Shown here: one piece after another, positions 1 to 64,000 of the stretch | Layout of the letters: each line of letters begins with the position of its first letter | How positions within the stretch are numbered: the first letter of the stretch is position 1 | From: Pelagicoccus sp. SDUM812005 | Lineage (GTDB): Bacteria; Verrucomicrobiota; Verrucomicrobiia; Opitutales; Opitutaceae | Reading direction: 5' to 3' | Length of the DNA stretch: 64,000 nt | Assembly (NCBI RefSeq): GCF_031127875.1 | Contig: NZ_JARXIA010000017.1 | Coordinates: 1 to 64,000, forward strand | The notes under the pieces: generated by a model | What the model was told of the DNA's origin: nothing | The model's input: only the letters and a program-made list of their open reading frames with translations | The model's database searches: none | Position numbers and translations under genes: made by a program

Positions 1-53
1 TGAATATATGAAATAATCAGATCCAACGCGACTTGACAATTTAACCCATAGCA

Positions 54-184
54 GGGGTCAAACCGTAATCTTTGAAAGAGCCAAAACAGGGCAGGTAACC
101 CATAGCAGGGGTCAAACCGTAATCTTTGATAGGCGAACAAAGGGGTCAAACCGTAATCTTTGAAAGAGCCAAAACAGGGCAGGT
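54..184 (+). repeat. Three direct copies of a 22-bp REP-like motif
   Basis: The core GGGTCAAACCGTAATCTTTG occurs three times, at about 54-75, 108-129 and 142-163. Copies 1 and 3 are each followed by the same extension (AAGAGCCAAAACAGGGCAGG, 76-95 and 164-183), and copies 1 and 2 are preceded by the same AACCCATAGCA. Spacing is irregular (54 and 34 bp), so this is not a CRISPR array. A related string (CAGGGTCAGGGCTTAAACC) recurs near 1459. Such GGTCAxxxCTTAAAxCTTGA-like intergenic strings remind me of REP families linked to RAYT transposases, and a RAYT remnant lies about 5.6 kb away. That link is inference. Confidence 0.75.
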
Positions 185-255
185 CTTAAATCTTGATATC
201 CCCCCCCCCTCTCCCCCGTCACCCTTCCTCGTATCCAGTAATCCAGCACAACAGA

Positions 256-789
256 ATGCCTGAGCCCCAATACACAATAGAGCCACTGGATCCCAAGGTG
301 CACGACCGCAGCTCATTCCGAAACGAAGAAAAGGCACTTGAATCGTACATCCAAACTCAGGCTCGAAAAGACGCAAAAGCGCGAGCTTCGACCTGCTTCG
401 TTCTCACCTCAAAATCAGCTCCCGAGAAGATACTCGGGTATTGCACTCTCTCAAACGCATCCATTGATGCAGCCTCGATCCCCGAAGAGCTCAAAAAGCA
501 GCTCAAACTACCGAGCTACTCAAGCATCCCTGCCTCCCTGCTGGGGAGAATCGCTAGGGATACCAGTGCCAAAGGAACTCCTGTTGGTAAGCTATTGATG
601 GCTAGCCTCTTTAAACGGGCTATTAGAACAGCCGACGAAATCGGATCGATAGGCATCATTCTAGACCCTAAAAACGATCGATTGGTCGAGTACTACAGCT
701 CCTACGGATTCAAAAAACTATCGAGCCGCCAGATGCTCCTGCCAATGGACGAAGCTCTGGGCTTCCTCACGAGACACTACCAAAGTTAA
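256..789 (+). CDS. GNAT-family N-acetyltransferase, TacT-like toxin
   Basis: This 177-residue protein has the layout of GNAT toxins of the TacT/AtaT type, which acetylate aminoacyl-tRNA and block translation. The acetyl-CoA-binding segment reads LGRIARDTSAKGTPVGKLLM and the C-terminus carries YYSSYGFKKLSSRQMLLPM, the usual Tyr-containing end of these toxins. I chose the ATG at 256 (MPEPQYTIEPLD) rather than an upstream ATG at 193, because the upstream stretch is proline-rich low complexity (SPPPLPRHP) and the decayed copy near 1530 preserves the 256 start. No strong ribosome binding site is seen. A DUF1778 gene lies tail to tail with it and shares the TTAA stop-codon bases, whereas the usual order is antitoxin first on the same strand. 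Toxin activity is inferred from family and neighbour. Confidence 0.85.
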   Translation: MPEPQYTIEPLDPKVHDRSSFRNEEKALESYIQTQARKDAKARASTCFVLTSKSAPEKILGYCTLSNASIDAASIPEELKKQLKLPSYSSIPASLLGRIARDTSAKGTPVGKLLMASLFKRAIRTADEIGSIGIILDPKNDRLVEYYSSYGFKKLSSRQMLLPMDEALGFLTRHYQS

Positions 790-1064
790 CGCTCTTCCAC
801 CATGGAATCATAGAGTTCCATAGCCTTTTTAAACGCCGCAGGCAGCTCCCTTGGCGGAGCCAGCAACGCCTCTGCAAACTTCAGAGACTCCTCAGCGTTC
901 AGCTTGATTTGCCGTTCTTGATCAATCACTTGCAAAGCCGCTTCGCGGAGACGCATCTTCACGAAGGCCGAAACCGACACCCCAGAAAGCGCCGCAGCCT
1001 GCTCAATCAACTGCTTGTCCTCCGGACGAATCCGCGTCGCCAATCTTTCCGTTTCCGCCTTCAT
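786..1064 (-). CDS. DUF1778 ribbon-helix-helix antitoxin (TacA-like)
   Basis: A 92-residue protein with an N-terminal ribbon-helix-helix DNA-binding fold (ATRIRPEDKQLIEQAAALSG then VSAFVKMRLREAA) and an acidic, proline-containing C-terminal tail (EALLAPPRELPAAFKKAMEL). In the DUF1778/TacA family the tail wraps and inhibits the GNAT toxin. The start MKAETERL at 1064 fits the family; the frame extends 12 codons further upstream, but that part (MSLCVVMTYKMV) is unlike the family. Its TAA overlaps the TAA of the convergent GNAT gene by two bases. The opposite-strand arrangement means autoregulation of one operon, normal for this family, cannot operate here in the usual way. Confidence 0.85.
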   Translation of the reverse strand: MKAETERLATRIRPEDKQLIEQAAALSGVSVSAFVKMRLREAALQVIDQERQIKLNAEESLKFAEALLAPPRELPAAFKKAMELYDSMVEER

Positions 1065-1187
1065 CACCATTTTGTACGTCATTACGACACACAAACTCAA
1101 GCTCGATCTTTGACGACCACAAACTTACGAGGTAGCTAAAAAGAGCCAACCTTTACCCCCGAATCACTCCAACAACCCAACTCCCAC

Positions 1188-1388
1188 ATGAAACGCGCCT
1201 TCCAAGCGACACTTCTCCTCCTCGCCCTCGCGACCCTCAGCGTTTCCTTCGCAGCTAAGTTCCAACCCAAGTCTCAATCCCTCCTCGAAAAGCGGGCTGG
1301 CTTCCAAACCAAACTCCTTGAGAAGGAAACCATCCCTTGGCCCCTTGAAGCCCCACCAGCGGAGATAGCCAGCCTCGTGCGTGGATAA
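1188..1388 (+). CDS. Small secreted protein, possibly a truncated gene
   Basis: A 66-residue product begins with a good signal peptide (MKRAFQATLLLLALATLSVSFAA) followed by about 43 residues rich in Lys, Glu and Pro (KFQPKSQSLLEKRAGFQTKL...). The mature part ends abruptly at SLVRG. The sequence resembles the first mature residues of a larger secreted enzyme, perhaps an alpha/beta hydrolase, rather than a finished small protein, but I cannot confirm that from sequence alone. It lies next to decayed mobile-element and duplicated sequence, which supports truncation. Confidence 0.4.
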   Translation: MKRAFQATLLLLALATLSVSFAAKFQPKSQSLLEKRAGFQTKLLEKETIPWPLEAPPAEIASLVRG

Positions 1389-1453
1389 AAAGGGTCAATC
1401 CAATACCTTTGTTACCGCCATTCCCCTACCTAGCAATTCGGCATGAAAGCAGC

Positions 1454-1613
1454 AGAACAGGGTCAGGGCTTAAACCTTGATGTTCGCCCCACCGCCTCGT
1501 CAATCTTCCTCGTATCCAGTAATCCTATACAACAGAATGCCCGAGCCCCAATACAGAATAGAGCCGCTGGATCCTAGGGCGCACGACCGGAGCTCATTTC
1601 GGAACGAAGAAAA
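1454..1613 (+). pseudogene. Truncated second copy of the GNAT toxin 5' region
   Basis: This stretch repeats, with about one mismatch in ten, the leader and first ~28 codons of the GNAT gene at 172-331. Shared landmarks in the same order are the AACAGGG(T)CAGG..CTTAAA..CTTGAT string, CCTCGTATCCAGTAATCC, ACAACAGAATGCC and GAGCCCCAATACA, then the codons for IEPLDPRAHDRSSFRNEE. Homology stops exactly where the IS3-like left end (TGAGGTGGACCC) begins. It is a dead 5' fragment left by duplication and IS insertion; the 3' part is not seen beyond the element. Confidence 0.8.
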
Positions 1614-1730
1614 TGAGGTGGACCCGTATAGTGAGACAGGGATTAGCTGAGTTTTAGTTGGTTTCTTTGCTTTGGTTCAGTTGAAGGTTTCACCTCATCC
1701 CCATGCGCCCCCCTCAGGGGGCGGCGCCGC

Positions 1731-2099
1731 TCATGCGGCCATTTTCTCCTCTTTCTCGGATTTATAAACTTCGGCGGGCGTTTTGCCGTCAAGCGAGGAG
1801 TGCCGACGGCGGCTGTCGTAGAACTCTAAGCAGGCCTTCAGGCCCCACTTTAGTTGGGCCATCTCTTCGTAGTCCTTGAGGTAGACGTCCTCGTACTTCA
1901 CACTGCGCCAGAGCCGTTCGACGAAGACGTTGTCAAGGTCGCGCCCCCGGCCGTCCATGCTCACCTTGATCTCGCTGTCGGCCAGTTCCTTCACGTAGAC
2001 CGACGAGGTGAACTGGCTGCCTTGGTCTGTATTGAAGATTTCGGCACGACCCGACAGCAGGGCCTCTTGCAGCACCGACTTGCACCTGGCGCCGTCCAT
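1731..2099 (-). pseudogene. IS3 OrfB transposase, C-terminal fragment
   Basis: The 122-residue reading frame contains the second half of an rve integrase core: IFNTDQGSQFTS with the second catalytic Asp, NVFVERLWRSVKYEDVY with the catalytic Glu, and the typical end YDSRRRHSSLDGKTPAEVY. The first Asp and all of the N-terminal part are absent. The ATG used by the frame is a chance codon at the deletion junction. The fragment is followed by a stop in the GC-rich left end of the element. Confidence 0.85.
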
Positions 2100-2114
2100 C
2101 GTGCACGAGCTTGA

Positions 2115-2283
2115 CCTTCTCGAAAGCGGCGGAGGCGTTGGCGATCATCTCGTCCTTCCACTGGCTCACCTGATTGGGGCGAACTTCGTAGAGCTGGGCG
2201 ATCTCATTAACCGTCTTCTCGCCCTTCATTGTCTCCAGGGCGATCTTGGCTTTGGCTTCCGCTGTGAACGTTCTTCTCTTTCA
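2115..2283 (-). pseudogene. IS3 OrfA (HTH_Tnp_1) fragment with broken start
   Basis: Reading leftwards, RRTFTAEAKAKIALETMKGE then KTVNEIAQLYEVRPNQVSQW is the N-terminal helix-turn-helix part of OrfA. The normal start would be ATGAAAAGAAGAACG, but here it reads ATGAAAGAGAAGAACG, so one extra G after ATGAAA puts the start out of frame and a TGA precedes the frame. The frame runs into the deletion after ANASAAFEK. Both changes make it inactive. Confidence 0.75.
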
Positions 2284-2351
2284 TCTCATCTGCGGCTTCG
2301 CTGGCTATCAATCCAACCAAGCCCCGCGTCCACTTTTTGGGGTCCCCTTCA

Positions 2352-2688
2352 CCTAAAACCAACACACCCAGAGCTTACGTTTGATAGATCAGCGCTGCCT
2401 GCCACTTTTGACTCAAAGGGTCAGTCGCAAGGCGCCTCCTTCAAACCAAAGACTCTTCTTGCCCTTGAAAAAAACACTATCCGCCCTATGAAGCTTCAGG
2501 GCTAGTATCGATTCCCCAAACGCAATGGCGACTTGGCAATAAATCAGCATCGCGTTTCTTTCGACAAGCTTTGAAAAACAAGCTTCCCAATTAATTCACT
2601 CTTAGAATAATCCAACGTACTCGACCGCTCAAGGTGGTCGCTAGCGCCTAACTCAGGTCTCCAAACCTCCTCTAAACGATCGATTCTA
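2352..2688. other. Gene-free stretch right of the IS remnant
   Basis: About 340 bases with no credible coding frame. One string ACTCAAAGGGTCAGTCGCAAGG near 2410 again carries the GGGTCA word found in the repeats at the left end of the window. The continuation of the truncated GNAT copy is not present. A promoter for the next gene should lie here but no convincing boxes were found. Confidence 0.5.
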
Positions 2689-3666
2689 ATGTCCAAAATT
2701 CCCATCAGCCACAGTTCTCTTCTAACACTAGTCTTTTCCCTCGTTTTCTCGATAGCGAAGTCCTTTGCTGGAACGACCATCCCCGAACCCTACCTAACGC
2801 CACTCGGCCAGTACCGCAGCGTATCGGCAACCGGAGCAAATTCCCAAAATGACCAATCTGAGTTTTGGCACATGGGTAACGCGAATAGCACCGCTTTGGT
2901 AAGCGGCCAAAACACTGTAACAGCAAGCCAGGTCTCTTCGATCCGAAGCACAACAGACGGAGGCATAGCCGTATTCTTCCGACCCAGCTTGCAGCTATCT
3001 TATAATACTTCCAATACCAGCGATGTCGACCCGGCTATGGCGGCGGAAGCGAAAATACTGAGCAATTTCCACGTCGAGGGGAGCGCTCGCTACTATTACT
3101 TCGGCGTTCATGGCGGCTACGGTGCAATCTCTTCCTTGTCCGGAAAGGATCAAGTCTTCGAGCTAATCGGTAATAGCGAGGAAGAATCCTTTATCTTCGA
3201 ATCGGGCACCCTACCTCCGGGCGATTACGTGTTCGCGGCCAGCGCCAGCACCTGGACAAAAGGCGACTATCTCGTTCAAGCTGAAATGAATGTAAACTTA
3301 ATCGTAATACCACAAAGCAGGTATCCAGACAATTTCCCAATAACAGTGGAGTTGGAACTAAACGAAGCGATCTTCACTGCTGGTGATATAGCCGAAGTGG
3401 AACGCTTATCTTCAAAAGGGACCGGCAACCGTGCCATCGAATGGAAAGCCTCCCTCAAAACTCCAGCCGGAGACGCGATAGAGATCTTTGACCTCGGTTC
3501 TGACAACGACCTATTCATCGAAGCGGAGGTCAATTTTGGCCCTTTCGTCCTAGTTGAAATTGATGAAAACACGAAAAAAGGGGTTTACCGAGTCGCAAGC
3601 AGAGCTATAGACGCCATCACAGGGGAGTTGCTAGGAGAAGACATTGAGTATATATTAGTTCGCTAA
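2689..3666 (+). CDS. Secreted protein of unknown function
   Basis: This 325-residue protein starts with a signal peptide (residues 1-27, ending SIAKSFAG). The mature part is rich in Ser, Thr, Gly and Asn, with predicted beta character throughout (SLQLSYNTSNTSDVD, ARYYYFGVHGGYGAIS) and a turn-rich segment GTLPPGDYVFAASAST like those in secreted beta-sandwich proteins. The last ~100 residues (EVERLSSKGTGNRAIEWKAS...) read like a bacterial Ig-like module. I do not recognise the family. It is a single gene between two mobile-element remnants, and its base composition is less GC-rich than the core genes further right, so transfer is possible. Confidence 0.7.
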   Translation: MSKIPISHSSLLTLVFSLVFSIAKSFAGTTIPEPYLTPLGQYRSVSATGANSQNDQSEFWHMGNANSTALVSGQNTVTASQVSSIRSTTDGGIAVFFRPSLQLSYNTSNTSDVDPAMAAEAKILSNFHVEGSARYYYFGVHGGYGAISSLSGKDQVFELIGNSEEESFIFESGTLPPGDYVFAASASTWTKGDYLVQAEMNVNLIVIPQSRYPDNFPITVELELNEAIFTAGDIAEVERLSSKGTGNRAIEWKASLKTPAGDAIEIFDLGSDNDLFIEAEVNFGPFVLVEIDENTKKGVYRVASRAIDAITGELLGEDIEYILVR

Positions 3667-3782
3667 ACCAAACTCAACGAGAAGATTGCGAGGCAGCTCG
3701 ATCGCCCCCACCCCGGCGTACTTCTAGTACAATACGAGGACACAGGTTACATATATTCTAAGGAGATGGGTTACACTCCGAT

Positions 3783-4134
3783 ATGGCATTTATGCTATGG
3801 AAAGAGACCGACCCAACTATCGAAAGAGAACGTCTTGCAGCATTAGCCCAGACCGGGCGATTCACAGCCGGCGAGCTGCACCGAGATTTCGGCATCAGCC
3901 GAAAGACTGGCCACAAACACCTCAAGAGGCTACGGCAGCAACGGACGCGAGGGCCTCGCGGATCGAAGCTGCCGTCCGAAGCACATCCCCAACGCCACTG
4001 CGACATCGACTGAAGCGTTGAGATTCAAGGAACGCGCCAAGCATTCGACTGGGTGGGCGGGGGGGGGGAATAAGATCCGCGACCCGCTATTGAAGTTCCA
4101 CAACGTCGAACGGCCTCCACAAGAGAAACTATAA
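3783..4134 (+). pseudogene. IS481-family transposase remnant
   Basis: The first frame encodes LWKETDPTIERERLAALAQT, then GRFTAGELHRDFGISRKTGH, the N-terminal helix-turn-helix of IS481-type transposases. After KHLKRL the homology continues in another frame as GREGLADRSCRPKHIPNATA, so there is a frameshift near 3945. Beyond a G-run at 4054-4065 only scraps such as KFHNVERPPQEKL, like the C-terminal end of IS481 transposases, can be recognised. The catalytic core is missing. It is a dead fragment. Confidence 0.7.
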
Positions 4135-5595
4135 TACAGTAATCGGATATACAAATTTCAGATACAAAACATAAAAAGCAAAAGTCAATCCAAGCAGTAT
4201 CACAGAGAGAGATTTTGATTTGAGTGCAACCTTCTCAAAACCCAGCATCACCTCATGACTAGCATCCGCTGGAGGAGCCCCCCACCCCTTCACTGTTTCC
4301 GCTACCGCGACACCAATCCCGATAACAAACAAAAGATGCACGACAACCAGGCTTACCCAACCAAATGCTGATTGCCCGTAAAAAGCGCTGTTTTGATCAG
4401 TCAATTCAACATCTATATTACCCTTCTTCTTATTATACAGTGCTATATTATAGTCTAACTTACTATTTTCGTGCTCGATCAGCTTTTCTTGGTATTTTGT
4501 AGAAAGCCTTTCCAATTGCGTCGACTCCCCCTGGACAGATACCTCCTCCTCCAAACCATCCAGTTCCTCAAACGCAGCTATCGCACGTTCCAATTTTTTT
4601 GCCCCATACTCGAGCAACTGGAGCTGATACGCCTCGTACCTCTTCCTCACTTCGGAACTAACCGGATTCAACTGAGCGAGAAACCGTTGCGTTGGCTGCT
4701 TCGTAATTTCATCAACATCTCCACTATTACCCTCTTCCAAGGTCTTCTCGGCATCTCGATCAGAGTTCCCGGAACCCGAACCCGGATCACCCACTTCAGG
4801 AGCGAAAGCAAAAGGCAGAAAAAAGGAACTCCTGATCTGCCTAAGCAAGTTCTCAAAATCATTCCCGAAAGGATCCACACCAAAGGGTTCAGGATCACGA
4901 ATCGACCATTTCCACATATCTTCGTGAGCTCCTTGAATCCGAGAGTTAAACGTCCTCCTAAATTCTTCATCTAAATCGATCGGCACAACTTCCCGCGCTG
5001 TTATTCCGTATTCCCCATAGTTAAGGTTTAAACCATTTCCTCCCAATCCCGCAGCCGGAGAAGGCTCAGGGTCCTTGTAAGACCAGGATAAACCACCATG
5101 AGACCAAACCGGAAGAGTATACTTGTAGGTCAAACCGCTTTCGAACCTCTCCGGTTGCCACATTTGACCTACGCCCCAGGCCGAATTGGCTATTACACTA
5201 CTTCCCGTTTCCCAACCGGGTATCGTATACGGCGGCTTCCCTCGACTATAATCTAACATTGTTCCAGAATTGGGACCGTAACCCCATACTCTACTTGCAT
5301 AAGGTCGATTACCCACACCCACATTCGGCGTCACGGGGATATGCCCCCATCCACCATTCGATTTTCCATATACGTAAACCACATCCGGATTAATGCTGCC
5401 AAGACCAGTGACGACCCCCGAATAGCTGGGATCGTAATCCGAAGTTGAAAACGAACTGTAATCGTTCCCTGATCCATTCGTATCAATTAAGATCTTTGCA
5501 TCCAGAGGAGATTTTCCGCTAAGCTGAGACCAAACAGCAGCAGGCACCACCGCACAGCTAAGCAGCAACCGGAGAACGACGATTGAATAATTCAT
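4129..5595 (-). CDS. Unknown membrane-anchored protein with coiled coil
   Basis: The 488-residue product has a signal peptide (residues 1-23, ending AAVWS), an extracytoplasmic part of roughly 240 residues rich in Gly, Ser, Tyr and Trp, an acidic linker (GSGSGNSDRDAEKTLEEGNS), a helical coiled-coil-like part at about 310-395 (YQLQLLEYGAKKLERAIAAF...), and two membrane segments near the C-terminus (FGWVSLVVVHLLFVIGIGVA and SVILLGLTFAFYVLYLKFVY). I do not recognise the family. It lies in the AT-richer island and on the same strand as two other unknown envelope genes 0.7-2 kb upstream, separated from them by a RAYT remnant. Confidence 0.7.
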   Translation of the reverse strand: MNYSIVVLRLLLSCAVVPAAVWSQLSGKSPLDAKILIDTNGSGNDYSSFSTSDYDPSYSGVVTGLGSINPDVVYVYGKSNGGWGHIPVTPNVGVGNRPYASRVWGYGPNSGTMLDYSRGKPPYTIPGWETGSSVIANSAWGVGQMWQPERFESGLTYKYTLPVWSHGGLSWSYKDPEPSPAAGLGGNGLNLNYGEYGITAREVVPIDLDEEFRRTFNSRIQGAHEDMWKWSIRDPEPFGVDPFGNDFENLLRQIRSSFFLPFAFAPEVGDPGSGSGNSDRDAEKTLEEGNSGDVDEITKQPTQRFLAQLNPVSSEVRKRYEAYQLQLLEYGAKKLERAIAAFEELDGLEEEVSVQGESTQLERLSTKYQEKLIEHENSKLDYNIALYNKKKGNIDVELTDQNSAFYGQSAFGWVSLVVVHLLFVIGIGVAVAETVKGWGAPPADASHEVMLGFEKVALKSKSLSVILLGLTFAFYVLYLKFVYPITVL

Positions 5596-5689
5596 ATACT
5601 TAAGATATTATATATTTAGGCAGGCTATATCTGAAAAGATCCAAAATATGGGAGTGATTTTACTGCATAAACCTCACTGATCCAAGAGA

Positions 5690-6116
5690 CTAAATTAAAA
5701 CTAAATCGAAGCGCCAGCATCCGTGGCAACCACCGGTCACATGCTTTCGAAAACAAACGATCAAAGGCCTCATTCATCAAATACATGCAGGATCCCTGCA
5801 AGGAGACCGAATGGCAGCCAAACGCATTCTGCGTCATGGAAAAACGCTTCCATCTCGCCAATGAGACACCTGAAGAGCACCTGAATGTTGGGTTGCAACG
5901 TCTCTCCCGCGTATTCACCAATCACTTCAATCGACTTCTCAACGAACAAGGCTACTACTTCCAGGGACGCTTCAAACCCCTTCCAGTTGAGGACATCGAC
6001 CAGATGAGCAAGCTTTACCACTTTTTTTTAAACTCAATCCCGTCAAATCTGGAATGAGCGAAACCAAAGCCCTGAAAGCTACGCCTTACTCCGCCGTCAG
6101 CAAACCTGTCGCGTAA
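5690..6116 (+). pseudogene. RAYT (REP-associated, Y1-type) transposase pseudogene
   Basis: Reading from about 5690 the frame gives IRGNHRSHAFENKRSKASFI, then NAFCVMEKRFHLANETPEEH, then GYYFQGRFKPLPVEDIDQMS, all recognisable pieces of single-strand Y1/HUH transposases of the RAYT class. The HxH metal motif, usually NHYH or NHFH, has become KRFH, and no intact start codon or complete N-terminus is seen. At a run of eight T (6022-6029) the frame is lost; in the next frame homology resumes with LNPVKSGMSETKALKATPYS and stops at TAA 6114-6116. So it has at least a frameshift plus loss of a metal ligand. Confidence 0.8.
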
Positions 6117-6339
6117 CTCTCGCCGAAAGGAAGCAAAGCATCAGCGATTTACGAAACCCTGATCGCAAAAAAGGTAGACCCGTTACAATCTCTTTGCAGC
6201 GCTTCACCCAAGGAGACGTCCAAGAAAGAGAGATGCCACTCTTTAAACAAAGTCTAAGTCGGCTTTCTCAAAACCAACCGTGCGGTTCAAACACTGAATA
6301 ATTAGCCACCTCCTGCAGTCTCCACCTCCAATCATTATG

Positions 6340-7566
6340 CTAAAAATTATATTTTAATCCCAATTGATAAACTGACTCATCAATTTCATCAAAAGGCAGC
6401 CTACCATGAGCATAACTAACAAAATAGTTCCCAGGCAACAACAATGACAACGTATAGTACGTTGATGAGGACAAGCCTACATCTTCGATAACCTCCTCAG
6501 GATCGAATTCACTAAAGTACCTGTAAGTACCTTCAACAAATATCCGATCTCCAAACAACTTCCCCACCTCCGATCTGAAGGATGCTGTGAAGCGAAACCT
6601 CGAGTAGTCGCTATCATCTCCCGCAAGGACTCGAGGATCATCTTCATCGGTGGGATCAATTCTATCTACCCCAACTAAAAACTCAGGAAATGCCGTACCC
6701 CTTGGCTGCCAATCCCCATAACCAAAGAGATAACGGACTAACGCACCAGGATAGTCTAAAACGTTATAGCGCCCTAGGGCCGACCCACTACCCCAACCTT
6801 TCGCGAGAACTGAAGCATGCATACCAAATGAATGCCTAACGACCTCGAACGATTGATCACTTTCAATCCCTCCATCAACCTTTAAATCGACATAAAACTG
6901 ATCAGACAGATTATTCCTAATACCACCGACAAGGTCCCTAAACTCGGAAAGTCTTTCAAACTCTTCTATATGCATCTCTTCTATATCTGCCAACTTCAAG
7001 GCGAGTTCGTTGTTAAACTCCGCCTGCTCATCGGTTGACAAAACAGACACTCCTCCAAGCGAATAAAACACACTAAAAGCAAGTTTTCCTTCAATAAAAT
7101 CATTAGGATTATCATTCGAATCCATTGCTACATCACCCGACGTATCAATCACCAACCCGACCCCACCGAATTTATTTACATCATTCAAAAAATAACGTTT
7201 CGAAATATCGCGATTATACTCATAACCGATTCCTAAAACATCAGAACCATGTAAGGTTTTGAAATCAATTTTTAATCCCTTAAGAAGTTCCATAAACCTA
7301 GAACTTCGGTTACGGAAGACATTTAACATTTTATTTGCCGCATCTGGAGACTCTTCCACTAAACCCCGCAGCAAAAGATTCACAGCCTCACTCTCAGAAG
7401 CTACCGAGTCATCATCAATCGCACGAAGTAAAGGCACTAATAAGCCTAACTGCCTTTCCATTTCTGACTTATTCCCATTGATTTCGCCCTTTACAAGGCT
7501 CTGTAAAATCAGAGCTATTGCAACCCAAGCTAAAGTACATTTACAAAATTGGCTCATCTTCTTCAT
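6340..7566 (-). CDS. Probable outer-membrane beta-barrel protein
   Basis: A 408-residue protein with an N-terminal hydrophobic export signal (about residues 9-27, WVAIALILQSLVKG), a helical region of about 190 residues with charged stretches, and a C-terminal half of alternating polar and hydrophobic strands (RFRFTASFRSEV, RIFVEGTYRYFSEF, TYYTLSLLLPGNYFVSYAHG). It ends in YQLGLKYNF; a terminal Phe is the usual signal for outer-membrane barrel insertion. The family is not recognised. Its start overlaps the end of the upstream 120-residue gene by 26 bases, so the two are probably translationally coupled. The gene is clearly AT-richer than the core of the window. Confidence 0.7.
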   Translation of the reverse strand: MKKMSQFCKCTLAWVAIALILQSLVKGEINGNKSEMERQLGLLVPLLRAIDDDSVASESEAVNLLLRGLVEESPDAANKMLNVFRNRSSRFMELLKGLKIDFKTLHGSDVLGIGYEYNRDISKRYFLNDVNKFGGVGLVIDTSGDVAMDSNDNPNDFIEGKLAFSVFYSLGGVSVLSTDEQAEFNNELALKLADIEEMHIEEFERLSEFRDLVGGIRNNLSDQFYVDLKVDGGIESDQSFEVVRHSFGMHASVLAKGWGSGSALGRYNVLDYPGALVRYLFGYGDWQPRGTAFPEFLVGVDRIDPTDEDDPRVLAGDDSDYSRFRFTASFRSEVGKLFGDRIFVEGTYRYFSEFDPEEVIEDVGLSSSTYYTLSLLLPGNYFVSYAHGRLPFDEIDESVYQLGLKYNF

Positions 7567-7903
7567 TAAAGAATTTATAACTCACATCATTCACCTCTGA
7601 GAGATCATGAATACTTTTCAATTCATCCACCAATATAGTTACCATTTCAGAAACTGCCTGATCTTCGGTTTTTCCGTCCTCCAAACCAACACCAAACTGA
7701 GAAATGAACACACTGTGTACCTGCAACGCTATCATTTCAGCCAATGACCTCCTTAGGTCGGCATCAGAAGTCTTGTTAAAAAACACCAGATCAGGCATCA
7801 ACAGACTTCCAGCCCCAGGAAATAGTGAACGGTGTTGCCTGAGTATATACAATGTTATCCATGTAATGCGATGCGCTGAGTTATTTTTATTCCATTCACT
7901 CAT
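7541..7903 (-). CDS. Small soluble protein coupled to the barrel gene
   Basis: The 120-residue product has no signal peptide. It starts MSEWNKNNSAHRITWITLYI and has a helical middle (DADLRRSLAEMIALQVHSVF) and an acidic C-terminus. The family is not recognised. It overlaps the downstream beta-barrel gene by 26 bases in another frame, which suggests a two-gene operon. A divergent LuxR-type regulator starts 170 bp away on the other strand and could control it, though that is only positional. Confidence 0.6.
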   Translation of the reverse strand: MSEWNKNNSAHRITWITLYILRQHRSLFPGAGSLLMPDLVFFNKTSDADLRRSLAEMIALQVHSVFISQFGVGLEDGKTEDQAVSEMVTILVDELKSIHDLSEVNDVSYKFFNEEDEPIL

Positions 7904-8072
7904 AAGCAGAATAGTTGTAGAGTACGAAGTGCAATCACCCTAAAACTCGAGTAGATAATATCGCCGCCAGAACAAATTCCCACCCCACGAACTACGTATT
8001 TCCTGAATTAATTGATTGAATGAGAGCGGCTGATCGGGCATGGTATACGCAATCCTCCTCTAGTTTAATCCA

Positions 8073-8891
8073 ATGTCCTACGAAATCCGGGAATCCGATT
8101 TCAGGGTACTGCGGGACTTCGGTCGCCACCTTTCCCAATTGTCGCACTGGGAAGAGCTTTCCGAGTGCAGCCTCCTCTACCTGAATCGACTCATACCCAG
8201 CGAATGCGTTTGCTGGAACGAGTGGACCCCAGCGTTCACTTTTCTCAGGGATAGCCATGTTACCGAAAGCCATCGCTCACGGATCAACAGTCTCCTCCCC
8301 GCCTTAGTGGCGAACTTGAGCCATCATCCGGTCATCGCCCTCTTCGGGTGGAACGGTCTGCTTCCGCGCCCCTACCGTCTCTCCGACTACCAGTGCGACG
8401 CCTTCTTTCGCGACAATCCGCTCTACCTGGAAGTCTACCGGCACCTCGACGCCCGCTACCAGCTGGCCTATCCCTTTTGCTCCACGTCCACCACGGAGTT
8501 CCTGCTCATCGTCAATCGCCGCCACCGCGACTTCTCCGAGCACGAGCGACAGCTCCTCCGGACCGCCGGAGACATCATCGCCCCCTTCGTTCACCGCATC
8601 CACGCCAAGGAGCTCGCTCAACGCCAGGCAGAGATCGTAGCCGCCATCATGGAACGGACCTACGGCCTGCTCCACCTCAATATCCTCAGCCCTGGCGAGC
8701 TACTCCTGCTCAAAGAGCTCGCCTCCGGCCAATGCCTTAGCCGTATCGCCGCAGACCGGAACATCCGCCGCGACACCCTCAGCCGCCAGCTTTCCGCTGC
8801 CCGCGAGAAACTTAAGCTCACCACCAACAAGGAACTCCTCGCCACCCTCCGTTCCGATAGCCCACTGGAGACAATCGAGCAGATACGATGA
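8073..8891 (+). CDS. LuxR-type regulator with GAF-like sensor domain
   Basis: A 272-residue protein. Residues 1-185 resemble the GAF-like sensor part of LuxR-type regulators (DFGRHLSQLSHWEELSECSL, then YLEVYRHLDARYQLAYPFCS). Residues 205-258 form a C-terminal helix-turn-helix (LSPGELLLLKELASGQCLSR, then IAADRNIRRDTLSRQLSAAR). This HTH is degenerate: the recognition helix has RRDTLSRQL instead of the usual S-RTV-xH pattern, so its DNA preference may differ. It is monocistronic and divergent from the two-gene envelope operon to its left. Confidence 0.75.
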   Translation: MSYEIRESDFRVLRDFGRHLSQLSHWEELSECSLLYLNRLIPSECVCWNEWTPAFTFLRDSHVTESHRSRINSLLPALVANLSHHPVIALFGWNGLLPRPYRLSDYQCDAFFRDNPLYLEVYRHLDARYQLAYPFCSTSTTEFLLIVNRRHRDFSEHERQLLRTAGDIIAPFVHRIHAKELAQRQAEIVAAIMERTYGLLHLNILSPGELLLLKELASGQCLSRIAADRNIRRDTLSRQLSAAREKLKLTTNKELLATLRSDSPLETIEQIR

Positions 8892-9032
8892 GCCTCGGCC
8901 ACAAAAACGCATATGAAGCGAACGGCACAAAAAGTCCACGCCCTTCAAACAAACCAAGACCGCCGGACCGGAGTTCCAACCTAAGAGAAATAAACATTCT
9001 GTCAGGAAGCCTGAGTAAAAGGCTTCCACAAA

Positions 9033-9157
9033 TTGATCCGTGTTTATCCGCGTGAAACGATGACACTATCCATCCTCGGCCCGCTTTCCGCCCTTTGCGG
9101 TTAAGTCACATCAAGACCCTAACTCCATTCGCGTTTATTAGCGTCCATTAGCGGTTA
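9033..9157 (+). repeat. 10-bp periodic intergenic repeats in a 340-bp gap
   Basis: The gap between two regulators has no gene but contains two runs of ten-base units. At 9128-9157 there are TTCGCGTTTA, TTAGCGTCCA and TTAGCGGTTA in tandem; at 9035-9054 TGATCCGTGT and TTATCCGCGT. All units share the pattern TNNNCGNNNA/T. A weaker relative (TGTCCGTGCTTATCTAAG) lies near 14762. Such strings look like a dispersed intergenic family, but their role is unknown. Confidence 0.6.
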
Positions 9158-9233
9158 CAAAAACCTCAGCGTCCTCCCTGTCCGCCGCAACTCCTAGCAA
9201 CGGCTGGATCGCGGTTAACAAATCCAAATCAAG

Positions 9234-9725
9234 ATGTCCGAAAACGAGATAGCCGAACAAATCGCCGCGGAGTTCCTAGCTGCGGACAGGCTCTCTATCG
9301 ACATCCATCGCCTCACCTCCCTCTTCGCCCTGCTCGGGCAGCTCGGCTGGTCGATCGCCTCCCAAGATTCTAAGAACCGCAATCGCTATCACCTGTACGG
9401 GCAAGCTCGCGACCGCTTCGACGCAGAAAACATTCCGCGCAAGCAACTCCTCGAGCACCTCAACAGTCCCACCGAAAAGCACTACCTGCACGAAAGCAGC
9501 CAACTCGTCATCTGGCGATCTCAAGAACCCAGCCCGCTGCCCCAACCGCAATCGCCCCTTACCAAACGCGAATCCGAAATCCACAATCTACTCCTCGACG
9601 GCCTCACCCTCCCACAAGTCGCCCGCGAACTCGGCATCAGTCCCCGCACCGCCGAAAAGCACGCCCAGAACCTCTACAAAAAAATGGGCGTCCACAACTA
9701 CAACGAACTGCTTTTCCGCCACTAA
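9234..9725 (+). CDS. LuxR-family transcriptional regulator
   Basis: A 163-residue protein. The first ~100 residues are a helical domain of unknown type, without a receiver domain or recognisable ligand fold. Residues 108-163 form a canonical LuxR HTH (LTKRESEIHNLLLDGLTLPQ, then VARELGISPRTAEKHAQNLY, then KKMGV). It begins at MSENEIAEQI. It lies alone, with the periodic-repeat gap in front, and is not obviously tied to a target gene. It was not formed by duplication of the larger LuxR-type gene at its left, because the N-terminal parts differ. Confidence 0.8.
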   Translation: MSENEIAEQIAAEFLAADRLSIDIHRLTSLFALLGQLGWSIASQDSKNRNRYHLYGQARDRFDAENIPRKQLLEHLNSPTEKHYLHESSQLVIWRSQEPSPLPQPQSPLTKRESEIHNLLLDGLTLPQVARELGISPRTAEKHAQNLYKKMGVHNYNELLFRH

Positions 9726-10044
9726 GCTAAGCTCTACCATCACCACCCAACCACGCACAGAGCCCGACCAAGCGCCGCAGAAGGGCTGAACGGGTAACAG
9801 CTCACTACTTTCCCAAAGGGAGCCCCCTCCCCCCCCCTCGAAGGCGACGCTCACGCCAGCAGACGCAAATAATGGCGCTTCTTAAAACGCTCGATAGACG
9901 TTCATCGAGGAGGCTTGCACGTGAACGCCCCCATTCAAAAAGACCGAAACATCTAACTTGATACCAAGAAACAACCCCCTAGCCTCGCCCTCGAGATCAA
10001 TTCAAAATTAGCCGAATTCGCTGCAAGCAATACCGAGAGTACCC
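9726..10044. other. Gene-free intergenic stretch
   Basis: About 320 bases with no credible coding frame. A C-run lies at about 9829-9838. No clear terminator with a T-run follows the LuxR gene, and no promoter for the dioxygenase gene was recognised. Confidence 0.5.
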
Positions 10045-10899
10045 ATGGGGTTTTTAAATCATTTTTTTGGAACAAAGCGACTAGACCTGGACCCATCTTA
10101 TCTAAAGAAGTGGGACGAAGATGGATACTTCATCCTTGAGGGAGCTTTTTCCGAGCGAGAAATCAATTCATTCAACGATCATGTTGATCGACTATGGAGC
10201 GAAAGAAGAAGCCTAGAGCCCCCCATCGTAATTGACTTCTGGGAAGGCGATCTAAACGGGCAGCGCATTCTTTTCAAAGACGCTCCCGAAGGATCCAGGA
10301 AATTGGTGCACAAGTTAAACAACCTGTATATAGACTTTGAATGGTGTCGGGACATGTGCCTATCCCCAGTCATCGTAAAGGCTTTGAAAAAATTAATGAG
10401 TAGAGATCCCATGATCATCAATTCCTTGATTTTTGAGAAAGGAAGCCAGCAGCCCGACCATTTCGATACTTACAGCATGCCGCCTCCGGAAGGAGGAAAT
10501 TTGGTCGTGACGTCAATTTGCCTTGAAGATATTCATCCGGATGCAGGAGCTGTGCACTTTTATCCAGGCAGTCACAAGATCCCTCCCTATATATTCTCAG
10601 ACGGCGGCGTTCGAATGACGGACAGTTCAGAGAGCACCGCCGCAGAAGAATACACGCGTGCCGAACTAAAAAAGCGCAACATCGAAAAAGTCCCGTTCAT
10701 AGGCAAGAAGGGAGATGTCCTCTTTTGGCACGCTCAACTTTATCACGGAGGCGGAAAAATAGCGAACCACGACCTCACCCGCAAAAGCCTAGTGACTCAC
10801 TACTGGAGCAACTTCACCCCACCGCCACCCAAAAAATCCCTGAAGCACGCCGAGTCGGCTTACTATATGCACAGGAAGCACCCCAGCCCTTGGACTTGA
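10045..10899 (+). CDS. Phytanoyl-CoA dioxygenase (PhyH) family protein
   Basis: This 284-residue protein belongs to the non-haem Fe(II)/2-oxoglutarate oxygenases of the PhyH type. The N-terminus has the usual DEDGYFILEGAFSEREI. The iron ligands are H139 and D141 (PDHFDTY) and probably H234 (LYHGGG), with R246 (TRKS) placed to bind 2-oxoglutarate. The middle GAVHFYPGSHKI is a family hallmark. The substrate cannot be told; PhyH-like enzymes hydroxylate acyl-CoA, small molecules or natural products. It stands alone, so the context does not help. Confidence 0.85.
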   Translation: MGFLNHFFGTKRLDLDPSYLKKWDEDGYFILEGAFSEREINSFNDHVDRLWSERRSLEPPIVIDFWEGDLNGQRILFKDAPEGSRKLVHKLNNLYIDFEWCRDMCLSPVIVKALKKLMSRDPMIINSLIFEKGSQQPDHFDTYSMPPPEGGNLVVTSICLEDIHPDAGAVHFYPGSHKIPPYIFSDGGVRMTDSSESTAAEEYTRAELKKRNIEKVPFIGKKGDVLFWHAQLYHGGGKIANHDLTRKSLVTHYWSNFTPPPPKKSLKHAESAYYMHRKHPSPWT

Positions 10900-10976
10900 G
10901 CCTAGCTGAGCTTTAGCAGCAACTCCACAGTCCGAAAGACTCAAAGCCCCCCGCAAACACTCCAAACCTCTCCTCC

Positions 10977-11384
10977 CTAAACCGAAATCGCGTCGTACAC
11001 CACGACCTTGTCCCAGAGATGTGAATACTTCTCCACGAACTCCTTGTGCAAGGGATGGAATTGATAGGCGTCTTGCCCTTCCACGCTATCGAAAAAGAGG
11101 ATCTCCGAGGCGCTGAAGCTATTATCCACTACCTAGCGCTTCTCCGTACTCGCCGGCACCCCCACATGAAGGCCCTTGACCGAGGGAATTCGAGCGAGGC
11201 CACGAATCCCCTCCAGCAGCATTTTCAAGTCCCCCTCGGAGTCCGGGCGCTTTAACCAGAAAAAGACGTGGTGAACGAGCTTGTGGCTGGCGTCCAACTC
11301 CTTGCCGGATAGAGCAGGAAGCGCAGAGGCGGTGCAGAGGGCGGCAGTCCCCATGAGGAATTTTCTTCGGTTCGGTTGATTCAT
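10977..11384 (-). pseudogene. Dabb-domain protein with in-frame amber stop
   Basis: The start MNQPNRRKFLMGTAALCTAS is a Tat-type signal (RRKFL), and the following HKLVHHVFFWLKRPDSEGDL is the start of a Dabb (stress-responsive A/B barrel) domain. After VGVPASTEKR, codon 84 is TAG (11133-11135). Without it the frame runs on for 51 codons as VVDNSFSASEILFFDSVEGQ, then DAYQFHPLHKEFVEKYSHLW, and so on to a proper TAG at 10977-10979. So the Dabb domain is complete apart from one nonsense codon. It is either a very young pseudogene, a sequencing error, or read through. Confidence 0.85.
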
Positions 11385-11707
11385 AGAGCTGGTTATCATG
11401 CAGCCGCCAAGAGAGATCAACTCGATAGACCTGGAGCGAGGCCGAAACGGTCCATGCACAGAGATGCAACCGACATAGCGCGACAGCCCGTTTTATTCAC
11501 GCTGTATCAGCATCCTAAAGCAGCTCCCTTTCCACGGCATTCAACTTTCTCATCTAGTCGGCTCCGCGAATGATTGGCATAGTCGCAGCCGCAACGCCCC
11601 CTATTCACCACTACAACTCCCGCATGCCGCAACTTCCTCAGCGCATGCAGCCACGGCCCCGAAACAAAGACGTTGTGCAAACGCCAATCCGTGGCACGAT
11701 CTCGAGC

Positions 11708-13012
11708 ATGGAATCTGCAACGACTCGGGTCCTGATCGCAGCCTTACTATTGAATTTGGGATCGCTTGCGGTCGGACAGGAGAAAGAAGAGCGCACCATC
11801 GAGCGATCGTCGGTGCTGAGCGCTAGGATCCGCGAAACGGCTGACCTTAAACGCGTATCGTTCGATAGACTTAAAATCGAATCGCTGTCGGACAGCCCCC
11901 TTACGGACTGGGAAATTACCGATCTCGATGGACGAAACGCAGAGGCGGAGCTCAAACCGAAAATAGTTGAGGGAAACCTTACGATTAGCCCGTCAACACT
12001 AGCTCAGTTCGCTATAAAGCCCAAAGCAGTTGAGACCAAAGTGCTCGACCGCCCAACGCTTCTGGAACTGCCTGGAGGTATCATTTCCACACGCCCTGGT
12101 ACCGTTGGCTCTACTAAAGCCGGCTGGTTCCGGCTCACCTTCCTTGCGAGTCCGCTACCAGCAATCTGGAACCCGCTTAGCGAGCGATACGAAACGGACG
12201 TTACCTTCGGGCTCAAACCGCCAAGCGACGATCAAAATACTTCCGAACTGAAAAAGCCCGTCGACGTTAAGGTCGGGTTCGAAGGACTGGTGGCGGATCC
12301 GGCTCCCGAGATCAGGATCGGAGGCGTTGGACTGAACCAAGAAAAGTCTTTCAGGCTAGCGTTCCTTCCCACCACAGAGAACCCGGTACTGAAAGTGAGA
12401 TCAACGATTTCAGACGTCGACCTCGAACTGCGGGCCATGCCACGCCTCCAGCTAAAATCACGGCAAAGCGAAATGCTCGGCTTCGGACTGGAACAAGTAA
12501 CCTTCGACCTCTCGCAAGTACTTCCGCATGGTGACATCGCCGAGCGAGATTCACCTCTACCTATTTCCGTATCAGTAACCGGCAGAGCAGTGGTCTACCC
12601 GGATCAACTCGTTCTAGAACCTCAAGATGCTCAGACACAGTTCCGAGTCCGGTCAACAGGCATAGGGCCGCTGCAGGTGACAGCCCGATCAGGAGACTCA
12701 GTATCCACTGGAACGATACAACAGACTCTCCCTATCGGCCCTCTTCTCGCCGTTCTGGCAGGGGGAGCATTGGGCGGTTTCTCTAGACGATTCATCAAAG
12801 GAGCCAGCAAAAAGAACACCACACGTTGGATCATCGAAGGCCTGGCAATAAGCGTCATTGCTTTTGTGGCAGGCGTTTTGGGCGTGGGCTATTTGATGCT
12901 TCCCAGCGCCATCGTCGCAACTGAAGCAGGGGCATTCCTAAGCGGAGCTATTTGCGGCTTCGCAGGCGTTACCGTCTTGGAAAAGCTCACGAGCAAGGTC
13001 AGCAATTCCTAG
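11708..13012 (+). CDS. Secreted membrane-anchored protein, unknown
   Basis: A 434-residue protein if it starts at MESATTRVLIAALLLNLGSL, which gives a normal signal peptide; the frame is open for 46 codons further upstream, but that part is poor. The mature region is beta-rich without known motifs (SPLTDWEITDLDGRNAEAEL, VFGL-type strands). The last ~100 residues hold hydrophobic segments (GPLLAVLAGGALGGFSRRFI, GLAISVIAFVAGVLGVGYLM, GAFLSGAICGFAGVTVL) that would anchor it in the inner membrane. The family is not recognised. It is transcribed alone. Confidence 0.65.
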   Translation: MESATTRVLIAALLLNLGSLAVGQEKEERTIERSSVLSARIRETADLKRVSFDRLKIESLSDSPLTDWEITDLDGRNAEAELKPKIVEGNLTISPSTLAQFAIKPKAVETKVLDRPTLLELPGGIISTRPGTVGSTKAGWFRLTFLASPLPAIWNPLSERYETDVTFGLKPPSDDQNTSELKKPVDVKVGFEGLVADPAPEIRIGGVGLNQEKSFRLAFLPTTENPVLKVRSTISDVDLELRAMPRLQLKSRQSEMLGFGLEQVTFDLSQVLPHGDIAERDSPLPISVSVTGRAVVYPDQLVLEPQDAQTQFRVRSTGIGPLQVTARSGDSVSTGTIQQTLPIGPLLAVLAGGALGGFSRRFIKGASKKNTTRWIIEGLAISVIAFVAGVLGVGYLMLPSAIVATEAGAFLSGAICGFAGVTVLEKLTSKVSNS

Positions 13013-13028
13013 CTTCGCTAGAATTTGC
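13002..13028 (+). terminator. 12-bp hairpin over the stop codon, no T-run
   Basis: The arms GCAATTCCTAGC and GCTAGAATTTGC pair with two mismatches around a TTC loop, and the hairpin covers the stop codon of the membrane-anchored protein. No T-run follows, so a role as an intrinsic terminator is only possible. Confidence 0.35.
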
Positions 13029-13601
13029 TCATACGATCCAGCGCTTGATCACGATAGCCCTGAACGCAATGCTGCTACAATCCTGTCCAGCTGTTTTCCC
13101 CACCCCTGTTCTAACGCATCCCCATAAAACGAACACAGAAGTAGCGCCCCCACCGCCTCCCCTTCTTTGCGTCTAGTCGGCTACGATCAACTGAATAGCC
13201 AATCGTATCGCAGTCACTCATCGCCTCGAGAAGGAGAGACGGTTCCACCAAGGGCACTTGCTCCGACAGGAGCGATTGCGGCTTGATCATACCCGACTCG
13301 ACCATGCGCGACCTCTCCGGATAGCGACGGAACCTCATCTCCGTCGATCCACGTACTTGCAGCTCTCGCGCCGGCAGCGGAAGCATTACATCCTACGCTC
13401 ACGAAGTCGGAAATCGGCATTCGATCGGAACGATCGACAATACGAATCCCACACTCTACAAGCGAACGGGATAAAGTCCCAAGGTACGAATTAGCTCGCA
13501 AAGCACGTATAGGAATTGTTACTACAAGCCATTGCTGTAGGCCGCCTATATAATAAAACAGCCCGCCTACCCCGGCTAAATCCAATCGATCCTATCCGAT
13601 T
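13029..13601. other. Gene-free intergenic stretch
   Basis: About 570 bases with only short unconvincing reading frames on both strands. I see no RNA gene or mobile element. The next gene begins a lipoprotein, and its promoter should be in the last 100 bases, which are AT-richer (TATATAATAAAACAG near 13548), but a -35/-10 pair cannot be set. Confidence 0.45.
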
Positions 13602-14060
13602 ATGAAAAATAGAGATTCGAAAAGAGCAAACGGGCTTCGTTCCCTCCACACCCTCGCTCACCTTGCAACTCTAGGTCTAATACTTACTTTCCTAGCAGGA
13701 TGCCCTCCCCCTCCGCCCGCCGCACCCGCAACGACTGCTACGTCGGGCTCCTATACCGTATCCGTCACCGCGGTCGGCCCTACCAAATGGACCTACGTTG
13801 TATCCACTACTGGCGCCTCAAATATCAACTATGTGGAATTCATCCTTCCACTGAACGTGAACAGCGTAACGGTTACGAAACCCGCGGGCTGGACCTCCAA
13901 TACCGCCGGAGGCAGCATCGTGCTAACGAGCGCCACGGGAGCCATAACCCAAACCTTCGACCTCGAAATCGACAAGAACAACGGCCCTGTCTACGTGATC
14001 GTGCAACCGATCTCAGGCGGAGCCAAGACCACCCTCGGCCCCGTCGCCGGACCGACCTGA
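13602..14060 (+). CDS. Small lipoprotein of unknown function
   Basis: The 152-residue product has a lipoprotein signal (residues 21-34, ATLGLILTFLAGC); the lipid-bearing Cys is followed by a proline run CPPPPPAAPATTATSG that probably works as a spacer. The rest is a single beta-sandwich-like domain (NYVEFILPLNVNSVTVTKPA) without known motifs. It is followed by a strong intrinsic terminator, so it is a single-gene unit. Confidence 0.75.
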   Translation: MKNRDSKRANGLRSLHTLAHLATLGLILTFLAGCPPPPPAAPATTATSGSYTVSVTAVGPTKWTYVVSTTGASNINYVEFILPLNVNSVTVTKPAGWTSNTAGGSIVLTSATGAITQTFDLEIDKNNGPVYVIVQPISGGAKTTLGPVAGPT

Positions 14061-14090
14061 TTCGTTCGACCTTCCCGATAAACTGGTTCG

Positions 14091-14122
14091 AAAAGCGACT
14101 CCTCCCGCGAGTCGCTTTTTTT
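14091..14122 (+). terminator. Intrinsic terminator after the lipoprotein gene
   Basis: The stem GCGACTC (14095-14101) pairs with GAGTCGC (14109-14115) around a 7-base loop and is flanked by AAAA and a run of seven T (14116-14122). Confidence 0.85.
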
Positions 14123-14226
14123 GCGTTCCGTCACGGAATCGTGCAACTCGAACACGGAGAGCGCGACGCGTATCCAGTTTTCACTACATAGAGCACCCAA
14201 AAACGCAGCGCCGAGCGGCAGCCGAT

Positions 14227-14643
14227 TCACTCCGTACGCGTTTCCAGCCCCACCAGGGGAAATGCATGCGTGCCGAAGTGGACCAGCAAACTTCCGCGAG
14301 CGCCCACCTGCGCCTCTCCCTCCAGCCGAATCGCCCGCCGCCGCTCTCCATTCGCAAACACGCCCACGATGTGCTCCTCGCGCACGCTCTTCAACCCTGC
14401 CTTGCGACTCGTAAACGTCACCAAGGCAAAGCGTTCTCCCAGCTTGTTGCTTAAGAAGCGACAGTACTCGACTTCAAATCCGCTCAAATATGGACGGAGA
14501 GCATTCCACTCTCCGCCAAAAGCGATCTTCCCCTCCGGAATTTCCACTTGGTCAAACGCAGCGACCTTGTCGCCAGGGCGCAACGGTTCCGCCCTCAAGC
14601 CCAAGGCAAGGACGCTATAGATAACGACAATCAATATTTTCAT
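14227..14643 (-). CDS. Small exported protein, unknown
   Basis: The 138-residue product has a signal peptide (MKILIVVIYSVLALGLRA). The mature part is short and charged (EPLRPGDKVAAFDQVEIPEG), with no domain recognised. It lies divergent from the esterase gene to its right. Confidence 0.6.
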   Translation of the reverse strand: MKILIVVIYSVLALGLRAEPLRPGDKVAAFDQVEIPEGKIAFGGEWNALRPYLSGFEVEYCRFLSNKLGERFALVTFTSRKAGLKSVREEHIVGVFANGERRRAIRLEGEAQVGARGSLLVHFGTHAFPLVGLETRTE

Positions 14644-14864
14644 AAGAGCTCAGGTTAAAAACAAACGCCTCTTTGGACGAAGCCCTCGTGGGAATATTCA
14701 ATCCGGCCCTCTCCTTCAGAGAGGAACACAGAGCCTCTGCCTCAGGCCCTGCCTACAGTTTTGTCCGTGCTTATCTAAGTTTTGTAGGAGTCTCGACCTT
14801 GGACTTTCGCGAAGCCTTTCGCTTCAGTCTATCCACGACACGACTCCCATAACAACCTACCGCC

Positions 14865-15779
14865 ATGCCTACCCCGCTCACCGCCCTACTATTCCTTTTG
14901 GCTGGTTGCCTGCTTGCGAGCGCCAACGCCAATACCTACAACGTTTACTTCCTCGGCGGCCAGTCCAACATGGTCGGCTTCGGCTACCAGAACGGGCTCC
15001 CCGACGACCTGGACGAGGGCATCTACAAAGTCCCCATCTTCAGCGGCGCCTCGAAAATGGACGAGAACCCGACCGGCGGCGACGGCAAGTGGACCACCCT
15101 CACGGTCGGCTTCGGGCTCGGTTCCGACTTCGTCGCCGGCGAATACGTCCTGAGCGATCGCTTCGGTCCCGAAATCACCTTCGCCGACGAGTTGCTGAAG
15201 CTCGCCCCGGAGGAAAACATCGCGATCATCAAATACGCATGGGGCGGCACCGCCCTGCTCGACGGCGTCTCCGGCTACGGATCCTGGGACCCCAGCGTCC
15301 GCAAGCTCAACCAATACGACTACTTCCTAAAAACGGTCCGCAACGCCCTCGCCGCGCGCGACATCGACTCCGACGGCGAACCCGACCAGCTCGTGCCAGC
15401 GGGCATCATCTGGATGCAGGGAGAGGCCGACGCCTTCGAAAGCCAAGCCGCTTCGCAGGCCTACCAGGAGAACCTGACCAACTTGATGCGCCTCATGCGG
15501 GCCGCCTTTCGCGACAACACCCTGCCCATCGTAATCGGCCGCATCACCGACTCGCGAAGCGGCCAGCCGGAGCCGGTCATGAAATTTTCCGACACCGTGC
15601 GGCAGGCCCAAGAAGCCTTCGCCGCGCAGGACCCCTTCGCATCGCTCTCAACCGTCACCGAGCAACTCGAATACGGAGAGCACGACGCGTGGCACTACCT
15701 CTCGGAAGGTTATGTCCTCATGGGCCGCGACTTCGCCCGAAGGATCCACTCCCTCAACAAAGCGACGCCCAAGGACTGA
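14865..15779 (+). CDS. Sialate O-acetylesterase / CE6-type carbohydrate esterase
   Basis: A 304-residue secreted esterase of the SASA type (SGNH-like hydrolase). The signal peptide covers residues 1-22. GGQSNMVGFG holds the nucleophile S34, WMQGEAD (183-189) is the second conserved block, and DAWHYLSEGY carries D274 and H277, the likely rest of the triad. Enzymes of this family remove acetyl groups from carbohydrates, either sialic acids or, as CE6, xylan. Given GH115 and GH43 genes elsewhere in the window, acetylxylan is a reasonable guess. It is a monocistronic gene, convergent with the ars-type operon. Confidence 0.8.
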   Translation: MPTPLTALLFLLAGCLLASANANTYNVYFLGGQSNMVGFGYQNGLPDDLDEGIYKVPIFSGASKMDENPTGGDGKWTTLTVGFGLGSDFVAGEYVLSDRFGPEITFADELLKLAPEENIAIIKYAWGGTALLDGVSGYGSWDPSVRKLNQYDYFLKTVRNALAARDIDSDGEPDQLVPAGIIWMQGEADAFESQAASQAYQENLTNLMRLMRAAFRDNTLPIVIGRITDSRSGQPEPVMKFSDTVRQAQEAFAAQDPFASLSTVTEQLEYGEHDAWHYLSEGYVLMGRDFARRIHSLNKATPKD

Positions 15780-15792
15780 TCTCGGCGCCGCC

Positions 15793-16191
15793 TCAGCCTT
15801 TTCCCTCGATCACCTCGAGCCATTGCTCGCTGCTCGGCCCCACCACGCACTCTCCGTCGACCCGCATGGCCAGGCGTTGCTTGCAGCGGTTGGCCACATC
15901 GGCAAATTCGCCTTCAGGCAAGGCCCGAACGGAATCGACCAGGGCCCGCCAGTGCGGCAAGGCCTGTTCGGCTAGCGTATAATAAACCCACTTGCCGGAC
16001 TTGCGCTGCGCCAGCAGACCCGCCTTGTAGAGAATCTTCAAATTGCGGGAAGCGTTGTACTGGGTATCTCCCGTCACGTCCATGGCCTCCGCCACAGTGA
16101 TACATTGGTCGACATGGATCAGCAGCCAAAAGAGGCGCAAGCGATGGGGTTCGGCCAGTGCCTTCAGGGCATCGATATAGTGTTCATTCAT
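15793..16191 (-). CDS. ArsR-family transcriptional repressor
   Basis: A 132-residue winged-helix protein. ALAEPHRLRLFWLLIHVDQC, then ITVAEAMDVTGDTQYNASRN, then LKILYKAGLLAQRKSGKWVY shows the ArsR/SmtB fold. The classical ELCVC metal site is absent; a single Cys (DQCITV) sits near that place and another lies near the C-terminus (GECVVG). So the inducer site differs from classical ArsR. It is the last gene of a minus-strand set with a small membrane protein, three bases upstream, and a permease. The inverted repeat in front of the permease is its likely operator. Confidence 0.85.
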   Translation of the reverse strand: MNEHYIDALKALAEPHRLRLFWLLIHVDQCITVAEAMDVTGDTQYNASRNLKILYKAGLLAQRKSGKWVYYTLAEQALPHWRALVDSVRALPEGEFADVANRCKQRLAMRVDGECVVGPSSEQWLEVIEGKG

Positions 16192-16194
16192 TCG

Positions 16195-16380
16195 CTATTC
16201 TTTTTGCTTCATTAAACCGACCGTCAGGATGCCCAATCCAGCCAAAAAAACGATTCCGGAATGGGCAGCATGGAGGCCCAACGTGGAAGCCTCGGCGCCA
16301 GATAACAAGGCGATCCAGAAAAAAGGGCAAAAGAAGCCCAGCAGGGCGATGTTACGCCCCGCCTTTACCTGCTCCGTCAT
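16195..16380 (-). CDS. Small two-helix membrane protein
   Basis: A 61-residue protein with two hydrophobic helices (NIALLGFFCPFFWIALLSG and HSGIVFLAGLGILTVGLM). I chose MTEQVKAGRN as the start; an upstream open extension has odd composition. It sits between the permease and the repressor with a 3-bp gap to the latter and probably helps the permease. The family is not recognised. Confidence 0.6.
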   Translation of the reverse strand: MTEQVKAGRNIALLGFFCPFFWIALLSGAEASTLGLHAAHSGIVFLAGLGILTVGLMKQKE

Positions 16381-16583
16381 CTTCCCGCCTCGAACCAAGG
16401 TCGAAAGCGCCCGGAACAAATGCCGGTACGGGCAACACTCGAGAAGGCGCCAAAGGCCTGATCGCCTTGGCGTAGGGCTCAGCTTTTCGGACTGCTTCAT
16501 ATTCGCTTACTTTTCTTGTCGCAACTGAATCGGCCCCGCAGGGCCAGCCGTTACCGGCGCCGTCCGCGAGGCTCCCCGTTCTC

Positions 16584-17618
16584 CTAAAGCACCCACTGGA
16601 TTAGGATGCCACCTACCACTGCGGCGCTCAGAACGATAGCGACAAACGCCACCACCGCCTTGGGCTTGAGCACCGACGATACAAGCGCGATCTCCGGAAG
16701 GCTGGCGCCTGTGCCGCCGATGATAAGGGCCATCGCTGGGCCCAGCCCCATGCCTTTCGCGATCAGCACCTTCAATAGCGGCACCGCCATCTCAATGCGA
16801 AGGTACACCGGCACTCCAATTACCGCAGCGATGAAGATGGAAAGCAGGCTGTCGCCACCGACGTACTTCTCGACGATATCCGCCGAAAGGTAGGCGGCCG
16901 AAACGCCACTGATCAGGGCCCCCAGAAGCACATAGGGAATAATCTTCTTAAACAAGGCCCACGCGAAACGAAGTGCCAATTGCGGCTTCCCCGGTTCCGC
17001 CGCAGCCACCGCCGCAACGGTTCCCCCAGATGCCAGGGCCTCGCAGGGAGTTAAGGGTAGCGGTTCGCCGCAGACGGATTCGCTCCGACTGCAGCTCGGA
17101 GCCGGAGCTGGTCCTTGACCGCAGCTCGTAGGTGCCGCGGCACTACAGCCTCCCGCGGCTTTCCGGTCTCCGAGCTCCTCGCCGCGCTTGATCTCGTTCC
17201 TCCAAGGAGTTTTCGTTATCAGCCAGCCACCGGCCACCGCCGCCGTGAAGGCGATCGCGAAATAGGCCGCCGTAACCTTGAAGCCGAAAACGGCATAGAC
17301 CATCGCGATCACGATGAAATTGCAGAGCGGCGCCGAGACGAGGAAGCTCAGCACCGTCCCCAGCGAAATGCCCATGCTCGCCATCCCCATGGTCACCGGA
17401 ACCACCGAAGCGCTGCAAAACGGCGTGAGCATCCCGAGAAAGGCCCCCAGGAGCGGGCCGAACTTTTCATGCTTCGTCAGCTTCTTCTGCAGCTTGTCCT
17501 GCGGAATGTACTCCCGCATGAATCCCGTGAGGAGGGAGACGACCGCGATCACGACCACCAGCGCTCCGCCCACGTGGACGAACTCGTTCAAGGCAATGCT
17601 AAGTTTTTCTGTATTCAT
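16584..17618 (-). CDS. PF03773-type permease (ArsP-like), Cys-rich loop
   Basis: A 344-residue membrane protein. GPLLGAFLGMLTPFCSASVV and its second-half counterpart FIAAVIGVPVYLRIEMAVPL are typical of the two-repeat permease family that includes ArsP (organoarsenical efflux) and the SO_0444-type Cu/Zn exporters. About ten membrane segments are expected. Between the halves is a cytoplasmic loop of around 60 residues with four to five cysteines (GGCSAAAPTSCGQGPAPAPS, SCSRSESVCGE), likely a metal or metalloid capture site. It leads the operon with the arsR-type gene, so it exports something the repressor senses; arsenicals or a soft metal are both possible. Confidence 0.8.
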   Translation of the reverse strand: MNTEKLSIALNEFVHVGGALVVVIAVVSLLTGFMREYIPQDKLQKKLTKHEKFGPLLGAFLGMLTPFCSASVVPVTMGMASMGISLGTVLSFLVSAPLCNFIVIAMVYAVFGFKVTAAYFAIAFTAAVAGGWLITKTPWRNEIKRGEELGDRKAAGGCSAAAPTSCGQGPAPAPSCSRSESVCGEPLPLTPCEALASGGTVAAVAAAEPGKPQLALRFAWALFKKIIPYVLLGALISGVSAAYLSADIVEKYVGGDSLLSIFIAAVIGVPVYLRIEMAVPLLKVLIAKGMGLGPAMALIIGGTGASLPEIALVSSVLKPKAVVAFVAIVLSAAVVGGILIQWVL

Positions 17619-17661
17619 AACGCGAAATCTTAAAGCGATGGAAAAGCGCCTTTCATTTGCT

Positions 17662-17683
17662 CACTTGCATTAGTTTGCAAGTG
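17662..17683 (-). promoter_or_regulatory. ArsR-type operator upstream of the permease
   Basis: The perfect 8-bp inverted repeat CACTTGCA / TGCAAGTG with a 6-base spacer (TTAGTT) lies 44-65 bases before the permease start. Size and placement fit ArsR-type operators. On the minus strand TTGCAA within it may act as the -35 element, with a weak -10 (AAATGA) 16 bases on. The promoter assignment is tentative. Confidence 0.6.
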
Positions 17684-17881
17684 TTTTATTTCAGAAAGCA
17701 GCGGCGTCCCGGGCCCAAGCAGCGGCAAGGGGATGCAGGGCTCGCCGGCTTGAACGAGCCCTCAGACAATCCAGCCCGCCTCTACGCGCTAGCCAAAGCT
17801 CGAGGCATTCGCCCCCAAAACCACCTGCAGAAAAAGCTGAATACGCTGTGCAAAAACGCTCCCCTCACCTAATCCTGTTGC

Positions 17882-18319
17882 ATGTCCAACCAACCTTGCC
17901 CCGCCTGCGAACGCCCCCTTTCCGATAAAGCGCCGAGCTGCCCCCACTGCGGCCACCCGCTGAAAACGGACAGCCCACCCTACGCCAGCCTCTGGCAGGC
18001 CGTCACCAGGGCCCGAACCCCTATCAACGTTTTCGCCTTGGCCATGATGGCCAGCGCCTCGGTCTTCGGAGCCAGCGCCACGCAACTCGGCGACAACGCC
18101 CTGATCGCCTTCACCTACGCCCTGCACATCTTCCTCGCGATCGCCGGCATGTTCTTCCTTTGCCTGATCCTCTGCCGCTCCTGCATCTACCACCCCGAGG
18201 AACTGGCAAAGGCGAAGAAGGACGGCCTCGAAATCCCACCCGACCGTCCCATTCTTGCGGCTTGCCTGATCGGTGTCATGATCGTTGGATACAGCGTCTA
18301 CCAGTTCGTCACTCGCTAG
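17882..18319 (+). CDS. Zinc-ribbon membrane protein
   Basis: The 145-residue protein begins with a zinc ribbon (CPACERPLSDKAPSCPHCGH, two CxxC pairs), followed by three hydrophobic segments (VFALAMMASASVFGASAT, FLAIAGMFFLCLILCRSC, ILAACLIGVMIVGYSVY). The role is unknown; zinc-ribbon-plus-helix proteins of this kind are common and uncharacterised. It is followed 30 bases later by another small membrane protein on the same strand, so the two are probably one unit. Confidence 0.7.
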   Translation: MSNQPCPACERPLSDKAPSCPHCGHPLKTDSPPYASLWQAVTRARTPINVFALAMMASASVFGASATQLGDNALIAFTYALHIFLAIAGMFFLCLILCRSCIYHPEELAKAKKDGLEIPPDRPILAACLIGVMIVGYSVYQFVTR

Positions 18320-18349
18320 ACGTTAAAGATCCCCCCTTCCCCTGCCCCC

Positions 18350-18784
18350 ATGAATACCTACCACTTAAAAATCCTCACCAAACTCGACAGCATCCAATAC
18401 AAGGAAATCCAGGCCGACTCCGAAGCGGAAGCCCTCCGCAAGGCTGAAGTTAAATTTCCACTACACAAGGAAATCGAAATCTCCGCCGCTCCCTTTCGCG
18501 AACCTACCGCACCTCAAGAAGACCCCGTCTTCGAGCGCAAGCTAGCCGAGGTCAAACTCCGCTCCCGCGAGAAAAAGGCCCGCGGAGCGAGAAAGGAAGG
18601 ATGGGCATTCCTCATAGGCGGCTGCCTGATCCAGCTCGCCGTCCTCCTCTTTTCTGGATACATCATCCTTTGGCTCGCCATACCGATCATTTGGGGCGTT
18701 AGCCGGATCGCTTACGGATCTGCCGAACTCAACAGAACCCGCGAATCCCTGCGGGAGCTGCAAGAGGCTTCCGCCCCCAGCTAA
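18350..18784 (+). CDS. Small membrane protein with N-terminal soluble domain
   Basis: The 144-residue protein has a beta-alpha N-terminal part (YHLKILTKLDSIQYKEIQAD, then SEAEALRKAEVKF), a charged helix, and a hydrophobic pair of segments (AFLIGGCLIQLAVLLFSGYI, ILWLAIPIIWGVSRIAYG). No family recognised. It is probably co-transcribed with the zinc-ribbon gene, and it runs convergently into the heparinase-like gene with a 15-bp gap. Confidence 0.65.
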   Translation: MNTYHLKILTKLDSIQYKEIQADSEAEALRKAEVKFPLHKEIEISAAPFREPTAPQEDPVFERKLAEVKLRSREKKARGARKEGWAFLIGGCLIQLAVLLFSGYIILWLAIPIIWGVSRIAYGSAELNRTRESLRELQEASAPS

Positions 18785-18799
18785 GGCCCCGCAAGGCCG

Positions 18800-20689
18800 C
18801 TACTCGTTCCCGCTCAAGCGTACCACGATTTCCACTACGCCGTCCTGCGCGAGGTGGGCGGGCACGACCAAATCGATTCGCTTCAAGCCCGGCAGAGTCT
18901 TGTCCATGGGGTGCAGCGGCAGTTCTAGCGAGGTCACCGACGCCCGCAAGCCTTCCGGGGAAAGGATCGCCAGGCTCAGCTCCTCCCCATCCCGTTTCAG
19001 GAGGAGTCCCTCCTTCGTCTCCAACAAACTCGCCTGAGTTGTCATTTGCCAGCGGATACGCTCCGTCGCCTCGTTCACCTCGACCCGATCCCGAATCTCT
19101 AGGCTCCGCTTTCCCAGCGTACGAAACGAGCGACGCGCGCTCTTCACCTTGTCTCCATAAAGGGCGCCCATGTCGAGCGTGGCGGTTCCTCGTTCCGCGT
19201 CGAACGACGCCACATCCACCATTCCCGACACCTGATGCAGGGCCTCGTTGACCGTTACGGTGCTGTGCCCGAAATTGTTCTTGGATAGCAATCCCCAACG
19301 AGCGCTATCCTGCGCCCTCGCCCACAGGCTACCTCCCACCCTTTTATAATATTCTTCCAGCTCATGGTAGGCTTGGTTGCCCAAGTCGATAGCCCAACGC
19401 ACTCCGTCGAGCTCGAAGACGAAGGCTCCGCCATCCATGTTGCCATGGGCGTTATCGGCACGGCCTCCCTTGAAGGCGAGGTACAGGGCATCCTTGTCCT
19501 CGAAGGACGACCGGAGCACGCCTACCGGATTTTCGCCGTTCGCCACCCAGTTGTTAGCCAAGGGCTTTGCCGGACCGGGCTCGATATCCAGCAGCCACAA
19601 CAGCTCCACCACCAGCAAACGATCCAGCACGTCGTCCAAGCCATAGCTCCAGTTCACCTCCGCCATCATGTGCTCTGGCTGGGCATAGAGACGATTGCCC
19701 GTCTCCTTCGCGAACCACAGCAGGCCGCCCATGTAGTTCGAGCGCAAGAAACAGTCGTAGTAGTTGTAGTAGAACCCGCTCGGAGCCTTCATCTGCAGCA
19801 CGAAGTCCGCGCTCTCCATAAATCCCGGAGCCTGCTCCAAGTCGAAGGTCGTACCCAATGCCGTATCCAAAACGTCGAGCAAGACCGCATTGAAGCTTGT
19901 TCCATAATTCCAATACATCGGCCCCTCCACATACGCCCCGTCCGGAGCATAGGTTTCGAGAGCCAGATGGAGATTCTCCCGCATGCGTTCGATCGCCGCG
20001 GCAGCCTCTTCCGGATACGTCTCCGCGAGCTGGATCGCAGCCGCGACGATCCCCGCGTTGCAGACTTGGTTCCAGTTATTGGGCCGACGGAAAACGTACT
20101 GCAAATCCGCCTCCATCGAAACCGCCAACGCCTTCTCGTACAGCGCCGCTTCCGCCAAGGCGCGAACGTCCGAGTCCATTGCCTCGCCCGCCCAGTCCAA
20201 GGCCAGGGACACCCCAAGAGCCATTTCCGCCACGTCGAGGAAGTGCGACGGATTCCAGTCGCTGAACCGGGATACCGCCACCAAGCACTCCTCCAGCCGC
20301 TCCAAGTAGGCGCGATCCCCCGACATCCGCCACGCAAAGGCCAAGAAGGTCGTCCGCTTCAAGGCGGCCCGCGACACGTCCAGCAAGCGGCGCCCCGTCA
20401 CCTTTCGCTCCAAAACCGGAAGCTGCAAGACGGCGTCAGCCTGCTCGAATATCGCCTCGCTGTAACGCCGGACCACAGGGTCCACCGCGATCCGCTCTCG
20501 CACTCGATCCTCCAAGCCCTCCTGCCAAAGCAGCCGCGGACGTTGGGCCTGCAGGCGTTGCTCCAACCAAGCCACATCTACCCGCCCTTGCGGTTCCGGC
20601 GACCCGCTCTGGGCCACAGAGCACGCGACAGGAACCACGATGGCGGCCATACACAACAAACGACGAGAGAGGGAGCGATACGCAAACAT
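18800..20689 (-). CDS. Heparinase II/III-like polysaccharide lyase
   Basis: The 629-residue protein starts with an export signal (residues 1-27). Residues 40-380 are an (alpha/alpha) toroid with RRPNNWNQVCNAGIV (202-215) and APDGAYVEGPMYWNYGTSF (248-266), the conserved blocks holding catalytic Asn and Tyr in heparinase II/III-like lyases. The second half is the beta-sandwich domain with ADNAHGNMDGGAFVFELDGV, whose His is the expected base. Substrate is an acidic polysaccharide such as uronate-containing glycan; the exact PL family cannot be told. It lies downstream of the NOS gene on the same strand, 160 bases away. Confidence 0.85.
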   Translation of the reverse strand: MFAYRSLSRRLLCMAAIVVPVACSVAQSGSPEPQGRVDVAWLEQRLQAQRPRLLWQEGLEDRVRERIAVDPVVRRYSEAIFEQADAVLQLPVLERKVTGRRLLDVSRAALKRTTFLAFAWRMSGDRAYLERLEECLVAVSRFSDWNPSHFLDVAEMALGVSLALDWAGEAMDSDVRALAEAALYEKALAVSMEADLQYVFRRPNNWNQVCNAGIVAAAIQLAETYPEEAAAAIERMRENLHLALETYAPDGAYVEGPMYWNYGTSFNAVLLDVLDTALGTTFDLEQAPGFMESADFVLQMKAPSGFYYNYYDCFLRSNYMGGLLWFAKETGNRLYAQPEHMMAEVNWSYGLDDVLDRLLVVELLWLLDIEPGPAKPLANNWVANGENPVGVLRSSFEDKDALYLAFKGGRADNAHGNMDGGAFVFELDGVRWAIDLGNQAYHELEEYYKRVGGSLWARAQDSARWGLLSKNNFGHSTVTVNEALHQVSGMVDVASFDAERGTATLDMGALYGDKVKSARRSFRTLGKRSLEIRDRVEVNEATERIRWQMTTQASLLETKEGLLLKRDGEELSLAILSPEGLRASVTSLELPLHPMDKTLPGLKRIDLVVPAHLAQDGVVEIVVRLSGNE

Positions 20690-20849
20690 ACAGCAAAGGG
20701 GTTAGAAGACGGGTCAAAACGAAGCCGAAAACCTAGCCCCGCCCCCGCATCTTGCGCACGCGCCGGGCCATGCCTAAATAGAAAACGCGGCAGCCCACCT
20801 GGATTTCCCCAAAGCCCCGCCGCTTCTGCTCGCTAAACTCGCGGAGCGA

Positions 20850-21896
20850 CTATCCCCTCCCCGAATGAAAAGGGCACTTCCCCGCCGCAATGGAGGCTCC
20901 GGCCACAGCCTGCTCCCAGGCCGCTTTCTGGTACTTGAACGCCGGCTCCGGACGGCTTGGGTCGTAGCCCCGGTGATACAAGTCCATCGTAGAACCGGCC
21001 ATCGGCGGAACCAACCAAGACCAATCGCCCGGCACCGACCTGCCGAGGGATTCCTCCTTCTGCACAAAACTCGAAAACTGCTGGGCCGCCGTATGGTGGT
21101 CCACCATAGCCACACCTGCCTCCTTGAACGAGTACATCACTGCCGCGCAGAGCTCCACCAAAGCCCGATCCCGCCAAAACGACGTCCTATCCCGAGTCGA
21201 AAGCCCCAGCCCTTCCGCAATCGCAGGAAGCATGTTGTAGCGCTCCCTGTCCCCGAAATTCCTCACGGCAATCTCCGTTACCATGTAGTGGCCACTGAAG
21301 GGCGCCGCAGAAAACTTCCAGTCGTCGAATACCAACGCCATGTCCGCGATCGCCGGCAAGGCATGCCAACGCAACCCCAACTTCTCGAACCATTCGTACT
21401 TCGGATGACGTATTCGCACCTCAAATACACTTTTCCGGGGGATCTCGAACAACTTAACCCCAAGCGAGGGAACCTCGATCGCCAGCGGCAAAATATCGAA
21501 GGCGCTGGGCTGGGACGGAGGCGTCCACCCCAAGTCCCTCAGTCGACGCGTCAGCTCGAGCTGAGCCGGATCGCCCAGAACCTCCCCGTCACCGAGCGGG
21601 TAGCCCGCGTACCGCACCAATTGGCTGTTCCAGATGCGAATCCCTCGCTGCCCCCGCGGTACAGGATCAAAGACGGTAATGGTGGAGCGAATTCGCCCCT
21701 CGTTGGTGGAGTAGTGCAAATGCCGCAAGCAGGCTTCGAAAATCTCGTCGTGCCCGCATGCTCCTCGAGCGTCCAGTAGCTCCAGCCCCTCCCACATCGC
21801 CCTACCGATGCACCGTGCGCTATTGCGCCACGCCTCGCGGGCCTTTTGTCTAATCTCTACCGCCTCCAGGGCTGCTTGGCTACTCATGTCTCGCAT
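20850..21896 (-). CDS. nos: Bacterial nitric oxide synthase oxygenase
   Basis: The 348-residue protein is an oxygenase-only NOS. AWRNSARCIGR (22-32) contains the haem-ligand C29. FDILPLAIE, FEIPRKSVFEVRIRHPKYEW, FSAAPFSGHYMVTEIAVRNF with substrate-binding E208, and HHTAAQQFSSFVQKEESLGR plus GDWSWLVPP are family blocks in the correct order. It would make NO from arginine using an outside reductase. Two normally aromatic family positions are His here: H178 (WHALPA for WYALPA) and H203 (GHYM for GWYM), and the usual GG before the substrate site is DD (191-192). The C-terminus ends GKCPFHSGRG, a CP-type box. A second ATG four codons in is an alternative start. No reductase or pterin gene is nearby. 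Confidence 0.9.
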   Translation of the reverse strand: MRDMSSQAALEAVEIRQKAREAWRNSARCIGRAMWEGLELLDARGACGHDEIFEACLRHLHYSTNEGRIRSTITVFDPVPRGQRGIRIWNSQLVRYAGYPLGDGEVLGDPAQLELTRRLRDLGWTPPSQPSAFDILPLAIEVPSLGVKLFEIPRKSVFEVRIRHPKYEWFEKLGLRWHALPAIADMALVFDDWKFSAAPFSGHYMVTEIAVRNFGDRERYNMLPAIAEGLGLSTRDRTSFWRDRALVELCAAVMYSFKEAGVAMVDHHTAAQQFSSFVQKEESLGRSVPGDWSWLVPPMAGSTMDLYHRGYDPSRPEPAFKYQKAAWEQAVAGASIAAGKCPFHSGRG

Positions 21897-22185
21897 CGGA
21901 AAGACGAACGAAACAAGCCCCCGGGCTCACCTTGGCAAAAGAAAACCGCATCTCCCTTTCCCGAAAATTGCATTTCACAGCATCCGCTCCCTCGACCACC
22001 ACCCGTCCGTTTTACCAGAAATCGCAGCCGCTTTTGATTGCAGCCCCCGAAGAAGCCAGACCAAGGAGCTCAATCCGATTCCTGACTGAATAAACACCGA
22101 GCCCGAACGTGAAATGCCTCAGCCCTTGCGCTAGACGCATCATCAACAACCCTCGAAAGCAAACGTCCTTACCCGAAAGAAGAAA

Positions 22186-23838
22186 ATGAACCCAATCAAG
22201 TGGACCGCCACCCTGACCTGCCTTCTCTTCGCCTTCCTCGCGAACGCAGACGAACCCGCAAGCGCGTCGGTTACGATCGCCCTTTCCAGCGATGAAACCG
22301 AGCTGACGGAACAGCCCGACGGCAGCCTGCTGCTCACGGTCTCCCAATCCGACGCCGACGCCTTCGCGAAAACCGGACACGTCAGCTACCGCGACTTCGG
22401 GGCCCTCGGCGACGGCGCCACCGACGATGCCAACGCCATCGCCGCCACCCACGCCTACGCCAACCAACATCAGCTCCCCGTCAAAGCCGACGACGACGCA
22501 ACCTACTACATCGGAGGCAAGAACCGCACCGCCATCATCCAAACCGACACCGACTTCGGCAACGCCTCCTTCATCATCGACGACACCGCCGTCGAGGATC
22601 GCACCGCGCCCGTCTTCGAAGTCACCTCCCGCCTGAAGCCCTTCCCGCTCGAAGGCCTAAGCTCCCTGCGCCGCAACCAAAAGCGCATCAAGGCGCCCGG
22701 GCCCAGCCTCATCACCGTCACCGACGCCCACACCAAGCGCTACATCCGCTTCGGTCTAAACCAAAACAACGGGGCCGCCCAAACCGACATCTTCGTCGTC
22801 GACAAGAACGGCAAGCTCGATCCCAAGGCCCCTATCATCTGGGACTTCGACCAGATCACCGAAGCCACCGCCATCCCTATCGACGAAACGACGCTCACCA
22901 TCGCCGGCGGGATTTTCACCACCATCGCCAACCAAGCCGAATCCAAGTACACCTACTACAGCCGCAACCTCACCATCACCCGCTCCAATGTAGTGGTAGA
23001 CGGACTACAGCACCACGTCACCGGCGAGGGCGAGCATGGCGCCCCCTACGGCGGCTTCATCGCCATCCGCGACGCTGCCTACGTCACGGTTAAGAACGCC
23101 CTCCTAACCGGACGGAAGACCTACACCACCATCGGCTCCGCCGGCAAACCGGTAAGGATGGGCAGCTACGACATCCTCGTGAACCGCTCCCTCAACGTCT
23201 CTTTCGTAAATTGCAGCCAGACCAACGACATCCACGATCGCACCTACTGGGGCATCATGGGATCGAACTTCTCCAAGAACCTCCTCTACGACGGCTGCAC
23301 CCTCTCCCGCTTCGACGCCCACATGGGAGTCGCCAACGCCACCATCCGCAACTCCACCCTCGGGCACATGGGCATCAACGCCATCGGCAGCGGAACCTTC
23401 ACCCTAGAAGACTCAACCGTGCACGGCTACTCCCTCATCAACCTGCGACCGGACTACGGAAGCACCTGGCAAGGCACCCTCATCATCCGCGACTGTCGCT
23501 TCGTCCCCGCCAACGGCAGGCCCATCAGCGCCAACCTGATCGGCGGACGCAACTCCACCCTGCACGACTTCGGCTACACCTGCTACCTGCCCGAAAAGAT
23601 CCTCATCGAAAACCTTTTCATCGACGACTCCAACCACCCCGATCCCTACCACGGTCCCGCCATCTTCAGCGATTTCACTCCCGATATGACCGACGAAAGC
23701 TTCCAAGAAGCCTACCCCTACGTTCGGCCCCGAAAAGTGCTGCTGAGAGACGTCACCACCGCTAGCGGCAAAAGCCTCCGCATCAGCGACAACCCCGTGC
23801 CCTTCAAAAAAGTGAAAGTCGTCACCCGCAAACGCTAA
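22186..23838 (+). CDS. Secreted right-handed beta-helix protein (pectate-lyase type)
   Basis: The 550-residue protein has a signal peptide (residues 1-21). YRDFGALGDGATDDANAI (68-85) is the N-terminal pectate_lyase_3/GH28-type block. The rest shows parallel beta-helix coils (VTVKNALLTGRKTYTTIGSA, VSFVNCSQTNDIHDRTYWGI, ATIRNSTLGHMGINAIGSGT). It likely binds or cleaves a polysaccharide. I do not see a certain GH28 or PL catalytic motif. It is divergent from the NOS gene with 290 bases between and convergent with the sigma factor gene. Confidence 0.75.
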   Translation: MNPIKWTATLTCLLFAFLANADEPASASVTIALSSDETELTEQPDGSLLLTVSQSDADAFAKTGHVSYRDFGALGDGATDDANAIAATHAYANQHQLPVKADDDATYYIGGKNRTAIIQTDTDFGNASFIIDDTAVEDRTAPVFEVTSRLKPFPLEGLSSLRRNQKRIKAPGPSLITVTDAHTKRYIRFGLNQNNGAAQTDIFVVDKNGKLDPKAPIIWDFDQITEATAIPIDETTLTIAGGIFTTIANQAESKYTYYSRNLTITRSNVVVDGLQHHVTGEGEHGAPYGGFIAIRDAAYVTVKNALLTGRKTYTTIGSAGKPVRMGSYDILVNRSLNVSFVNCSQTNDIHDRTYWGIMGSNFSKNLLYDGCTLSRFDAHMGVANATIRNSTLGHMGINAIGSGTFTLEDSTVHGYSLINLRPDYGSTWQGTLIIRDCRFVPANGRPISANLIGGRNSTLHDFGYTCYLPEKILIENLFIDDSNHPDPYHGPAIFSDFTPDMTDESFQEAYPYVRPRKVLLRDVTTASGKSLRISDNPVPFKKVKVVTRKR

Positions 23839-23942
23839 GGAACCTCATCGTCTCGTTGTGTACTCTGTTTTCGGATACACCGAAGGGTTCACGACTCGCT
23901 CAAGGACGCAGATCTTACCCGCTTCCAAATCGACGAGCCCAC

Positions 23943-24554
23943 TTAAGTGGCAGAGACACGCCTCATTCCCAGGTCCCGCAACGCTATAATCCCTCTGCGC
24001 ATGGACGTTTTCACGCTTCCCAAAGGCAACTTAAGCTCTCGAGCGATCTCGGAATAGCTCATACCGGTCTCGAAAGACATCTTTATGGGTCGCTTTAAGG
24101 CAGGACTAAGCCTTCCGATCGAATCCTCCAAATTCTGAATATCCGACGCGAGCAGAGCCTCTGCATCCGGCGAGCGACACGACTCCCACATAGGCTGCCC
24201 GTTCCGCAGTTCGTGCGGATCCGCGGCGAAACATACGATTCGACGCCCTCTAATCCGATCGATGGCTGTTCTTTTAGCGATCACTTTAAACAACGGCAAA
24301 GCGGCACCGTTACTTTCGTCGAAAGCCGAACTGTAACGGTACAACTTCAGCATCGCGTCGTTATATACTTCTTCTGCCTTTCCGAAATCCTGCACGACAT
24401 CTAGGATCACCTTCATTCCATAGGGGCGAATGCGGTGATAAAACATCTCGAAAGCAGATTCGTCACTATCGCCCATCCGAACGAGCAAATCCTCCAGCGT
24501 GGGCTCCAATTCATCCTCAAGCCCAGAGTCGTATTCCTCAAAGACACGAACCAT
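23943..24554 (-). CDS. ECF-type RNA polymerase sigma factor
   Basis: A 203-residue sigma-70 family protein. Region 2 is AFEMFYHRIRPYGMKVILDV, then AEEVYNDAMLKLYRYSSAFD; region 4 is GRLSPALKRPIKMSFETGMS, then YSEIARELKLPLGSVKTSMR. I took the start at MVRVFEEY rather than ten codons upstream, because the upstream piece is unlike the family. No anti-sigma gene is adjacent. It lies 3' of the GH115 gene on the same strand with a 195-base gap, so it might be expressed with it or separately. Confidence 0.85.
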   Translation of the reverse strand: MVRVFEEYDSGLEDELEPTLEDLLVRMGDSDESAFEMFYHRIRPYGMKVILDVVQDFGKAEEVYNDAMLKLYRYSSAFDESNGAALPLFKVIAKRTAIDRIRGRRIVCFAADPHELRNGQPMWESCRSPDAEALLASDIQNLEDSIGRLSPALKRPIKMSFETGMSYSEIARELKLPLGSVKTSMRRGIIALRDLGMRRVSAT

Positions 24555-24749
24555 AATACAAAACAATCGAAAAAACCAAAACAATTCTAAGACAGTATCC
24601 CTACCCTGAGCCCAAAGTACCTCAGAACCCTCTAAGACATACCACTTTACCGAATTTAAACGGTATATTCACTATAGCTGATTCCAGCCACCCTGCGAAA
24701 CGTCACGAACCTTCCGCACGGGTGACTGGTCAGAGCTACAAACAATTCA

Positions 24750-27700
24750 TTACAACAACTCAACTTCGAGCCTCATGAAGCGGCGCTCCGCATCAAGCAC
24801 CGTTTCCGAGTCCGTAACCGATTCTTCCACCATCGGTGATTCGGTTTGCGGATACGCATTATCCTCGCTACTCCATATCGGAGAGAGCAAGGGCAAGTCG
24901 CTACCCGCCAGCACACGGTATACGATATCTGTGGCTGCCTTAACTCGATTGAAGCTCATATGAAGTCGCCCGTCCGCGTAGTTTTCGGTAAATGGTGGCT
25001 GGCTAGACAGGGTTGGATAGGATCCGGTGGCGTACTCCATCAGGTTCACGATCCCGTCCGCATCGGGGTCGGCGCTATCGCTTGCCTCGCCTATGGCTTC
25101 GAAGGTTCCGAAATACGCCATACGCCAATTGCGGATAGGCTGATCGCTCACCATTAACACCGGCTCGAACTCTATAAGGTCTAGCAATACCCAATAGTTG
25201 CTGGCCGCGACATTCTTACCAACCACAGTTATTCGGACGTACTTGGTCCCCGAGCTGTCAAAATGAACAGCCAAGGGATCAATGTTTTCGTAGACACCTG
25301 AAGAACTGTAGAGGTCAATCTCATCGCCCACATCTGTAAACGGCCCCTCTGGATTCTCTGCGATCGCGAGTTGGACGATCCCACGGCTTCCCCACTTCTT
25401 GGTACGCATGGAAAGCTGATAATCTCCCGCTGCAAGGGATGGAACAGCAAAACTCGCGTATTGCCCCACAGCTGTAGACTGCATATGCAAACCACCGCCA
25501 CCACTCGCCGGACCATCGGTGAACTGAATTACCGACGTATTCGTATCCTGGACACTTAGGCTTTCTGCCTCGAATAAACTAGAGTCGAAATCTACGACTA
25601 GACGGTCCAGAACTACGCCGGCGTCAACCATCCAAATCTGGATCGTCTGCAGACCCGCCTGAGCAATCTCATGCTTGGAGATTCCATAAGACGCAGCCCG
25701 TAACGTATTGGCATTCCAAGCCGCAGAATATTCAGCCGCATTCACATCGGTGACCTGCACTGGTCCGCCGTTCAGCGAAATGGCATAACGCAACCCCGCG
25801 TGATCCGCTGTGATACGATGCGTCGGCAAGCACTCCGTTCGGATTTCTACCTGCCCTGTACTGAACGCAAAGAATTCGTAAGTAAGCGAAGCAGCATCTG
25901 CCGGAAGGTTCTCTGGATCAAGGCTCGCTGCTGTCACAGGTAGAATAGTCATGCCGTCGCGCGAAGCGGTCGCACCGTCTACCCGCGTCCACGCAATACC
26001 GTCTGAGTCGTCCCGGCGAGCTGTATAATCTTCTGCCTCGATGACAACCTTCGCATCCGCTTCGACTGCCGCCGGCAAGGTCCCGAGGTCAAGGCCCTGC
26101 GGATAGAAGGCACGAACATTCACCGTACGCGTTTCTCCAGCCCCTGCTATCGTAATTTGGCCCGGTATCGCGTAACCGCGCGGTGCCTGGGTCCAATCGA
26201 CGCCTACCATGATTCTTGCATCCGCGTCTCCGGATGTTTGGCTGAGCTTAATCCATGGAGCGCTGGCTGTTGCTGTCCAAGCGAACGATCCTGCCCCTTT
26301 ATTATAGACGTCGACGAAACGCTCTACATCGGCATGACGCGCGATCTTAGGAAGCTCACCCGCAATCCCCTCTTCAAGTGGCGATTCCTCCCCCTCGATA
26401 GCCACGCCAAGCCCGGCTTCCGCGGCTGGCGTATAGCTGCCGGTGCTGGGCATGATAAACGCGTTTTGCGTCTCCTGCGCCCAACCTGGAAGCTGAGAAA
26501 TATCCATGGGGTTCAACATGTAATCCCACTTTCCATCAGCATTGGTTTTGTTATAGAATTCCGTTTCAGCAAGCAAGGCAGCGTGCGCGGCCTCAGCAGC
26601 GGCAGCGAGCTCAGCGGTGCCAGCTCGCCCTTGGCTCGCCCAGAGTCGACTTCGCTCCGCGAGAAGCACGCGACGGTTCACAAAGTTAGACCCTTTCACC
26701 GGATACAGAACCATAGCGTAGAAAGCCGCCTTATCCTCAGCTGGCAACTGGCTATAGATTTCCTCAGCTGCCTCGGCAAGAGCGGAGAAGTCCTCCAAGC
26801 GCCGCCCCGCCTCGTCGCCATTCTCCGTATGGCTAAAGCCACTATCATTGCGGTTGAGATGTTCGGGACGCTTGACGATGTTGAGATGATAGTAATCTTC
26901 CAGCACGTCTGCAATCGCATCCGCATGAGTAGAGCCAAAGACACGCGCCGCCCATTGGCTTAGGTAAGCGCGCTGGTCGAATTCACGGAAGGCCTCCGGG
27001 TTGCGCGCCATACGCAAGAAGAAGTCCGTCCCTATTTCGTGAGGCTTAAGGTCTCCCACGTTGACCAACCACATGTTCTTCGCCTCGAAGTCCCATGCCT
27101 TGATCATCTCGGATCGTGTCATGCCTGGCGGAGTCGTGCAGAGCCAAAGATAACTCGTCGGTACTCCCCAATAAGAAAGGTGATAGTAGACCCCGGAACC
27201 ACCGGATCGGGCCTGCTCTTGGGTAGTCGAAAGCTGACGAATGTACCCATGGTTGTCGTCGGGCCAGAGAATCGTTACATCGTCTGGGAGCTCCAAGCCG
27301 GATTGGTATTGCACCAGCGTTTCCTTGTACGGTATGAATATCTGCGGCATTTCCGCAGCGTTCTTGTTTACGTAATCGCTTATCATCTGACGCTGGTCCG
27401 GAATGATCTCGTCTTGGATCTTCTGAGCCTTTTGCGCATCGGTCGTGCCAGCTGGAGCGAGCATGCCTGCGTCCGTGCGCCCACGCATCCCTATGGTATA
27501 GATTGCTTCAGTATCCGCAGTCTCAATGACCCGCTCTTCCCAGAAGTCATAGATATTCGATCGGTTGCTCCAGTAGTTGTAGCTACCTCGCTCGCTTTCA
27601 TTGTACTCGTGACTGTTTCGCAACATCGGCTCGTGGTGCGAGGTACTGATCACAATCGCGTAGTCGTCCGCAGCTTCCATGTTACCGGGGACCTCATAGA

Positions 27701-29747
27701 ATGGAGTCGTCATGACCGGGTACTCGTGCATCGCCGGCCAAATGACATTGGAATGCAAACGCAACAGTAGCTCGTAAATGGTGGAATAGGTTTTCGGACC
27801 TATGTTTCCGACTTCCGGCTCAAAAGTGTTGGCCGCCCAAGGCTGAAGCCCCCAATCCTCGTCGTTAAGGAAGATACCTCTGTATTTGACTCCTGGAGAC
27901 GGCTGCGTGTGGCTACCCGCGATATAAAGGGCTGACTTTTGAGCAGTGGGAACGTCGCCCCAGAAATACCACGGCGACACTCCCATCGACTCGGAAAGCG
28001 CGAACACGCCAAAAGCGGTACCGCGGCGATCGCTGCCTGCGATAACGAGAGCTCGACTCACTCCCTGTAGTGGATTTTCTACGACGGCAGCAGTATACGC
28101 CTCCCATTTTCCTTGGATTGCAGATACGTCGATCTTTCCATCGCTCACCAGAGAGTCGATCAGCGGACTCGATCCGACAGTTCCCAGCAAAATAACCTCA
28201 GATGCAGAGGGAGCTGCAGTGGACACGGCTGCGGCGATCCCTGTAACACGCTCGATATCATCCGCGAGCGCTTCAGCCGCGATGCCCACCACCGCAGCAT
28301 CTGTGTCGCTGTAGTGGATCGTAGCGGCCTGCCCGTTGCCGGCTATCATAAGGGATCCGGCGCTTACAGTTTCCGAAACGCCCATAAAAGGAATCGTGAA
28401 ATATTCTCCCCCGGGAATAGCAGGAGGGGTCGCTCCATCGTACGCTACCCAGGGATTCGCTGAACGGTAAGCCGATTCCGCGTCTTCAAGCGGCCCCAAG
28501 TCGTCCGCCCTGACGATCCAACCAACAAAAGAGTCGAAGTGTACATTCGTCGCCGAGCCACCTGAGCGACTCGTCGAAATACTGATGCGGACAGATTCCG
28601 TAGCGGCTGGCAGAAGAGCTTTTAGTTCAACAAATGTCCAGGGTGCAGAGCTTGGGTCATAAGCGGTTCCGTTATTGGCGACATTTACAAGCTCACCCGT
28701 TGAATCTGATCCGATCAACTCCAGAGCCGCATCCAAAAACTCAATACTTATGCTGCTGGCATCATTCTGATCCGTATCCTGATAGTAAAACGAAAGGTTG
28801 ATTGCAGCCTCACCCGCTTGAATCAGGCCAAGGATCCGCGGATTCACCGCTACAGTCTGAGAAAGGGTCGAATCACTTGGCTGAGAACCAGCGCCACCCG
28901 CGAGACGATTCGCCGTCAGGTACAGCGATCCTCCCTGCGGTTCGCTCGGATCCTGCGGAAAGGATCCGCCATCAAGCCCATCTTGTAGCCAGAATCCAGC
29001 GCTGCCACCGTCGTCGGACCAACCTGCGATCGGTGACTTGCTGGAAGTACCATCGTCACCCGTTTCGAAATCGCCGTTGACGATCGGCAAATAGCCAGAG
29101 GCCGTGACCACTTCGCCGCTGAACGAATCAAAATGCACGTTGGTCGCAGATCCCCCAACTCGATTCGTAGATATGACAATTCGAATCGAATGCGTACCAA
29201 CTGGCAGATTCTCCTCGATCAACACCTCAGTCCAAGGAGCTGTGGTAGAGTTGTAGGAAGTGCCGTTAGAAGCCACATTCCCAAGCCCACCACTCGAAGC
29301 CGTTCCTAGGGATTCGGAGGTCGCGTCGAGGAATTCGACATCTACCACTGCTGAATCATTGTCGTCAGTATCGTGGTAGTAAAAGCTCAGGCTAAGAGCG
29401 GCTTTTCCCTCGGCAACCAGCGGCAAATCCGCCGAGTCGATGGCAACCACTTGAGAAAGGCTAGAGCTGCTTGGCTGGGAGCCAGCTCCACCGGCCAGAC
29501 GATTGCCCGATAGATAAAGTTCTCCAGCTTGAGGCTCGTTCGGATCCTGCGGAAAGGATCCACCTCCCGAACCGTCTTGAAGCCAAAACCCAGAGCTGGC
29601 ACCTCCATCGGTCCAACCGGAGATCGGCGCTTTACTTGAAGTACCATCGGACCCTATCTCAAATCCTCCATTAACAATAGGTAGCGGGGCTGCATGCGCG
29701 AATGGCACAAGTAATGCCGGTAGAATAAGGGTCGACAATCGTTTCAT
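24750..29747 (-). CDS. GH115-family alpha-glucuronidase, multidomain, secreted
   Basis: A 1,665-residue secreted enzyme. After the signal peptide (1-19) come two tandem ~190-residue repeats (22-213 and 220-411), perhaps carbohydrate-binding. GH115 spans about 445-1100: KYRGIFLNDEDWGLQPW, LLRLHSNVIWPAMHEYP, STSHHEPMLRN, ILWPDDNHGYIRQLS and HLSYWGVPTSYLWL are the family's conserved blocks. A GH115 C-terminal domain follows (IEAEDYTARRDDSDGIAWTR), then a beta-sandwich (DGPASGGGGLHMQSTAVGQY), then DSADPDADGIVNLMEYATGS, a tail frequent in secreted Verrucomicrobiota proteins. GH115 enzymes remove (4-O-methyl)glucuronic acid from xylan. The usual length is near 900-1000 residues; this one is extended at both ends. 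Confidence 0.9.
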   Translation of the reverse strand: MKRLSTLILPALLVPFAHAAPLPIVNGGFEIGSDGTSSKAPISGWTDGGASSGFWLQDGSGGGSFPQDPNEPQAGELYLSGNRLAGGAGSQPSSSSLSQVVAIDSADLPLVAEGKAALSLSFYYHDTDDNDSAVVDVEFLDATSESLGTASSGGLGNVASNGTSYNSTTAPWTEVLIEENLPVGTHSIRIVISTNRVGGSATNVHFDSFSGEVVTASGYLPIVNGDFETGDDGTSSKSPIAGWSDDGGSAGFWLQDGLDGGSFPQDPSEPQGGSLYLTANRLAGGAGSQPSDSTLSQTVAVNPRILGLIQAGEAAINLSFYYQDTDQNDASSISIEFLDAALELIGSDSTGELVNVANNGTAYDPSSAPWTFVELKALLPAATESVRISISTSRSGGSATNVHFDSFVGWIVRADDLGPLEDAESAYRSANPWVAYDGATPPAIPGGEYFTIPFMGVSETVSAGSLMIAGNGQAATIHYSDTDAAVVGIAAEALADDIERVTGIAAAVSTAAPSASEVILLGTVGSSPLIDSLVSDGKIDVSAIQGKWEAYTAAVVENPLQGVSRALVIAGSDRRGTAFGVFALSESMGVSPWYFWGDVPTAQKSALYIAGSHTQPSPGVKYRGIFLNDEDWGLQPWAANTFEPEVGNIGPKTYSTIYELLLRLHSNVIWPAMHEYPVMTTPFYEVPGNMEAADDYAIVISTSHHEPMLRNSHEYNESERGSYNYWSNRSNIYDFWEERVIETADTEAIYTIGMRGRTDAGMLAPAGTTDAQKAQKIQDEIIPDQRQMISDYVNKNAAEMPQIFIPYKETLVQYQSGLELPDDVTILWPDDNHGYIRQLSTTQEQARSGGSGVYYHLSYWGVPTSYLWLCTTPPGMTRSEMIKAWDFEAKNMWLVNVGDLKPHEIGTDFFLRMARNPEAFREFDQRAYLSQWAARVFGSTHADAIADVLEDYYHLNIVKRPEHLNRNDSGFSHTENGDEAGRRLEDFSALAEAAEEIYSQLPAEDKAAFYAMVLYPVKGSNFVNRRVLLAERSRLWASQGRAGTAELAAAAEAAHAALLAETEFYNKTNADGKWDYMLNPMDISQLPGWAQETQNAFIMPSTGSYTPAAEAGLGVAIEGEESPLEEGIAGELPKIARHADVERFVDVYNKGAGSFAWTATASAPWIKLSQTSGDADARIMVGVDWTQAPRGYAIPGQITIAGAGETRTVNVRAFYPQGLDLGTLPAAVEADAKVVIEAEDYTARRDDSDGIAWTRVDGATASRDGMTILPVTAASLDPENLPADAASLTYEFFAFSTGQVEIRTECLPTHRITADHAGLRYAISLNGGPVQVTDVNAAEYSAAWNANTLRAASYGISKHEIAQAGLQTIQIWMVDAGVVLDRLVVDFDSSLFEAESLSVQDTNTSVIQFTDGPASGGGGLHMQSTAVGQYASFAVPSLAAGDYQLSMRTKKWGSRGIVQLAIAENPEGPFTDVGDEIDLYSSSGVYENIDPLAVHFDSSGTKYVRITVVGKNVAASNYWVLLDLIEFEPVLMVSDQPIRNWRMAYFGTFEAIGEASDSADPDADGIVNLMEYATGSYPTLSSQPPFTENYADGRLHMSFNRVKAATDIVYRVLAGSDLPLLSPIWSSEDNAYPQTESPMVEESVTDSETVLDAERRFMRLEVELL
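28515..29684 (-). repeat. Two tandem ~580-bp coding repeats in the GH115 gene
   Basis: The two N-terminal domains are offset by 198 codons and share long near-identical stretches: PIVNG(G/D)FE, GTSSK(A/S)PI, GFWLQDG, GSFPQDP, NRLAGGAGSQP and GGSATNVHFDSF. At DNA level GGATCCTGCGGAAAGGATCC appears in both (28950-28969 and 29543-29562). This is a recent tandem domain duplication. Confidence 0.85.
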
Positions 29748-30261
29748 GGGTAGGGTCGCGGCGATGGCATCAAGCCTCCGCGGATAGTATAGGGTTGAGT
29801 ACTTGGATTATCGAAAGCCGATCTCCAAGAAGGGTATTACGCGAGCCTCCGAGATCCTAACCGTCAGCTGTAGACACCTGAAATCGCAGTGTGTTTCGTA
29901 TTCAATTTCAGGGCACAGTTGAAGACTATAGGTACGGAGAAACGCAGGCTAGGGTACTGAAAGGGATAAATTCGAAATCCTAGCATCGGTTATATCAACT
30001 CGTGCCTCCCCTGGCCATCCCCCAAAGGGGGGAAATTGAACCAAGCCCCCACGCGCTTCCTCATCAAGCGCCCGCTATCGGTATCCACACGACGAACACA
30101 GAATAAAGCTCCGTTTCGTTCAAGCCCACTCGAAGTGCCGCGACGCACCGCTGCCGCAGGGCTCAAAAAAAGAATCGCTGCCTTCCCTCGCAATCAACGA
30201 ATTTCGCCCTTTGACCTTTGCCGCGTAGGCCCTAGATTCCTTCATCTTCCCAGTAACCGCT
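29748..30261. other. Gene-free stretch between GH115 and apt
   Basis: About 510 bases with no convincing reading frame. A short hairpin (TCCCCC AAA GGGGGGA, 30018-30033) lies in it. Promoters for both the leftward GH115 and the rightward apt gene should be here; none could be set with confidence. Confidence 0.45.
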
Positions 30262-30777
30262 ATGGACATCGAATCTTACATCCGCACCACCCCCGACTTC
30301 CCCAAGCCTGGAATCCTCTTTCGCGACTTCACCCCCTTGCTCGCCCACGGTCCTGCCTTCGCAGCCTTGATCGATCAGCTCAAGGCCCGCTACGCCGACT
30401 CCCAGATCGACGTGGTGGTCGGCATCGAAGCCCGCGGTTTCGTACTCGCCTCCGCCCTCGCCTACGCCCTCGGCGCCGGAACCGTACTCGTACGCAAGGC
30501 CGGCAAGCTCCCCCACGAACCCCACGCCCAGGAATACGAGCTGGAGTACGGATCAAGCATCCTGGAGATCAGCCGCGACGCCTTCCAGGACGGCCAGCGG
30601 ATCTTGATCGTCGACGACGTCCTCGCGACCGGCGGCACCGTCGGAGCCGCCCTCAAGCTGATCCAAAGCCACTTCTCCGTAAGCATCGAAGCGCTCGTTT
30701 TCCTCATGGAACTCGACGCCCTCAACGGACGCCAAAAGCTCCCCGCCGTCCCCATCCACTCCGTCTTCCACTACTAG
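30262..30777 (+). CDS. apt: Adenine phosphoribosyltransferase
   Basis: The 171-residue protein converts adenine and PRPP to AMP. FPKPGILFRDFTPLL (13-27) is the family's N-terminal hallmark, VVGIEARGFVLASALAYALG is the first core block, and RILIVDDVLATGGT (113-126) is the PRPP-binding loop. Full length. It is convergent with hpt, with 28 bases between, in a salvage cluster. Confidence 0.95.
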   Translation: MDIESYIRTTPDFPKPGILFRDFTPLLAHGPAFAALIDQLKARYADSQIDVVVGIEARGFVLASALAYALGAGTVLVRKAGKLPHEPHAQEYELEYGSSILEISRDAFQDGQRILIVDDVLATGGTVGAALKLIQSHFSVSIEALVFLMELDALNGRQKLPAVPIHSVFHY

Positions 30778-30805
30778 CCGACACGGCCGCACCCCTTGCC
30801 ACGCC

Positions 30806-31348
30806 TCAGTCGACCGGACCTTCGTAGATCCCGACGTACGGAACGTTGCGGAACTTCTGCGCATAATCCAATCCGTAGCCGCAGACGAACTCGTCCGGAA
30901 TGTCCATTCCGCAAAAGTCGATATCCACCTCCACTTCTCGACGCGACGGCTTGTTCAGAAAAGTGCAAATGCGCAGCGACGCAGGACCTCGCCCTTCCAA
31001 CATGCGCACCACCTTGCTGAAGGTATTGCCCGTATCGATGATGTCCTCCACCAGCAACACGTCGCGCCCCGTAATCGACTCGTCCAAGTCCATCACCACC
31101 TTCACGTCGCCCGAGCTCACCGTGCCGTCCCCGTAGCTGGAGATCGTCATAAAGTCGGTCACCATCGGATGCTTAATCTCGCGCACCAGATCCGCCATAA
31201 AAATGAAGGACCCGCGCAACAAGCCGATCACGATCAGCTCCTTGTCGGAATCCTTGTAGCATTCCGTGATTTCTCGCCCGAGCCGCGACACGATGGCTGC
31301 GATCTCCTCTTTCGACACTAAGGTCTTAGCTAAGCCTTGTTCTGACAT
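30806..31348 (-). CDS. hpt: Hypoxanthine phosphoribosyltransferase
   Basis: The 180-residue protein makes IMP or GMP from hypoxanthine or guanine and PRPP. Blocks seen are GLLRGSFIFMADLVREI (42-58), TISSYGDGTVSSGDVKVVMD, and VLLVEDIIDTGNTF (97-110), the PRPP loop, then the GLDYAQKFRNVPYVGIYE end. It starts 26 bases after the permease gene on the same strand, so uptake and phosphoribosylation of purines are joined in one unit. Confidence 0.95.
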   Translation of the reverse strand: MSEQGLAKTLVSKEEIAAIVSRLGREITECYKDSDKELIVIGLLRGSFIFMADLVREIKHPMVTDFMTISSYGDGTVSSGDVKVVMDLDESITGRDVLLVEDIIDTGNTFSKVVRMLEGRGPASLRICTFLNKPSRREVEVDIDFCGMDIPDEFVCGYGLDYAQKFRNVPYVGIYEGPVD

Positions 31349-31374
31349 GTTCCGTTCTTTTCTAGTATTCTAAT

Positions 31375-32667
31375 TCAATGCGCCGCCGCAACCACCAGGT
31401 TCATGGCCGACAGCCCTCCCACTCCCCACATCACCGGGGAAACCTTTTTCCAGTCGCCGCAAAAGACGGCGATAATGATATACGAAAGAAATCCCACCGT
31501 CAGTCCGGTAGCGACGCTGAAGGTGAGCGGCATCAGTATCATCGTGAGGAAGGCCGGCACCGCCGTCTTCAGTTCCGAGAAATCGATCTCCTTGATGTTC
31601 CGAAACATGAATACGCCCACGATGATCAAGGCTGGTGCCGTCGCAAACGCGGGCACCGCTCCGATCAGCGGCGCAAAAAACAACGCCAGCAAAAACAGAG
31701 CACCCGTTACCACCGATGCCAAGCCCGTACGGGCCCCGTCCGCGATGCCGGAGGCCGATTCGATATAAGTCGTCGTCGTGCTGGTGCCGAGCAACGAACC
31801 CGCAATCGTCGCGACCGCATCCGCCTCCAGAACCTTGTCCACGTTCCGGATCGAACCATCCTTCTCCACATGGCCCGCCTCATAGGAGCACGCGACGATC
31901 GTGCCAATCGAATCGAACAGGTCCACGAACATGAAGGAGAAAATCGCTCCCGCCAAGCCCCACTGCAAGGCCCCGATAATATCGAGCTGAAACGCGATCG
32001 GCGCCAAGCTCGGTGGAGCCGACCAAACCGTATCCAATTTCACATCACCGAAAATCGCGCCAGCAGCCGTCGCTGCAAAGATGCCTATCAAGATCGATCC
32101 CTTCACCTTCAAGATCTCAAGAATCGTAATCAGAAAAAGCGCCCCCAATCCGATCAAAACCGGACGCGTCAGCGCACCGATCGAAACCAAGGTCGCCGCA
32201 TTGTCCACCACCAAGCCTAAGTTCTTCAAACCGATAAACGTAATGAACAAACCAATACCAGCAGCCGTAGCGATGCGCAGCGAGAGAGGAATCGCAGTTA
32301 CTACTTTCTCGCGAATTCCAGCCAAGGTCAGAGCCAAAAACGCCACTCCCGAAACGAAGACCACGCCTAGGGCCGTCTGCCAGCTCAAACCCTGCCCCAT
32401 CACCAAGGTATAAGTAAAAAACGCGTTCAAGCCCATGCCCGGAGCCATGGCGAAAGGAACCCGAGCCCAGAGTCCCGCCAGCAAAGTCCCCAAGGACGCC
32501 GCCACGCAAGTCGCAGTGATCAAGGCGGGCTTTTCCATGCCGGCCTCGCTCAAGATCATTGGATTCACGATGATGATGTACGCCATCGTCAAAAACGTCG
32601 TGCACCCGCCGATGACCTCAGTTCTGACGTTCGTGTTGTTCTCTCTCAGCTTGAAGGGATCTTTCAT
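31375..32667 (-). CDS. NCS2-family purine permease (AzgA-like)
   Basis: A 430-residue membrane protein. FKLRENNTNVRTEVIGGCTT, then FLTMAYIIIVNPMILSEAGM, and the GMGLNAFFTYTLVMGQGLSW block are typical of AzgA/GhxP-type adenine, guanine or hypoxanthine permeases; GTSTTTTYIESASGIADGAR is the conserved second-half motif. About 12-14 membrane segments are expected. Its place between upp and hpt supports nucleobase import; which base cannot be told. Confidence 0.9.
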   Translation of the reverse strand: MKDPFKLRENNTNVRTEVIGGCTTFLTMAYIIIVNPMILSEAGMEKPALITATCVAASLGTLLAGLWARVPFAMAPGMGLNAFFTYTLVMGQGLSWQTALGVVFVSGVAFLALTLAGIREKVVTAIPLSLRIATAAGIGLFITFIGLKNLGLVVDNAATLVSIGALTRPVLIGLGALFLITILEILKVKGSILIGIFAATAAGAIFGDVKLDTVWSAPPSLAPIAFQLDIIGALQWGLAGAIFSFMFVDLFDSIGTIVACSYEAGHVEKDGSIRNVDKVLEADAVATIAGSLLGTSTTTTYIESASGIADGARTGLASVVTGALFLLALFFAPLIGAVPAFATAPALIIVGVFMFRNIKEIDFSELKTAVPAFLTMILMPLTFSVATGLTVGFLSYIIIAVFCGDWKKVSPVMWGVGGLSAMNLVVAAAH

Positions 32668-32796
32668 CCTGGATCAGTCGGTTAGGCCACGACGCTTCCC
32701 GGCCCATAAAGCCGTCTAACAACCACAGCAGCCCCTGCGAATCAACCCAAAGTCCCCGCCCCCGCCTAAAAAGGAGCGCCTTGGCTTCCTCCCCGA

Positions 32797-33435
32797 CTAA
32801 TCCGTTCCAAACAAGCGATCGCCCGCATCGCCCAAGCCCGGCAGGATATAGGCGTCCCCGTTCAATCCCTCGTCCAGCGCCGCGGCGAACACTTCGATAT
32901 CCGGATGGGCCTGCCTCAAGGCTTCCACCCCTTCCGGAGCCGCCACCAAGCACATGAAGCGAATCGTCTTCGCCCCGCTCTCCTTAAGCATATCGGCGGC
33001 CGCGATCGCCGATCCGCCCGTCGCCAACATGGGATCGACCATGATAAACAGTCGCTCTTCCGTCTCGGACATCGGCTTAAAATAGTAAGTCACCGGCTCG
33101 TGCGTATCATGATCTCGATACAAGCCGATGTGGCAAATCGCGCAGTTCGGAATTAGCTTTAACACTCCGTCTACCATTCCCAAGCCCGCTCTCAAGAGCG
33201 GCACCAGCACCACCTTTTCGCAATCGACCACCTGGCAGGTCGTCCGCGCCAGCGGCGTATCCACTTCTACAGCACGCAACGGCAAGGTCTTGGTGAGCTC
33301 GTAAGCCAGCAAGGTCCCAACCTCGTCCACCAACTCCTTAAAGACCTTCTTCGGCGTAGCCTTATCCCGAATATACCTCAGCTTGTGCTGGATCAGAGGG
33401 TGATTCGTAACCGTCAATGTGGGAAATTGCTTCAT
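32797..33435 (-). CDS. upp: Uracil phosphoribosyltransferase
   Basis: The 212-residue protein converts uracil and PRPP to [21 protein letters not shown] (11-28) is the family's N-terminal block, [19 protein letters not shown] the core, and [16 protein letters not shown] (131-146) the PRPP loop; the end [20 protein letters not shown] is characteristic. It is the first gene of the minus-strand unit upp-permease-hpt. Confidence 0.95.
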
Positions 33436-33776
33436 ACGCGCGGGATCGAATTTATAGCCGCTCCAGCCCTTAATCGAAGAGCGAAGCTCTGCTGCAGCCT
33501 TGCCAGTTCGGCGAGCAAGTCAAACCGGATGCAAAGCCCCCTCCGCCGTGAACTCCCTAGACCCATTTCCTCAGGCCCTAGGAGACCGTTCGGAATGCCC
33601 CTTAAGAACGAAACAAATGCGGCTCGCCCTCCCTATTGGCTTGCCCAAAGGGCCGCGCCCGGCGTTAATCGAAGCCCCGCTGTTCGAGAGTCCCAGCCAC
33701 TCTTTTCTGTTACACCGCGACTTCGGACCTCCCCTCCAAGTCCGCTCCTCCTCAAAACCTAAACCCAAGCGCCACC
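33436..33776. other. Divergent intergenic region upp / 813-residue gene
   Basis: About 340 bases without a credible gene. It must hold the divergent promoters for the salvage unit and for the large unknown gene, but no convincing boxes or operators were recognised. Confidence 0.45.
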
Positions 33777-36218
33777 ATGCCCGACGATACCGCTGTCACC
33801 CAAACCAGCCCGAACTGGACCGACCTGCAAGCCCTCATCGACGCCTTCCCATCCGAGCTCGCCCACCCCATCTCCGCCCCTTCCCATCCAGACCTGCTGG
33901 AAAAGCCGATCGGCCAAAAGTGGGAGAACGCCCTAGAAGGCTTCACCTTCGAAGCGAACGCCAAAGCCTCCATCGCCATTCTCAACGACCGAGCCAAGGA
34001 CAAGGATCCGCAAAAGGTCTGGGGAAGCAAAGCCTCGGAGGAACTGTCCGTACCGCTCATCTCGCCGAGCGCCACCCTCCCCTACCTCAAGTACGGCATC
34101 GAAGCGGGCGGTTCCCTGCACGGCAAGATCACCGCAGGCGCCAAGCTCCCCGCCACCTTAGCCGCCGATGCGGAACTGGAACTCGGCTTCTACGCCTACC
34201 GCCAGCACAACAGCTCCAAGCAACTCGGACTCGCCATCGCCTCCGATCTCCCCAACCTCCGCACCCCTCTTCGCCCCGAAAGCATTCGCGACCTGGAGTC
34301 CGGAAACGCGCTCGCCATGAAATGGCGAGGCAGCATCGGCCTCAAGGCCAAGGTCGACTGGGCCTCGCTCGTCTCCAGCGTTGTATCCAAATTATCGGCA
34401 CTCAATTTCACGAACGGCCTCATCGACGTATCGGTAAACGCAAACGCCACCTCCGAGTTCGAATTCTCGCTCGAGGACACCTACCTGCTCGTTTTCACCA
34501 GAACCGAAGACACCGAGCAAATGCTCGTCGAGGTGCGCAAGGACCATCAAAGCGAGCACGGCATCACCGCAGGCCTCAACGCCCGGGCAAGCACTTCCCT
34601 GTCCACCAAGGGGAACCAAAAGCTCAAAGCCCTGAAAAACGAAATCGGCGCCCAAGTCCTCGGCCTGAGCGCTTCCGTCTTCGAGCAGCTCGAAAGCTGG
34701 GCCCACAGCCTGCAGGACCTGCCGGAAGAGTTGCAAGAGGCCATGCAAAAAACCAGCGAACGCCTCCTGGGCCAGCCCTTCGAGGAATTGCTCGCGGAGC
34801 AAAAGCAGGACTTGAAGCAATCCCTCGCGACTTGGCTCGACGCCCTCGAGAAAAACGTGGAAACCACCGCCAAACAGCAATTCGAGCTCAACCTCCTGTG
34901 GAGCTACCGCAAAGTCAGAACCCACGAAACCCTCATCCGCGCCATCCTCTCCGACGAGTTCCTCGCCTCCGACGCATTCGCCAGCCTCCACAAGGAACTG
35001 CGCAAAGGAAAGCTCCAACGCCTGCAAGCCCTCGCCAAAACCCAGCAAGACGGAAACTACAGCTACTTCCTCAACAAACTCAGCACCGAATGCGTATCCA
35101 AATTTTCATTCGGCCTCTCTATCGGCGACTTTTCCTTTGGCAACGCCACCAGCACCAGCGAAAAGTTTTCCTGGATGGAGAACCGCCAAGGAGAACTCAT
35201 GCCTAGCTTCCTCCTCAACACCGACAGGGCCATAAGAAGCGGCAAGGAACGGGAAACCCTCTACGCCGGAGCCACCGCCATGGGCATCAGCTACCAAGCG
35301 GAGTCCGAACTGAAGGTATCCAACCTCAACTACGACCTTACCCTCAACCAAAGCAATACCGACCGGAAGCTCGAACCCGAAGAGATCATCGAATATTTGG
35401 ATACGGCACGAATCTGGGGAGCCTTCCCACCCGATATCCACTCCCTCGATACAGCGGTCGCGAAGCTCCAAGCCAAGCACAACGCAGGAAAGCAGCTCTG
35501 CTTCAACTGCCAACTCCACATTACCAACGACGGACTCGAAAAGCTCCTCGGAAACGCCAGCCCCAACGACTCCGAAATTTGGAGCCACGCCCTCGCCCTC
35601 TCCATGCACGCTTTCCGCTGGAACGACGCACTCAAGGATTTGGATACACGCCGAGAAACCTACTCCGACGGAGCCCGCATCGCCCTCGAAGCGGAGGACT
35701 TGGACAGCTCCGCCCTACGCGACATCAAGTCCGCCCTTTGCGAAGACCTAGAACGCCTCGGCTGCGGGAACATCGCCGACTACGAACGGCAAGCCCTCGT
35801 CAGCAAATCAGGCCGGCAAGCCTCCCGCAGGTTCAGGATCGGAAACCAAAAGCTCTCGCTCACCGCCCTGCGCGACAGCCTTCTCATTCCCCTATGCATC
35901 ACCAAGAAAGGTCTCTTTTCCAACCTCAAAGAACTGCAAGCCTTCGCTCGACAACTGCAGGTCGACACCGAGGAATACGAAGACCGCCGCGACTTCGAAC
36001 GCGAAATCGAGAAGCACTTCGACCTCTTCAAGTACCTGCGCCGCAATCGAGCCCTCTTCCGAGCCCTCGGAGCCTATATCGTTCTCAAAAGCCTAAACTT
36101 CCCGCCACCTATCCGCCAAACGCTCGTCAAAGCAAGCTTCCAAGTCATCGAATCCTCCTCCGGCAGCGACGAAGAAAAGATCATCACCTTCGCCCCCAAC
36201 CAGGCCTCGCCCAGCTAA
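33777..36218 (+). CDS. Large cytoplasmic protein of unknown function
   Basis: This 813-residue protein has no signal peptide, membrane segment or motif that I know. Residues about 50-280 are beta-rich with Ala/Gly/Ser-rich strands (YLKYGIEAGGSLHGKITAGA, NGLIDVSVNANATSEFEFSL). Residues about 285-440 are helical and rich in Glu and Gln (SWAHSLQDLPEELQEAMQKT). A second beta part (KFSFGLSIGDFSFGNATSTS, YQAESELKVSNLNYDLTLNQ) follows at about 455-540, and the last 250 residues are helical and charged. The alternation beta-helix-beta-helix recalls large surface or secreted effector-like proteins, but this is impression only. It is a single gene; a hairpin lies right behind it. Confidence 0.75.
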   Translation: MPDDTAVTQTSPNWTDLQALIDAFPSELAHPISAPSHPDLLEKPIGQKWENALEGFTFEANAKASIAILNDRAKDKDPQKVWGSKASEELSVPLISPSATLPYLKYGIEAGGSLHGKITAGAKLPATLAADAELELGFYAYRQHNSSKQLGLAIASDLPNLRTPLRPESIRDLESGNALAMKWRGSIGLKAKVDWASLVSSVVSKLSALNFTNGLIDVSVNANATSEFEFSLEDTYLLVFTRTEDTEQMLVEVRKDHQSEHGITAGLNARASTSLSTKGNQKLKALKNEIGAQVLGLSASVFEQLESWAHSLQDLPEELQEAMQKTSERLLGQPFEELLAEQKQDLKQSLATWLDALEKNVETTAKQQFELNLLWSYRKVRTHETLIRAILSDEFLASDAFASLHKELRKGKLQRLQALAKTQQDGNYSYFLNKLSTECVSKFSFGLSIGDFSFGNATSTSEKFSWMENRQGELMPSFLLNTDRAIRSGKERETLYAGATAMGISYQAESELKVSNLNYDLTLNQSNTDRKLEPEEIIEYLDTARIWGAFPPDIHSLDTAVAKLQAKHNAGKQLCFNCQLHITNDGLEKLLGNASPNDSEIWSHALALSMHAFRWNDALKDLDTRRETYSDGARIALEAEDLDSSALRDIKSALCEDLERLGCGNIADYERQALVSKSGRQASRRFRIGNQKLSLTALRDSLLIPLCITKKGLFSNLKELQAFARQLQVDTEEYEDRRDFEREIEKHFDLFKYLRRNRALFRALGAYIVLKSLNFPPPIRQTLVKASFQVIESSSGSDEEKIITFAPNQASPS

Positions 36219-36226
36219 AAACGGCT

Positions 36227-36245
36227 CGGCGGATCATCCGCCGAA
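36227..36245 (+). terminator. Hairpin after the 813-residue gene
   Basis: TCGGCGGA and TCCGCCGA form a perfect 8-bp stem with the loop TCA, beginning 9 bases after the stop codon. No T-run follows, so termination is only likely from position. Confidence 0.4.
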
Positions 36246-36385
36246 CCACACCGGCACTCCCCTGATTGCAGGGCCTCTAGGGACAAACCCAATGTCCTTA
36301 CGAGACAACCCGTAGTCAAAAGAGGGATACAATCGATACGCCAAAATCTTGGCATAAAACCTTCACCGTTCCGATCGTTTGCGCT

Positions 36386-37219
36386 ATGTACGCACGCATG
36401 ACCAACCACACTTGTAGCCTCATCTTCAAGCGTCTTCTCGTAGCCGCTTTACTTCTCTTCACCAGCAGCGTTTTCGGCGGCTATGTCTACGAATTCGAAA
36501 GCTCAGAAGGCGGAACCGGAAACGTCAGCCTCCTCGTCGAAGGCGACAAGATTCGCGTCACCTCGGAAGACGACCGCAGTTCGGACATGATCTTCGACGC
36601 GTCCCGCTCCACCATGATCCTGCTCGAGCACGACCGGAAACGCTTTATCGAGCTCGACAAGGAAACCATAGCCGAACTCGCCAGCCAAATCGAAGACGCC
36701 ATGGCCGAAATGGAAAAGCAACTGGCCGCCCTGCCGCCCGCCCAGCGCAAGATGATGGAGAACATGATGAAGGGTAAGATGAAAGGAATGAGCGACGCCC
36801 TGCCAGAACTCAGCTTCAAGCGTACCGGCGAATCGGATACGAAATCGGGATACAAGGTCGAAAAGGTGCTCCTGCTCAAAGACGAAGTCGAAACCAGCGA
36901 GCTCTGGGTAGCCGACTGGGACGATATCGAAGGAAGCAAGGAGCTGATGAATTCCCTGCAGGCCATGGCCGGTATGTTCAACGACATGATGAAGGCCTTC
37001 TCCAAAGGCCCCATGGCCGGCATGATCAGCGGCAACACGACCTCGAACTGGTTCGGCCAAATCGAAGACATCGGTGGGATGCCAGTCGTAAGCGTGGAGC
37101 TGGACTCGAACGGCAAGCCCGAATCCCAAACGACCTTGACCAAGGTCGAGGAACGCAAGATCGAAGCAAGCGCCTTCGAAGTGCCCAAAGGCTACAAGAA
37201 GCAGAAGATGAAGCTGTAG
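36386..37219 (+). CDS. DUF4412-like exported protein
   Basis: The 277-residue protein has a signal peptide (residues 1-31; a start at the fifth codon, MTNHT, is an alternative). It continues with GGYVYEFESSEGGTGNVSLL and DRSSDMIFDASRSTMILLEH, the pattern of the DUF4412 family of periplasmic proteins. A Met-rich helical middle (AQRKMMENMMKGKMKGMSDA; MAGMFNDMMKAFSKGPMAGM) is notable and might bind soft metals or be a flexible linker. The function of the family is unknown. Its stop is in a hairpin shared with the convergent gene. Confidence 0.65.
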   Translation: MYARMTNHTCSLIFKRLLVAALLLFTSSVFGGYVYEFESSEGGTGNVSLLVEGDKIRVTSEDDRSSDMIFDASRSTMILLEHDRKRFIELDKETIAELASQIEDAMAEMEKQLAALPPAQRKMMENMMKGKMKGMSDALPELSFKRTGESDTKSGYKVEKVLLLKDEVETSELWVADWDDIEGSKELMNSLQAMAGMFNDMMKAFSKGPMAGMISGNTTSNWFGQIEDIGGMPVVSVELDSNGKPESQTTLTKVEERKIEASAFEVPKGYKKQKMKL

Positions 37220-37237
37220 CGAGGACTGCTTCGCTAC
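37216..37237. terminator. Shared hairpin over two convergent stop codons
   Basis: GTAGCGA (37216-37222) pairs with TCGCTAC (37231-37237) around an 8-base loop. The stem includes both stop codons, TAG of the plus-strand gene and TAG of the minus-strand gene. No T-run on either side, so a bidirectional terminator role is possible but not shown. Confidence 0.4.
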
Positions 37238-39537
37238 CGACGATACTCCCAAACGCGCAGGAACTCCGGCTTCCCCTGCTGCTCGAACTCGAAGATACCC
37301 TCGAACGCTCCTTCGCTGGGCGCGTCACCCCCGATCGGATCCTCCTCCGTCCAAACCTCCAGCGAGCTCGAACGTTCGAGACGGTAGCTCGCGCCCTCTC
37401 TTAGCGAAAACGAAAAGCCAGGCCCGCCGGACTCCGCTCTGCACTGCAACGGAATCAAGCGCCCTTCCCGTGCCCGCAAGACCTCCACCAAACCGGACCA
37501 CCACGTCAGCACCACGTCGCCATCGTCGTTTATAAAATCGAAGTCCATGCTCGAATCCTTAGTCGTATCGATCGGATACTCCACTAGCGAACCGCTGTAC
37601 AACAATTGCTCCTCTGCCCAATCGTAAACGAACAGGCGACGAGAGCGCATCGAGATCCCCACTTTGCTCCCGTCCGGAGTTAAGCGAATCTGCTCCGGAA
37701 AATCGAAAGCCGAGCCTAACCCTAACTCACCCAACAGCGCTCCTGTATGCGCGTCCAGCCGTACAACTCGATCCAGCAAGGCCACGAAGATCCCGCTTTC
37801 CTCCGATACAGCGATGTCGAAAAACGATTCGAATTCGGCGGACCGTCCCAGAAGGGATCCGTCATCGACCGCATATATAGCGATCCGAAACCCCACTCCC
37901 TCCATCGTTTCTACCACGTAGAGCTTCGTCCCGTCAGGAGAAAAGCGTATCCCTATCACAATTTGGCGATCGAGAACGATTTCCTGCAAAAGCGTATTCG
38001 TATCAATTTCATAGATACGTATCTTAGCAAGCTCGCCAAAGTCCACAACCCTGGAATAGGCCACCAAGCTCCCGCTGCGATCCATATCAATAGCTTGGGA
38101 ATACGATTCCGTCGACGCCCACAAAGGCTCGTATCCATCGATCAGGCGCACCTGCAAACCGCCATCGCGCTCGCTAAGAACCCGCCGGCTGGAATCCGAA
38201 TACGCGATAATCTTCCCTATGCTGGAGTGCGTCGAAGCTACATTCGAAAGTTCCTCTAGCGTCTCCCCGGCATACTCCCGCAAACGCCCCTTCTCCGTGA
38301 AGGCAAATATCCGATTCCCATCCTGCGAAACCGTTGACCAAAAACCGCGCTCGCCCGAGAGGCGACGTGTGCCTTCCGTCCCTTCCAGATCCACCACCAC
38401 AAACTCGCCCGCAGCGCTGCCCACTACCGCTTGGTTCTCCTGAGGACTGAAACGCACGACCGAAATATCCTCAAATCCGACATGCAAGCTCATCTCCGTT
38501 TCCTCCTCCAAATCAATGAGCGAAACCTCGCCACCCCTGCTCGCAATCAGCATCCGCTCGCCCGACCCTGAAAAATCGAATCCCGAATACAGCCGCCCCG
38601 CGATAGGAACAGGCTTCTCCGCCAACAAATTCCCCGTAACCGTATCGAAAACCGCAATACGGTCCCCATCGGCCATCGCATAGCGATTCCCATCCGAGCT
38701 AAAGCCAATGACTCTCGGATACTCGCCTACATCGAATCGGACTGCCCCCAATTCCTCAACGTTGTCGATAATGATATACGCCTCCACTCCGCTAGGAACG
38801 ATAACCGTGTAGCGACCGGACAAGGAGCTTTTCACCCTCGCCTCGAAGTCTGCCTCCAGCTCCAGAAACGATAAATCGATCGACGAAAGCAGGCTGCCCG
38901 TGGTCGCGGAGTAACGCTCCAGCTTCGTGAAGACTCGCTTCGCATCGTCGACGTAGAACACGACAAAGGAACTGCGATCCTCCGAAAACTCCACCCGCGC
39001 CGACAATGGCAGCGCCTTCCCATAAACCGGATCCCAACTCTCCCCTTTATGGGCAACGCTTACTTCCCACCTGTTTTGGTGCCTCCGTTCGCTGATACTG
39101 TATACATAGCTCCCATCGCCAAAAAATCCCGCCTCCTTGGACGCCGACAAGTTGGACAAGAATACAGGCACCGGATTCTCCTCATTCGTATCCACCAACA
39201 CGACACGTCCAAAAGCCTCGTAAACCAACGCCCACCCCGACTCCGGACTATAGTCGACCAAACCACCCATAGCAGCCTCCAGGAATCCTCCTGCCAACCG
39301 CTGCCCTGTATCCAAATCGTAGTACGCCTTTATTGCCGGAGTGAAGCCGAGCTCGTCCAACGCCACGATATTCGAGCCCAAAAAGCTGACCCCCTCTTCC
39401 GCATACGGAAAGAAGAGCGTTTCAGCTTCCCTTCCGTACGACCACCGCAGCTCATCCGCAGACACCTGGCGTCCCGCCCCCACTATTAAAAGCAAGCCAA
39501 ACATCATCCACCTTAGGGCTACGCTCAGCTTCGACAC
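37234..39537 (-). CDS. Secreted beta-propeller (WD40-like) protein
   Basis: About 767 residues from a GTG start (VSKLSVALRWMMFGLLLIVG), which gives a normal signal peptide; the frame is open for 40 codons further but those look non-coding, and an ATG ten codons later is an alternative. The body shows repeated blades of the type IRFSPDGTKLYVVET, VRFSPQENQAVVGSA, IGFSSDGNRYAMAD, IRLTPDGSKVGIS, as in WD40/YVTN-like propellers; about ten to twelve blades would make one or two propellers. The last ~80 residues (RAESGGPGFSFSLREGASYR) form a separate small domain seen at the end of secreted Verrucomicrobiota proteins. The partner is unknown. Confidence 0.75.
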   Translation of the reverse strand: MSKLSVALRWMMFGLLLIVGAGRQVSADELRWSYGREAETLFFPYAEEGVSFLGSNIVALDELGFTPAIKAYYDLDTGQRLAGGFLEAAMGGLVDYSPESGWALVYEAFGRVVLVDTNEENPVPVFLSNLSASKEAGFFGDGSYVYSISERRHQNRWEVSVAHKGESWDPVYGKALPLSARVEFSEDRSSFVVFYVDDAKRVFTKLERYSATTGSLLSSIDLSFLELEADFEARVKSSLSGRYTVIVPSGVEAYIIIDNVEELGAVRFDVGEYPRVIGFSSDGNRYAMADGDRIAVFDTVTGNLLAEKPVPIAGRLYSGFDFSGSGERMLIASRGGEVSLIDLEEETEMSLHVGFEDISVVRFSPQENQAVVGSAAGEFVVVDLEGTEGTRRLSGERGFWSTVSQDGNRIFAFTEKGRLREYAGETLEELSNVASTHSSIGKIIAYSDSSRRVLSERDGGLQVRLIDGYEPLWASTESYSQAIDMDRSGSLVAYSRVVDFGELAKIRIYEIDTNTLLQEIVLDRQIVIGIRFSPDGTKLYVVETMEGVGFRIAIYAVDDGSLLGRSAEFESFFDIAVSEESGIFVALLDRVVRLDAHTGALLGELGLGSAFDFPEQIRLTPDGSKVGISMRSRRLFVYDWAEEQLLYSGSLVEYPIDTTKDSSMDFDFINDDGDVVLTWWSGLVEVLRAREGRLIPLQCRAESGGPGFSFSLREGASYRLERSSSLEVWTEEDPIGGDAPSEGAFEGIFEFEQQGKPEFLRVWEYRR

Positions 39538-39750
39538 ACGATTCGATTCAAGAGTATTCACGACTCCCAACTTTCCTACCGCGCCGCTGCCCCCTTCCAA
39601 GAACCAATTTTCAGCCGCTGCCCCCTTTTCCCTGACTACAGCCCCACCCCTCCGCAAAACGATGGATTTTCAGGCTTTATTTCTCTCTCAAAACTGAAAC
39701 CCTAGCCGCGACTTTCTTCCCCCCAAATAAACAAGATCCCCCCATCCTCC

Positions 39751-41127
39751 ATGCCTGACAAGCTTCGCGCTCTCCTCGCAATCCTATCGCTGTACCTGCT
39801 GGCCAGCCCCTTCGCCGCTCACGGCAACGGCTCCTCCGAAGAAGACGAAGACATGCTCGTCATCGAACTGAGCGGGTTCGAGGTTTTCTCGAAAGGTATC
39901 AAGCTGATCGACGGCATGACCGGCAAGGACTACGAGGGCGACCACCCCGTCGTGCTCGGATTCCGACGCGAGTTCGACGACATCCTGCTCAAGTTCCACA
40001 AGCGCCTCGTGATCGGCGAATTCAGGAACATCAGGGCCCGCAAGGAATCGATCCGCCCCCATATCGAAAAGCTCGCCGCCCTCGCAGCCAGCTTCGGCTG
40101 GGAAGGCTTTCAAGTAGGCGGCCCCCACCTCACCCGAGAAGTCGCCATCTTCGAACGCATGCTCAAGGACCCCTTCTTCAAGATCGAGGAAATCGTTGTC
40201 TGGGACGCCCGCAGACTCGCCGAACACGACAACATCCCCCCGAAAAACAAGTACGCGAAAAACATCCGCTTCAACGAAGAGACCGGCAAATGGGAACGGC
40301 GCATCCTCACCAAATGGGAAGTCTCCTACATCCGCAACAACCACAGAACCGGCAAGTCCAGCAACTTCTACACCTACAAGGAACAAGGCCTCAACCTCGA
40401 CACCAATCGCGGCTTCCACCTCATCGACGTCGGCCTACCCGGAGACGTCCAGCCCCGCGCCTTCAAGGAAGTCGGCCTCGAGTACCCCATCGTCATCGAC
40501 TACGCGGTCAGCATCGAAGACGAAATCAACGAGCTGAAACGCGACCTCGTCGAAAACCTCATCTACCTCTACGACCCCTTCAGCTGGGTAGCCCGCGGCA
40601 ACACCCGCTTCCGAGGCGGATTCCGCAAGCAGCTGCAAGCCCACATCCGCCAACAACAAATCCCCCTCGACGACCGCAATTGGTTCGACCCGCTCTTCGC
40701 CCAGTTCCTCGACGACGTCGTCTCCATACAGATCTGGGGCGCCAACGAAATCTACGAGCACCGCATCCTCTCCTCCATCCCCAAGAACCGAAACCAGCTC
40801 GGCGAAGACCTCGACCTCCTCAACTGGCACAAAAGGGAGAAACGCTCCGTCGACTACAACCCCGAGCAAAGAATCAAAGCCCCCGCCACCCACTTCGGCT
40901 CCGTCGGCAGCACCCGCTTCATCATGATCGACGCCTACCGACGCTACGGCGAAAAGTTCCTCGACGCCCTGCGAACCCGCATCCTGGCCCTCGAAGAAAA
41001 AGCGGATCCGCGCCAGCTCGTCCTCGACGCCATCGAAGCTGCGTCCGGCATCCCTGCCGACAAGTACCTGCCCGCCGCCGCCAAGGCTCAAAAGGCCGAA
41101 TTGGAACGCTTCGTACCCAAATCCTAG
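39751..41127 (+). CDS. Secreted protein of unknown function
   Basis: The 458-residue protein has a signal peptide (residues 1-25, ending AAHGNG) and then a mostly helical charged mature part. EMLVIELSGFEVFSKG-like and VVLGFRREFDDILLKFHKRL segments are near the N-terminus, and GVGS-type turns near the end (ATHFGSVGSTRFIMIDAYRR). No family recognised. It is divergent from the propeller gene, with about 210 bases between. Confidence 0.65.
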   Translation: MPDKLRALLAILSLYLLASPFAAHGNGSSEEDEDMLVIELSGFEVFSKGIKLIDGMTGKDYEGDHPVVLGFRREFDDILLKFHKRLVIGEFRNIRARKESIRPHIEKLAALAASFGWEGFQVGGPHLTREVAIFERMLKDPFFKIEEIVVWDARRLAEHDNIPPKNKYAKNIRFNEETGKWERRILTKWEVSYIRNNHRTGKSSNFYTYKEQGLNLDTNRGFHLIDVGLPGDVQPRAFKEVGLEYPIVIDYAVSIEDEINELKRDLVENLIYLYDPFSWVARGNTRFRGGFRKQLQAHIRQQQIPLDDRNWFDPLFAQFLDDVVSIQIWGANEIYEHRILSSIPKNRNQLGEDLDLLNWHKREKRSVDYNPEQRIKAPATHFGSVGSTRFIMIDAYRRYGEKFLDALRTRILALEEKADPRQLVLDAIEAASGIPADKYLPAAAKAQKAELERFVPKS

Positions 41128-41348
41128 CCCCCGCCCCTCAGCGGGCGATATCCCGCGCCTCGTAGGCGAGACCGCGAAATAGTGCACGATCGCCGCCCCG
41201 CCCCAGGCGGCAATCCGGCCAGCCAAACAGCCGGATGCCCCTCGTAACCAATCACTTGCGAAACAACGCACCGCCTGCGGCGCCAAACTTGCAAGTCCCT
41301 CATCGTTCAAACAACGCAAGCGGTCGAAAGACCAAACCCAAACGAACG

Positions 41349-41984
41349 ATGAAAAAACAAATCACACTCCTAGCCACCACCGCAGCCCTCGTCCTCTCCC
41401 TTTCAGGCTGCGCCTCCAGCCGAGCCGTTCGCTCCGAGTCGAACCTCAGCGATACCGTGCTCTACCAAAACGAGACCTACGCCCTCGAAATCTCCGACCC
41501 CGGCAAGCGCTCCGTAGCCTTCAGCCCGAGCGAACAGAGCGAAGCCAAGCGCACCCTCCAGCTCGCCCTCGAATCTAAAGGACTCGCGCCGGCCGCCAAC
41601 GCCGCCAAGTCCGACTACCTCGTGCGCTTCGATACCTACATCGAAACCGAGCCCGACTCTTTCGCCGCCACCTTTCCGCAACGCGACGTCTACGTACACT
41701 CCCACACTCGCGGCATCAGCACCCCGCTCGGGACCGTCCCCACCGGACGCGACACCCATGTAGTGGAACGTGGATACAGCGTCACCGCCGGCGGCGGAGA
41801 GCACAGCCAACGCTACTTCGTGGTCGACGTGGTCGATCCGCGCAGCCAAGAAATCCTCTGGAGAGGCTACACGCGACGCGGCTCCGATCGCCTCGACGCC
41901 AAACGCCTCACCCAGGAAATCGAAAAAATCGTCGAGAAGCTACCCGTCCGCAAAAAGCCGGTCGAATCCGACGAACTGATCTAA
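41349..41984 (+). CDS. Lipoprotein, DUF4136-like
   Basis: The 211-residue product has a lipoprotein signal MKKQITLLATTAALVLSLSG followed by C. I took this start, not the open frame 38 codons upstream. The mature part (FSPSEQSEAKRTLQLALESK, then DYLVRFDTYIETEPDSFAAT, then YFVVDVVDPRSQEILWRGYT) matches the DUF4136 pattern of envelope lipoproteins, whose role is unknown. An intrinsic terminator follows. Confidence 0.75.
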   Translation: MKKQITLLATTAALVLSLSGCASSRAVRSESNLSDTVLYQNETYALEISDPGKRSVAFSPSEQSEAKRTLQLALESKGLAPAANAAKSDYLVRFDTYIETEPDSFAATFPQRDVYVHSHTRGISTPLGTVPTGRDTHVVERGYSVTAGGGEHSQRYFVVDVVDPRSQEILWRGYTRRGSDRLDAKRLTQEIEKIVEKLPVRKKPVESDELI

Positions 41985-42023
41985 CGCCAGCGCCCAGGAA
42001 CAGCTCGGTCCATAGGACAGCGC

Positions 42024-42051
42024 AAAAGCGAGGCCGCAGGCCTCGCTTTTT
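42024..42051 (+). terminator. Intrinsic terminator after the DUF4136-like gene
   Basis: GCGAGGCC (42028-42035) and GGCCTCGC (42039-42046) form a perfect stem with loop GCA, flanked by AAAA before and five T (42047-42051) after. Confidence 0.85.
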
Positions 42052-42087
42052 GCTTCGCCCCCGCCACGCCGCCCGCAAACTGGACCG

Positions 42088-43725
42088 ATGATCGCCAACC
42101 CCATCCTGCCTGGCTTCAATCCCGACCCTTCCATCACCCGCGTCGGTGACGACTACTACATCGCCACCTCCACCTTCGAATGGTTTCCCGGCGTGCAAAT
42201 CCACCACTCCCGCGACCTGGCGAACTGGACGCTCCTCACCCGCCCCCTCGATCGCCTCAGCCAGTTGGACATGATCGGAAATCCAGACTCCGGCGGCGTC
42301 TGGGCTCCCTGCCTCAGCTACTCCGACGGCCTGTTCTACCTCGTCTACACCGACGTCAAGCAATGGACCGGCACCCGCCACAAAATAACCCATAACTACC
42401 TCGTCACCGCCACCGACATCACAGGCCCCTGGTCCGATCCCACCTACCTAGACTCCAGCGGCTTCGACGCCTCCCTCTTCCACGACGCGAACGGACGCAA
42501 ATGGTACCTCAGCATGATCTGGGACCATCGCCTCGGAAAAAACCAATTCGCCGGCACCCTCCTCCAGGAATACGATCCCGTCCGCCAATGCCTGATCGGC
42601 CCCCAGAAGAACATCTTCCGCGGCAGCGACCTAAAACTCACCGAAGGGCCTCACCTGTACCAAAAGGATGGATACTACTACCTCCTCACCGCCGAAGGAG
42701 GAACCAGCTACGAACACGCCGTCACCCTAGCTCGCTCCCGAGACATCTTCGGCCCCTACGAGCTCGATCCCGACACCCCCGCCATCACCTCCCGCTACGC
42801 GCCCGAGGCCAAGCTGCAAAAAGCCGGGCACGCCTCCCTCGTGCAAACGCCCGCTGGCGAATGGTTCGCCGTACACCTCTGCGGACGCCCTATCGCCCCG
42901 CTCGCTACCAACGCCCCTCAGCCCACCAACGCGAACGACAACACCCGCCAACGCACCCTCCAGCCAGAGCAAGGCCGACGCTGCATCCTCGGCCGCGAAA
43001 CCGCTATCCAAAAGCTGGACTGGCCAACAAACGGCTGGCCCCGCCTCGCCCACGGAGGCCAGGTGCCCGACGAAACCCTCGAGCACCCCGCATCCAACGC
43101 CGACCGCGATCTCTCCCGCTACGACGACTTCGAAAGCCAAACGCTCGACATCCACTTCCAAAGCCTCAGGCGGCCCATCAACAGAAGCTGGCTCGACCTC
43201 AAGTCCCGCCCCGGCTGGCTTCGCCTCTACGGACAGGAGCCGACCACCAGCACCTTTCGCCAAAGTCTCATCGCCCGGCGTATCCAATCTTTCCACACGC
43301 AAACAAGCGCCGCCCTCGACTTCTCCCCCCAGCAATTCAAGCACGCCGCCGGACTCGTCGCCTACTACGACACCTGCAACCACTACTACCTCCGCGTCTC
43401 GCGCGACGAATCACTCGGCCGCCACCTCGGAATCATTCGCTACGACGCCGGCATCTACAGCGAATTCCCCGAACTCGAAATCTCGCTCCCAGAGCAAGGC
43501 ACCGTCTACCTGCGCGTCACCCTTCGCGAAGCCGCCCTCCAGTTTTCCTACTCGCTCGACCCGCAAGTCTGGCAAACCATCGGCCCCGTCTTCGACAGCA
43601 CCATCCTCTCCGACGACTACCACAGCCTCGGATTCACCGGAGCCTTCGTCGGCCTCGCCGCCCAAGACCTCACTGGCCAAGGGCACCCCGCCGACTTCGA
43701 TTGGTTCGACTACCGAGAGCTCTAG
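42088..43725 (+). CDS. GH43 beta-xylosidase
   Basis: A 545-residue enzyme that releases xylose from xylo-oligosaccharides. NPDPS with general base D13, GFDASLFHD with D127, and LKLTEGPHLY with acid E186 match the catalytic triad and spacing of known GH43 beta-xylosidases. WAPCLSYSDGLFYLVYTDVK is another family block. The C-terminal ~200 residues are the concanavalin-like domain typical of this subfamily (HFQSLRRPINRSWLDLKSRP). There is no signal peptide, so it acts in the cytoplasm on imported sugars. It is convergent with a GPH symporter that could import them. Confidence 0.95.
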   Translation: MIANPILPGFNPDPSITRVGDDYYIATSTFEWFPGVQIHHSRDLANWTLLTRPLDRLSQLDMIGNPDSGGVWAPCLSYSDGLFYLVYTDVKQWTGTRHKITHNYLVTATDITGPWSDPTYLDSSGFDASLFHDANGRKWYLSMIWDHRLGKNQFAGTLLQEYDPVRQCLIGPQKNIFRGSDLKLTEGPHLYQKDGYYYLLTAEGGTSYEHAVTLARSRDIFGPYELDPDTPAITSRYAPEAKLQKAGHASLVQTPAGEWFAVHLCGRPIAPLATNAPQPTNANDNTRQRTLQPEQGRRCILGRETAIQKLDWPTNGWPRLAHGGQVPDETLEHPASNADRDLSRYDDFESQTLDIHFQSLRRPINRSWLDLKSRPGWLRLYGQEPTTSTFRQSLIARRIQSFHTQTSAALDFSPQQFKHAAGLVAYYDTCNHYYLRVSRDESLGRHLGIIRYDAGIYSEFPELEISLPEQGTVYLRVTLREAALQFSYSLDPQVWQTIGPVFDSTILSDDYHSLGFTGAFVGLAAQDLTGQGHPADFDWFDYREL

Positions 43726-43770
43726 TCCCCGCCACTTCCCCAACCTTTAGCCCGCTCTCGACCGCTCCGC

Positions 43771-45189
43771 TCAGGCGCTCGCCTTGCGGGCCGCCAAGGC
43801 TTCCTCGATCTCCGCAACCTTCTCCCGATTCAACGGATAGCAGACCAAAGCGATCCCCTTGCCCACCGCAAACAAAGCCGGGATCACGGAAAACATCAGG
43901 CTGATCCCCAACAAAGAACTTTCGCTCTGCTGCTCGTTCGCCACGAAGCCAAACCAACCCAGCACCCAACCGGCCAAGGTGCCAGCGATCATGGATCCGG
44001 TTTTCAAAGCGAAAAGCGTAGCGGAGTGGATCAAGCCCGTCGAACGCCGGCCAAAAGTGTACTCCCCGTAGTCGGTCACGTCCCCGTACATCGCCCAAAC
44101 CAAGGCCGAAGTCGGCCCCATCGTGAACGCAGCCAAGGCATTCACCACCAGCATGAGGCCATAGTTGCTCGCCGGAATAAAATAGAACGCCACCAAGCAA
44201 GCCGCCGTCGTAAAGGTGAGGACGATCGATAGAAGGCGCTTGTCGAAACGGCGTATCACAAATCCCATACAAAGCACGCCCAGCATCATCATGAACATGC
44301 TGGAGCTCAGAAAGAAGGTCGACTTGTCGAAAATCCAAACGAACAAATCGTCGCCCGTGCCCGCCACATACTTGAAGTAGTGGATCGTAACCGAATTCCG
44401 CATGATGATGAAAGTCGTCGAAAACATCGCCGCCACGAAAAGGATCACCCACGGCCGATTGCGCATCAGCTCCCCCAACTCGCCGCGGATGTCGTTGACC
44501 TGCCCCTTCGGCGGCTGCACCCGTTCCCGCGTCGTGGCGAAGGTCGTCCAGAAAAGCAGCACCGACAAACCGGCGAAGATCGCCATCGTGTACTGGAAGC
44601 CCGCCACCTCGTCTTCGCCTCCGAGAGCCTTGACCAAAGGACGGACCAGGAGCGAAATCAACAAACCGCCCCCAAAGGCGCAAACGAAGCGATAGGTCGA
44701 AGCCAAGGTGCGAGCCTGGGACGAAGGACTGATCACGCCCATCAAGGAAGAGTAAGGCACGTTGATCGCCGTGTACGCCATCAGCATCAAGGCATAGGTC
44801 ACCGTCGCGTACACCACCTTGCCCGTTTCCCCTAAATCGGGATTAGCGAAAACGAGGTATCCACACAATCCATACGGAATCGCCATCCACAGCAAGTAAG
44901 GCCGATATTTGCCCCACCTCGTCTGCGTCCGGTCCGCGATCACGCCCATGATCGGGTCGTTCGCCGCGTCGAAGAATCGGATCAGGAAAAACATGGTGCC
45001 CGCCACCGCCGGAGCCAGCCCGAACACATCCGTGTAATAATACAGCAGAAAGATATTGAAGGTCTGGAAGAACAGGTTCGAAGCCATGTCTCCCAAACCG
45101 AATCCGAGGTTCTCGGCAAAGGTCAGCTTTCCCGCGCGAGCGCGGCGATCAGAGGCAGGATCTTGGGGCATTCCCGCAAGCTGCCCCAT
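43771..45189 (-). CDS. GPH-family (MelB-like) sugar symporter
   Basis: A 472-residue membrane protein with about 12 segments. KLTFAENLGFGLGDMASNLF, then RFFDAANDPIMGVIADRTQT (the DPxMG and RTxxRWGKYRP signature follows) define the glycoside-pentoside-hexuronide cation symporters. The late block MYGDVTDYGEYTFGRRSTGL is conserved as well. Substrate is inferred from the facing GH43 gene: xylosides or xylo-oligosaccharides. An ATG six codons in is an alternative start. Confidence 0.9.
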   Translation of the reverse strand: MGQLAGMPQDPASDRRARAGKLTFAENLGFGLGDMASNLFFQTFNIFLLYYYTDVFGLAPAVAGTMFFLIRFFDAANDPIMGVIADRTQTRWGKYRPYLLWMAIPYGLCGYLVFANPDLGETGKVVYATVTYALMLMAYTAINVPYSSLMGVISPSSQARTLASTYRFVCAFGGGLLISLLVRPLVKALGGEDEVAGFQYTMAIFAGLSVLLFWTTFATTRERVQPPKGQVNDIRGELGELMRNRPWVILFVAAMFSTTFIIMRNSVTIHYFKYVAGTGDDLFVWIFDKSTFFLSSSMFMMMLGVLCMGFVIRRFDKRLLSIVLTFTTAACLVAFYFIPASNYGLMLVVNALAAFTMGPTSALVWAMYGDVTDYGEYTFGRRSTGLIHSATLFALKTGSMIAGTLAGWVLGWFGFVANEQQSESSLLGISLMFSVIPALFAVGKGIALVCYPLNREKVAEIEEALAARKASA

Positions 45190-45242
45190 CGCCCTGCAAG
45201 CAACAAGTTCGAGTCTGCTCTAACTAAAGAAACCCACCCCCT

Positions 45243-45659
45243 TCAATCGATCTCCAAGCTCAGGATCCACCAACGCCCGTCCCGAAACACCAGTCGAGCC
45301 GAGAATTCCACTCCCAAGCCGGGCTCCGTCTCCAAGCCTCCCTCCAGCTCCACGTTCCGCCCGCGATACCCCTTCTCCTTGAATTCGTAGCCGTAGATAT
45401 CCTTCGCGATCGATTGGTAGCTTTCGAAGACGACGCGGTTCTTCTCGAAGAACTCCCCGATTTCGCGCTCGGTCCGACGTGGACTGGTCTCGTACCGATC
45501 GAGCAGCTGGGCGCCACGCGACGCGTCCCCCTCCTTGCCCGCCATCATAAACCGGTCCAAGGCCTGGACCACCGGAACGATCTCCTCCGGCAAAGCCCAA
45601 GCCTCCAGCCCCACCGCCAGAACCCCGCACCAGGAAACGATCGAACGAACCAGCCCCAT
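45243..45659 (-). CDS. Small exported protein, unknown
   Basis: The 138-residue protein has an N-terminal hydrophobic signal (residues 1-23). The rest resembles a single alpha/beta domain of the kind found in SnoaL/NTF2-like small proteins (LEGGLETEPGLGVEFSARLV, then FRDGRWWILSLEID), but the match is weak. It begins 30 bases after the aminotransferase-like gene on the same strand, so the two are probably co-transcribed. Confidence 0.6.
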   Translation of the reverse strand: MGLVRSIVSWCGVLAVGLEAWALPEEIVPVVQALDRFMMAGKEGDASRGAQLLDRYETSPRRTEREIGEFFEKNRVVFESYQSIAKDIYGYEFKEKGYRGRNVELEGGLETEPGLGVEFSARLVFRDGRWWILSLEID

Positions 45660-45689
45660 AGCGGAATCCTCTGGTTCAAGCTCCCATCG

Positions 45690-46979
45690 CTACAAAACCT
45701 TCGCCGCGGAATCGATGGCCTCCACCAGCCGATCCAGGTGCCGCAAAGGGGTTGGCAAACCGGGAGTGATCCGCACCCCGCTCGCAACTGGATGATTCGG
45801 AATCGGCGCCGTCAGGATCGAATAGCGATCGTACAAAAACTCGCCCAAGACCTTCGGATCCACCCCCTCGATCCCTACGTTCGCGATGGCCCCGTGACGC
45901 TCGGACGCCGCAGGCGTCTTGAGAACCACCCGCTCGTGATCTCTAAAATGCTGCGTCCAATAAGTATTCAAATAGCGGAGACGCTCGTACTTTTCCGCCG
46001 CCCCGATCGCCTCGTGATACCGGATCGCCTCCCGCAAGCCGCGGTGGTGGTTGTAAGGTCGCGTCCCCAACCGCTCCAACTTTCGAATATCGTCGTCAGC
46101 GCGGACCGTATCCCCCATCAATCCCCACAGCTTCGGAATCTTCTCCTTCTTTACATAGAGCATCCCCAAGCCCACCGGCGAGCAGAGCCACTTGTGCAAA
46201 CTGGTCCCCAAGTAGTCGCAATCCAAATCCGATACCTTGTAATCCACATGGGCAAAGGCATGGGCCGAATCTACGATAACCTCCACCCCGCGAGCATGGG
46301 CCATATCGCATATCTTGCGCACCGGCAATACATGCCCCGTCAAGTTGATCATGTGGGTCACGTGCAAGGCCCGCGTGCGCGGCGTGATCGCCTGCTCGAA
46401 CGCCGCAACCACCTCCTCGTCGCTCTCCGGATGCAGCGGCACCGCGGTCTGCTTCAGCACGATGCCGAAGCGTTCCTGCTTTTGCCGCAGCGCCTCAACC
46501 ATACTTCCGTAGTCCTGGTCCGAATACACGATCTCATCCCCGGCCTCCAGGTCGAGCCCCTGCACGATGATGTTCATCGACTCCGTGGTATTGCGCGTGA
46601 TGCAAACCTCGCCAGCATCCACGCCAGCCAAAGCCGCTAGCTCCGCTCGCGTCGTCTCCATCTCGTCCCACATCTCGCGCCGCATGAAATAGGACGCCCG
46701 GGCATTGATCTCGCTGGAGCCTTTCTGCTCCGCCTCCAGCACCGGCAAGGGAGCCGGACAAAAGTAGCCGTACTCGAGATTGATGAAGTCCGGAGCCGGA
46801 GCGAACTCCCGCCGCCGCGCCCGCCAAAACGCCTCGTCCCTCGCCAAGGCCGAAACGCCTTCCACGCCTCGCTCGAAGCGCTTCGGAAGCACCTCCCCCC
46901 AGGCTGACTTGGACAACAGTCCCGTTCCTAGCGCCGCGCCGCCAAGGGCGCTTCTTCGCAAAAAGTCTCTACGTTCCAT
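45690..46979 (-). CDS. Tat-exported class V aminotransferase-fold protein
   Basis: A 429-residue PLP-dependent fold-type I protein. The start MERRDFLRRSALGGAALGTG is a Tat signal (RRDFLRR), so it is exported folded. In numbering from the ATG three codons further upstream, ITRNTTESMNIIVQGL is the phosphate-binding block, IVDSAHAFAHV has D240 and H243, and LGTSLHKWLCSPVG has K266, the Schiff-base lysine. The family includes isopenicillin N epimerase-like enzymes and cysteine desulfurases; a periplasmic member may act on an extracellular amino acid or peptide substrate. The export is unusual for a PLP enzyme, which needs cofactor before export. Confidence 0.85.
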   Translation of the reverse strand: MERRDFLRRSALGGAALGTGLLSKSAWGEVLPKRFERGVEGVSALARDEAFWRARRREFAPAPDFINLEYGYFCPAPLPVLEAEQKGSSEINARASYFMRREMWDEMETTRAELAALAGVDAGEVCITRNTTESMNIIVQGLDLEAGDEIVYSDQDYGSMVEALRQKQERFGIVLKQTAVPLHPESDEEVVAAFEQAITPRTRALHVTHMINLTGHVLPVRKICDMAHARGVEVIVDSAHAFAHVDYKVSDLDCDYLGTSLHKWLCSPVGLGMLYVKKEKIPKLWGLMGDTVRADDDIRKLERLGTRPYNHHRGLREAIRYHEAIGAAEKYERLRYLNTYWTQHFRDHERVVLKTPAASERHGAIANVGIEGVDPKVLGEFLYDRYSILTAPIPNHPVASGVRITPGLPTPLRHLDRLVEAIDSAAKVL

Positions 46980-47154
46980 GCCACACAATAAGCAAGACTC
47001 GCACCATCAGCCCACGATGTTGAGAATCGAGCAGGAGAACCCCAAGCCACTCCGGCAACCCCTCTAGCGCACCGGCAGGCGTTTCGAGGGAAAAGGGATT
47101 CCAGCTGGTCTCGCTTCACTACAGACGCCGAAGACGAAACGGCAGCGCTCAAAA

Positions 47155-47928
47155 CTATTTTAAAACGGGAATCTTGTAAGTCTTTCGCACCCAAGCCACC
47201 GTCGGCTTCCCCTTACGCTGCGGTCTCTCGAAGGCCGAACCCTTCAAAGCCTCCACCACCCAGTCGTTGAGCTCCGGATTTGAAGACGCCTCGACCACAG
47301 GGAGACCAACCGCCCCTTCCGTATCCACGAAGAAGTTACAGCGAACTGTCACCGAATCCAACTCTCTCTCTAATCCGGAATCACCTTGCCAGAGCTCGAC
47401 CGGAGGAAAGTCCAGCATCTGCATGCGACGGTCCAAATCGCTTTCTTCACTCAGCATGACAGCTTGCGCATCATGCCCATCGATACGACGATCGCGGAAA
47501 GCTGCCCCAACTCCAACGATCTTCAAAACGGGGCGATCCGGCAAAAATTCCCAATGAGCCCGACACACGCTTTTGATGGGACGCCCCTCGAAGTGGGCAG
47601 GAACGAAAGTCCACTTAGGAACCACCCGCAGCAACTCTTCTGAAAAAGCGGCATGCGTGTATTCGAGCGGCATGAACTCTGTAGCCTTCCCCTTTTCGTC
47701 GACATAAAACGCGACTCTCGCAAAGCCTCGACTCACCCCGTTCGAATAGGCCCAAAGCGGATAGTTGGGTTCGACTTGCCGTTTGACTGAAACCGGTTCG
47801 TACCGCTCCGCCGATGGCCTGGCGACAACCCAACTAAGAGGAAGCAGGAGCAAGCAGCCCAGCCAGACAACAGGCCACCGCTTCTTAGTTGACGTGGAAA
47901 TAAACATAACTGGAAGAGGTCGCATCAT
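47155..47928 (-). CDS. Protein with two TonB C-terminal-like domains
   Basis: The 257-residue protein has one N-terminal membrane segment or signal (WLGCLLLLPLSWVVA). Residues 45-135 (PVSVKRQVEPNYPLWAYSNG, then ARVAFYVDEKGKATEFMPLE) and 170-257 (TVRCNFFVDTEGAVGLPVVE) both look like TonB_C domains; YP-containing N-terminal motif is typical. It lacks the Pro-rich linker of true TonB. No ExbB/ExbD or receptor gene is near, so its partner is unknown. An alternative ATG seven codons in would do equally well. Confidence 0.75.
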   Translation of the reverse strand: MMRPLPVMFISTSTKKRWPVVWLGCLLLLPLSWVVARPSAERYEPVSVKRQVEPNYPLWAYSNGVSRGFARVAFYVDEKGKATEFMPLEYTHAAFSEELLRVVPKWTFVPAHFEGRPIKSVCRAHWEFLPDRPVLKIVGVGAAFRDRRIDGHDAQAVMLSEESDLDRRMQMLDFPPVELWQGDSGLERELDSVTVRCNFFVDTEGAVGLPVVEASSNPELNDWVVEALKGSAFERPQRKGKPTVAWVRKTYKIPVLK

Positions 47929-50791
<2,863 letters not shown>

Positions 50792-50822
50792 TCCCGTCCC
50801 CACAATTCAATTACACTCACCC

Positions 50823-50859
50823 AGAGCGGCAATCGGCATCACCGATTGTCGCTCTTTTT
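50823..50859 (+). terminator. Intrinsic terminator after katG
   Basis: AGAGCGGCAATCGG (50823-50836) pairs with CCGATTGTCGCTCT (50842-50855) with a single G-U pair, loop CATCA, followed by a T-run (50855-50859). Confidence 0.9.
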
Positions 50860-51003
50860 CGTCACCTTACCGAGCAAGGACAAAATACCACCGCCGCGCT
50901 TCAGCCAGTGGCCGCACCGCCAACTCAATTCTCAGCCCATAAACTTGCGATTGCCTCTAACAGCCTCCACCATTTCCCTACAGACCAACACCCTTCCTCG
51001 CTC

Positions 51004-51396
51004 ATGAAATTCGACATCACCTGCCTCATCCCCTCCTCCCAAACCGGCGGTCGCTCCGCCGTTTTCCGCGAATTCGTGCAACCCCAAGTCGGCCCGCCCC
51101 TGCATTCCCACACCAAGCAGTACGAGATCTTCCACATCATCGACGGGACCTTCCTCTTCCAGAAGGACGGCGAACAAGTCACCCTCACCGCCGGCGGCAG
51201 CATCTGCATCGAACCCGGATCCGTGCACACCTTCAAGAACGTCGGCGACGCCCCCGGCACCCTCCACTTCGAGCTCCTCGACGCCGGCAAGTCCGAAGAA
51301 TTCTTCCACCGCATCGTCACCGAGCTCGAGCAAATCGAAGACCTCCCCGCCTTCTTCGCCCAATACGACCTCGAACTCCTCGGCCCTCCCCTCTGA
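51004..51396 (+). CDS. Cupin-domain protein
   Basis: A 130-residue single-domain cupin. Motif 1, PPLHSHTKQYEIFHIIDG, has H34, H36 and E41; motif 2, IEPGSVHTFKN, has H75. These four would bind one metal. Small cupins of this kind may be enzymes or sensors; the substrate is unknown. The frame joins, without a stop, an out-of-frame shadow of katG, which I cut at the ATG of MKFDITCLIPSS. Confidence 0.8.
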   Translation: MKFDITCLIPSSQTGGRSAVFREFVQPQVGPPLHSHTKQYEIFHIIDGTFLFQKDGEQVTLTAGGSICIEPGSVHTFKNVGDAPGTLHFELLDAGKSEEFFHRIVTELEQIEDLPAFFAQYDLELLGPPL

Positions 51397-51629
51397 GCAG
51401 CTGCTCTCCCATCGTAGAGCTGCCGCTCGCGGCAAGCCGCAGCTCTCCTTCCCAGCGTTCTATCCCGGGCGACCGAGGCGACATAGATGCCATTCCCCCA
51501 TCCAAGGGGTGACTGCAGCCTAGGAAAATCCGCGCACTTTGCCTTTTGACGTTTGGCGGATCCTCCTTACACCTCATCGCTTTCAGTCGCGCAGAGCCCT
51601 CCCTCTCCGACCCGTACACCATTTCTCTC

Positions 51630-52643
51630 ATGCACGCCGTCAACCCGACCTTCCGCTTTCTCGACTTCTGCGCCGGCATAGGCGCCGGACACGCCGCCGC
51701 CGTAAAACTAGGCGGAGGCTGCGTCGGCTATTCCGAGATCGAGCCCAAGGCCAAGCGCACCTACCGCATGCTGCACGACCTGGAAACCCTCTGGGAACCG
51801 CTCATCGACCTGGGCGACCTCACCAAGATGGACCCGCACCAAGTGCCCGACTTCGACGTCATGCTGGGCGGCTTCCCCTGCCAAACCTTCTCCATCGTGG
51901 GCCGCCGCGAAGGCTTCAAGGACCCGCGCGGGCAAATCATCTTCGCCCTCAGCGACATCCTAGCCGCCAAGAAACCTAACTTCTTCCTGCTGGAAAACGT
52001 CAAAGGCCTCATCTCCCACAACAAGGGCGAAACCCTCAAGCAAATCCTCATCGAGCTCCGCTCCGTCGGCTACAAGGTCAGCTGGAAACTCGTCTCCTCC
52101 GCAGACTACGGCATCCCGCAAATGCGCGAGCGCGTCTACTTCGCCGGCATCCGGGAAGACCTCGTCAGCGACGACTTCGAATTCCAGTTCCCCGAGAAAA
52201 CGAAGAAACAAAAGCAGCTCCGCCACATCCTCACCTCCAAGGATCCGAAATTCGCCGTTACCGAAGAAGGTTACGCCTACCTCGAAAAGTATTTGAACAA
52301 CAAATACAACAAGCCCTCCGGCACTACCGTCGAAGACCTCAAGGCCTTGCCTAACTTTACCATCATCGACACCCGCCAGTCCGACCTGCGACTCTTCGAA
52401 AAGGTCGCCCCCACCCTGCGCTCCGGACGCCACGGGCTGCTCTACGTCCGCGACGGCGCCCTACGTAAGATCTCAGGCCTCGAAGGCCTCGGCTTGCAAG
52501 GCTTCGACAAGTCCTACCAGAAGCGCGTCCAAGGCGTCAAAGAGACCGACCTGCTCCACCAAGTGGGCAACGCCTTCACCGTAGACGTGGTGCACACCCT
52601 GCTCGAAAGCCTTTTCGAGCAAGTCAAAGTTCCCACCGCCTAG
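51630..52643 (+). CDS. Orphan DNA (cytosine-5)-methyltransferase
   Basis: A 337-residue protein from MHAVNPTFRFLDFCAGIGAG; the frame is open for 28 codons upstream, but motif I then sits at the usual distance. Motif I is FLDFCAGIGAG (10-20), motif IV GGFPCQTFS with the catalytic C84, motif VI ENVKG, motif VIII QMRERVYF and motif X LHQVGNAF. The target-recognition region is between VIII and X. No restriction endonuclease or Vsr gene is near, so it is orphan or part of a lost system. Its recognition site cannot be told. Confidence 0.92.
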   Translation: MHAVNPTFRFLDFCAGIGAGHAAAVKLGGGCVGYSEIEPKAKRTYRMLHDLETLWEPLIDLGDLTKMDPHQVPDFDVMLGGFPCQTFSIVGRREGFKDPRGQIIFALSDILAAKKPNFFLLENVKGLISHNKGETLKQILIELRSVGYKVSWKLVSSADYGIPQMRERVYFAGIREDLVSDDFEFQFPEKTKKQKQLRHILTSKDPKFAVTEEGYAYLEKYLNNKYNKPSGTTVEDLKALPNFTIIDTRQSDLRLFEKVAPTLRSGRHGLLYVRDGALRKISGLEGLGLQGFDKSYQKRVQGVKETDLLHQVGNAFTVDVVHTLLESLFEQVKVPTA

Positions 52644-52644
52644 C

Positions 52645-55179
52645 TCATTGGCTCTGCTTCCGACTCCCCCACAGGCTGCGAAACGTTCCCAGCCGCGTTA
52701 AGGCTACGTCGACGAGGAAGGCCAAGACCAAAGCCAGCAGGATCCACGGCCGCAGCGACACCCGCTGCAGCTGGGGCGGATGCGCCCAAGCGTCGCTCAA
52801 ATCCAGCACCTCTCTCCCTCCGCTTTCCTTCGAGAGCGCCCCCAGATTTTGAATACGCTGCAAATCCGTGCGCCACTCCTCGTCGCTGCCCACGAAAAAC
52901 GGTCCCACCGGATACGCGCTATCGCCCAGCCTCACCGCGCCGCGGACCGGGACGTTAACCGTCAAAGCGCTGCTCAATTGCAAATGGCCTGGCTCCACTC
53001 GCTCCCAAACCACGGAACGCGTCCTATCCCCTTCCGCCAGCTTCACCAACGGAATCTGGCGACTCACTACATCCGCCCGACTTTCGTCATAAAATAGGTC
53101 CAGAACCAGCCGGTCCCCGTCTACCCTCGACTCCACGCTCACGCCCTCCAGCTGACGGCTACCGCTGAGCCAACGGCAAAGCGTCTGGGCGAAGTCCCCG
53201 TACTCCTCCCAGGCCAAGGCCCGCCAGGCGTGCTCGCCTCCCATGGCGAAGGTGACCGCCGCCACTCGCCCCACTCCCTTTTGCCAGTAGGCCACCAGCG
53301 GGGCCTTGTACTCGTCCTCCGACGCCAAAGCCATGGTCGCCCCCTCCTGCAAGTAGGAAAGATTGTACCCCTGCACCAAAGGCAGCCAATCGACCATCTC
53401 GCCCCCCAGCTCCAACCAGCCCGCAGTCGACAGCGTTCCAGTTTCCTCTTCGATAAACGCCGACCGGGCAATCGCCACCGTCTCCTGCGTAAACAGAGCC
53501 GGCAGATCCGCCGCGTTCGTATTGAAAAAGATGCGACCGCCTCCCAGTTCCGCGATATGCTTGAGAAGCTTCGCATCCGGGTCCGTCGATTCGCCAAGGG
53601 CAATCACACTGATGGAAGTCTTTTTCGCCACCATCTCCTCGATCAAGGCTTCATACTCTCCAGGCATCTCCGAATCGCGGGCGTCGGAAAACAAGATCAT
53701 GTGCCGCTGCCCCGCCTGGCTTTGCTCCAGCTCCTTCCATCCTGCCGCCAGTCCTTCGTAGACATAGATGCCGCCACCCATGCTGTCGACGCGACGCACT
53801 AGATCCAGGACCTGCGAGCGATTCGAGTGCACATCCGTGAGCGGCACCACCACGTGAGCTTCCGTATCCACCGCTAAATACGCGATCGCGTCCTGCCTCC
53901 CCAACATGCCGACCGCCTGAGCCACCCCGGCATTGGCCAAATCGATCTTACGCATGCCCGGGGCCCCTTCGACTCCTGCCCCCATGCTCCCCGAGCGGTC
54001 AACCACCACGCACAACGCTACCGCCAGCTTCTTGTGGTCCTGCTTCAACTCCATGGAAACCGGGATCAAGGGCTCCACCGGCGAACCATAGTAACCTCCG
54101 GATCCGAAACTCGCCGGACCGCCCAACATCAAAAGCCCTCCGCCCTGCTCCTGCACGAAAAAGTCCAAGGCCTTCAGAAAGTCCTGCGGTATCTGGTTAG
54201 CGGATACGTTGTTGATCACCACCGCGCTCACTCCGGAAAGGCTGCGCACGTCCAGGGCCGACAAATCCGTAGCCCGCTCCACCGAAAAACCGCCACGCCG
54301 CAAAACCTGCTCCACCGCATCCTGCGCGAAGTTCGAAAGCAGCAGCACCCGATTCGGTCCCGCTACCTGCACCCAGCGCGTCATGCGATCGTTGCCCGAC
54401 ACCTGATCGCCCTCGCCATCGATCTTCACCGAATAGGCAACCGAACTCGCTCGCTCCACCCGATCGAAAAACCGCAAATCGCGACGCCCCTCCCTCAGCT
54501 CCGTCGTTCCGCTATGTATCGCCTTGTCGTTACGGAAAACCGTGTAGCGAACCGCCGCATCGCGACTCCCCTCGATTCGCGCATCGATGGCGAAGGCCTC
54601 GTTTACCTTCACCCCATCAGGCAGCTGCAAGCGGCTTACCTGAAAGTCCGTTTGCACCCGCTTAGAAGACAATCGAAAATCGAAGGGAATTCCCGCTTCC
54701 ACCATGGCGTCCGCCACCCCTTCCAAAGAATCCGTATAGTATCCATCGCTCAACAACAGTGCCTTGCTGGCGCGATCCTCATCCCTCAGCATCAACACCT
54801 GCCGCAACGCCAAGCCGAGCTTGGACTGGTTTCGATCCTCCAGCACAAAACTCGATTCGCTCGCGGAACGCGCCCTTGCCTCCGTGGCGAAATCCACGAT
54901 TCGCAACCGGTCGTGCTCGCCCTGGCTCTTCCCTAAAATCGTTTCCCACTCGCCGAGGTTCGCTTCCGTCCACTCCCGCACCGACTCGGACCGATCAACC
55001 AAAACCCAAAGGTCAATTCCCTTCACCTTCAAACGCAGCTGAGGGTCCACCAAGGCCGCCACCAGCAGCAAACAACAGGCAATCCGCCAGGGCTTCGCCA
55101 GCCCAAGCGATGCGAACTGCCAGCCGAGCACCGCATAGAGCGGTACCAGCAAAACCCATTCTATATTCGGAAACGCCAT
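52645..55179 (-). CDS. VWA / GATase-like membrane protein, last gene of operon
   Basis: An 844-residue protein with N-terminal membrane segments (about 8-26 and 31-45) and one near the C-terminus. It has a degenerate first VWA-like part (DRSES, 62-66), a class I GATase-like segment (GGGLLMLGGPASFGSGGYYG, 346-365) and a full second VWA MIDAS (VVDRSGSMG, 392-400). Such proteins follow DUF58 and BatA-type genes in MoxR operons. The start is one base after the BatA-like gene's end, and its 3' end nearly touches the convergent methyltransferase gene. Confidence 0.85.
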   Translation of the reverse strand: MAFPNIEWVLLVPLYAVLGWQFASLGLAKPWRIACCLLLVAALVDPQLRLKVKGIDLWVLVDRSESVREWTEANLGEWETILGKSQGEHDRLRIVDFATEARARSASESSFVLEDRNQSKLGLALRQVLMLRDEDRASKALLLSDGYYTDSLEGVADAMVEAGIPFDFRLSSKRVQTDFQVSRLQLPDGVKVNEAFAIDARIEGSRDAAVRYTVFRNDKAIHSGTTELREGRRDLRFFDRVERASSVAYSVKIDGEGDQVSGNDRMTRWVQVAGPNRVLLLSNFAQDAVEQVLRRGGFSVERATDLSALDVRSLSGVSAVVINNVSANQIPQDFLKALDFFVQEQGGGLLMLGGPASFGSGGYYGSPVEPLIPVSMELKQDHKKLAVALCVVVDRSGSMGAGVEGAPGMRKIDLANAGVAQAVGMLGRQDAIAYLAVDTEAHVVVPLTDVHSNRSQVLDLVRRVDSMGGGIYVYEGLAAGWKELEQSQAGQRHMILFSDARDSEMPGEYEALIEEMVAKKTSISVIALGESTDPDAKLLKHIAELGGGRIFFNTNAADLPALFTQETVAIARSAFIEEETGTLSTAGWLELGGEMVDWLPLVQGYNLSYLQEGATMALASEDEYKAPLVAYWQKGVGRVAAVTFAMGGEHAWRALAWEEYGDFAQTLCRWLSGSRQLEGVSVESRVDGDRLVLDLFYDESRADVVSRQIPLVKLAEGDRTRSVVWERVEPGHLQLSSALTVNVPVRGAVRLGDSAYPVGPFFVGSDEEWRTDLQRIQNLGALSKESGGREVLDLSDAWAHPPQLQRVSLRPWILLALVLAFLVDVALTRLGTFRSLWGSRKQSQ

Positions 55180-55180
55180 A

Positions 55181-56926
55181 TCAAAGATTCTCCCGATGAC
55201 AAGCAGCCCACGCCGCCAGCATCACACCTCCCAAGCACAACAACCAAAACGACGAATAAAAGTCGTCGTCGTAATACGCCTCCACCACCCTCGAATCAAA
55301 AGCATCGTAGTCGAATTCCGTATACGCATCGCTGAAGTTCGATTCGCGCACATCCGCGAACCGAGCCGCCCCCCTCAACAAAACATTTCCCGCCTGCTCG
55401 ACTTCGAAGAAGCGAGCCTCCAAGGGAGCTCTCGCCTGCGAGCTCACAGTTCTTGTAACCGTATCCGTTTCGCCAACACGCCACTCTCTCATCACCGCTC
55501 CCGATTCGGGAGATAAAGGCAAATCGAGGACCTGCCCCACATCGCAATTAACCGCTTCGAAAACGGGCTTCCGCTTCCTCAAGCTATCGAAATGCCGCCC
55601 CACCAAAAGCACGAAGGCCGGCAATCGATCGAGATTCGAAGCGCCCAACTCGAAATTGAACACCAACGCCTCTCCCCTCAGAAAAATCAAAGCCTCGCTA
55701 TCCATCCAGAGCAGAACTTGATCCCCTGCCGCAAACGCCTCCCGCAGCCCGCCCTTCAGGTAAAGGCCTTCCCAGGACAAGCCCGCGTTGTAACGGTGAT
55801 TGCTGGGGACCTTCACTCCACTAGCGATCTTCGCCTCCTCTGCGCCACCGCTCTCCACGAAATAGATCCCTGCTTTGGATGCACTCGAAAGCTGCCCAGG
55901 CGGCAAGCTGGCCATCTCCAAGTCCGCCCGCTCCCGCTCGGCAGTCACTCGGCTACTGGCCATGCTCCCCGCCAAACGCTTGAAAAGAGCCGCGTTGCCA
56001 TCCCCTTCCTCAATCCAAACCGAAAGCCCCTTAGCCTGCTCCACCACGATCGGCGCATAGTCGTCCAGCTCGAAGGCATCTCCGGATAGGGCCACGCCGA
56101 CCGCGGACTCGCCCGCCGGAAAACGCCCCTCCAACACCAGCGACTTACCCGCCGCAATCTCGATCGACTGGCTCGGGCTCCGTCCGCCCTCGAACTCCAG
56201 CCACCAATCCCGCGTCGCCGTTTCCCGACCGTAATTCCCCACGATCGCTCGCCAGTAGTCCACCGAGTCGCGCTGAAAAACCCGAACGCCTGCCACCCCG
56301 ACATTCTCAAGCGGCTTCCCCACCAGCAAGGACTCCACTCCGTCCGGCAGGTCCGTCGCGGGCCGATCGCTCACAAAAACTACGAAACCGTCGCGGCCGA
56401 CTAGCTCCCTCGCATCCCCCAATCGAGCCGCAGGGGAATGGCTCGCCGCCCGCGGCTGCCAAGACTCCAGCGCCGATCGCAAGTCCGCCAGGCTCCGCCC
56501 CCGATAAAGCGCTCCTCCTAGGCCGGCGCTCTCCAGCAAGTAAAACTCCGTTGCCGGCAGCCGCTTCTCTAGCGTCGAGCCCAATCGCCCCAACTCCCGC
56601 TCCGCCTCTTCGCGAAAGGCCGCCATCGACGCCGACGAATCCAAGACGAACGCAACTTTCCCCACCGCCTGCGAGTTCGCCCAACGGGGTTCCGACAAAA
56701 GCCAACACAGCAAGAGCAAGCCGATCAGTTGCAGCCAAAAGGAAGCCGAATGCCGCCACTTGTCCCACAGATTGCCCGCCTCTCGGTTCACCGCGCTCTT
56801 GTCCACAAGAAACAACGTATTCACAATACTCCTACGCGTCTGCCGACGAAAGAAGTGCAGATACACCAAAGGAGGAATCGCCAGCAAGGCCAAGAGGCCC
56901 AGAGGGTTTGCCAAATACAAATTCAT
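55181..56926 (-). CDS. BatA-type VWA membrane protein
   Basis: The 581-residue protein begins with the BatA N-terminal double membrane domain (MNLYLANPLGLLALLAIPPL, VYLHFFRRQTRRSIVNTLF). A VWA-like domain starts at FVLDSSASMAAF (MIDAS DxSxS, 95-101). A C-terminal membrane segment is near FYSSFWLLCLGGVMLAAWAA. Its start ATGA overlaps the stop of the DUF58 gene upstream, a sign of translational coupling. Confidence 0.85.
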   Translation of the reverse strand: MNLYLANPLGLLALLAIPPLVYLHFFRRQTRRSIVNTLFLVDKSAVNREAGNLWDKWRHSASFWLQLIGLLLLCWLLSEPRWANSQAVGKVAFVLDSSASMAAFREEAERELGRLGSTLEKRLPATEFYLLESAGLGGALYRGRSLADLRSALESWQPRAASHSPAARLGDARELVGRDGFVVFVSDRPATDLPDGVESLLVGKPLENVGVAGVRVFQRDSVDYWRAIVGNYGRETATRDWWLEFEGGRSPSQSIEIAAGKSLVLEGRFPAGESAVGVALSGDAFELDDYAPIVVEQAKGLSVWIEEGDGNAALFKRLAGSMASSRVTAERERADLEMASLPPGQLSSASKAGIYFVESGGAEEAKIASGVKVPSNHRYNAGLSWEGLYLKGGLREAFAAGDQVLLWMDSEALIFLRGEALVFNFELGASNLDRLPAFVLLVGRHFDSLRKRKPVFEAVNCDVGQVLDLPLSPESGAVMREWRVGETDTVTRTVSSQARAPLEARFFEVEQAGNVLLRGAARFADVRESNFSDAYTEFDYDAFDSRVVEAYYDDDFYSSFWLLCLGGVMLAAWAACHRENL

Positions 56927-57807
56927 ACCGCGATCAATCCGCTCGCGACTCCCGCACGTCCCAACTGCGCCGCCAAGGCCAAATCATCCTTCACGCTCAG
57001 CAACGCCACCGCATTGCGACGAGCATAGTCGTTCCAAAGCGAGAAATGCTTTTCGTAGTTCAAACGATACGCCTCCAATAGCGATTGATCGCAATACAAG
57101 ATCCGCTCCCGCTTCGTTTCGCTGTCCACCAACTTCATGCCTCCATTCCACGAAGGATTTTCCTCTTCCTGCGAATACACCCGCACAATCGCCTTCCAAG
57201 ACGCGCCCATGCCGAAGCGAGGCAACAATTCGTTAGGCATTCCTGGATACAATAGATCCGAAACCAGGATACGGGCCGACTGCGGACGCCACGGGATCGA
57301 CTCGAACTTCGGCAAAAGCCCCTTCGCCTCGCCCTCAGCCCACTTCAGCCAACGCCCTCCCAAAACCGATTCCATGCTCAAGGGCCGACACGCATTCTCG
57401 TCGACCGCGTAACACTTGAGCGCTCCTCCCTGCTCGACCACGCTCTCCGCGCAAAAGTAGAACAAGGCCAAAGCCGCCCCCAACTTCTCGGGCGCGACGC
57501 ACATCGAAAGCGAACAATCGAAGACCAGGTCAACCGCCGGGCTCACCTCGTCCCGATACAGTTTCATCGTGTATTCGCCTGAGCGGGCATAGGCTTGCCA
57601 ATTGATATAGCGGGGATCGTCTCCGACCGCGTAGGGACGGTGATCCTGAAAGTCCACCGAACTCCCGATCCCCACACCGAGCCAGTTCCCGTTCGCCCCC
57701 GATACCTTCGGCTGTCGCAAGTTCAATCGATACCGCCGCGCCAGGCCGGCGCCCTGCGTACGCCGCTCCTCCAAAAAACAATCTCGCTCCTTCGCATCCA
57801 TCGGCAT
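56923..57807 (-). CDS. DUF58-family protein
   Basis: A 294-residue cytoplasmic protein. GSSVDFQDHRPYAVGDDPRY, then INWQAYARSGEYTMKLYRDE, is the DUF58 hallmark block, followed by a VWA-like beta-alpha core (VDLVFDCSLSMC). DUF58 proteins almost always occur with MoxR ATPases, as here. The molecular role is unknown; the MoxR ATPase is presumed to act on it or on the VWA proteins. Spacing of 2 bases to the permease gene upstream. Confidence 0.9.
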   Translation of the reverse strand: MPMDAKERDCFLEERRTQGAGLARRYRLNLRQPKVSGANGNWLGVGIGSSVDFQDHRPYAVGDDPRYINWQAYARSGEYTMKLYRDEVSPAVDLVFDCSLSMCVAPEKLGAALALFYFCAESVVEQGGALKCYAVDENACRPLSMESVLGGRWLKWAEGEAKGLLPKFESIPWRPQSARILVSDLLYPGMPNELLPRFGMGASWKAIVRVYSQEEENPSWNGGMKLVDSETKRERILYCDQSLLEAYRLNYEKHFSLWNDYARRNAVALLSVKDDLALAAQLGRAGVASGLIAV

Positions 57808-57809
57808 GC

Positions 57810-59270
57810 TTACCTCTCGCTCGAACGCGAACGATTGATCTCCGCCGCCTTCGCTTCCAACGCATCATAGCGGCTCCAATAGCGCTGTCCCGCAAGCAGT
57901 ACCAGCACCACAACTACAAACTGTCCGATGGCCGACACGTACTGATGGGCTTCGAAGTTCCCAGCCCCAGTATTGATAGCTCCAAAAAAGGCGTAAATTA
58001 TGGCGCTGCTTGGAAGGAAGGAAGTCCACGGCGTCACATCGACCCCGAAATAGACTTTCACCACCCCAAAGGCAAAGGCCATCAGCACAAGCCCCACATT
58101 GATCACCACCACCTTCGAAACCGCCCAATCCGTTTCGTGCTTCTGGAAGAGCGCCCTCACCAAACAAACTTGGAAGGGAATCGTCGCCAAGGCCGACATA
58201 ACATACGAAATCTCCTTCGCGTCTTTCATCGATATATCCGCGAGGTCAAACTCAGCCGCAACAAAGAGGCCAACGTTGAACAACAACAGCAGAATAGCAG
58301 CGTAAACGGCACCACTCACCCAACCGGGATAGAAAAGGTAGCGACCCGCCCAGCGGCCGATTCTCCCAAAGCGCACGTAGCGCCGATACGGCCCGGGCAC
58401 CATTACCGGCCCATCCATCAAGGCAAACCACGGCACCACCAAAACCGCCACCATGGAAGCCGCCAAGCAAAACTCCGGAAAGAAATCGAGCAGGATCAGT
58501 CCCATCGGAACCAGCAGCATCATCAAGCCGAGGAAACGAAGTACGAAGGAGTGCCCATCCACCCGCGAGCCGACTCGCGCCGCTCCCACTTCCAGCATGA
58601 ACACCATCAGGACGCCACCGATCCCCAGCAGCAAGATCAAGCCCTCCCAACCGAGCAATGCCATTCCACCGCGCAACATCGAATGATAAAGCCCCACTCC
58701 CCCAAAAAACAGGGTGAGCAAGATCCCCACGAAAAAGAGCGACTTGAAATGGTTGGTCCCGTATCCCGATGCCCCAACCGATACGCCAAGAATTAGCAGC
58801 GAACCCACCATCATAAACAATAGCAGCAAGCTTTCCTCCACCACATCGCTACCGGAAACGAAATGGTAGAGAACAATATAAGGTAATACGGATACTCCGA
58901 CCAGCAGGATATACAGAGCCTGGTACGCCCACTTGCCCCAAACAATCCCGCGAGCTCCTAGGCCCGTCATCCGGATCAGCTCGATGGTGCCGCCCTGCCT
59001 CTCGGAGGAGATCGCGTTGATGCTCGTCAAGGGAACGAGGAACAGGAAATACGCGCCCAACATGAACCAGAACACGCCGCGTTCGATCAGGAACGAGTTC
59101 GGATGCCCTTGGCTGAGCGTCGCCATCTGAGCCAGCGTCACGAAGGCCATCACCGCATGCACGCCATAAAACTGAGCCAAGAACCCCCAGCCGTTCAAGC
59201 CCTGGCGTATTTCCTTCGCCACTACAGAAGGCACATAGGAGTCGATGCTCCTCACTATTCGCTCGATCAT
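57810..59270 (-). CDS. ABC-2-type transporter permease
   Basis: A 486-residue membrane protein with about 11-12 hydrophobic segments. The TSINAISSERQGGTIELIRM block (about 92-111) is the conserved coupling-helix region of ABC-2 permeases such as those of the Gld/Nos type. Its ATGA start overlaps the end of the ATPase gene. It works with that ATPase. The cargo is unknown. Confidence 0.85.
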   Translation of the reverse strand: MIERIVRSIDSYVPSVVAKEIRQGLNGWGFLAQFYGVHAVMAFVTLAQMATLSQGHPNSFLIERGVFWFMLGAYFLFLVPLTSINAISSERQGGTIELIRMTGLGARGIVWGKWAYQALYILLVGVSVLPYIVLYHFVSGSDVVEESLLLLFMMVGSLLILGVSVGASGYGTNHFKSLFFVGILLTLFFGGVGLYHSMLRGGMALLGWEGLILLLGIGGVLMVFMLEVGAARVGSRVDGHSFVLRFLGLMMLLVPMGLILLDFFPEFCLAASMVAVLVVPWFALMDGPVMVPGPYRRYVRFGRIGRWAGRYLFYPGWVSGAVYAAILLLLFNVGLFVAAEFDLADISMKDAKEISYVMSALATIPFQVCLVRALFQKHETDWAVSKVVVINVGLVLMAFAFGVVKVYFGVDVTPWTSFLPSSAIIYAFFGAINTGAGNFEAHQYVSAIGQFVVVVLVLLAGQRYWSRYDALEAKAAEINRSRSSER

Positions 59271-60241
59271 GATCCTACCTTCCTTTCTCCCGCTACCTTT
59301 AGGTGATGTATAAATGCCTCCTCCAGCTTGCGCTCCGTTTTGCGGAATCCCACGATCGGGATATCGTCCGCGATCAAGCCGCGCAGCAACTCCCGTCGCC
59401 CAAGCTCCGCAAGATCGATCGACACGAAACAGGTTTTTCCAAGCTCCCTATCCACCTGCACCGCTGGATGCGAATGCAGCCAGGCCAAAAGCGTTGCAGG
59501 GTCGCCCTCCGTTTCGATCTCCACCAACAAACGCTCCTCGGATTGCCCCTTCAGGTCGTCCGACTTGCCTTGGAAAAGGATCTTTCCATCCTCGATGAAC
59601 AGCAGGCTATCGCAGACCTCGTCGAGCTCGGAAAGGATGTGAGAGCTGATGAACAGAGTCTTGCCCATCGACGCCAGCAAGCGCACCAACCGCTTCAACT
59701 CCACCCGCGCCTTCGGGTCCAAGCCCGCCGCCGGTTCGTCGAGGATCAACACCGCGGGGTCGTTCAACAAAGTGCGGGCCAAGCTCAGGCGCTGGCTCTG
59801 CCCCTTCGACAAGGTGAAGACCGGGCTCTGGGCGATCCGGTCCAACTCCGTAAACTCGCTCACCTCTCGCAGCCGCTTCCGCCGCTGCTCTCCCTTCAGT
59901 CCATAAGCCCGAGCGAAGAAATCCAAGTACTCCCTCACGTCTAGATTCCGGTACTTTCCGAACGCGTCCGGCATCCAGCCGAGGCTCCGCCGCACCTCCG
60001 CCGCCTGGGAAACCACATCGTAGCCCATCACCCGCACCGTCCCCGCATCGGGAACGTCCAAGGTCGACAAAATCCGCATGGTCGTGGTCTTGCCCGCGCC
60101 ATTGGCGCCGATGAAGCCAACCACCTTGCCGCGTTCCACCGAGAAAGAGATTCCATCCACCGCCTTGAGCGAGCCAAAGTTACGCTCAAGGTTCTCCACC
60201 CAGATCGCTGGTTCCACGTCCTGATTCGTATCCAAATTCAT
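59267..60241 (-). CDS. ABC transporter ATP-binding protein
   Basis: A 324-residue ATPase. Walker A GANGAGKT (45-52), signature LSKGQ (144-148; the usual LSGGQ has K at the third position), Walker B LILDEP (165-170), and a C-terminal extension of ~110 residues as in CcmA/GldA-type ATPases. It lies one base from the unknown membrane gene upstream and overlaps the permease gene downstream. Confidence 0.92.
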   Translation of the reverse strand: MNLDTNQDVEPAIWVENLERNFGSLKAVDGISFSVERGKVVGFIGANGAGKTTTMRILSTLDVPDAGTVRVMGYDVVSQAAEVRRSLGWMPDAFGKYRNLDVREYLDFFARAYGLKGEQRRKRLREVSEFTELDRIAQSPVFTLSKGQSQRLSLARTLLNDPAVLILDEPAAGLDPKARVELKRLVRLLASMGKTLFISSHILSELDEVCDSLLFIEDGKILFQGKSDDLKGQSEERLLVEIETEGDPATLLAWLHSHPAVQVDRELGKTCFVSIDLAELGRRELLRGLIADDIPIVGFRKTERKLEEAFIHHLKVAGERKVGS

Positions 60242-60242
60242 C

Positions 60243-62024
60243 CTACTTTCCCTCCTTTCCGGAAACGACCACTCGCCCGAGAGCCAAGTGCCCGCCGTCT
60301 TCCCAAGCCACCGAGCCCAAGGTATCCCATGCGGGAGTAGGGCCGTTCTTCAACTCGCCAAAGAAGACCTGCTTTCCTCGCAGCTGGCGCTCCATCATCT
60401 TCGCGTAAAGCTTGGCTGCCTTTCCTGCAGCGAGCTGCGTCCGGTGCCCTTTCACCTCCTGAGCATCGATGGGAACAAGCGTCTTGGTTTCTCCCAAAGA
60501 CAAACTCTCCGCGTACCAGTAGCGCTCATCCTTATCCTTGAAGACAAAGGGTTCCAGCGTCCCCTTAACTCGAGAGCTCACCACCACCGCGCCGCCCGCG
60601 CCCGAACTCTCTAGCCTTATCTGCTCCCGAGAGGACTCCGTCCATGCGATCAAATGGGAATTCTTGGAGCGGGACACGAACCAGTCTCCCCCACGGGCGC
60701 CCTCCTCGACCTCGAAGCGCTTGCGGGAACCGCCGGGAATAAAGAAACGCTCTACATGGGCCTTTCCCGGGACCTCGAAAGATCGATCGAAAATCATGCC
60801 CACCTGCGATCCCTGCGACTGGATCCGCAACGCTTGATTCGCCTCTCCTCCAAACACCGACATGCGAAATCGCTCCCCTTCGCCGCCCACGCCGTCACGC
60901 AAAAGCGAATACAAGCCTATCAGGGTCAGGCACGCTACCACGATCAAAGGAGTCGTCAGAAAAATCCGGTAGCGCCGCCGCCCGCGGCAGAATACCATTA
61001 GGTTCACCGGCCCCACCAATACGATGAAACACATGAGCACCACATAGTAGCCGCCCGCGCTGGCGAATTCCTCGAAAGCGTATCCTAAAACGCCCGACAC
61101 GCTTTGCTTGTTGAGCGGAAACGAACCTTCCTTGCCCACCTCGTTCGCAACGAAGCTGTAGCCTCCCGCGATCGGACCAACCTGCACTCTTCCCAAGCCG
61201 TAGAAGCAAACGCCCCTCTCGAAATCATCACGCTCCAATTCTTGGATACCCTTGCGGCTCGACCAAGACCAGTCCGGAAGCGTCAGCACGCCCCCAGCCC
61301 TCACCCAGTTCATCAAAGCCTGCAGCTGCAACGGATTCAGGGAGACCAGCTCGTTCGTCGACAAAACGATCAAGCCAAATCCCCAGTAGCCCCGCCAGTC
61401 CGCCACCATGGTGGTCGGCTGCAACTCCACTAGCTGGATCTCGTAGCGCTCATGCGGCGGCACGTACCCTTTGCTTTCCTCGAAATAGCGCTCCGGCAAA
61501 AACGGCTTCACCTGCTTCCCGTACCCCACGATGTCCACCCCATTCCTGCCGGACAGCGACGAAAGCAAGGAATCGAAATCGGTCTTTCCCGAGGAATAGC
61601 AGTTAAAGGTTCGCTCTTCGTTCGGCCCCACCAACCTTCCGCGCACCGTCACCGACGAGTAGCCATAATAATAGCCTTGGTTTCGCACCGCCTCGAAATC
61701 GACAAGGCTTGGCGTCGGCACCAATACGACAAAGGTCTCCATGGCCTTGGCAGGGACTTCGAACTGTCTCGAAAAGTCCAATACGGAACCGCGGTTCTCG
61801 TCGATGCTGCTACTTGCCACCAATCCCCACTTCTGAGGTCGATCCGTCTTGTTTTGCAGACGAACCTGCAAGGGCAGATAGCCTCCCATCACCACTTCGT
61901 CGTACAAACGCGACACCGTCCCGCTCAGCTCCTCGTTGTCGATCTTAGCGATTTGCGACTGGGCCGCCGCAAAGGGAACGACGCTCGCAACAAATACGAG
62001 CAGACTTAGAAATTTCCGTATCAT
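60243..62024 (-). CDS. Unknown membrane protein of the MoxR operon
   Basis: A 593-residue protein with a signal peptide (residues 1-21). A periplasmic part of ~310 residues ends with a GATase-like stretch (QLQALMNWVRAGGVLTLPDW). Two membrane segments follow (YYVVLMCFIVLVGPVNLMVF and IFLTTPLIVVACLTLIGLYS), the GPVN block being frequent in such uncharacterised operon members. The last ~200 residues return to the periplasm. The function is unknown; the position directly before an ABC ATPase/permease pair recalls the auxiliary GldG-like proteins, by inference. Confidence 0.75.
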   Translation of the reverse strand: MIRKFLSLLVFVASVVPFAAAQSQIAKIDNEELSGTVSRLYDEVVMGGYLPLQVRLQNKTDRPQKWGLVASSSIDENRGSVLDFSRQFEVPAKAMETFVVLVPTPSLVDFEAVRNQGYYYGYSSVTVRGRLVGPNEERTFNCYSSGKTDFDSLLSSLSGRNGVDIVGYGKQVKPFLPERYFEESKGYVPPHERYEIQLVELQPTTMVADWRGYWGFGLIVLSTNELVSLNPLQLQALMNWVRAGGVLTLPDWSWSSRKGIQELERDDFERGVCFYGLGRVQVGPIAGGYSFVANEVGKEGSFPLNKQSVSGVLGYAFEEFASAGGYYVVLMCFIVLVGPVNLMVFCRGRRRYRIFLTTPLIVVACLTLIGLYSLLRDGVGGEGERFRMSVFGGEANQALRIQSQGSQVGMIFDRSFEVPGKAHVERFFIPGGSRKRFEVEEGARGGDWFVSRSKNSHLIAWTESSREQIRLESSGAGGAVVVSSRVKGTLEPFVFKDKDERYWYAESLSLGETKTLVPIDAQEVKGHRTQLAAGKAAKLYAKMMERQLRGKQVFFGELKNGPTPAWDTLGSVAWEDGGHLALGRVVVSGKEGK

Positions 62025-62032
62025 GATACCCC

Positions 62033-63073
62033 TTACAGCTTAGCGGACTTCAGCGAACCGGGCACCTCCACTCCATCCGGAGAGATCTCCTCCAACAGCA
62101 TCTTCACCACCGACTCGCCCGAGATCCCTTCGACCTTGGCTTGGTAGTCCATCACGATGCGATGCTGCAGGGCTGCGCTGGCTAGAGCTTGCACGTCCTC
62201 GAAATTCGCATACACACGGCCATTCAGCAAAGCCCTCGCCCGAGCCGAAGCGGCCAAGCTGATCGCCGCTCGCGGACTACAACCGAAACGCACTCCGCTC
62301 GCCGCCTGCGACATCCCCGCATGCGTCGCCTCCACCAAGCGGGCGATATAGCTCACCACCTCCGGCGGCAAAAAGACCTCGCGCGTCATCGAGCTGGCCT
62401 CCAACAAGTCCTCCCGGGTCATCACTTGGGAAACGGAAACCTCCCCGCCCAGGTCTCGGTGCTGTACTATCTTTTCAATGACAGAGCGATCTCCTCGCTC
62501 CATCTGAAGCTTAAAGAGGAAACGGTCGATCTGCGCTTCCGGCAGCGGATAGGTCCCCTCCAGCTCGATCGGGTTCTGCGTCGCGAATACGAAAAACGGA
62601 TCCGGCAAAGCGTGGCTCGTTCCAAACACCGAAACGCTGCGTTCCTGCATCGCCTCCAAAAGCGCCGACTGCGTCTTGGGCGAAGCTCGATTGATTTCAT
62701 CCGCCAATAGCAGTTCCGCAAAAAGCGGCCCCTTCTGGAAAACGAAAGTTCGCTCGCCGGTCGGCGACTCCTGCAGCACCGGATTGCCCGTGATGTCCCC
62801 CGGCAACAGGTCCGGCGTGAACTGCACGCGATTCTGCTTCAGCTGGATCGCCTTGGACAGTCCCTTCACCAGCTCCGTCTTGCCCAGACCCGGCAGTCCT
62901 TCCAAGAGCACATGGCCCCGAGCCAAGAGGGCTACCACGACCAACTCCACCGTCTTCTCCTGCCCGAAAAGCACTTGGTTCAGAGCTCCGGTCAGAGCCT
63001 TCAATTTCGTCTGGATCGCCTGCACGCGGGCTTCCGTGATAGGGGTTGGGGTACTTGCGCTACTCATTGCCAA
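62033..63073 (-). CDS. MoxR-family AAA+ ATPase
   Basis: A 346-residue ATPase. Walker A is LLEGLPGLGKTELVKG (56-71), Walker B is LLADEINRASPKTQSALLEA, and FVFATQNPIELEGTYPLPEA is the sensor-1 block, all typical of MoxR. MoxR proteins act as chaperone-like ATPases for VWA partners. It starts in the last 14 bases of the upstream gene; a second ATG two codons in is equally possible. Confidence 0.93.
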   Translation of the reverse strand: MAMSSASTPTPITEARVQAIQTKLKALTGALNQVLFGQEKTVELVVVALLARGHVLLEGLPGLGKTELVKGLSKAIQLKQNRVQFTPDLLPGDITGNPVLQESPTGERTFVFQKGPLFAELLLADEINRASPKTQSALLEAMQERSVSVFGTSHALPDPFFVFATQNPIELEGTYPLPEAQIDRFLFKLQMERGDRSVIEKIVQHRDLGGEVSVSQVMTREDLLEASSMTREVFLPPEVVSYIARLVEATHAGMSQAASGVRFGCSPRAAISLAASARARALLNGRVYANFEDVQALASAALQHRIVMDYQAKVEGISGESVVKMLLEEISPDGVEVPGSLKSAKL

Positions 63074-64000
63074 AATAGTTCTTCAATAAAATCTGTTCCT
63101 TGGGGCGCGAACGAGTCTGCCAAACCGCGGAGCCGCCTTGGCCCACGTTGTGAGCTCGATCGCCCGCCTGCATTCCGCGCGCCTCCGGCTCGAAATCCTC
63201 GATCCTCACCTCGCTCGTGAATGCCGTATCCCCTAAAATCGCTCGCTCGCGATCGTCGTTCGAAATCCCCTCTAGATTCCCCGCTAATTCCGGACTGGCT
63301 TCTTCGCTAACCGTCAAGGGCGTCGGACCGCCTTCGCCATCCCTGCCGTTGCCAGCTTCGGGACGCGTATCCGATTCCGAATACATCGGGCCCATCTCGT
63401 AGCGTGGCATTCCCATGCCTTGCCGCACCGTCTGCGCACCTTCCTGCATCCGGTCCAGCATGTCCTGCAAGGTTTGCGGATCCACCGAGCTTTGGCCCGA
63501 CTCCGCCATCTCGCTCAAGGTCTTCATCAAGTCCTCCCGCAAGGCGAGCGTTCCAAGATCCAAATTTTCGATACTCTTGCTCAGCTCCCGCATGTCCCGC
63601 TCGCTGAGCATCCCCTCGCCCGCGCTGCTCAAGCGCGAAGCGCTCTGCATCGCCATGTCCAGCGACTCCAAAAACTGCAGCGTCGAATCCTTGGACTGCT
63701 CCGCCAAGAAGTCCGTCGCCTCCAAGCTCCCATCCGAAAACCAATCCTCCCGCGGCTGATCCACCAAGGAGTCGAGCTGCTCCTCGAAGCTCGCAAGGCT
63801 CTCCTCCTCCACCAAGTCGCTGGCCTCCATCACGCTCAGCCACTCCTCCATCTCCGCCCACGCATTAGGCCCCGCTACGATCTCCAACTGGGAACGCTTC
63901 ACATACTTCTCGATCGGCAGAAACAAGCCGACCGCTAAAAAGAGCAAGGAAAGCAACAAGCTCCCGTGTATCCGATTGAAGGAGACACGAAAAACCGCCT
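63060..64000 (-). CDS. Membrane protein of the MoxR operon, 5' end outside window
   Basis: The frame stays open to the window edge, so the N-terminus is missing; residues AVFRVSFNRIHGS precede a membrane segment (LLLSLLFLAVGLFLPIEKYV). The visible ~310 residues after it are Glu- and Met-rich and mostly helical (MLSERDMRELSKSIENLDLG, QTLQDMLDRMQEGAQTVRQG). The C-terminus ends RSRPKEQILLKNYFGNE. No family recognised; similar long helical proteins head MoxR operons in related phyla. It overlaps moxR by 14 bases. Confidence 0.75.
   Translation of the reverse strand, partial: AVFRVSFNRIHGSLLLSLLFLAVGLFLPIEKYVKRSQLEIVAGPNAWAEMEEWLSVMEASDLVEEESLASFEEQLDSLVDQPREDWFSDGSLEATDFLAEQSKDSTLQFLESLDMAMQSASRLSSAGEGMLSERDMRELSKSIENLDLGTLALREDLMKTLSEMAESGQSSVDPQTLQDMLDRMQEGAQTVRQGMGMPRYEMGPMYSESDTRPEAGNGRDGEGGPTPLTVSEEASPELAGNLEGISNDDRERAILGDTAFTSEVRIEDFEPEARGMQAGDRAHNVGQGGSAVWQTRSRPKEQILLKNYFGNE

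Follow-up and report, generated by a model that had tools for sequence, protein, structure and literature searches.

Does a nitric oxide synthase (NOS) oxygenase that departs from its family near the substrate pocket make nitric oxide as its relatives do, or has its chemistry changed? This question is raised by a gene in the window, the whole 64,000-nucleotide stretch of Pelagicoccus sp. SDUM812005 DNA that we analysed. A sequence-only reading had described a divergent stand-alone NOS in a carbohydrate-gene setting, with His in place of Tyr in WYALPA, His in place of Trp in GWYM and DD in place of GG, and had proposed that the substrate or product may differ. The three residue changes are as it stated; what it overlooked were the short N-terminus, a Val directly after GHYM and a C-terminal CPFH tag. 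The features of the gene are as follows, with correspondences to mouse iNOS taken from the alignment.

20850..21896, minus strand: stand-alone NOS oxygenase, 348 aa, with an ATG start at 21896 and free of internal stops
21810..21812, minus strand: proximal haem ligand Cys29 (RCIGR), aligned to mouse iNOS C194
21363..21365, minus strand: His178 in WHALPA, equivalent to mouse iNOS Tyr341
21321..21326, minus strand: Asp191-Asp192 replacing GG, in a variable loop
21288..21290, minus strand: His203 in GHYM, equivalent to mouse iNOS Trp366
21273..21275, minus strand: Glu208, the substrate Glu, equivalent to mouse iNOS Glu371
20865..20876, minus strand: C-terminal tag CPFH, residues 341-344, within a tail (331-348) of pLDDT below 50

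The description of this protein as a divergent stand-alone NOS is upheld by its profile match, its fold and its catalytic residues. It matches PF02898 at 428.9 bits (2.6e-128; cut-off 22.7) over profile positions 47-362 of 362, and a search with this profile identified it as the sole NOS match across the 6,649,496-base genome; the genome contigs queried with the window protein alone yielded no relative, and NCBIfam models gave zero matches to it. In a PDB search, the G. stearothermophilus NOS scored 326 bits and was, together with NOS of mammals, the best solved match. Of the best 80 of 587 loci, 47 were used. The structure modelling that had been proposed gave an AlphaFold2 model (47 relatives) with a pLDDT of 90.0 and a pTM of 0.87, which Foldseek aligned to B. 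subtilis NOS (2an2, 360 residues) over 317 columns with a TMq of 0.87 and 44% identity; the protein thus has the NOS fold.

Our first alignment contained the window protein, 106 other NOS and two references, with 12 of 39 loci (near duplicates, fragments and one with a stop) omitted, and the roles of pocket residues mapped onto mouse iNOS are those of general knowledge. The main NOS blocks are present as claimed, including the haem Cys, the proximal Trp, the substrate Glu and the pterin Trp, and the mouse-numbered pocket residues W188, C194, Q257, R260, P344, Y367, E371, R375, R382, W455 and W457 are unchanged. Mouse D376 is replaced by Asn, likewise in nearly all bacterial rows shown. Where 85% or more of the remaining 108 rows agree on a residue, the window NOS departs from it at six positions, one of which is the pterin-side mouse F470, a Tyr here and in five other rows. 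The likeness to the B. subtilis and G. stearothermophilus NOS extends to the fold, the haem Cys, the substrate Glu, Ile 346 and Asn 376 (mouse numbering), the pterin-side Trp and the lack of a reductase domain, but the window NOS is about 40 residues shorter N-terminally and has His341, His366 and the C-terminal CPFH. The predicted reaction, at a Cys-ligated haem and with a reduced pterin, turns L-arginine into citrulline and NO, N-hydroxyarginine being the intermediate.

How unusual are the three positions? A wider alignment took in all 234 loci with a NOS frame (200 unique rows); the Streptomyces sample comprises 29 loci read out of 33 genomes matched, and the sample from the family of Luteolibacter marinus, which we take to be Akkermansiaceae, comprises 71 NOS, with two of 73 matches left out as fragments. 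His occupies mouse position 341 in 19 of the 29 Streptomyces NOS, in those of Deinococcus taeanensis, Rhodococcus opacus and Nostoc (all three read, of 14 plasmid records), and further in Ktedonobacter, Amycolatopsis and others. We know of no assayed NOS without Trp366. This residue is retained in all 29 Streptomyces NOS, is Phe in one Halobacillus NOS and is replaced in 49 of the 71 Luteolibacter-family NOS, with His341 and His366 occurring together in 13 of the 71. Over the 200 unique rows, the pairs at 341/366 include Tyr/Trp (98), His/Trp (40), His/Tyr (23), His/His (15) and His/Phe (11), and the dual His in 15 rows weakens the statement that no enzyme with both changes was known. At the GG/DD site, kin have DG, NG, HG, ER, GD or GG, with DD solely in the window NOS and its same-genus homologue L005. 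Within the window's clade, position 366 toggles between Tyr, Phe and His among close relatives (L005 has Tyr) while the other pocket residues stay.

Excerpts of docking work place Tyr341, Tyr367 and Asp376 together (PMC8158245) and count Trp366 among the pocket residues (PMC3472740). That the His178/His203 pocket handles a different substrate or yields a different product is nonetheless unlikely: although the two positions are jointly unlike those of the solved enzymes aligned and the Streptomyces NOS hold Trp366 without exception, His341 is frequent in other NOS, 366 swaps among close relatives as a tolerated site would, the GG/DD loop varies, and the remaining tabulated substrate-side residues are kept, save the usual bacterial Asn376. 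The idea would have fallen had these residues been common in active, well-studied bacterial NOS; this is the case for His341, loosely and at the genus level only, and not for the rest. As judged from the alignments, the three odd residues lend little support to new chemistry, and a subfamily that tolerates substitutions accounts for most of what had looked like it.

A phylogeny with attention to these positions, also proposed earlier, identifies that subfamily. In a quick tree of 93 rows, the window NOS belongs to a verrucomicrobial clade of 44 rows (SH-aLRT 96), all of which have Tyr, Phe or His instead of Trp366. The clade consists of 41 of the 71 Luteolibacter-family sample rows, L054, the window NOS and L005; the last two pair at SH-aLRT 100, and a 40-row core is found at 84. 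The other eight of the 49 Trp366-less sample rows lie in a second verrucomicrobial group, and the Trp366 change therefore arose at least twice. NOS occurs in 27 of 150 genomes of the window's own family, where, among rows with a readable stretch, only the window NOS and L005 are without Trp366. We considered whether the window NOS is nested within the Luteolibacter-family clade, which would indicate transfer; forcing the 38 core sample rows into one clade cost 2.93 lnL (AU p 0.465), and nesting is not proven.

The clade is also marked by a shortened N-terminus. Its early branches L054, L165, L173 and L185 retain the segment before AWRN (PF02898 profile positions 1-46), which is helical in solved NOS and absent from the window NOS; in the remaining 40 rows, the window NOS included, N-terminal profiles detected no such segment at E 1e-3. 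When tried on 41 held-out normal NOS, the N-terminal profile failed to pick up 9, and this non-detection is therefore weak by itself. A hard limit is given by the open frame upstream of the haem Cys, which is 38 aa long in the window NOS (28 from the ATG); most other bacterial NOS have roughly 60-80 residues between the first Met and this Cys, and less than 50 aa of frame precedes it in 12 of the 38 core rows. We take the loss of the segment as a subfamily trait, since NOS commonly have it but are not defined by it. By its clade, its non-Trp residue at 366 and the absent segment, the window NOS is a member of a verrucomicrobial short, Trp366-less subfamily, which would have lost the N-terminal segment and would tolerate Tyr, Phe or His at the Trp366 site. 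The loss could weaken dimer formation or pterin binding.

Is the window protein then a decaying or inactive remnant with a NOS fold? The shortened N-terminus, a branch longer than that of L005 (0.29-0.32 vs 0.05-0.13; some relaxation is thus possible) and the presence of NOS in one of six other same-genus genomes among those listed would fit such a reading, but we judge it quite unlikely, as the frame has no stop, the catalytic residues are kept and 38 Luteolibacter-family sample rows have retained the same shortened form. In addition, dN against L005 is low (0.21) and dS is beyond computation (returned as -1), which we read as saturation, a pattern as under purifying selection.

A working enzyme needs electrons, and we examined the neighbourhood of the gene for their source. 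Mechanical ORF calling lists 89 frames of 150 aa or longer in the window, and 18 ORFs, including those nearest the NOS, were scanned with Pfam; among these 18 there is no reductase or pterin gene, in agreement with the earlier claim that none is close by. The carbohydrate-gene setting is likewise borne out, the neighbours being carbohydrate genes, permeases and unassigned ORFs: Pfam matches among the 18 include heparinase II/III-like, GH115, ArsP permease, SASA esterase, PhyH and others, and 8 of the 18 ORFs are without a match. As a separate observation, the GH115 protein (1665 aa, window 24750-29747, minus strand), with the heparinase II/III-like and SASA esterase genes nearby, points to polysaccharide degradation unrelated to NOS. 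A NOS gene with no toxin gene beside it has been noted in an Opitutae genome (PMC5673642), and the same is true of the window NOS; in the part of that paper on verrucomicrobial NOS available as an excerpt, the gene is named and no residue, subfamily or tail analysis is given.

A dedicated NOS partner operon was set aside. Across 32 loci compared, no family except NOS occurs in more than four loci, none of the families present in three or more loci contains a window gene other than the NOS, and none of the window neighbours recurs beside NOS in the relatives examined. The same-genus locus L120 has in common with the window only the NOS and one gene of 28% identity 24 kb away. ORFs of about 885 and 279 aa recur among the close clade members L045, L049 and L052, the 279-aa ORF also in L050. 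In the second verrucomicrobial group (L095, L100 and L111), conserved ORFs lie 5' of the NOS, one of about 980 aa in all three and one of about 440 aa that is cut in L095.

Elsewhere in the same genome, contig C29 encodes a flavodoxin+FAD+NAD protein and contig C35 a flavodoxin+FAD protein adjoining a sulphite-reductase-type gene; an H-NOX sensor was absent from the genome at E 0.001. Unspecific reductases serve other bacterial NOS, and by analogy the C29 or C35 flavoprotein could serve this one; its electrons would most likely come from such non-dedicated flavoproteins encoded elsewhere in the genome. Sorangium-type NOS are fusions with a NOS oxygenase domain, whereas the window NOS has no fused reductase. 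Fusions do occur in the window's own family, where two NOS (L004 and L006) have their NOS domain preceded by BFD-type [2Fe-2S] and FAD-binding domains and show the C-termini AGCPFH and EKCPFH, respectively; long frames are also found at the own-family NOS loci L007, L026 and L027. Overall, we consider it probable that the window gene encodes a working stand-alone NOS of the verrucomicrobial short, Trp366-tolerant subfamily, with non-dedicated electron donors and a C-terminal CPFH tag.

This tag is the unexpected part of the locus, and it matters more than the NOS residues. The window NOS has the C-terminus AAGKCPFHSGRG, its last residues being GKCPFHSGRG, and L005 ends in ASGCPFHS; the Cys-Pro of the window NOS lies in a flexible segment (the tail of pLDDT below 50 at 331-348). 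To count such tags we used two patterns, kept separate: a broad CP[FVHYLIM] and a narrow CP[FVHY][HSAG]. NOS tails were taken from unannotated frames, and N-tails may contain untranslated bases. The broad pattern is present in the N-tail of 61 and the C-tail of 28 of the 200 unique NOS frames, beginning 4-11 residues before the end in 26 of the 28 C-terminal cases. Pro follows Cys at 33 of 41 C-tail and 76 of 167 N-tail cysteines in these rows and precedes it at 1 and 3; the commonest residue after Cys-Pro is Phe, then His or Ser. Short as Cys-Pro is, and drawn as the tails are from unannotated frames, chance or simple composition is scarcely credible against these placements and against 500 shuffles of the tails, which gave means of 3.5 (N) and 1.2 (C) and maxima of 10 and 4. 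A terminal match to the narrow pattern occurs in 20 of 78 NOS vs 2 of 841 other ORFs (Fisher 6.5e-21, with rows that are not independent). The 841 controls are non-NOS ORFs of 150 aa or longer in the surroundings of NOS genes, with a match counted within the first 45 or the last 30 residues. Pattern density would give about 1.0 control match, and one of the two observed is the window's KatG.

The tag is neither universal nor fixed in place. Not every NOS can depend on it, since 112 of the 200 unique NOS rows have no terminal CP[FVHYLIM] at either end; tags at both ends occur in a single row of the 200. Any Cys-Pro in the N-tail is found in 20 of 23 other own-family NOS, in 23 of the 29 sample rows having Trp366 or the N-terminal segment and 7 of the 42 remaining sample rows, in 7 of 29 Streptomyces, and in 3 of 54 Bacilli and other rows. 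For the C-tail, the corresponding counts are 3 of 23, 0 of 29, 1 of 42, 7 of 29 (different Streptomyces from the N-tailed ones) and 16 of 54, the last including Paenibacillus and Algoriphagus, plus Nostoc and Deinococcus. On a FastTree phylogeny that retained 193 of the 200 rows, the tag state changes at least 26 times, and it is therefore not one inherited accident. Mutual exclusion of the N- and C-terminal tags is not claimed, the contrast among phylogenetically independent pairs being small.

Within the window's clade, an N-terminal CP is still present in two of the four early branches. The 38 short core sample rows have a C-terminal tag in none and an N-terminal tag in two, and all 38 have an internal CPVFH (S[AST]CPVFHR, through a Thr to Cys change) at the pterin-side SGS-TPVFH block. 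The window NOS and L005 show the reverse, with Met-Asp in this pterin-side block and the tag at the C-terminus instead. In this clade, loss of the N-terminal segment may have removed the tag too, and the tag would then have reappeared C-terminally in the lineage of the window NOS and as the internal CPVFH in the Luteolibacter-family core.

The same tag is carried by a second haem enzyme in the window:

48557..50791, plus strand: KatG catalase/peroxidase, 744 aa (TIGR00198, 1221 bits)
48575..48586, plus strand: N-terminal CPFH tag of this KatG, read from the sequence

A genome-wide scan for CPFH codons found 24 sites vs 18 for the reversed pattern; as judged by eye in the unannotated genome, the motif lies in frame near the end of an evident protein only in the window NOS and the window KatG, with one short frame (L254) ambiguous. 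KatG tags were read from tails, with three further loci left out as C-terminal fragments, and all 27 verrucomicrobial KatG loci read are tagged (20 of 20, the window's own included, plus 4 and 3). A stricter automatic rule scores 22 of the 27 because it misses the WWP block in five loci whose tags are readable. E. coli K-12 KatG has the N-terminal tail GKCPFHQGG, in which GKCPFH is identical to the window NOS tail; its fold differs from that of NOS, and in the KatG loci read the tag is N-terminal where present. Among plasmid-borne KatG of other groups, the tag is present in five of eight fetched of 60 rows listed, and is absent as read from those of Sphingobium, Natrinema and Cupriavidus. A third tagged haem enzyme of the same genome is a large catalase (L327, C29:157132-158286) with the N-terminus MSERKEPARCPFAGK. 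More broadly, the tag was found in 2 of 25 catalases and 3 of 12 P450 read, where some matches may lie upstream of the true start, and is thus not universal on haem enzymes; two catalase and 15 P450 loci were skipped for want of the family pattern.

What might such a tag do? Mitochondrial haem lyases have a similarly short Cys-Pro motif, and Steiner et al. in 1996, as cited in PMC8351635, reportedly described haem binding to their Cys-Pro-Val, but these enzymes attach haem and do not keep it. A Cys-Pro haem-regulatory motif is described in excerpts on Irr and IRP2 (PMC11442138, PMC10377097), and one form of this classic motif has an aromatic residue and His behind the Cys-Pro, as in the GCPWHD of Bradyrhizobium Irr (PMC11442138). 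The window tag shares with Irr the Cys-Pro, the aromatic residue and the His, and it lies on a flexible segment. According to these excerpts, the CP of the motif binds haem transiently and transfer to a nearby His occurs in peptides; in a CP...H peptide, haem is taken at Cys and then passed to His, and the authors refer to an older tally in which CP was more frequent in haem proteins (PMC10377097). The window tag differs from the motifs of Irr and IRP2 in its place at the extreme end of haem enzymes rather than in a sensor, and would be a putative haem motif. Among the listings and excerpts consulted from the open-licence PMC literature, none described a tag of this kind on the NOS or KatG of bacteria.

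In view of these motifs, a Cys-Pro tag that is mobile, terminal and borne by haem enzymes suggests a part in recruiting or recognising haem, and by analogy we infer a role like that of a haem-regulatory motif for the NOS and KatG tags. Tentatively, we propose that CP[F/V/Y/H][H/S/A/G] is a portable tag of haem enzymes in bacteria, placed at either terminus of NOS, N-terminally in KatG and also on some catalases, and that it may have been lost with the N-terminal segment and regained elsewhere in the window clade. The tag would bring haem to the apoprotein or serve as the feature by which a haem-handling partner recognises it.

The main rival to a haem motif is that CPFH is a zinc- or disulphide-linking dimer element, with Cys and His from two subunits replacing the animal Zn(Cys)4. 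This is conceivable but doubtful. The tag does have a Cys and often a His, and NOS is dimeric, the bacterial enzymes being without the hook and zinc site according to an excerpt (PMC9500659); however, the conserved part of the tag is CP, and the tag is also found on the verrucomicrobial KatG and on the large catalase of the same genome, which have haem in common with NOS and not the NOS dimer.

These results widen the known range of the NOS family, in that a whole clade can dispense with both Trp366 and the N-terminal segment, and its enzymes are thus natural tests of what the two do. As for the putative haem motif, haem delivery to bacterial cytosolic haem enzymes is, to our knowledge, largely an open matter; if the proposed role is true, a motif that moves between the ends of NOS and recurs on an unrelated haem enzyme would be a direct handle on it.
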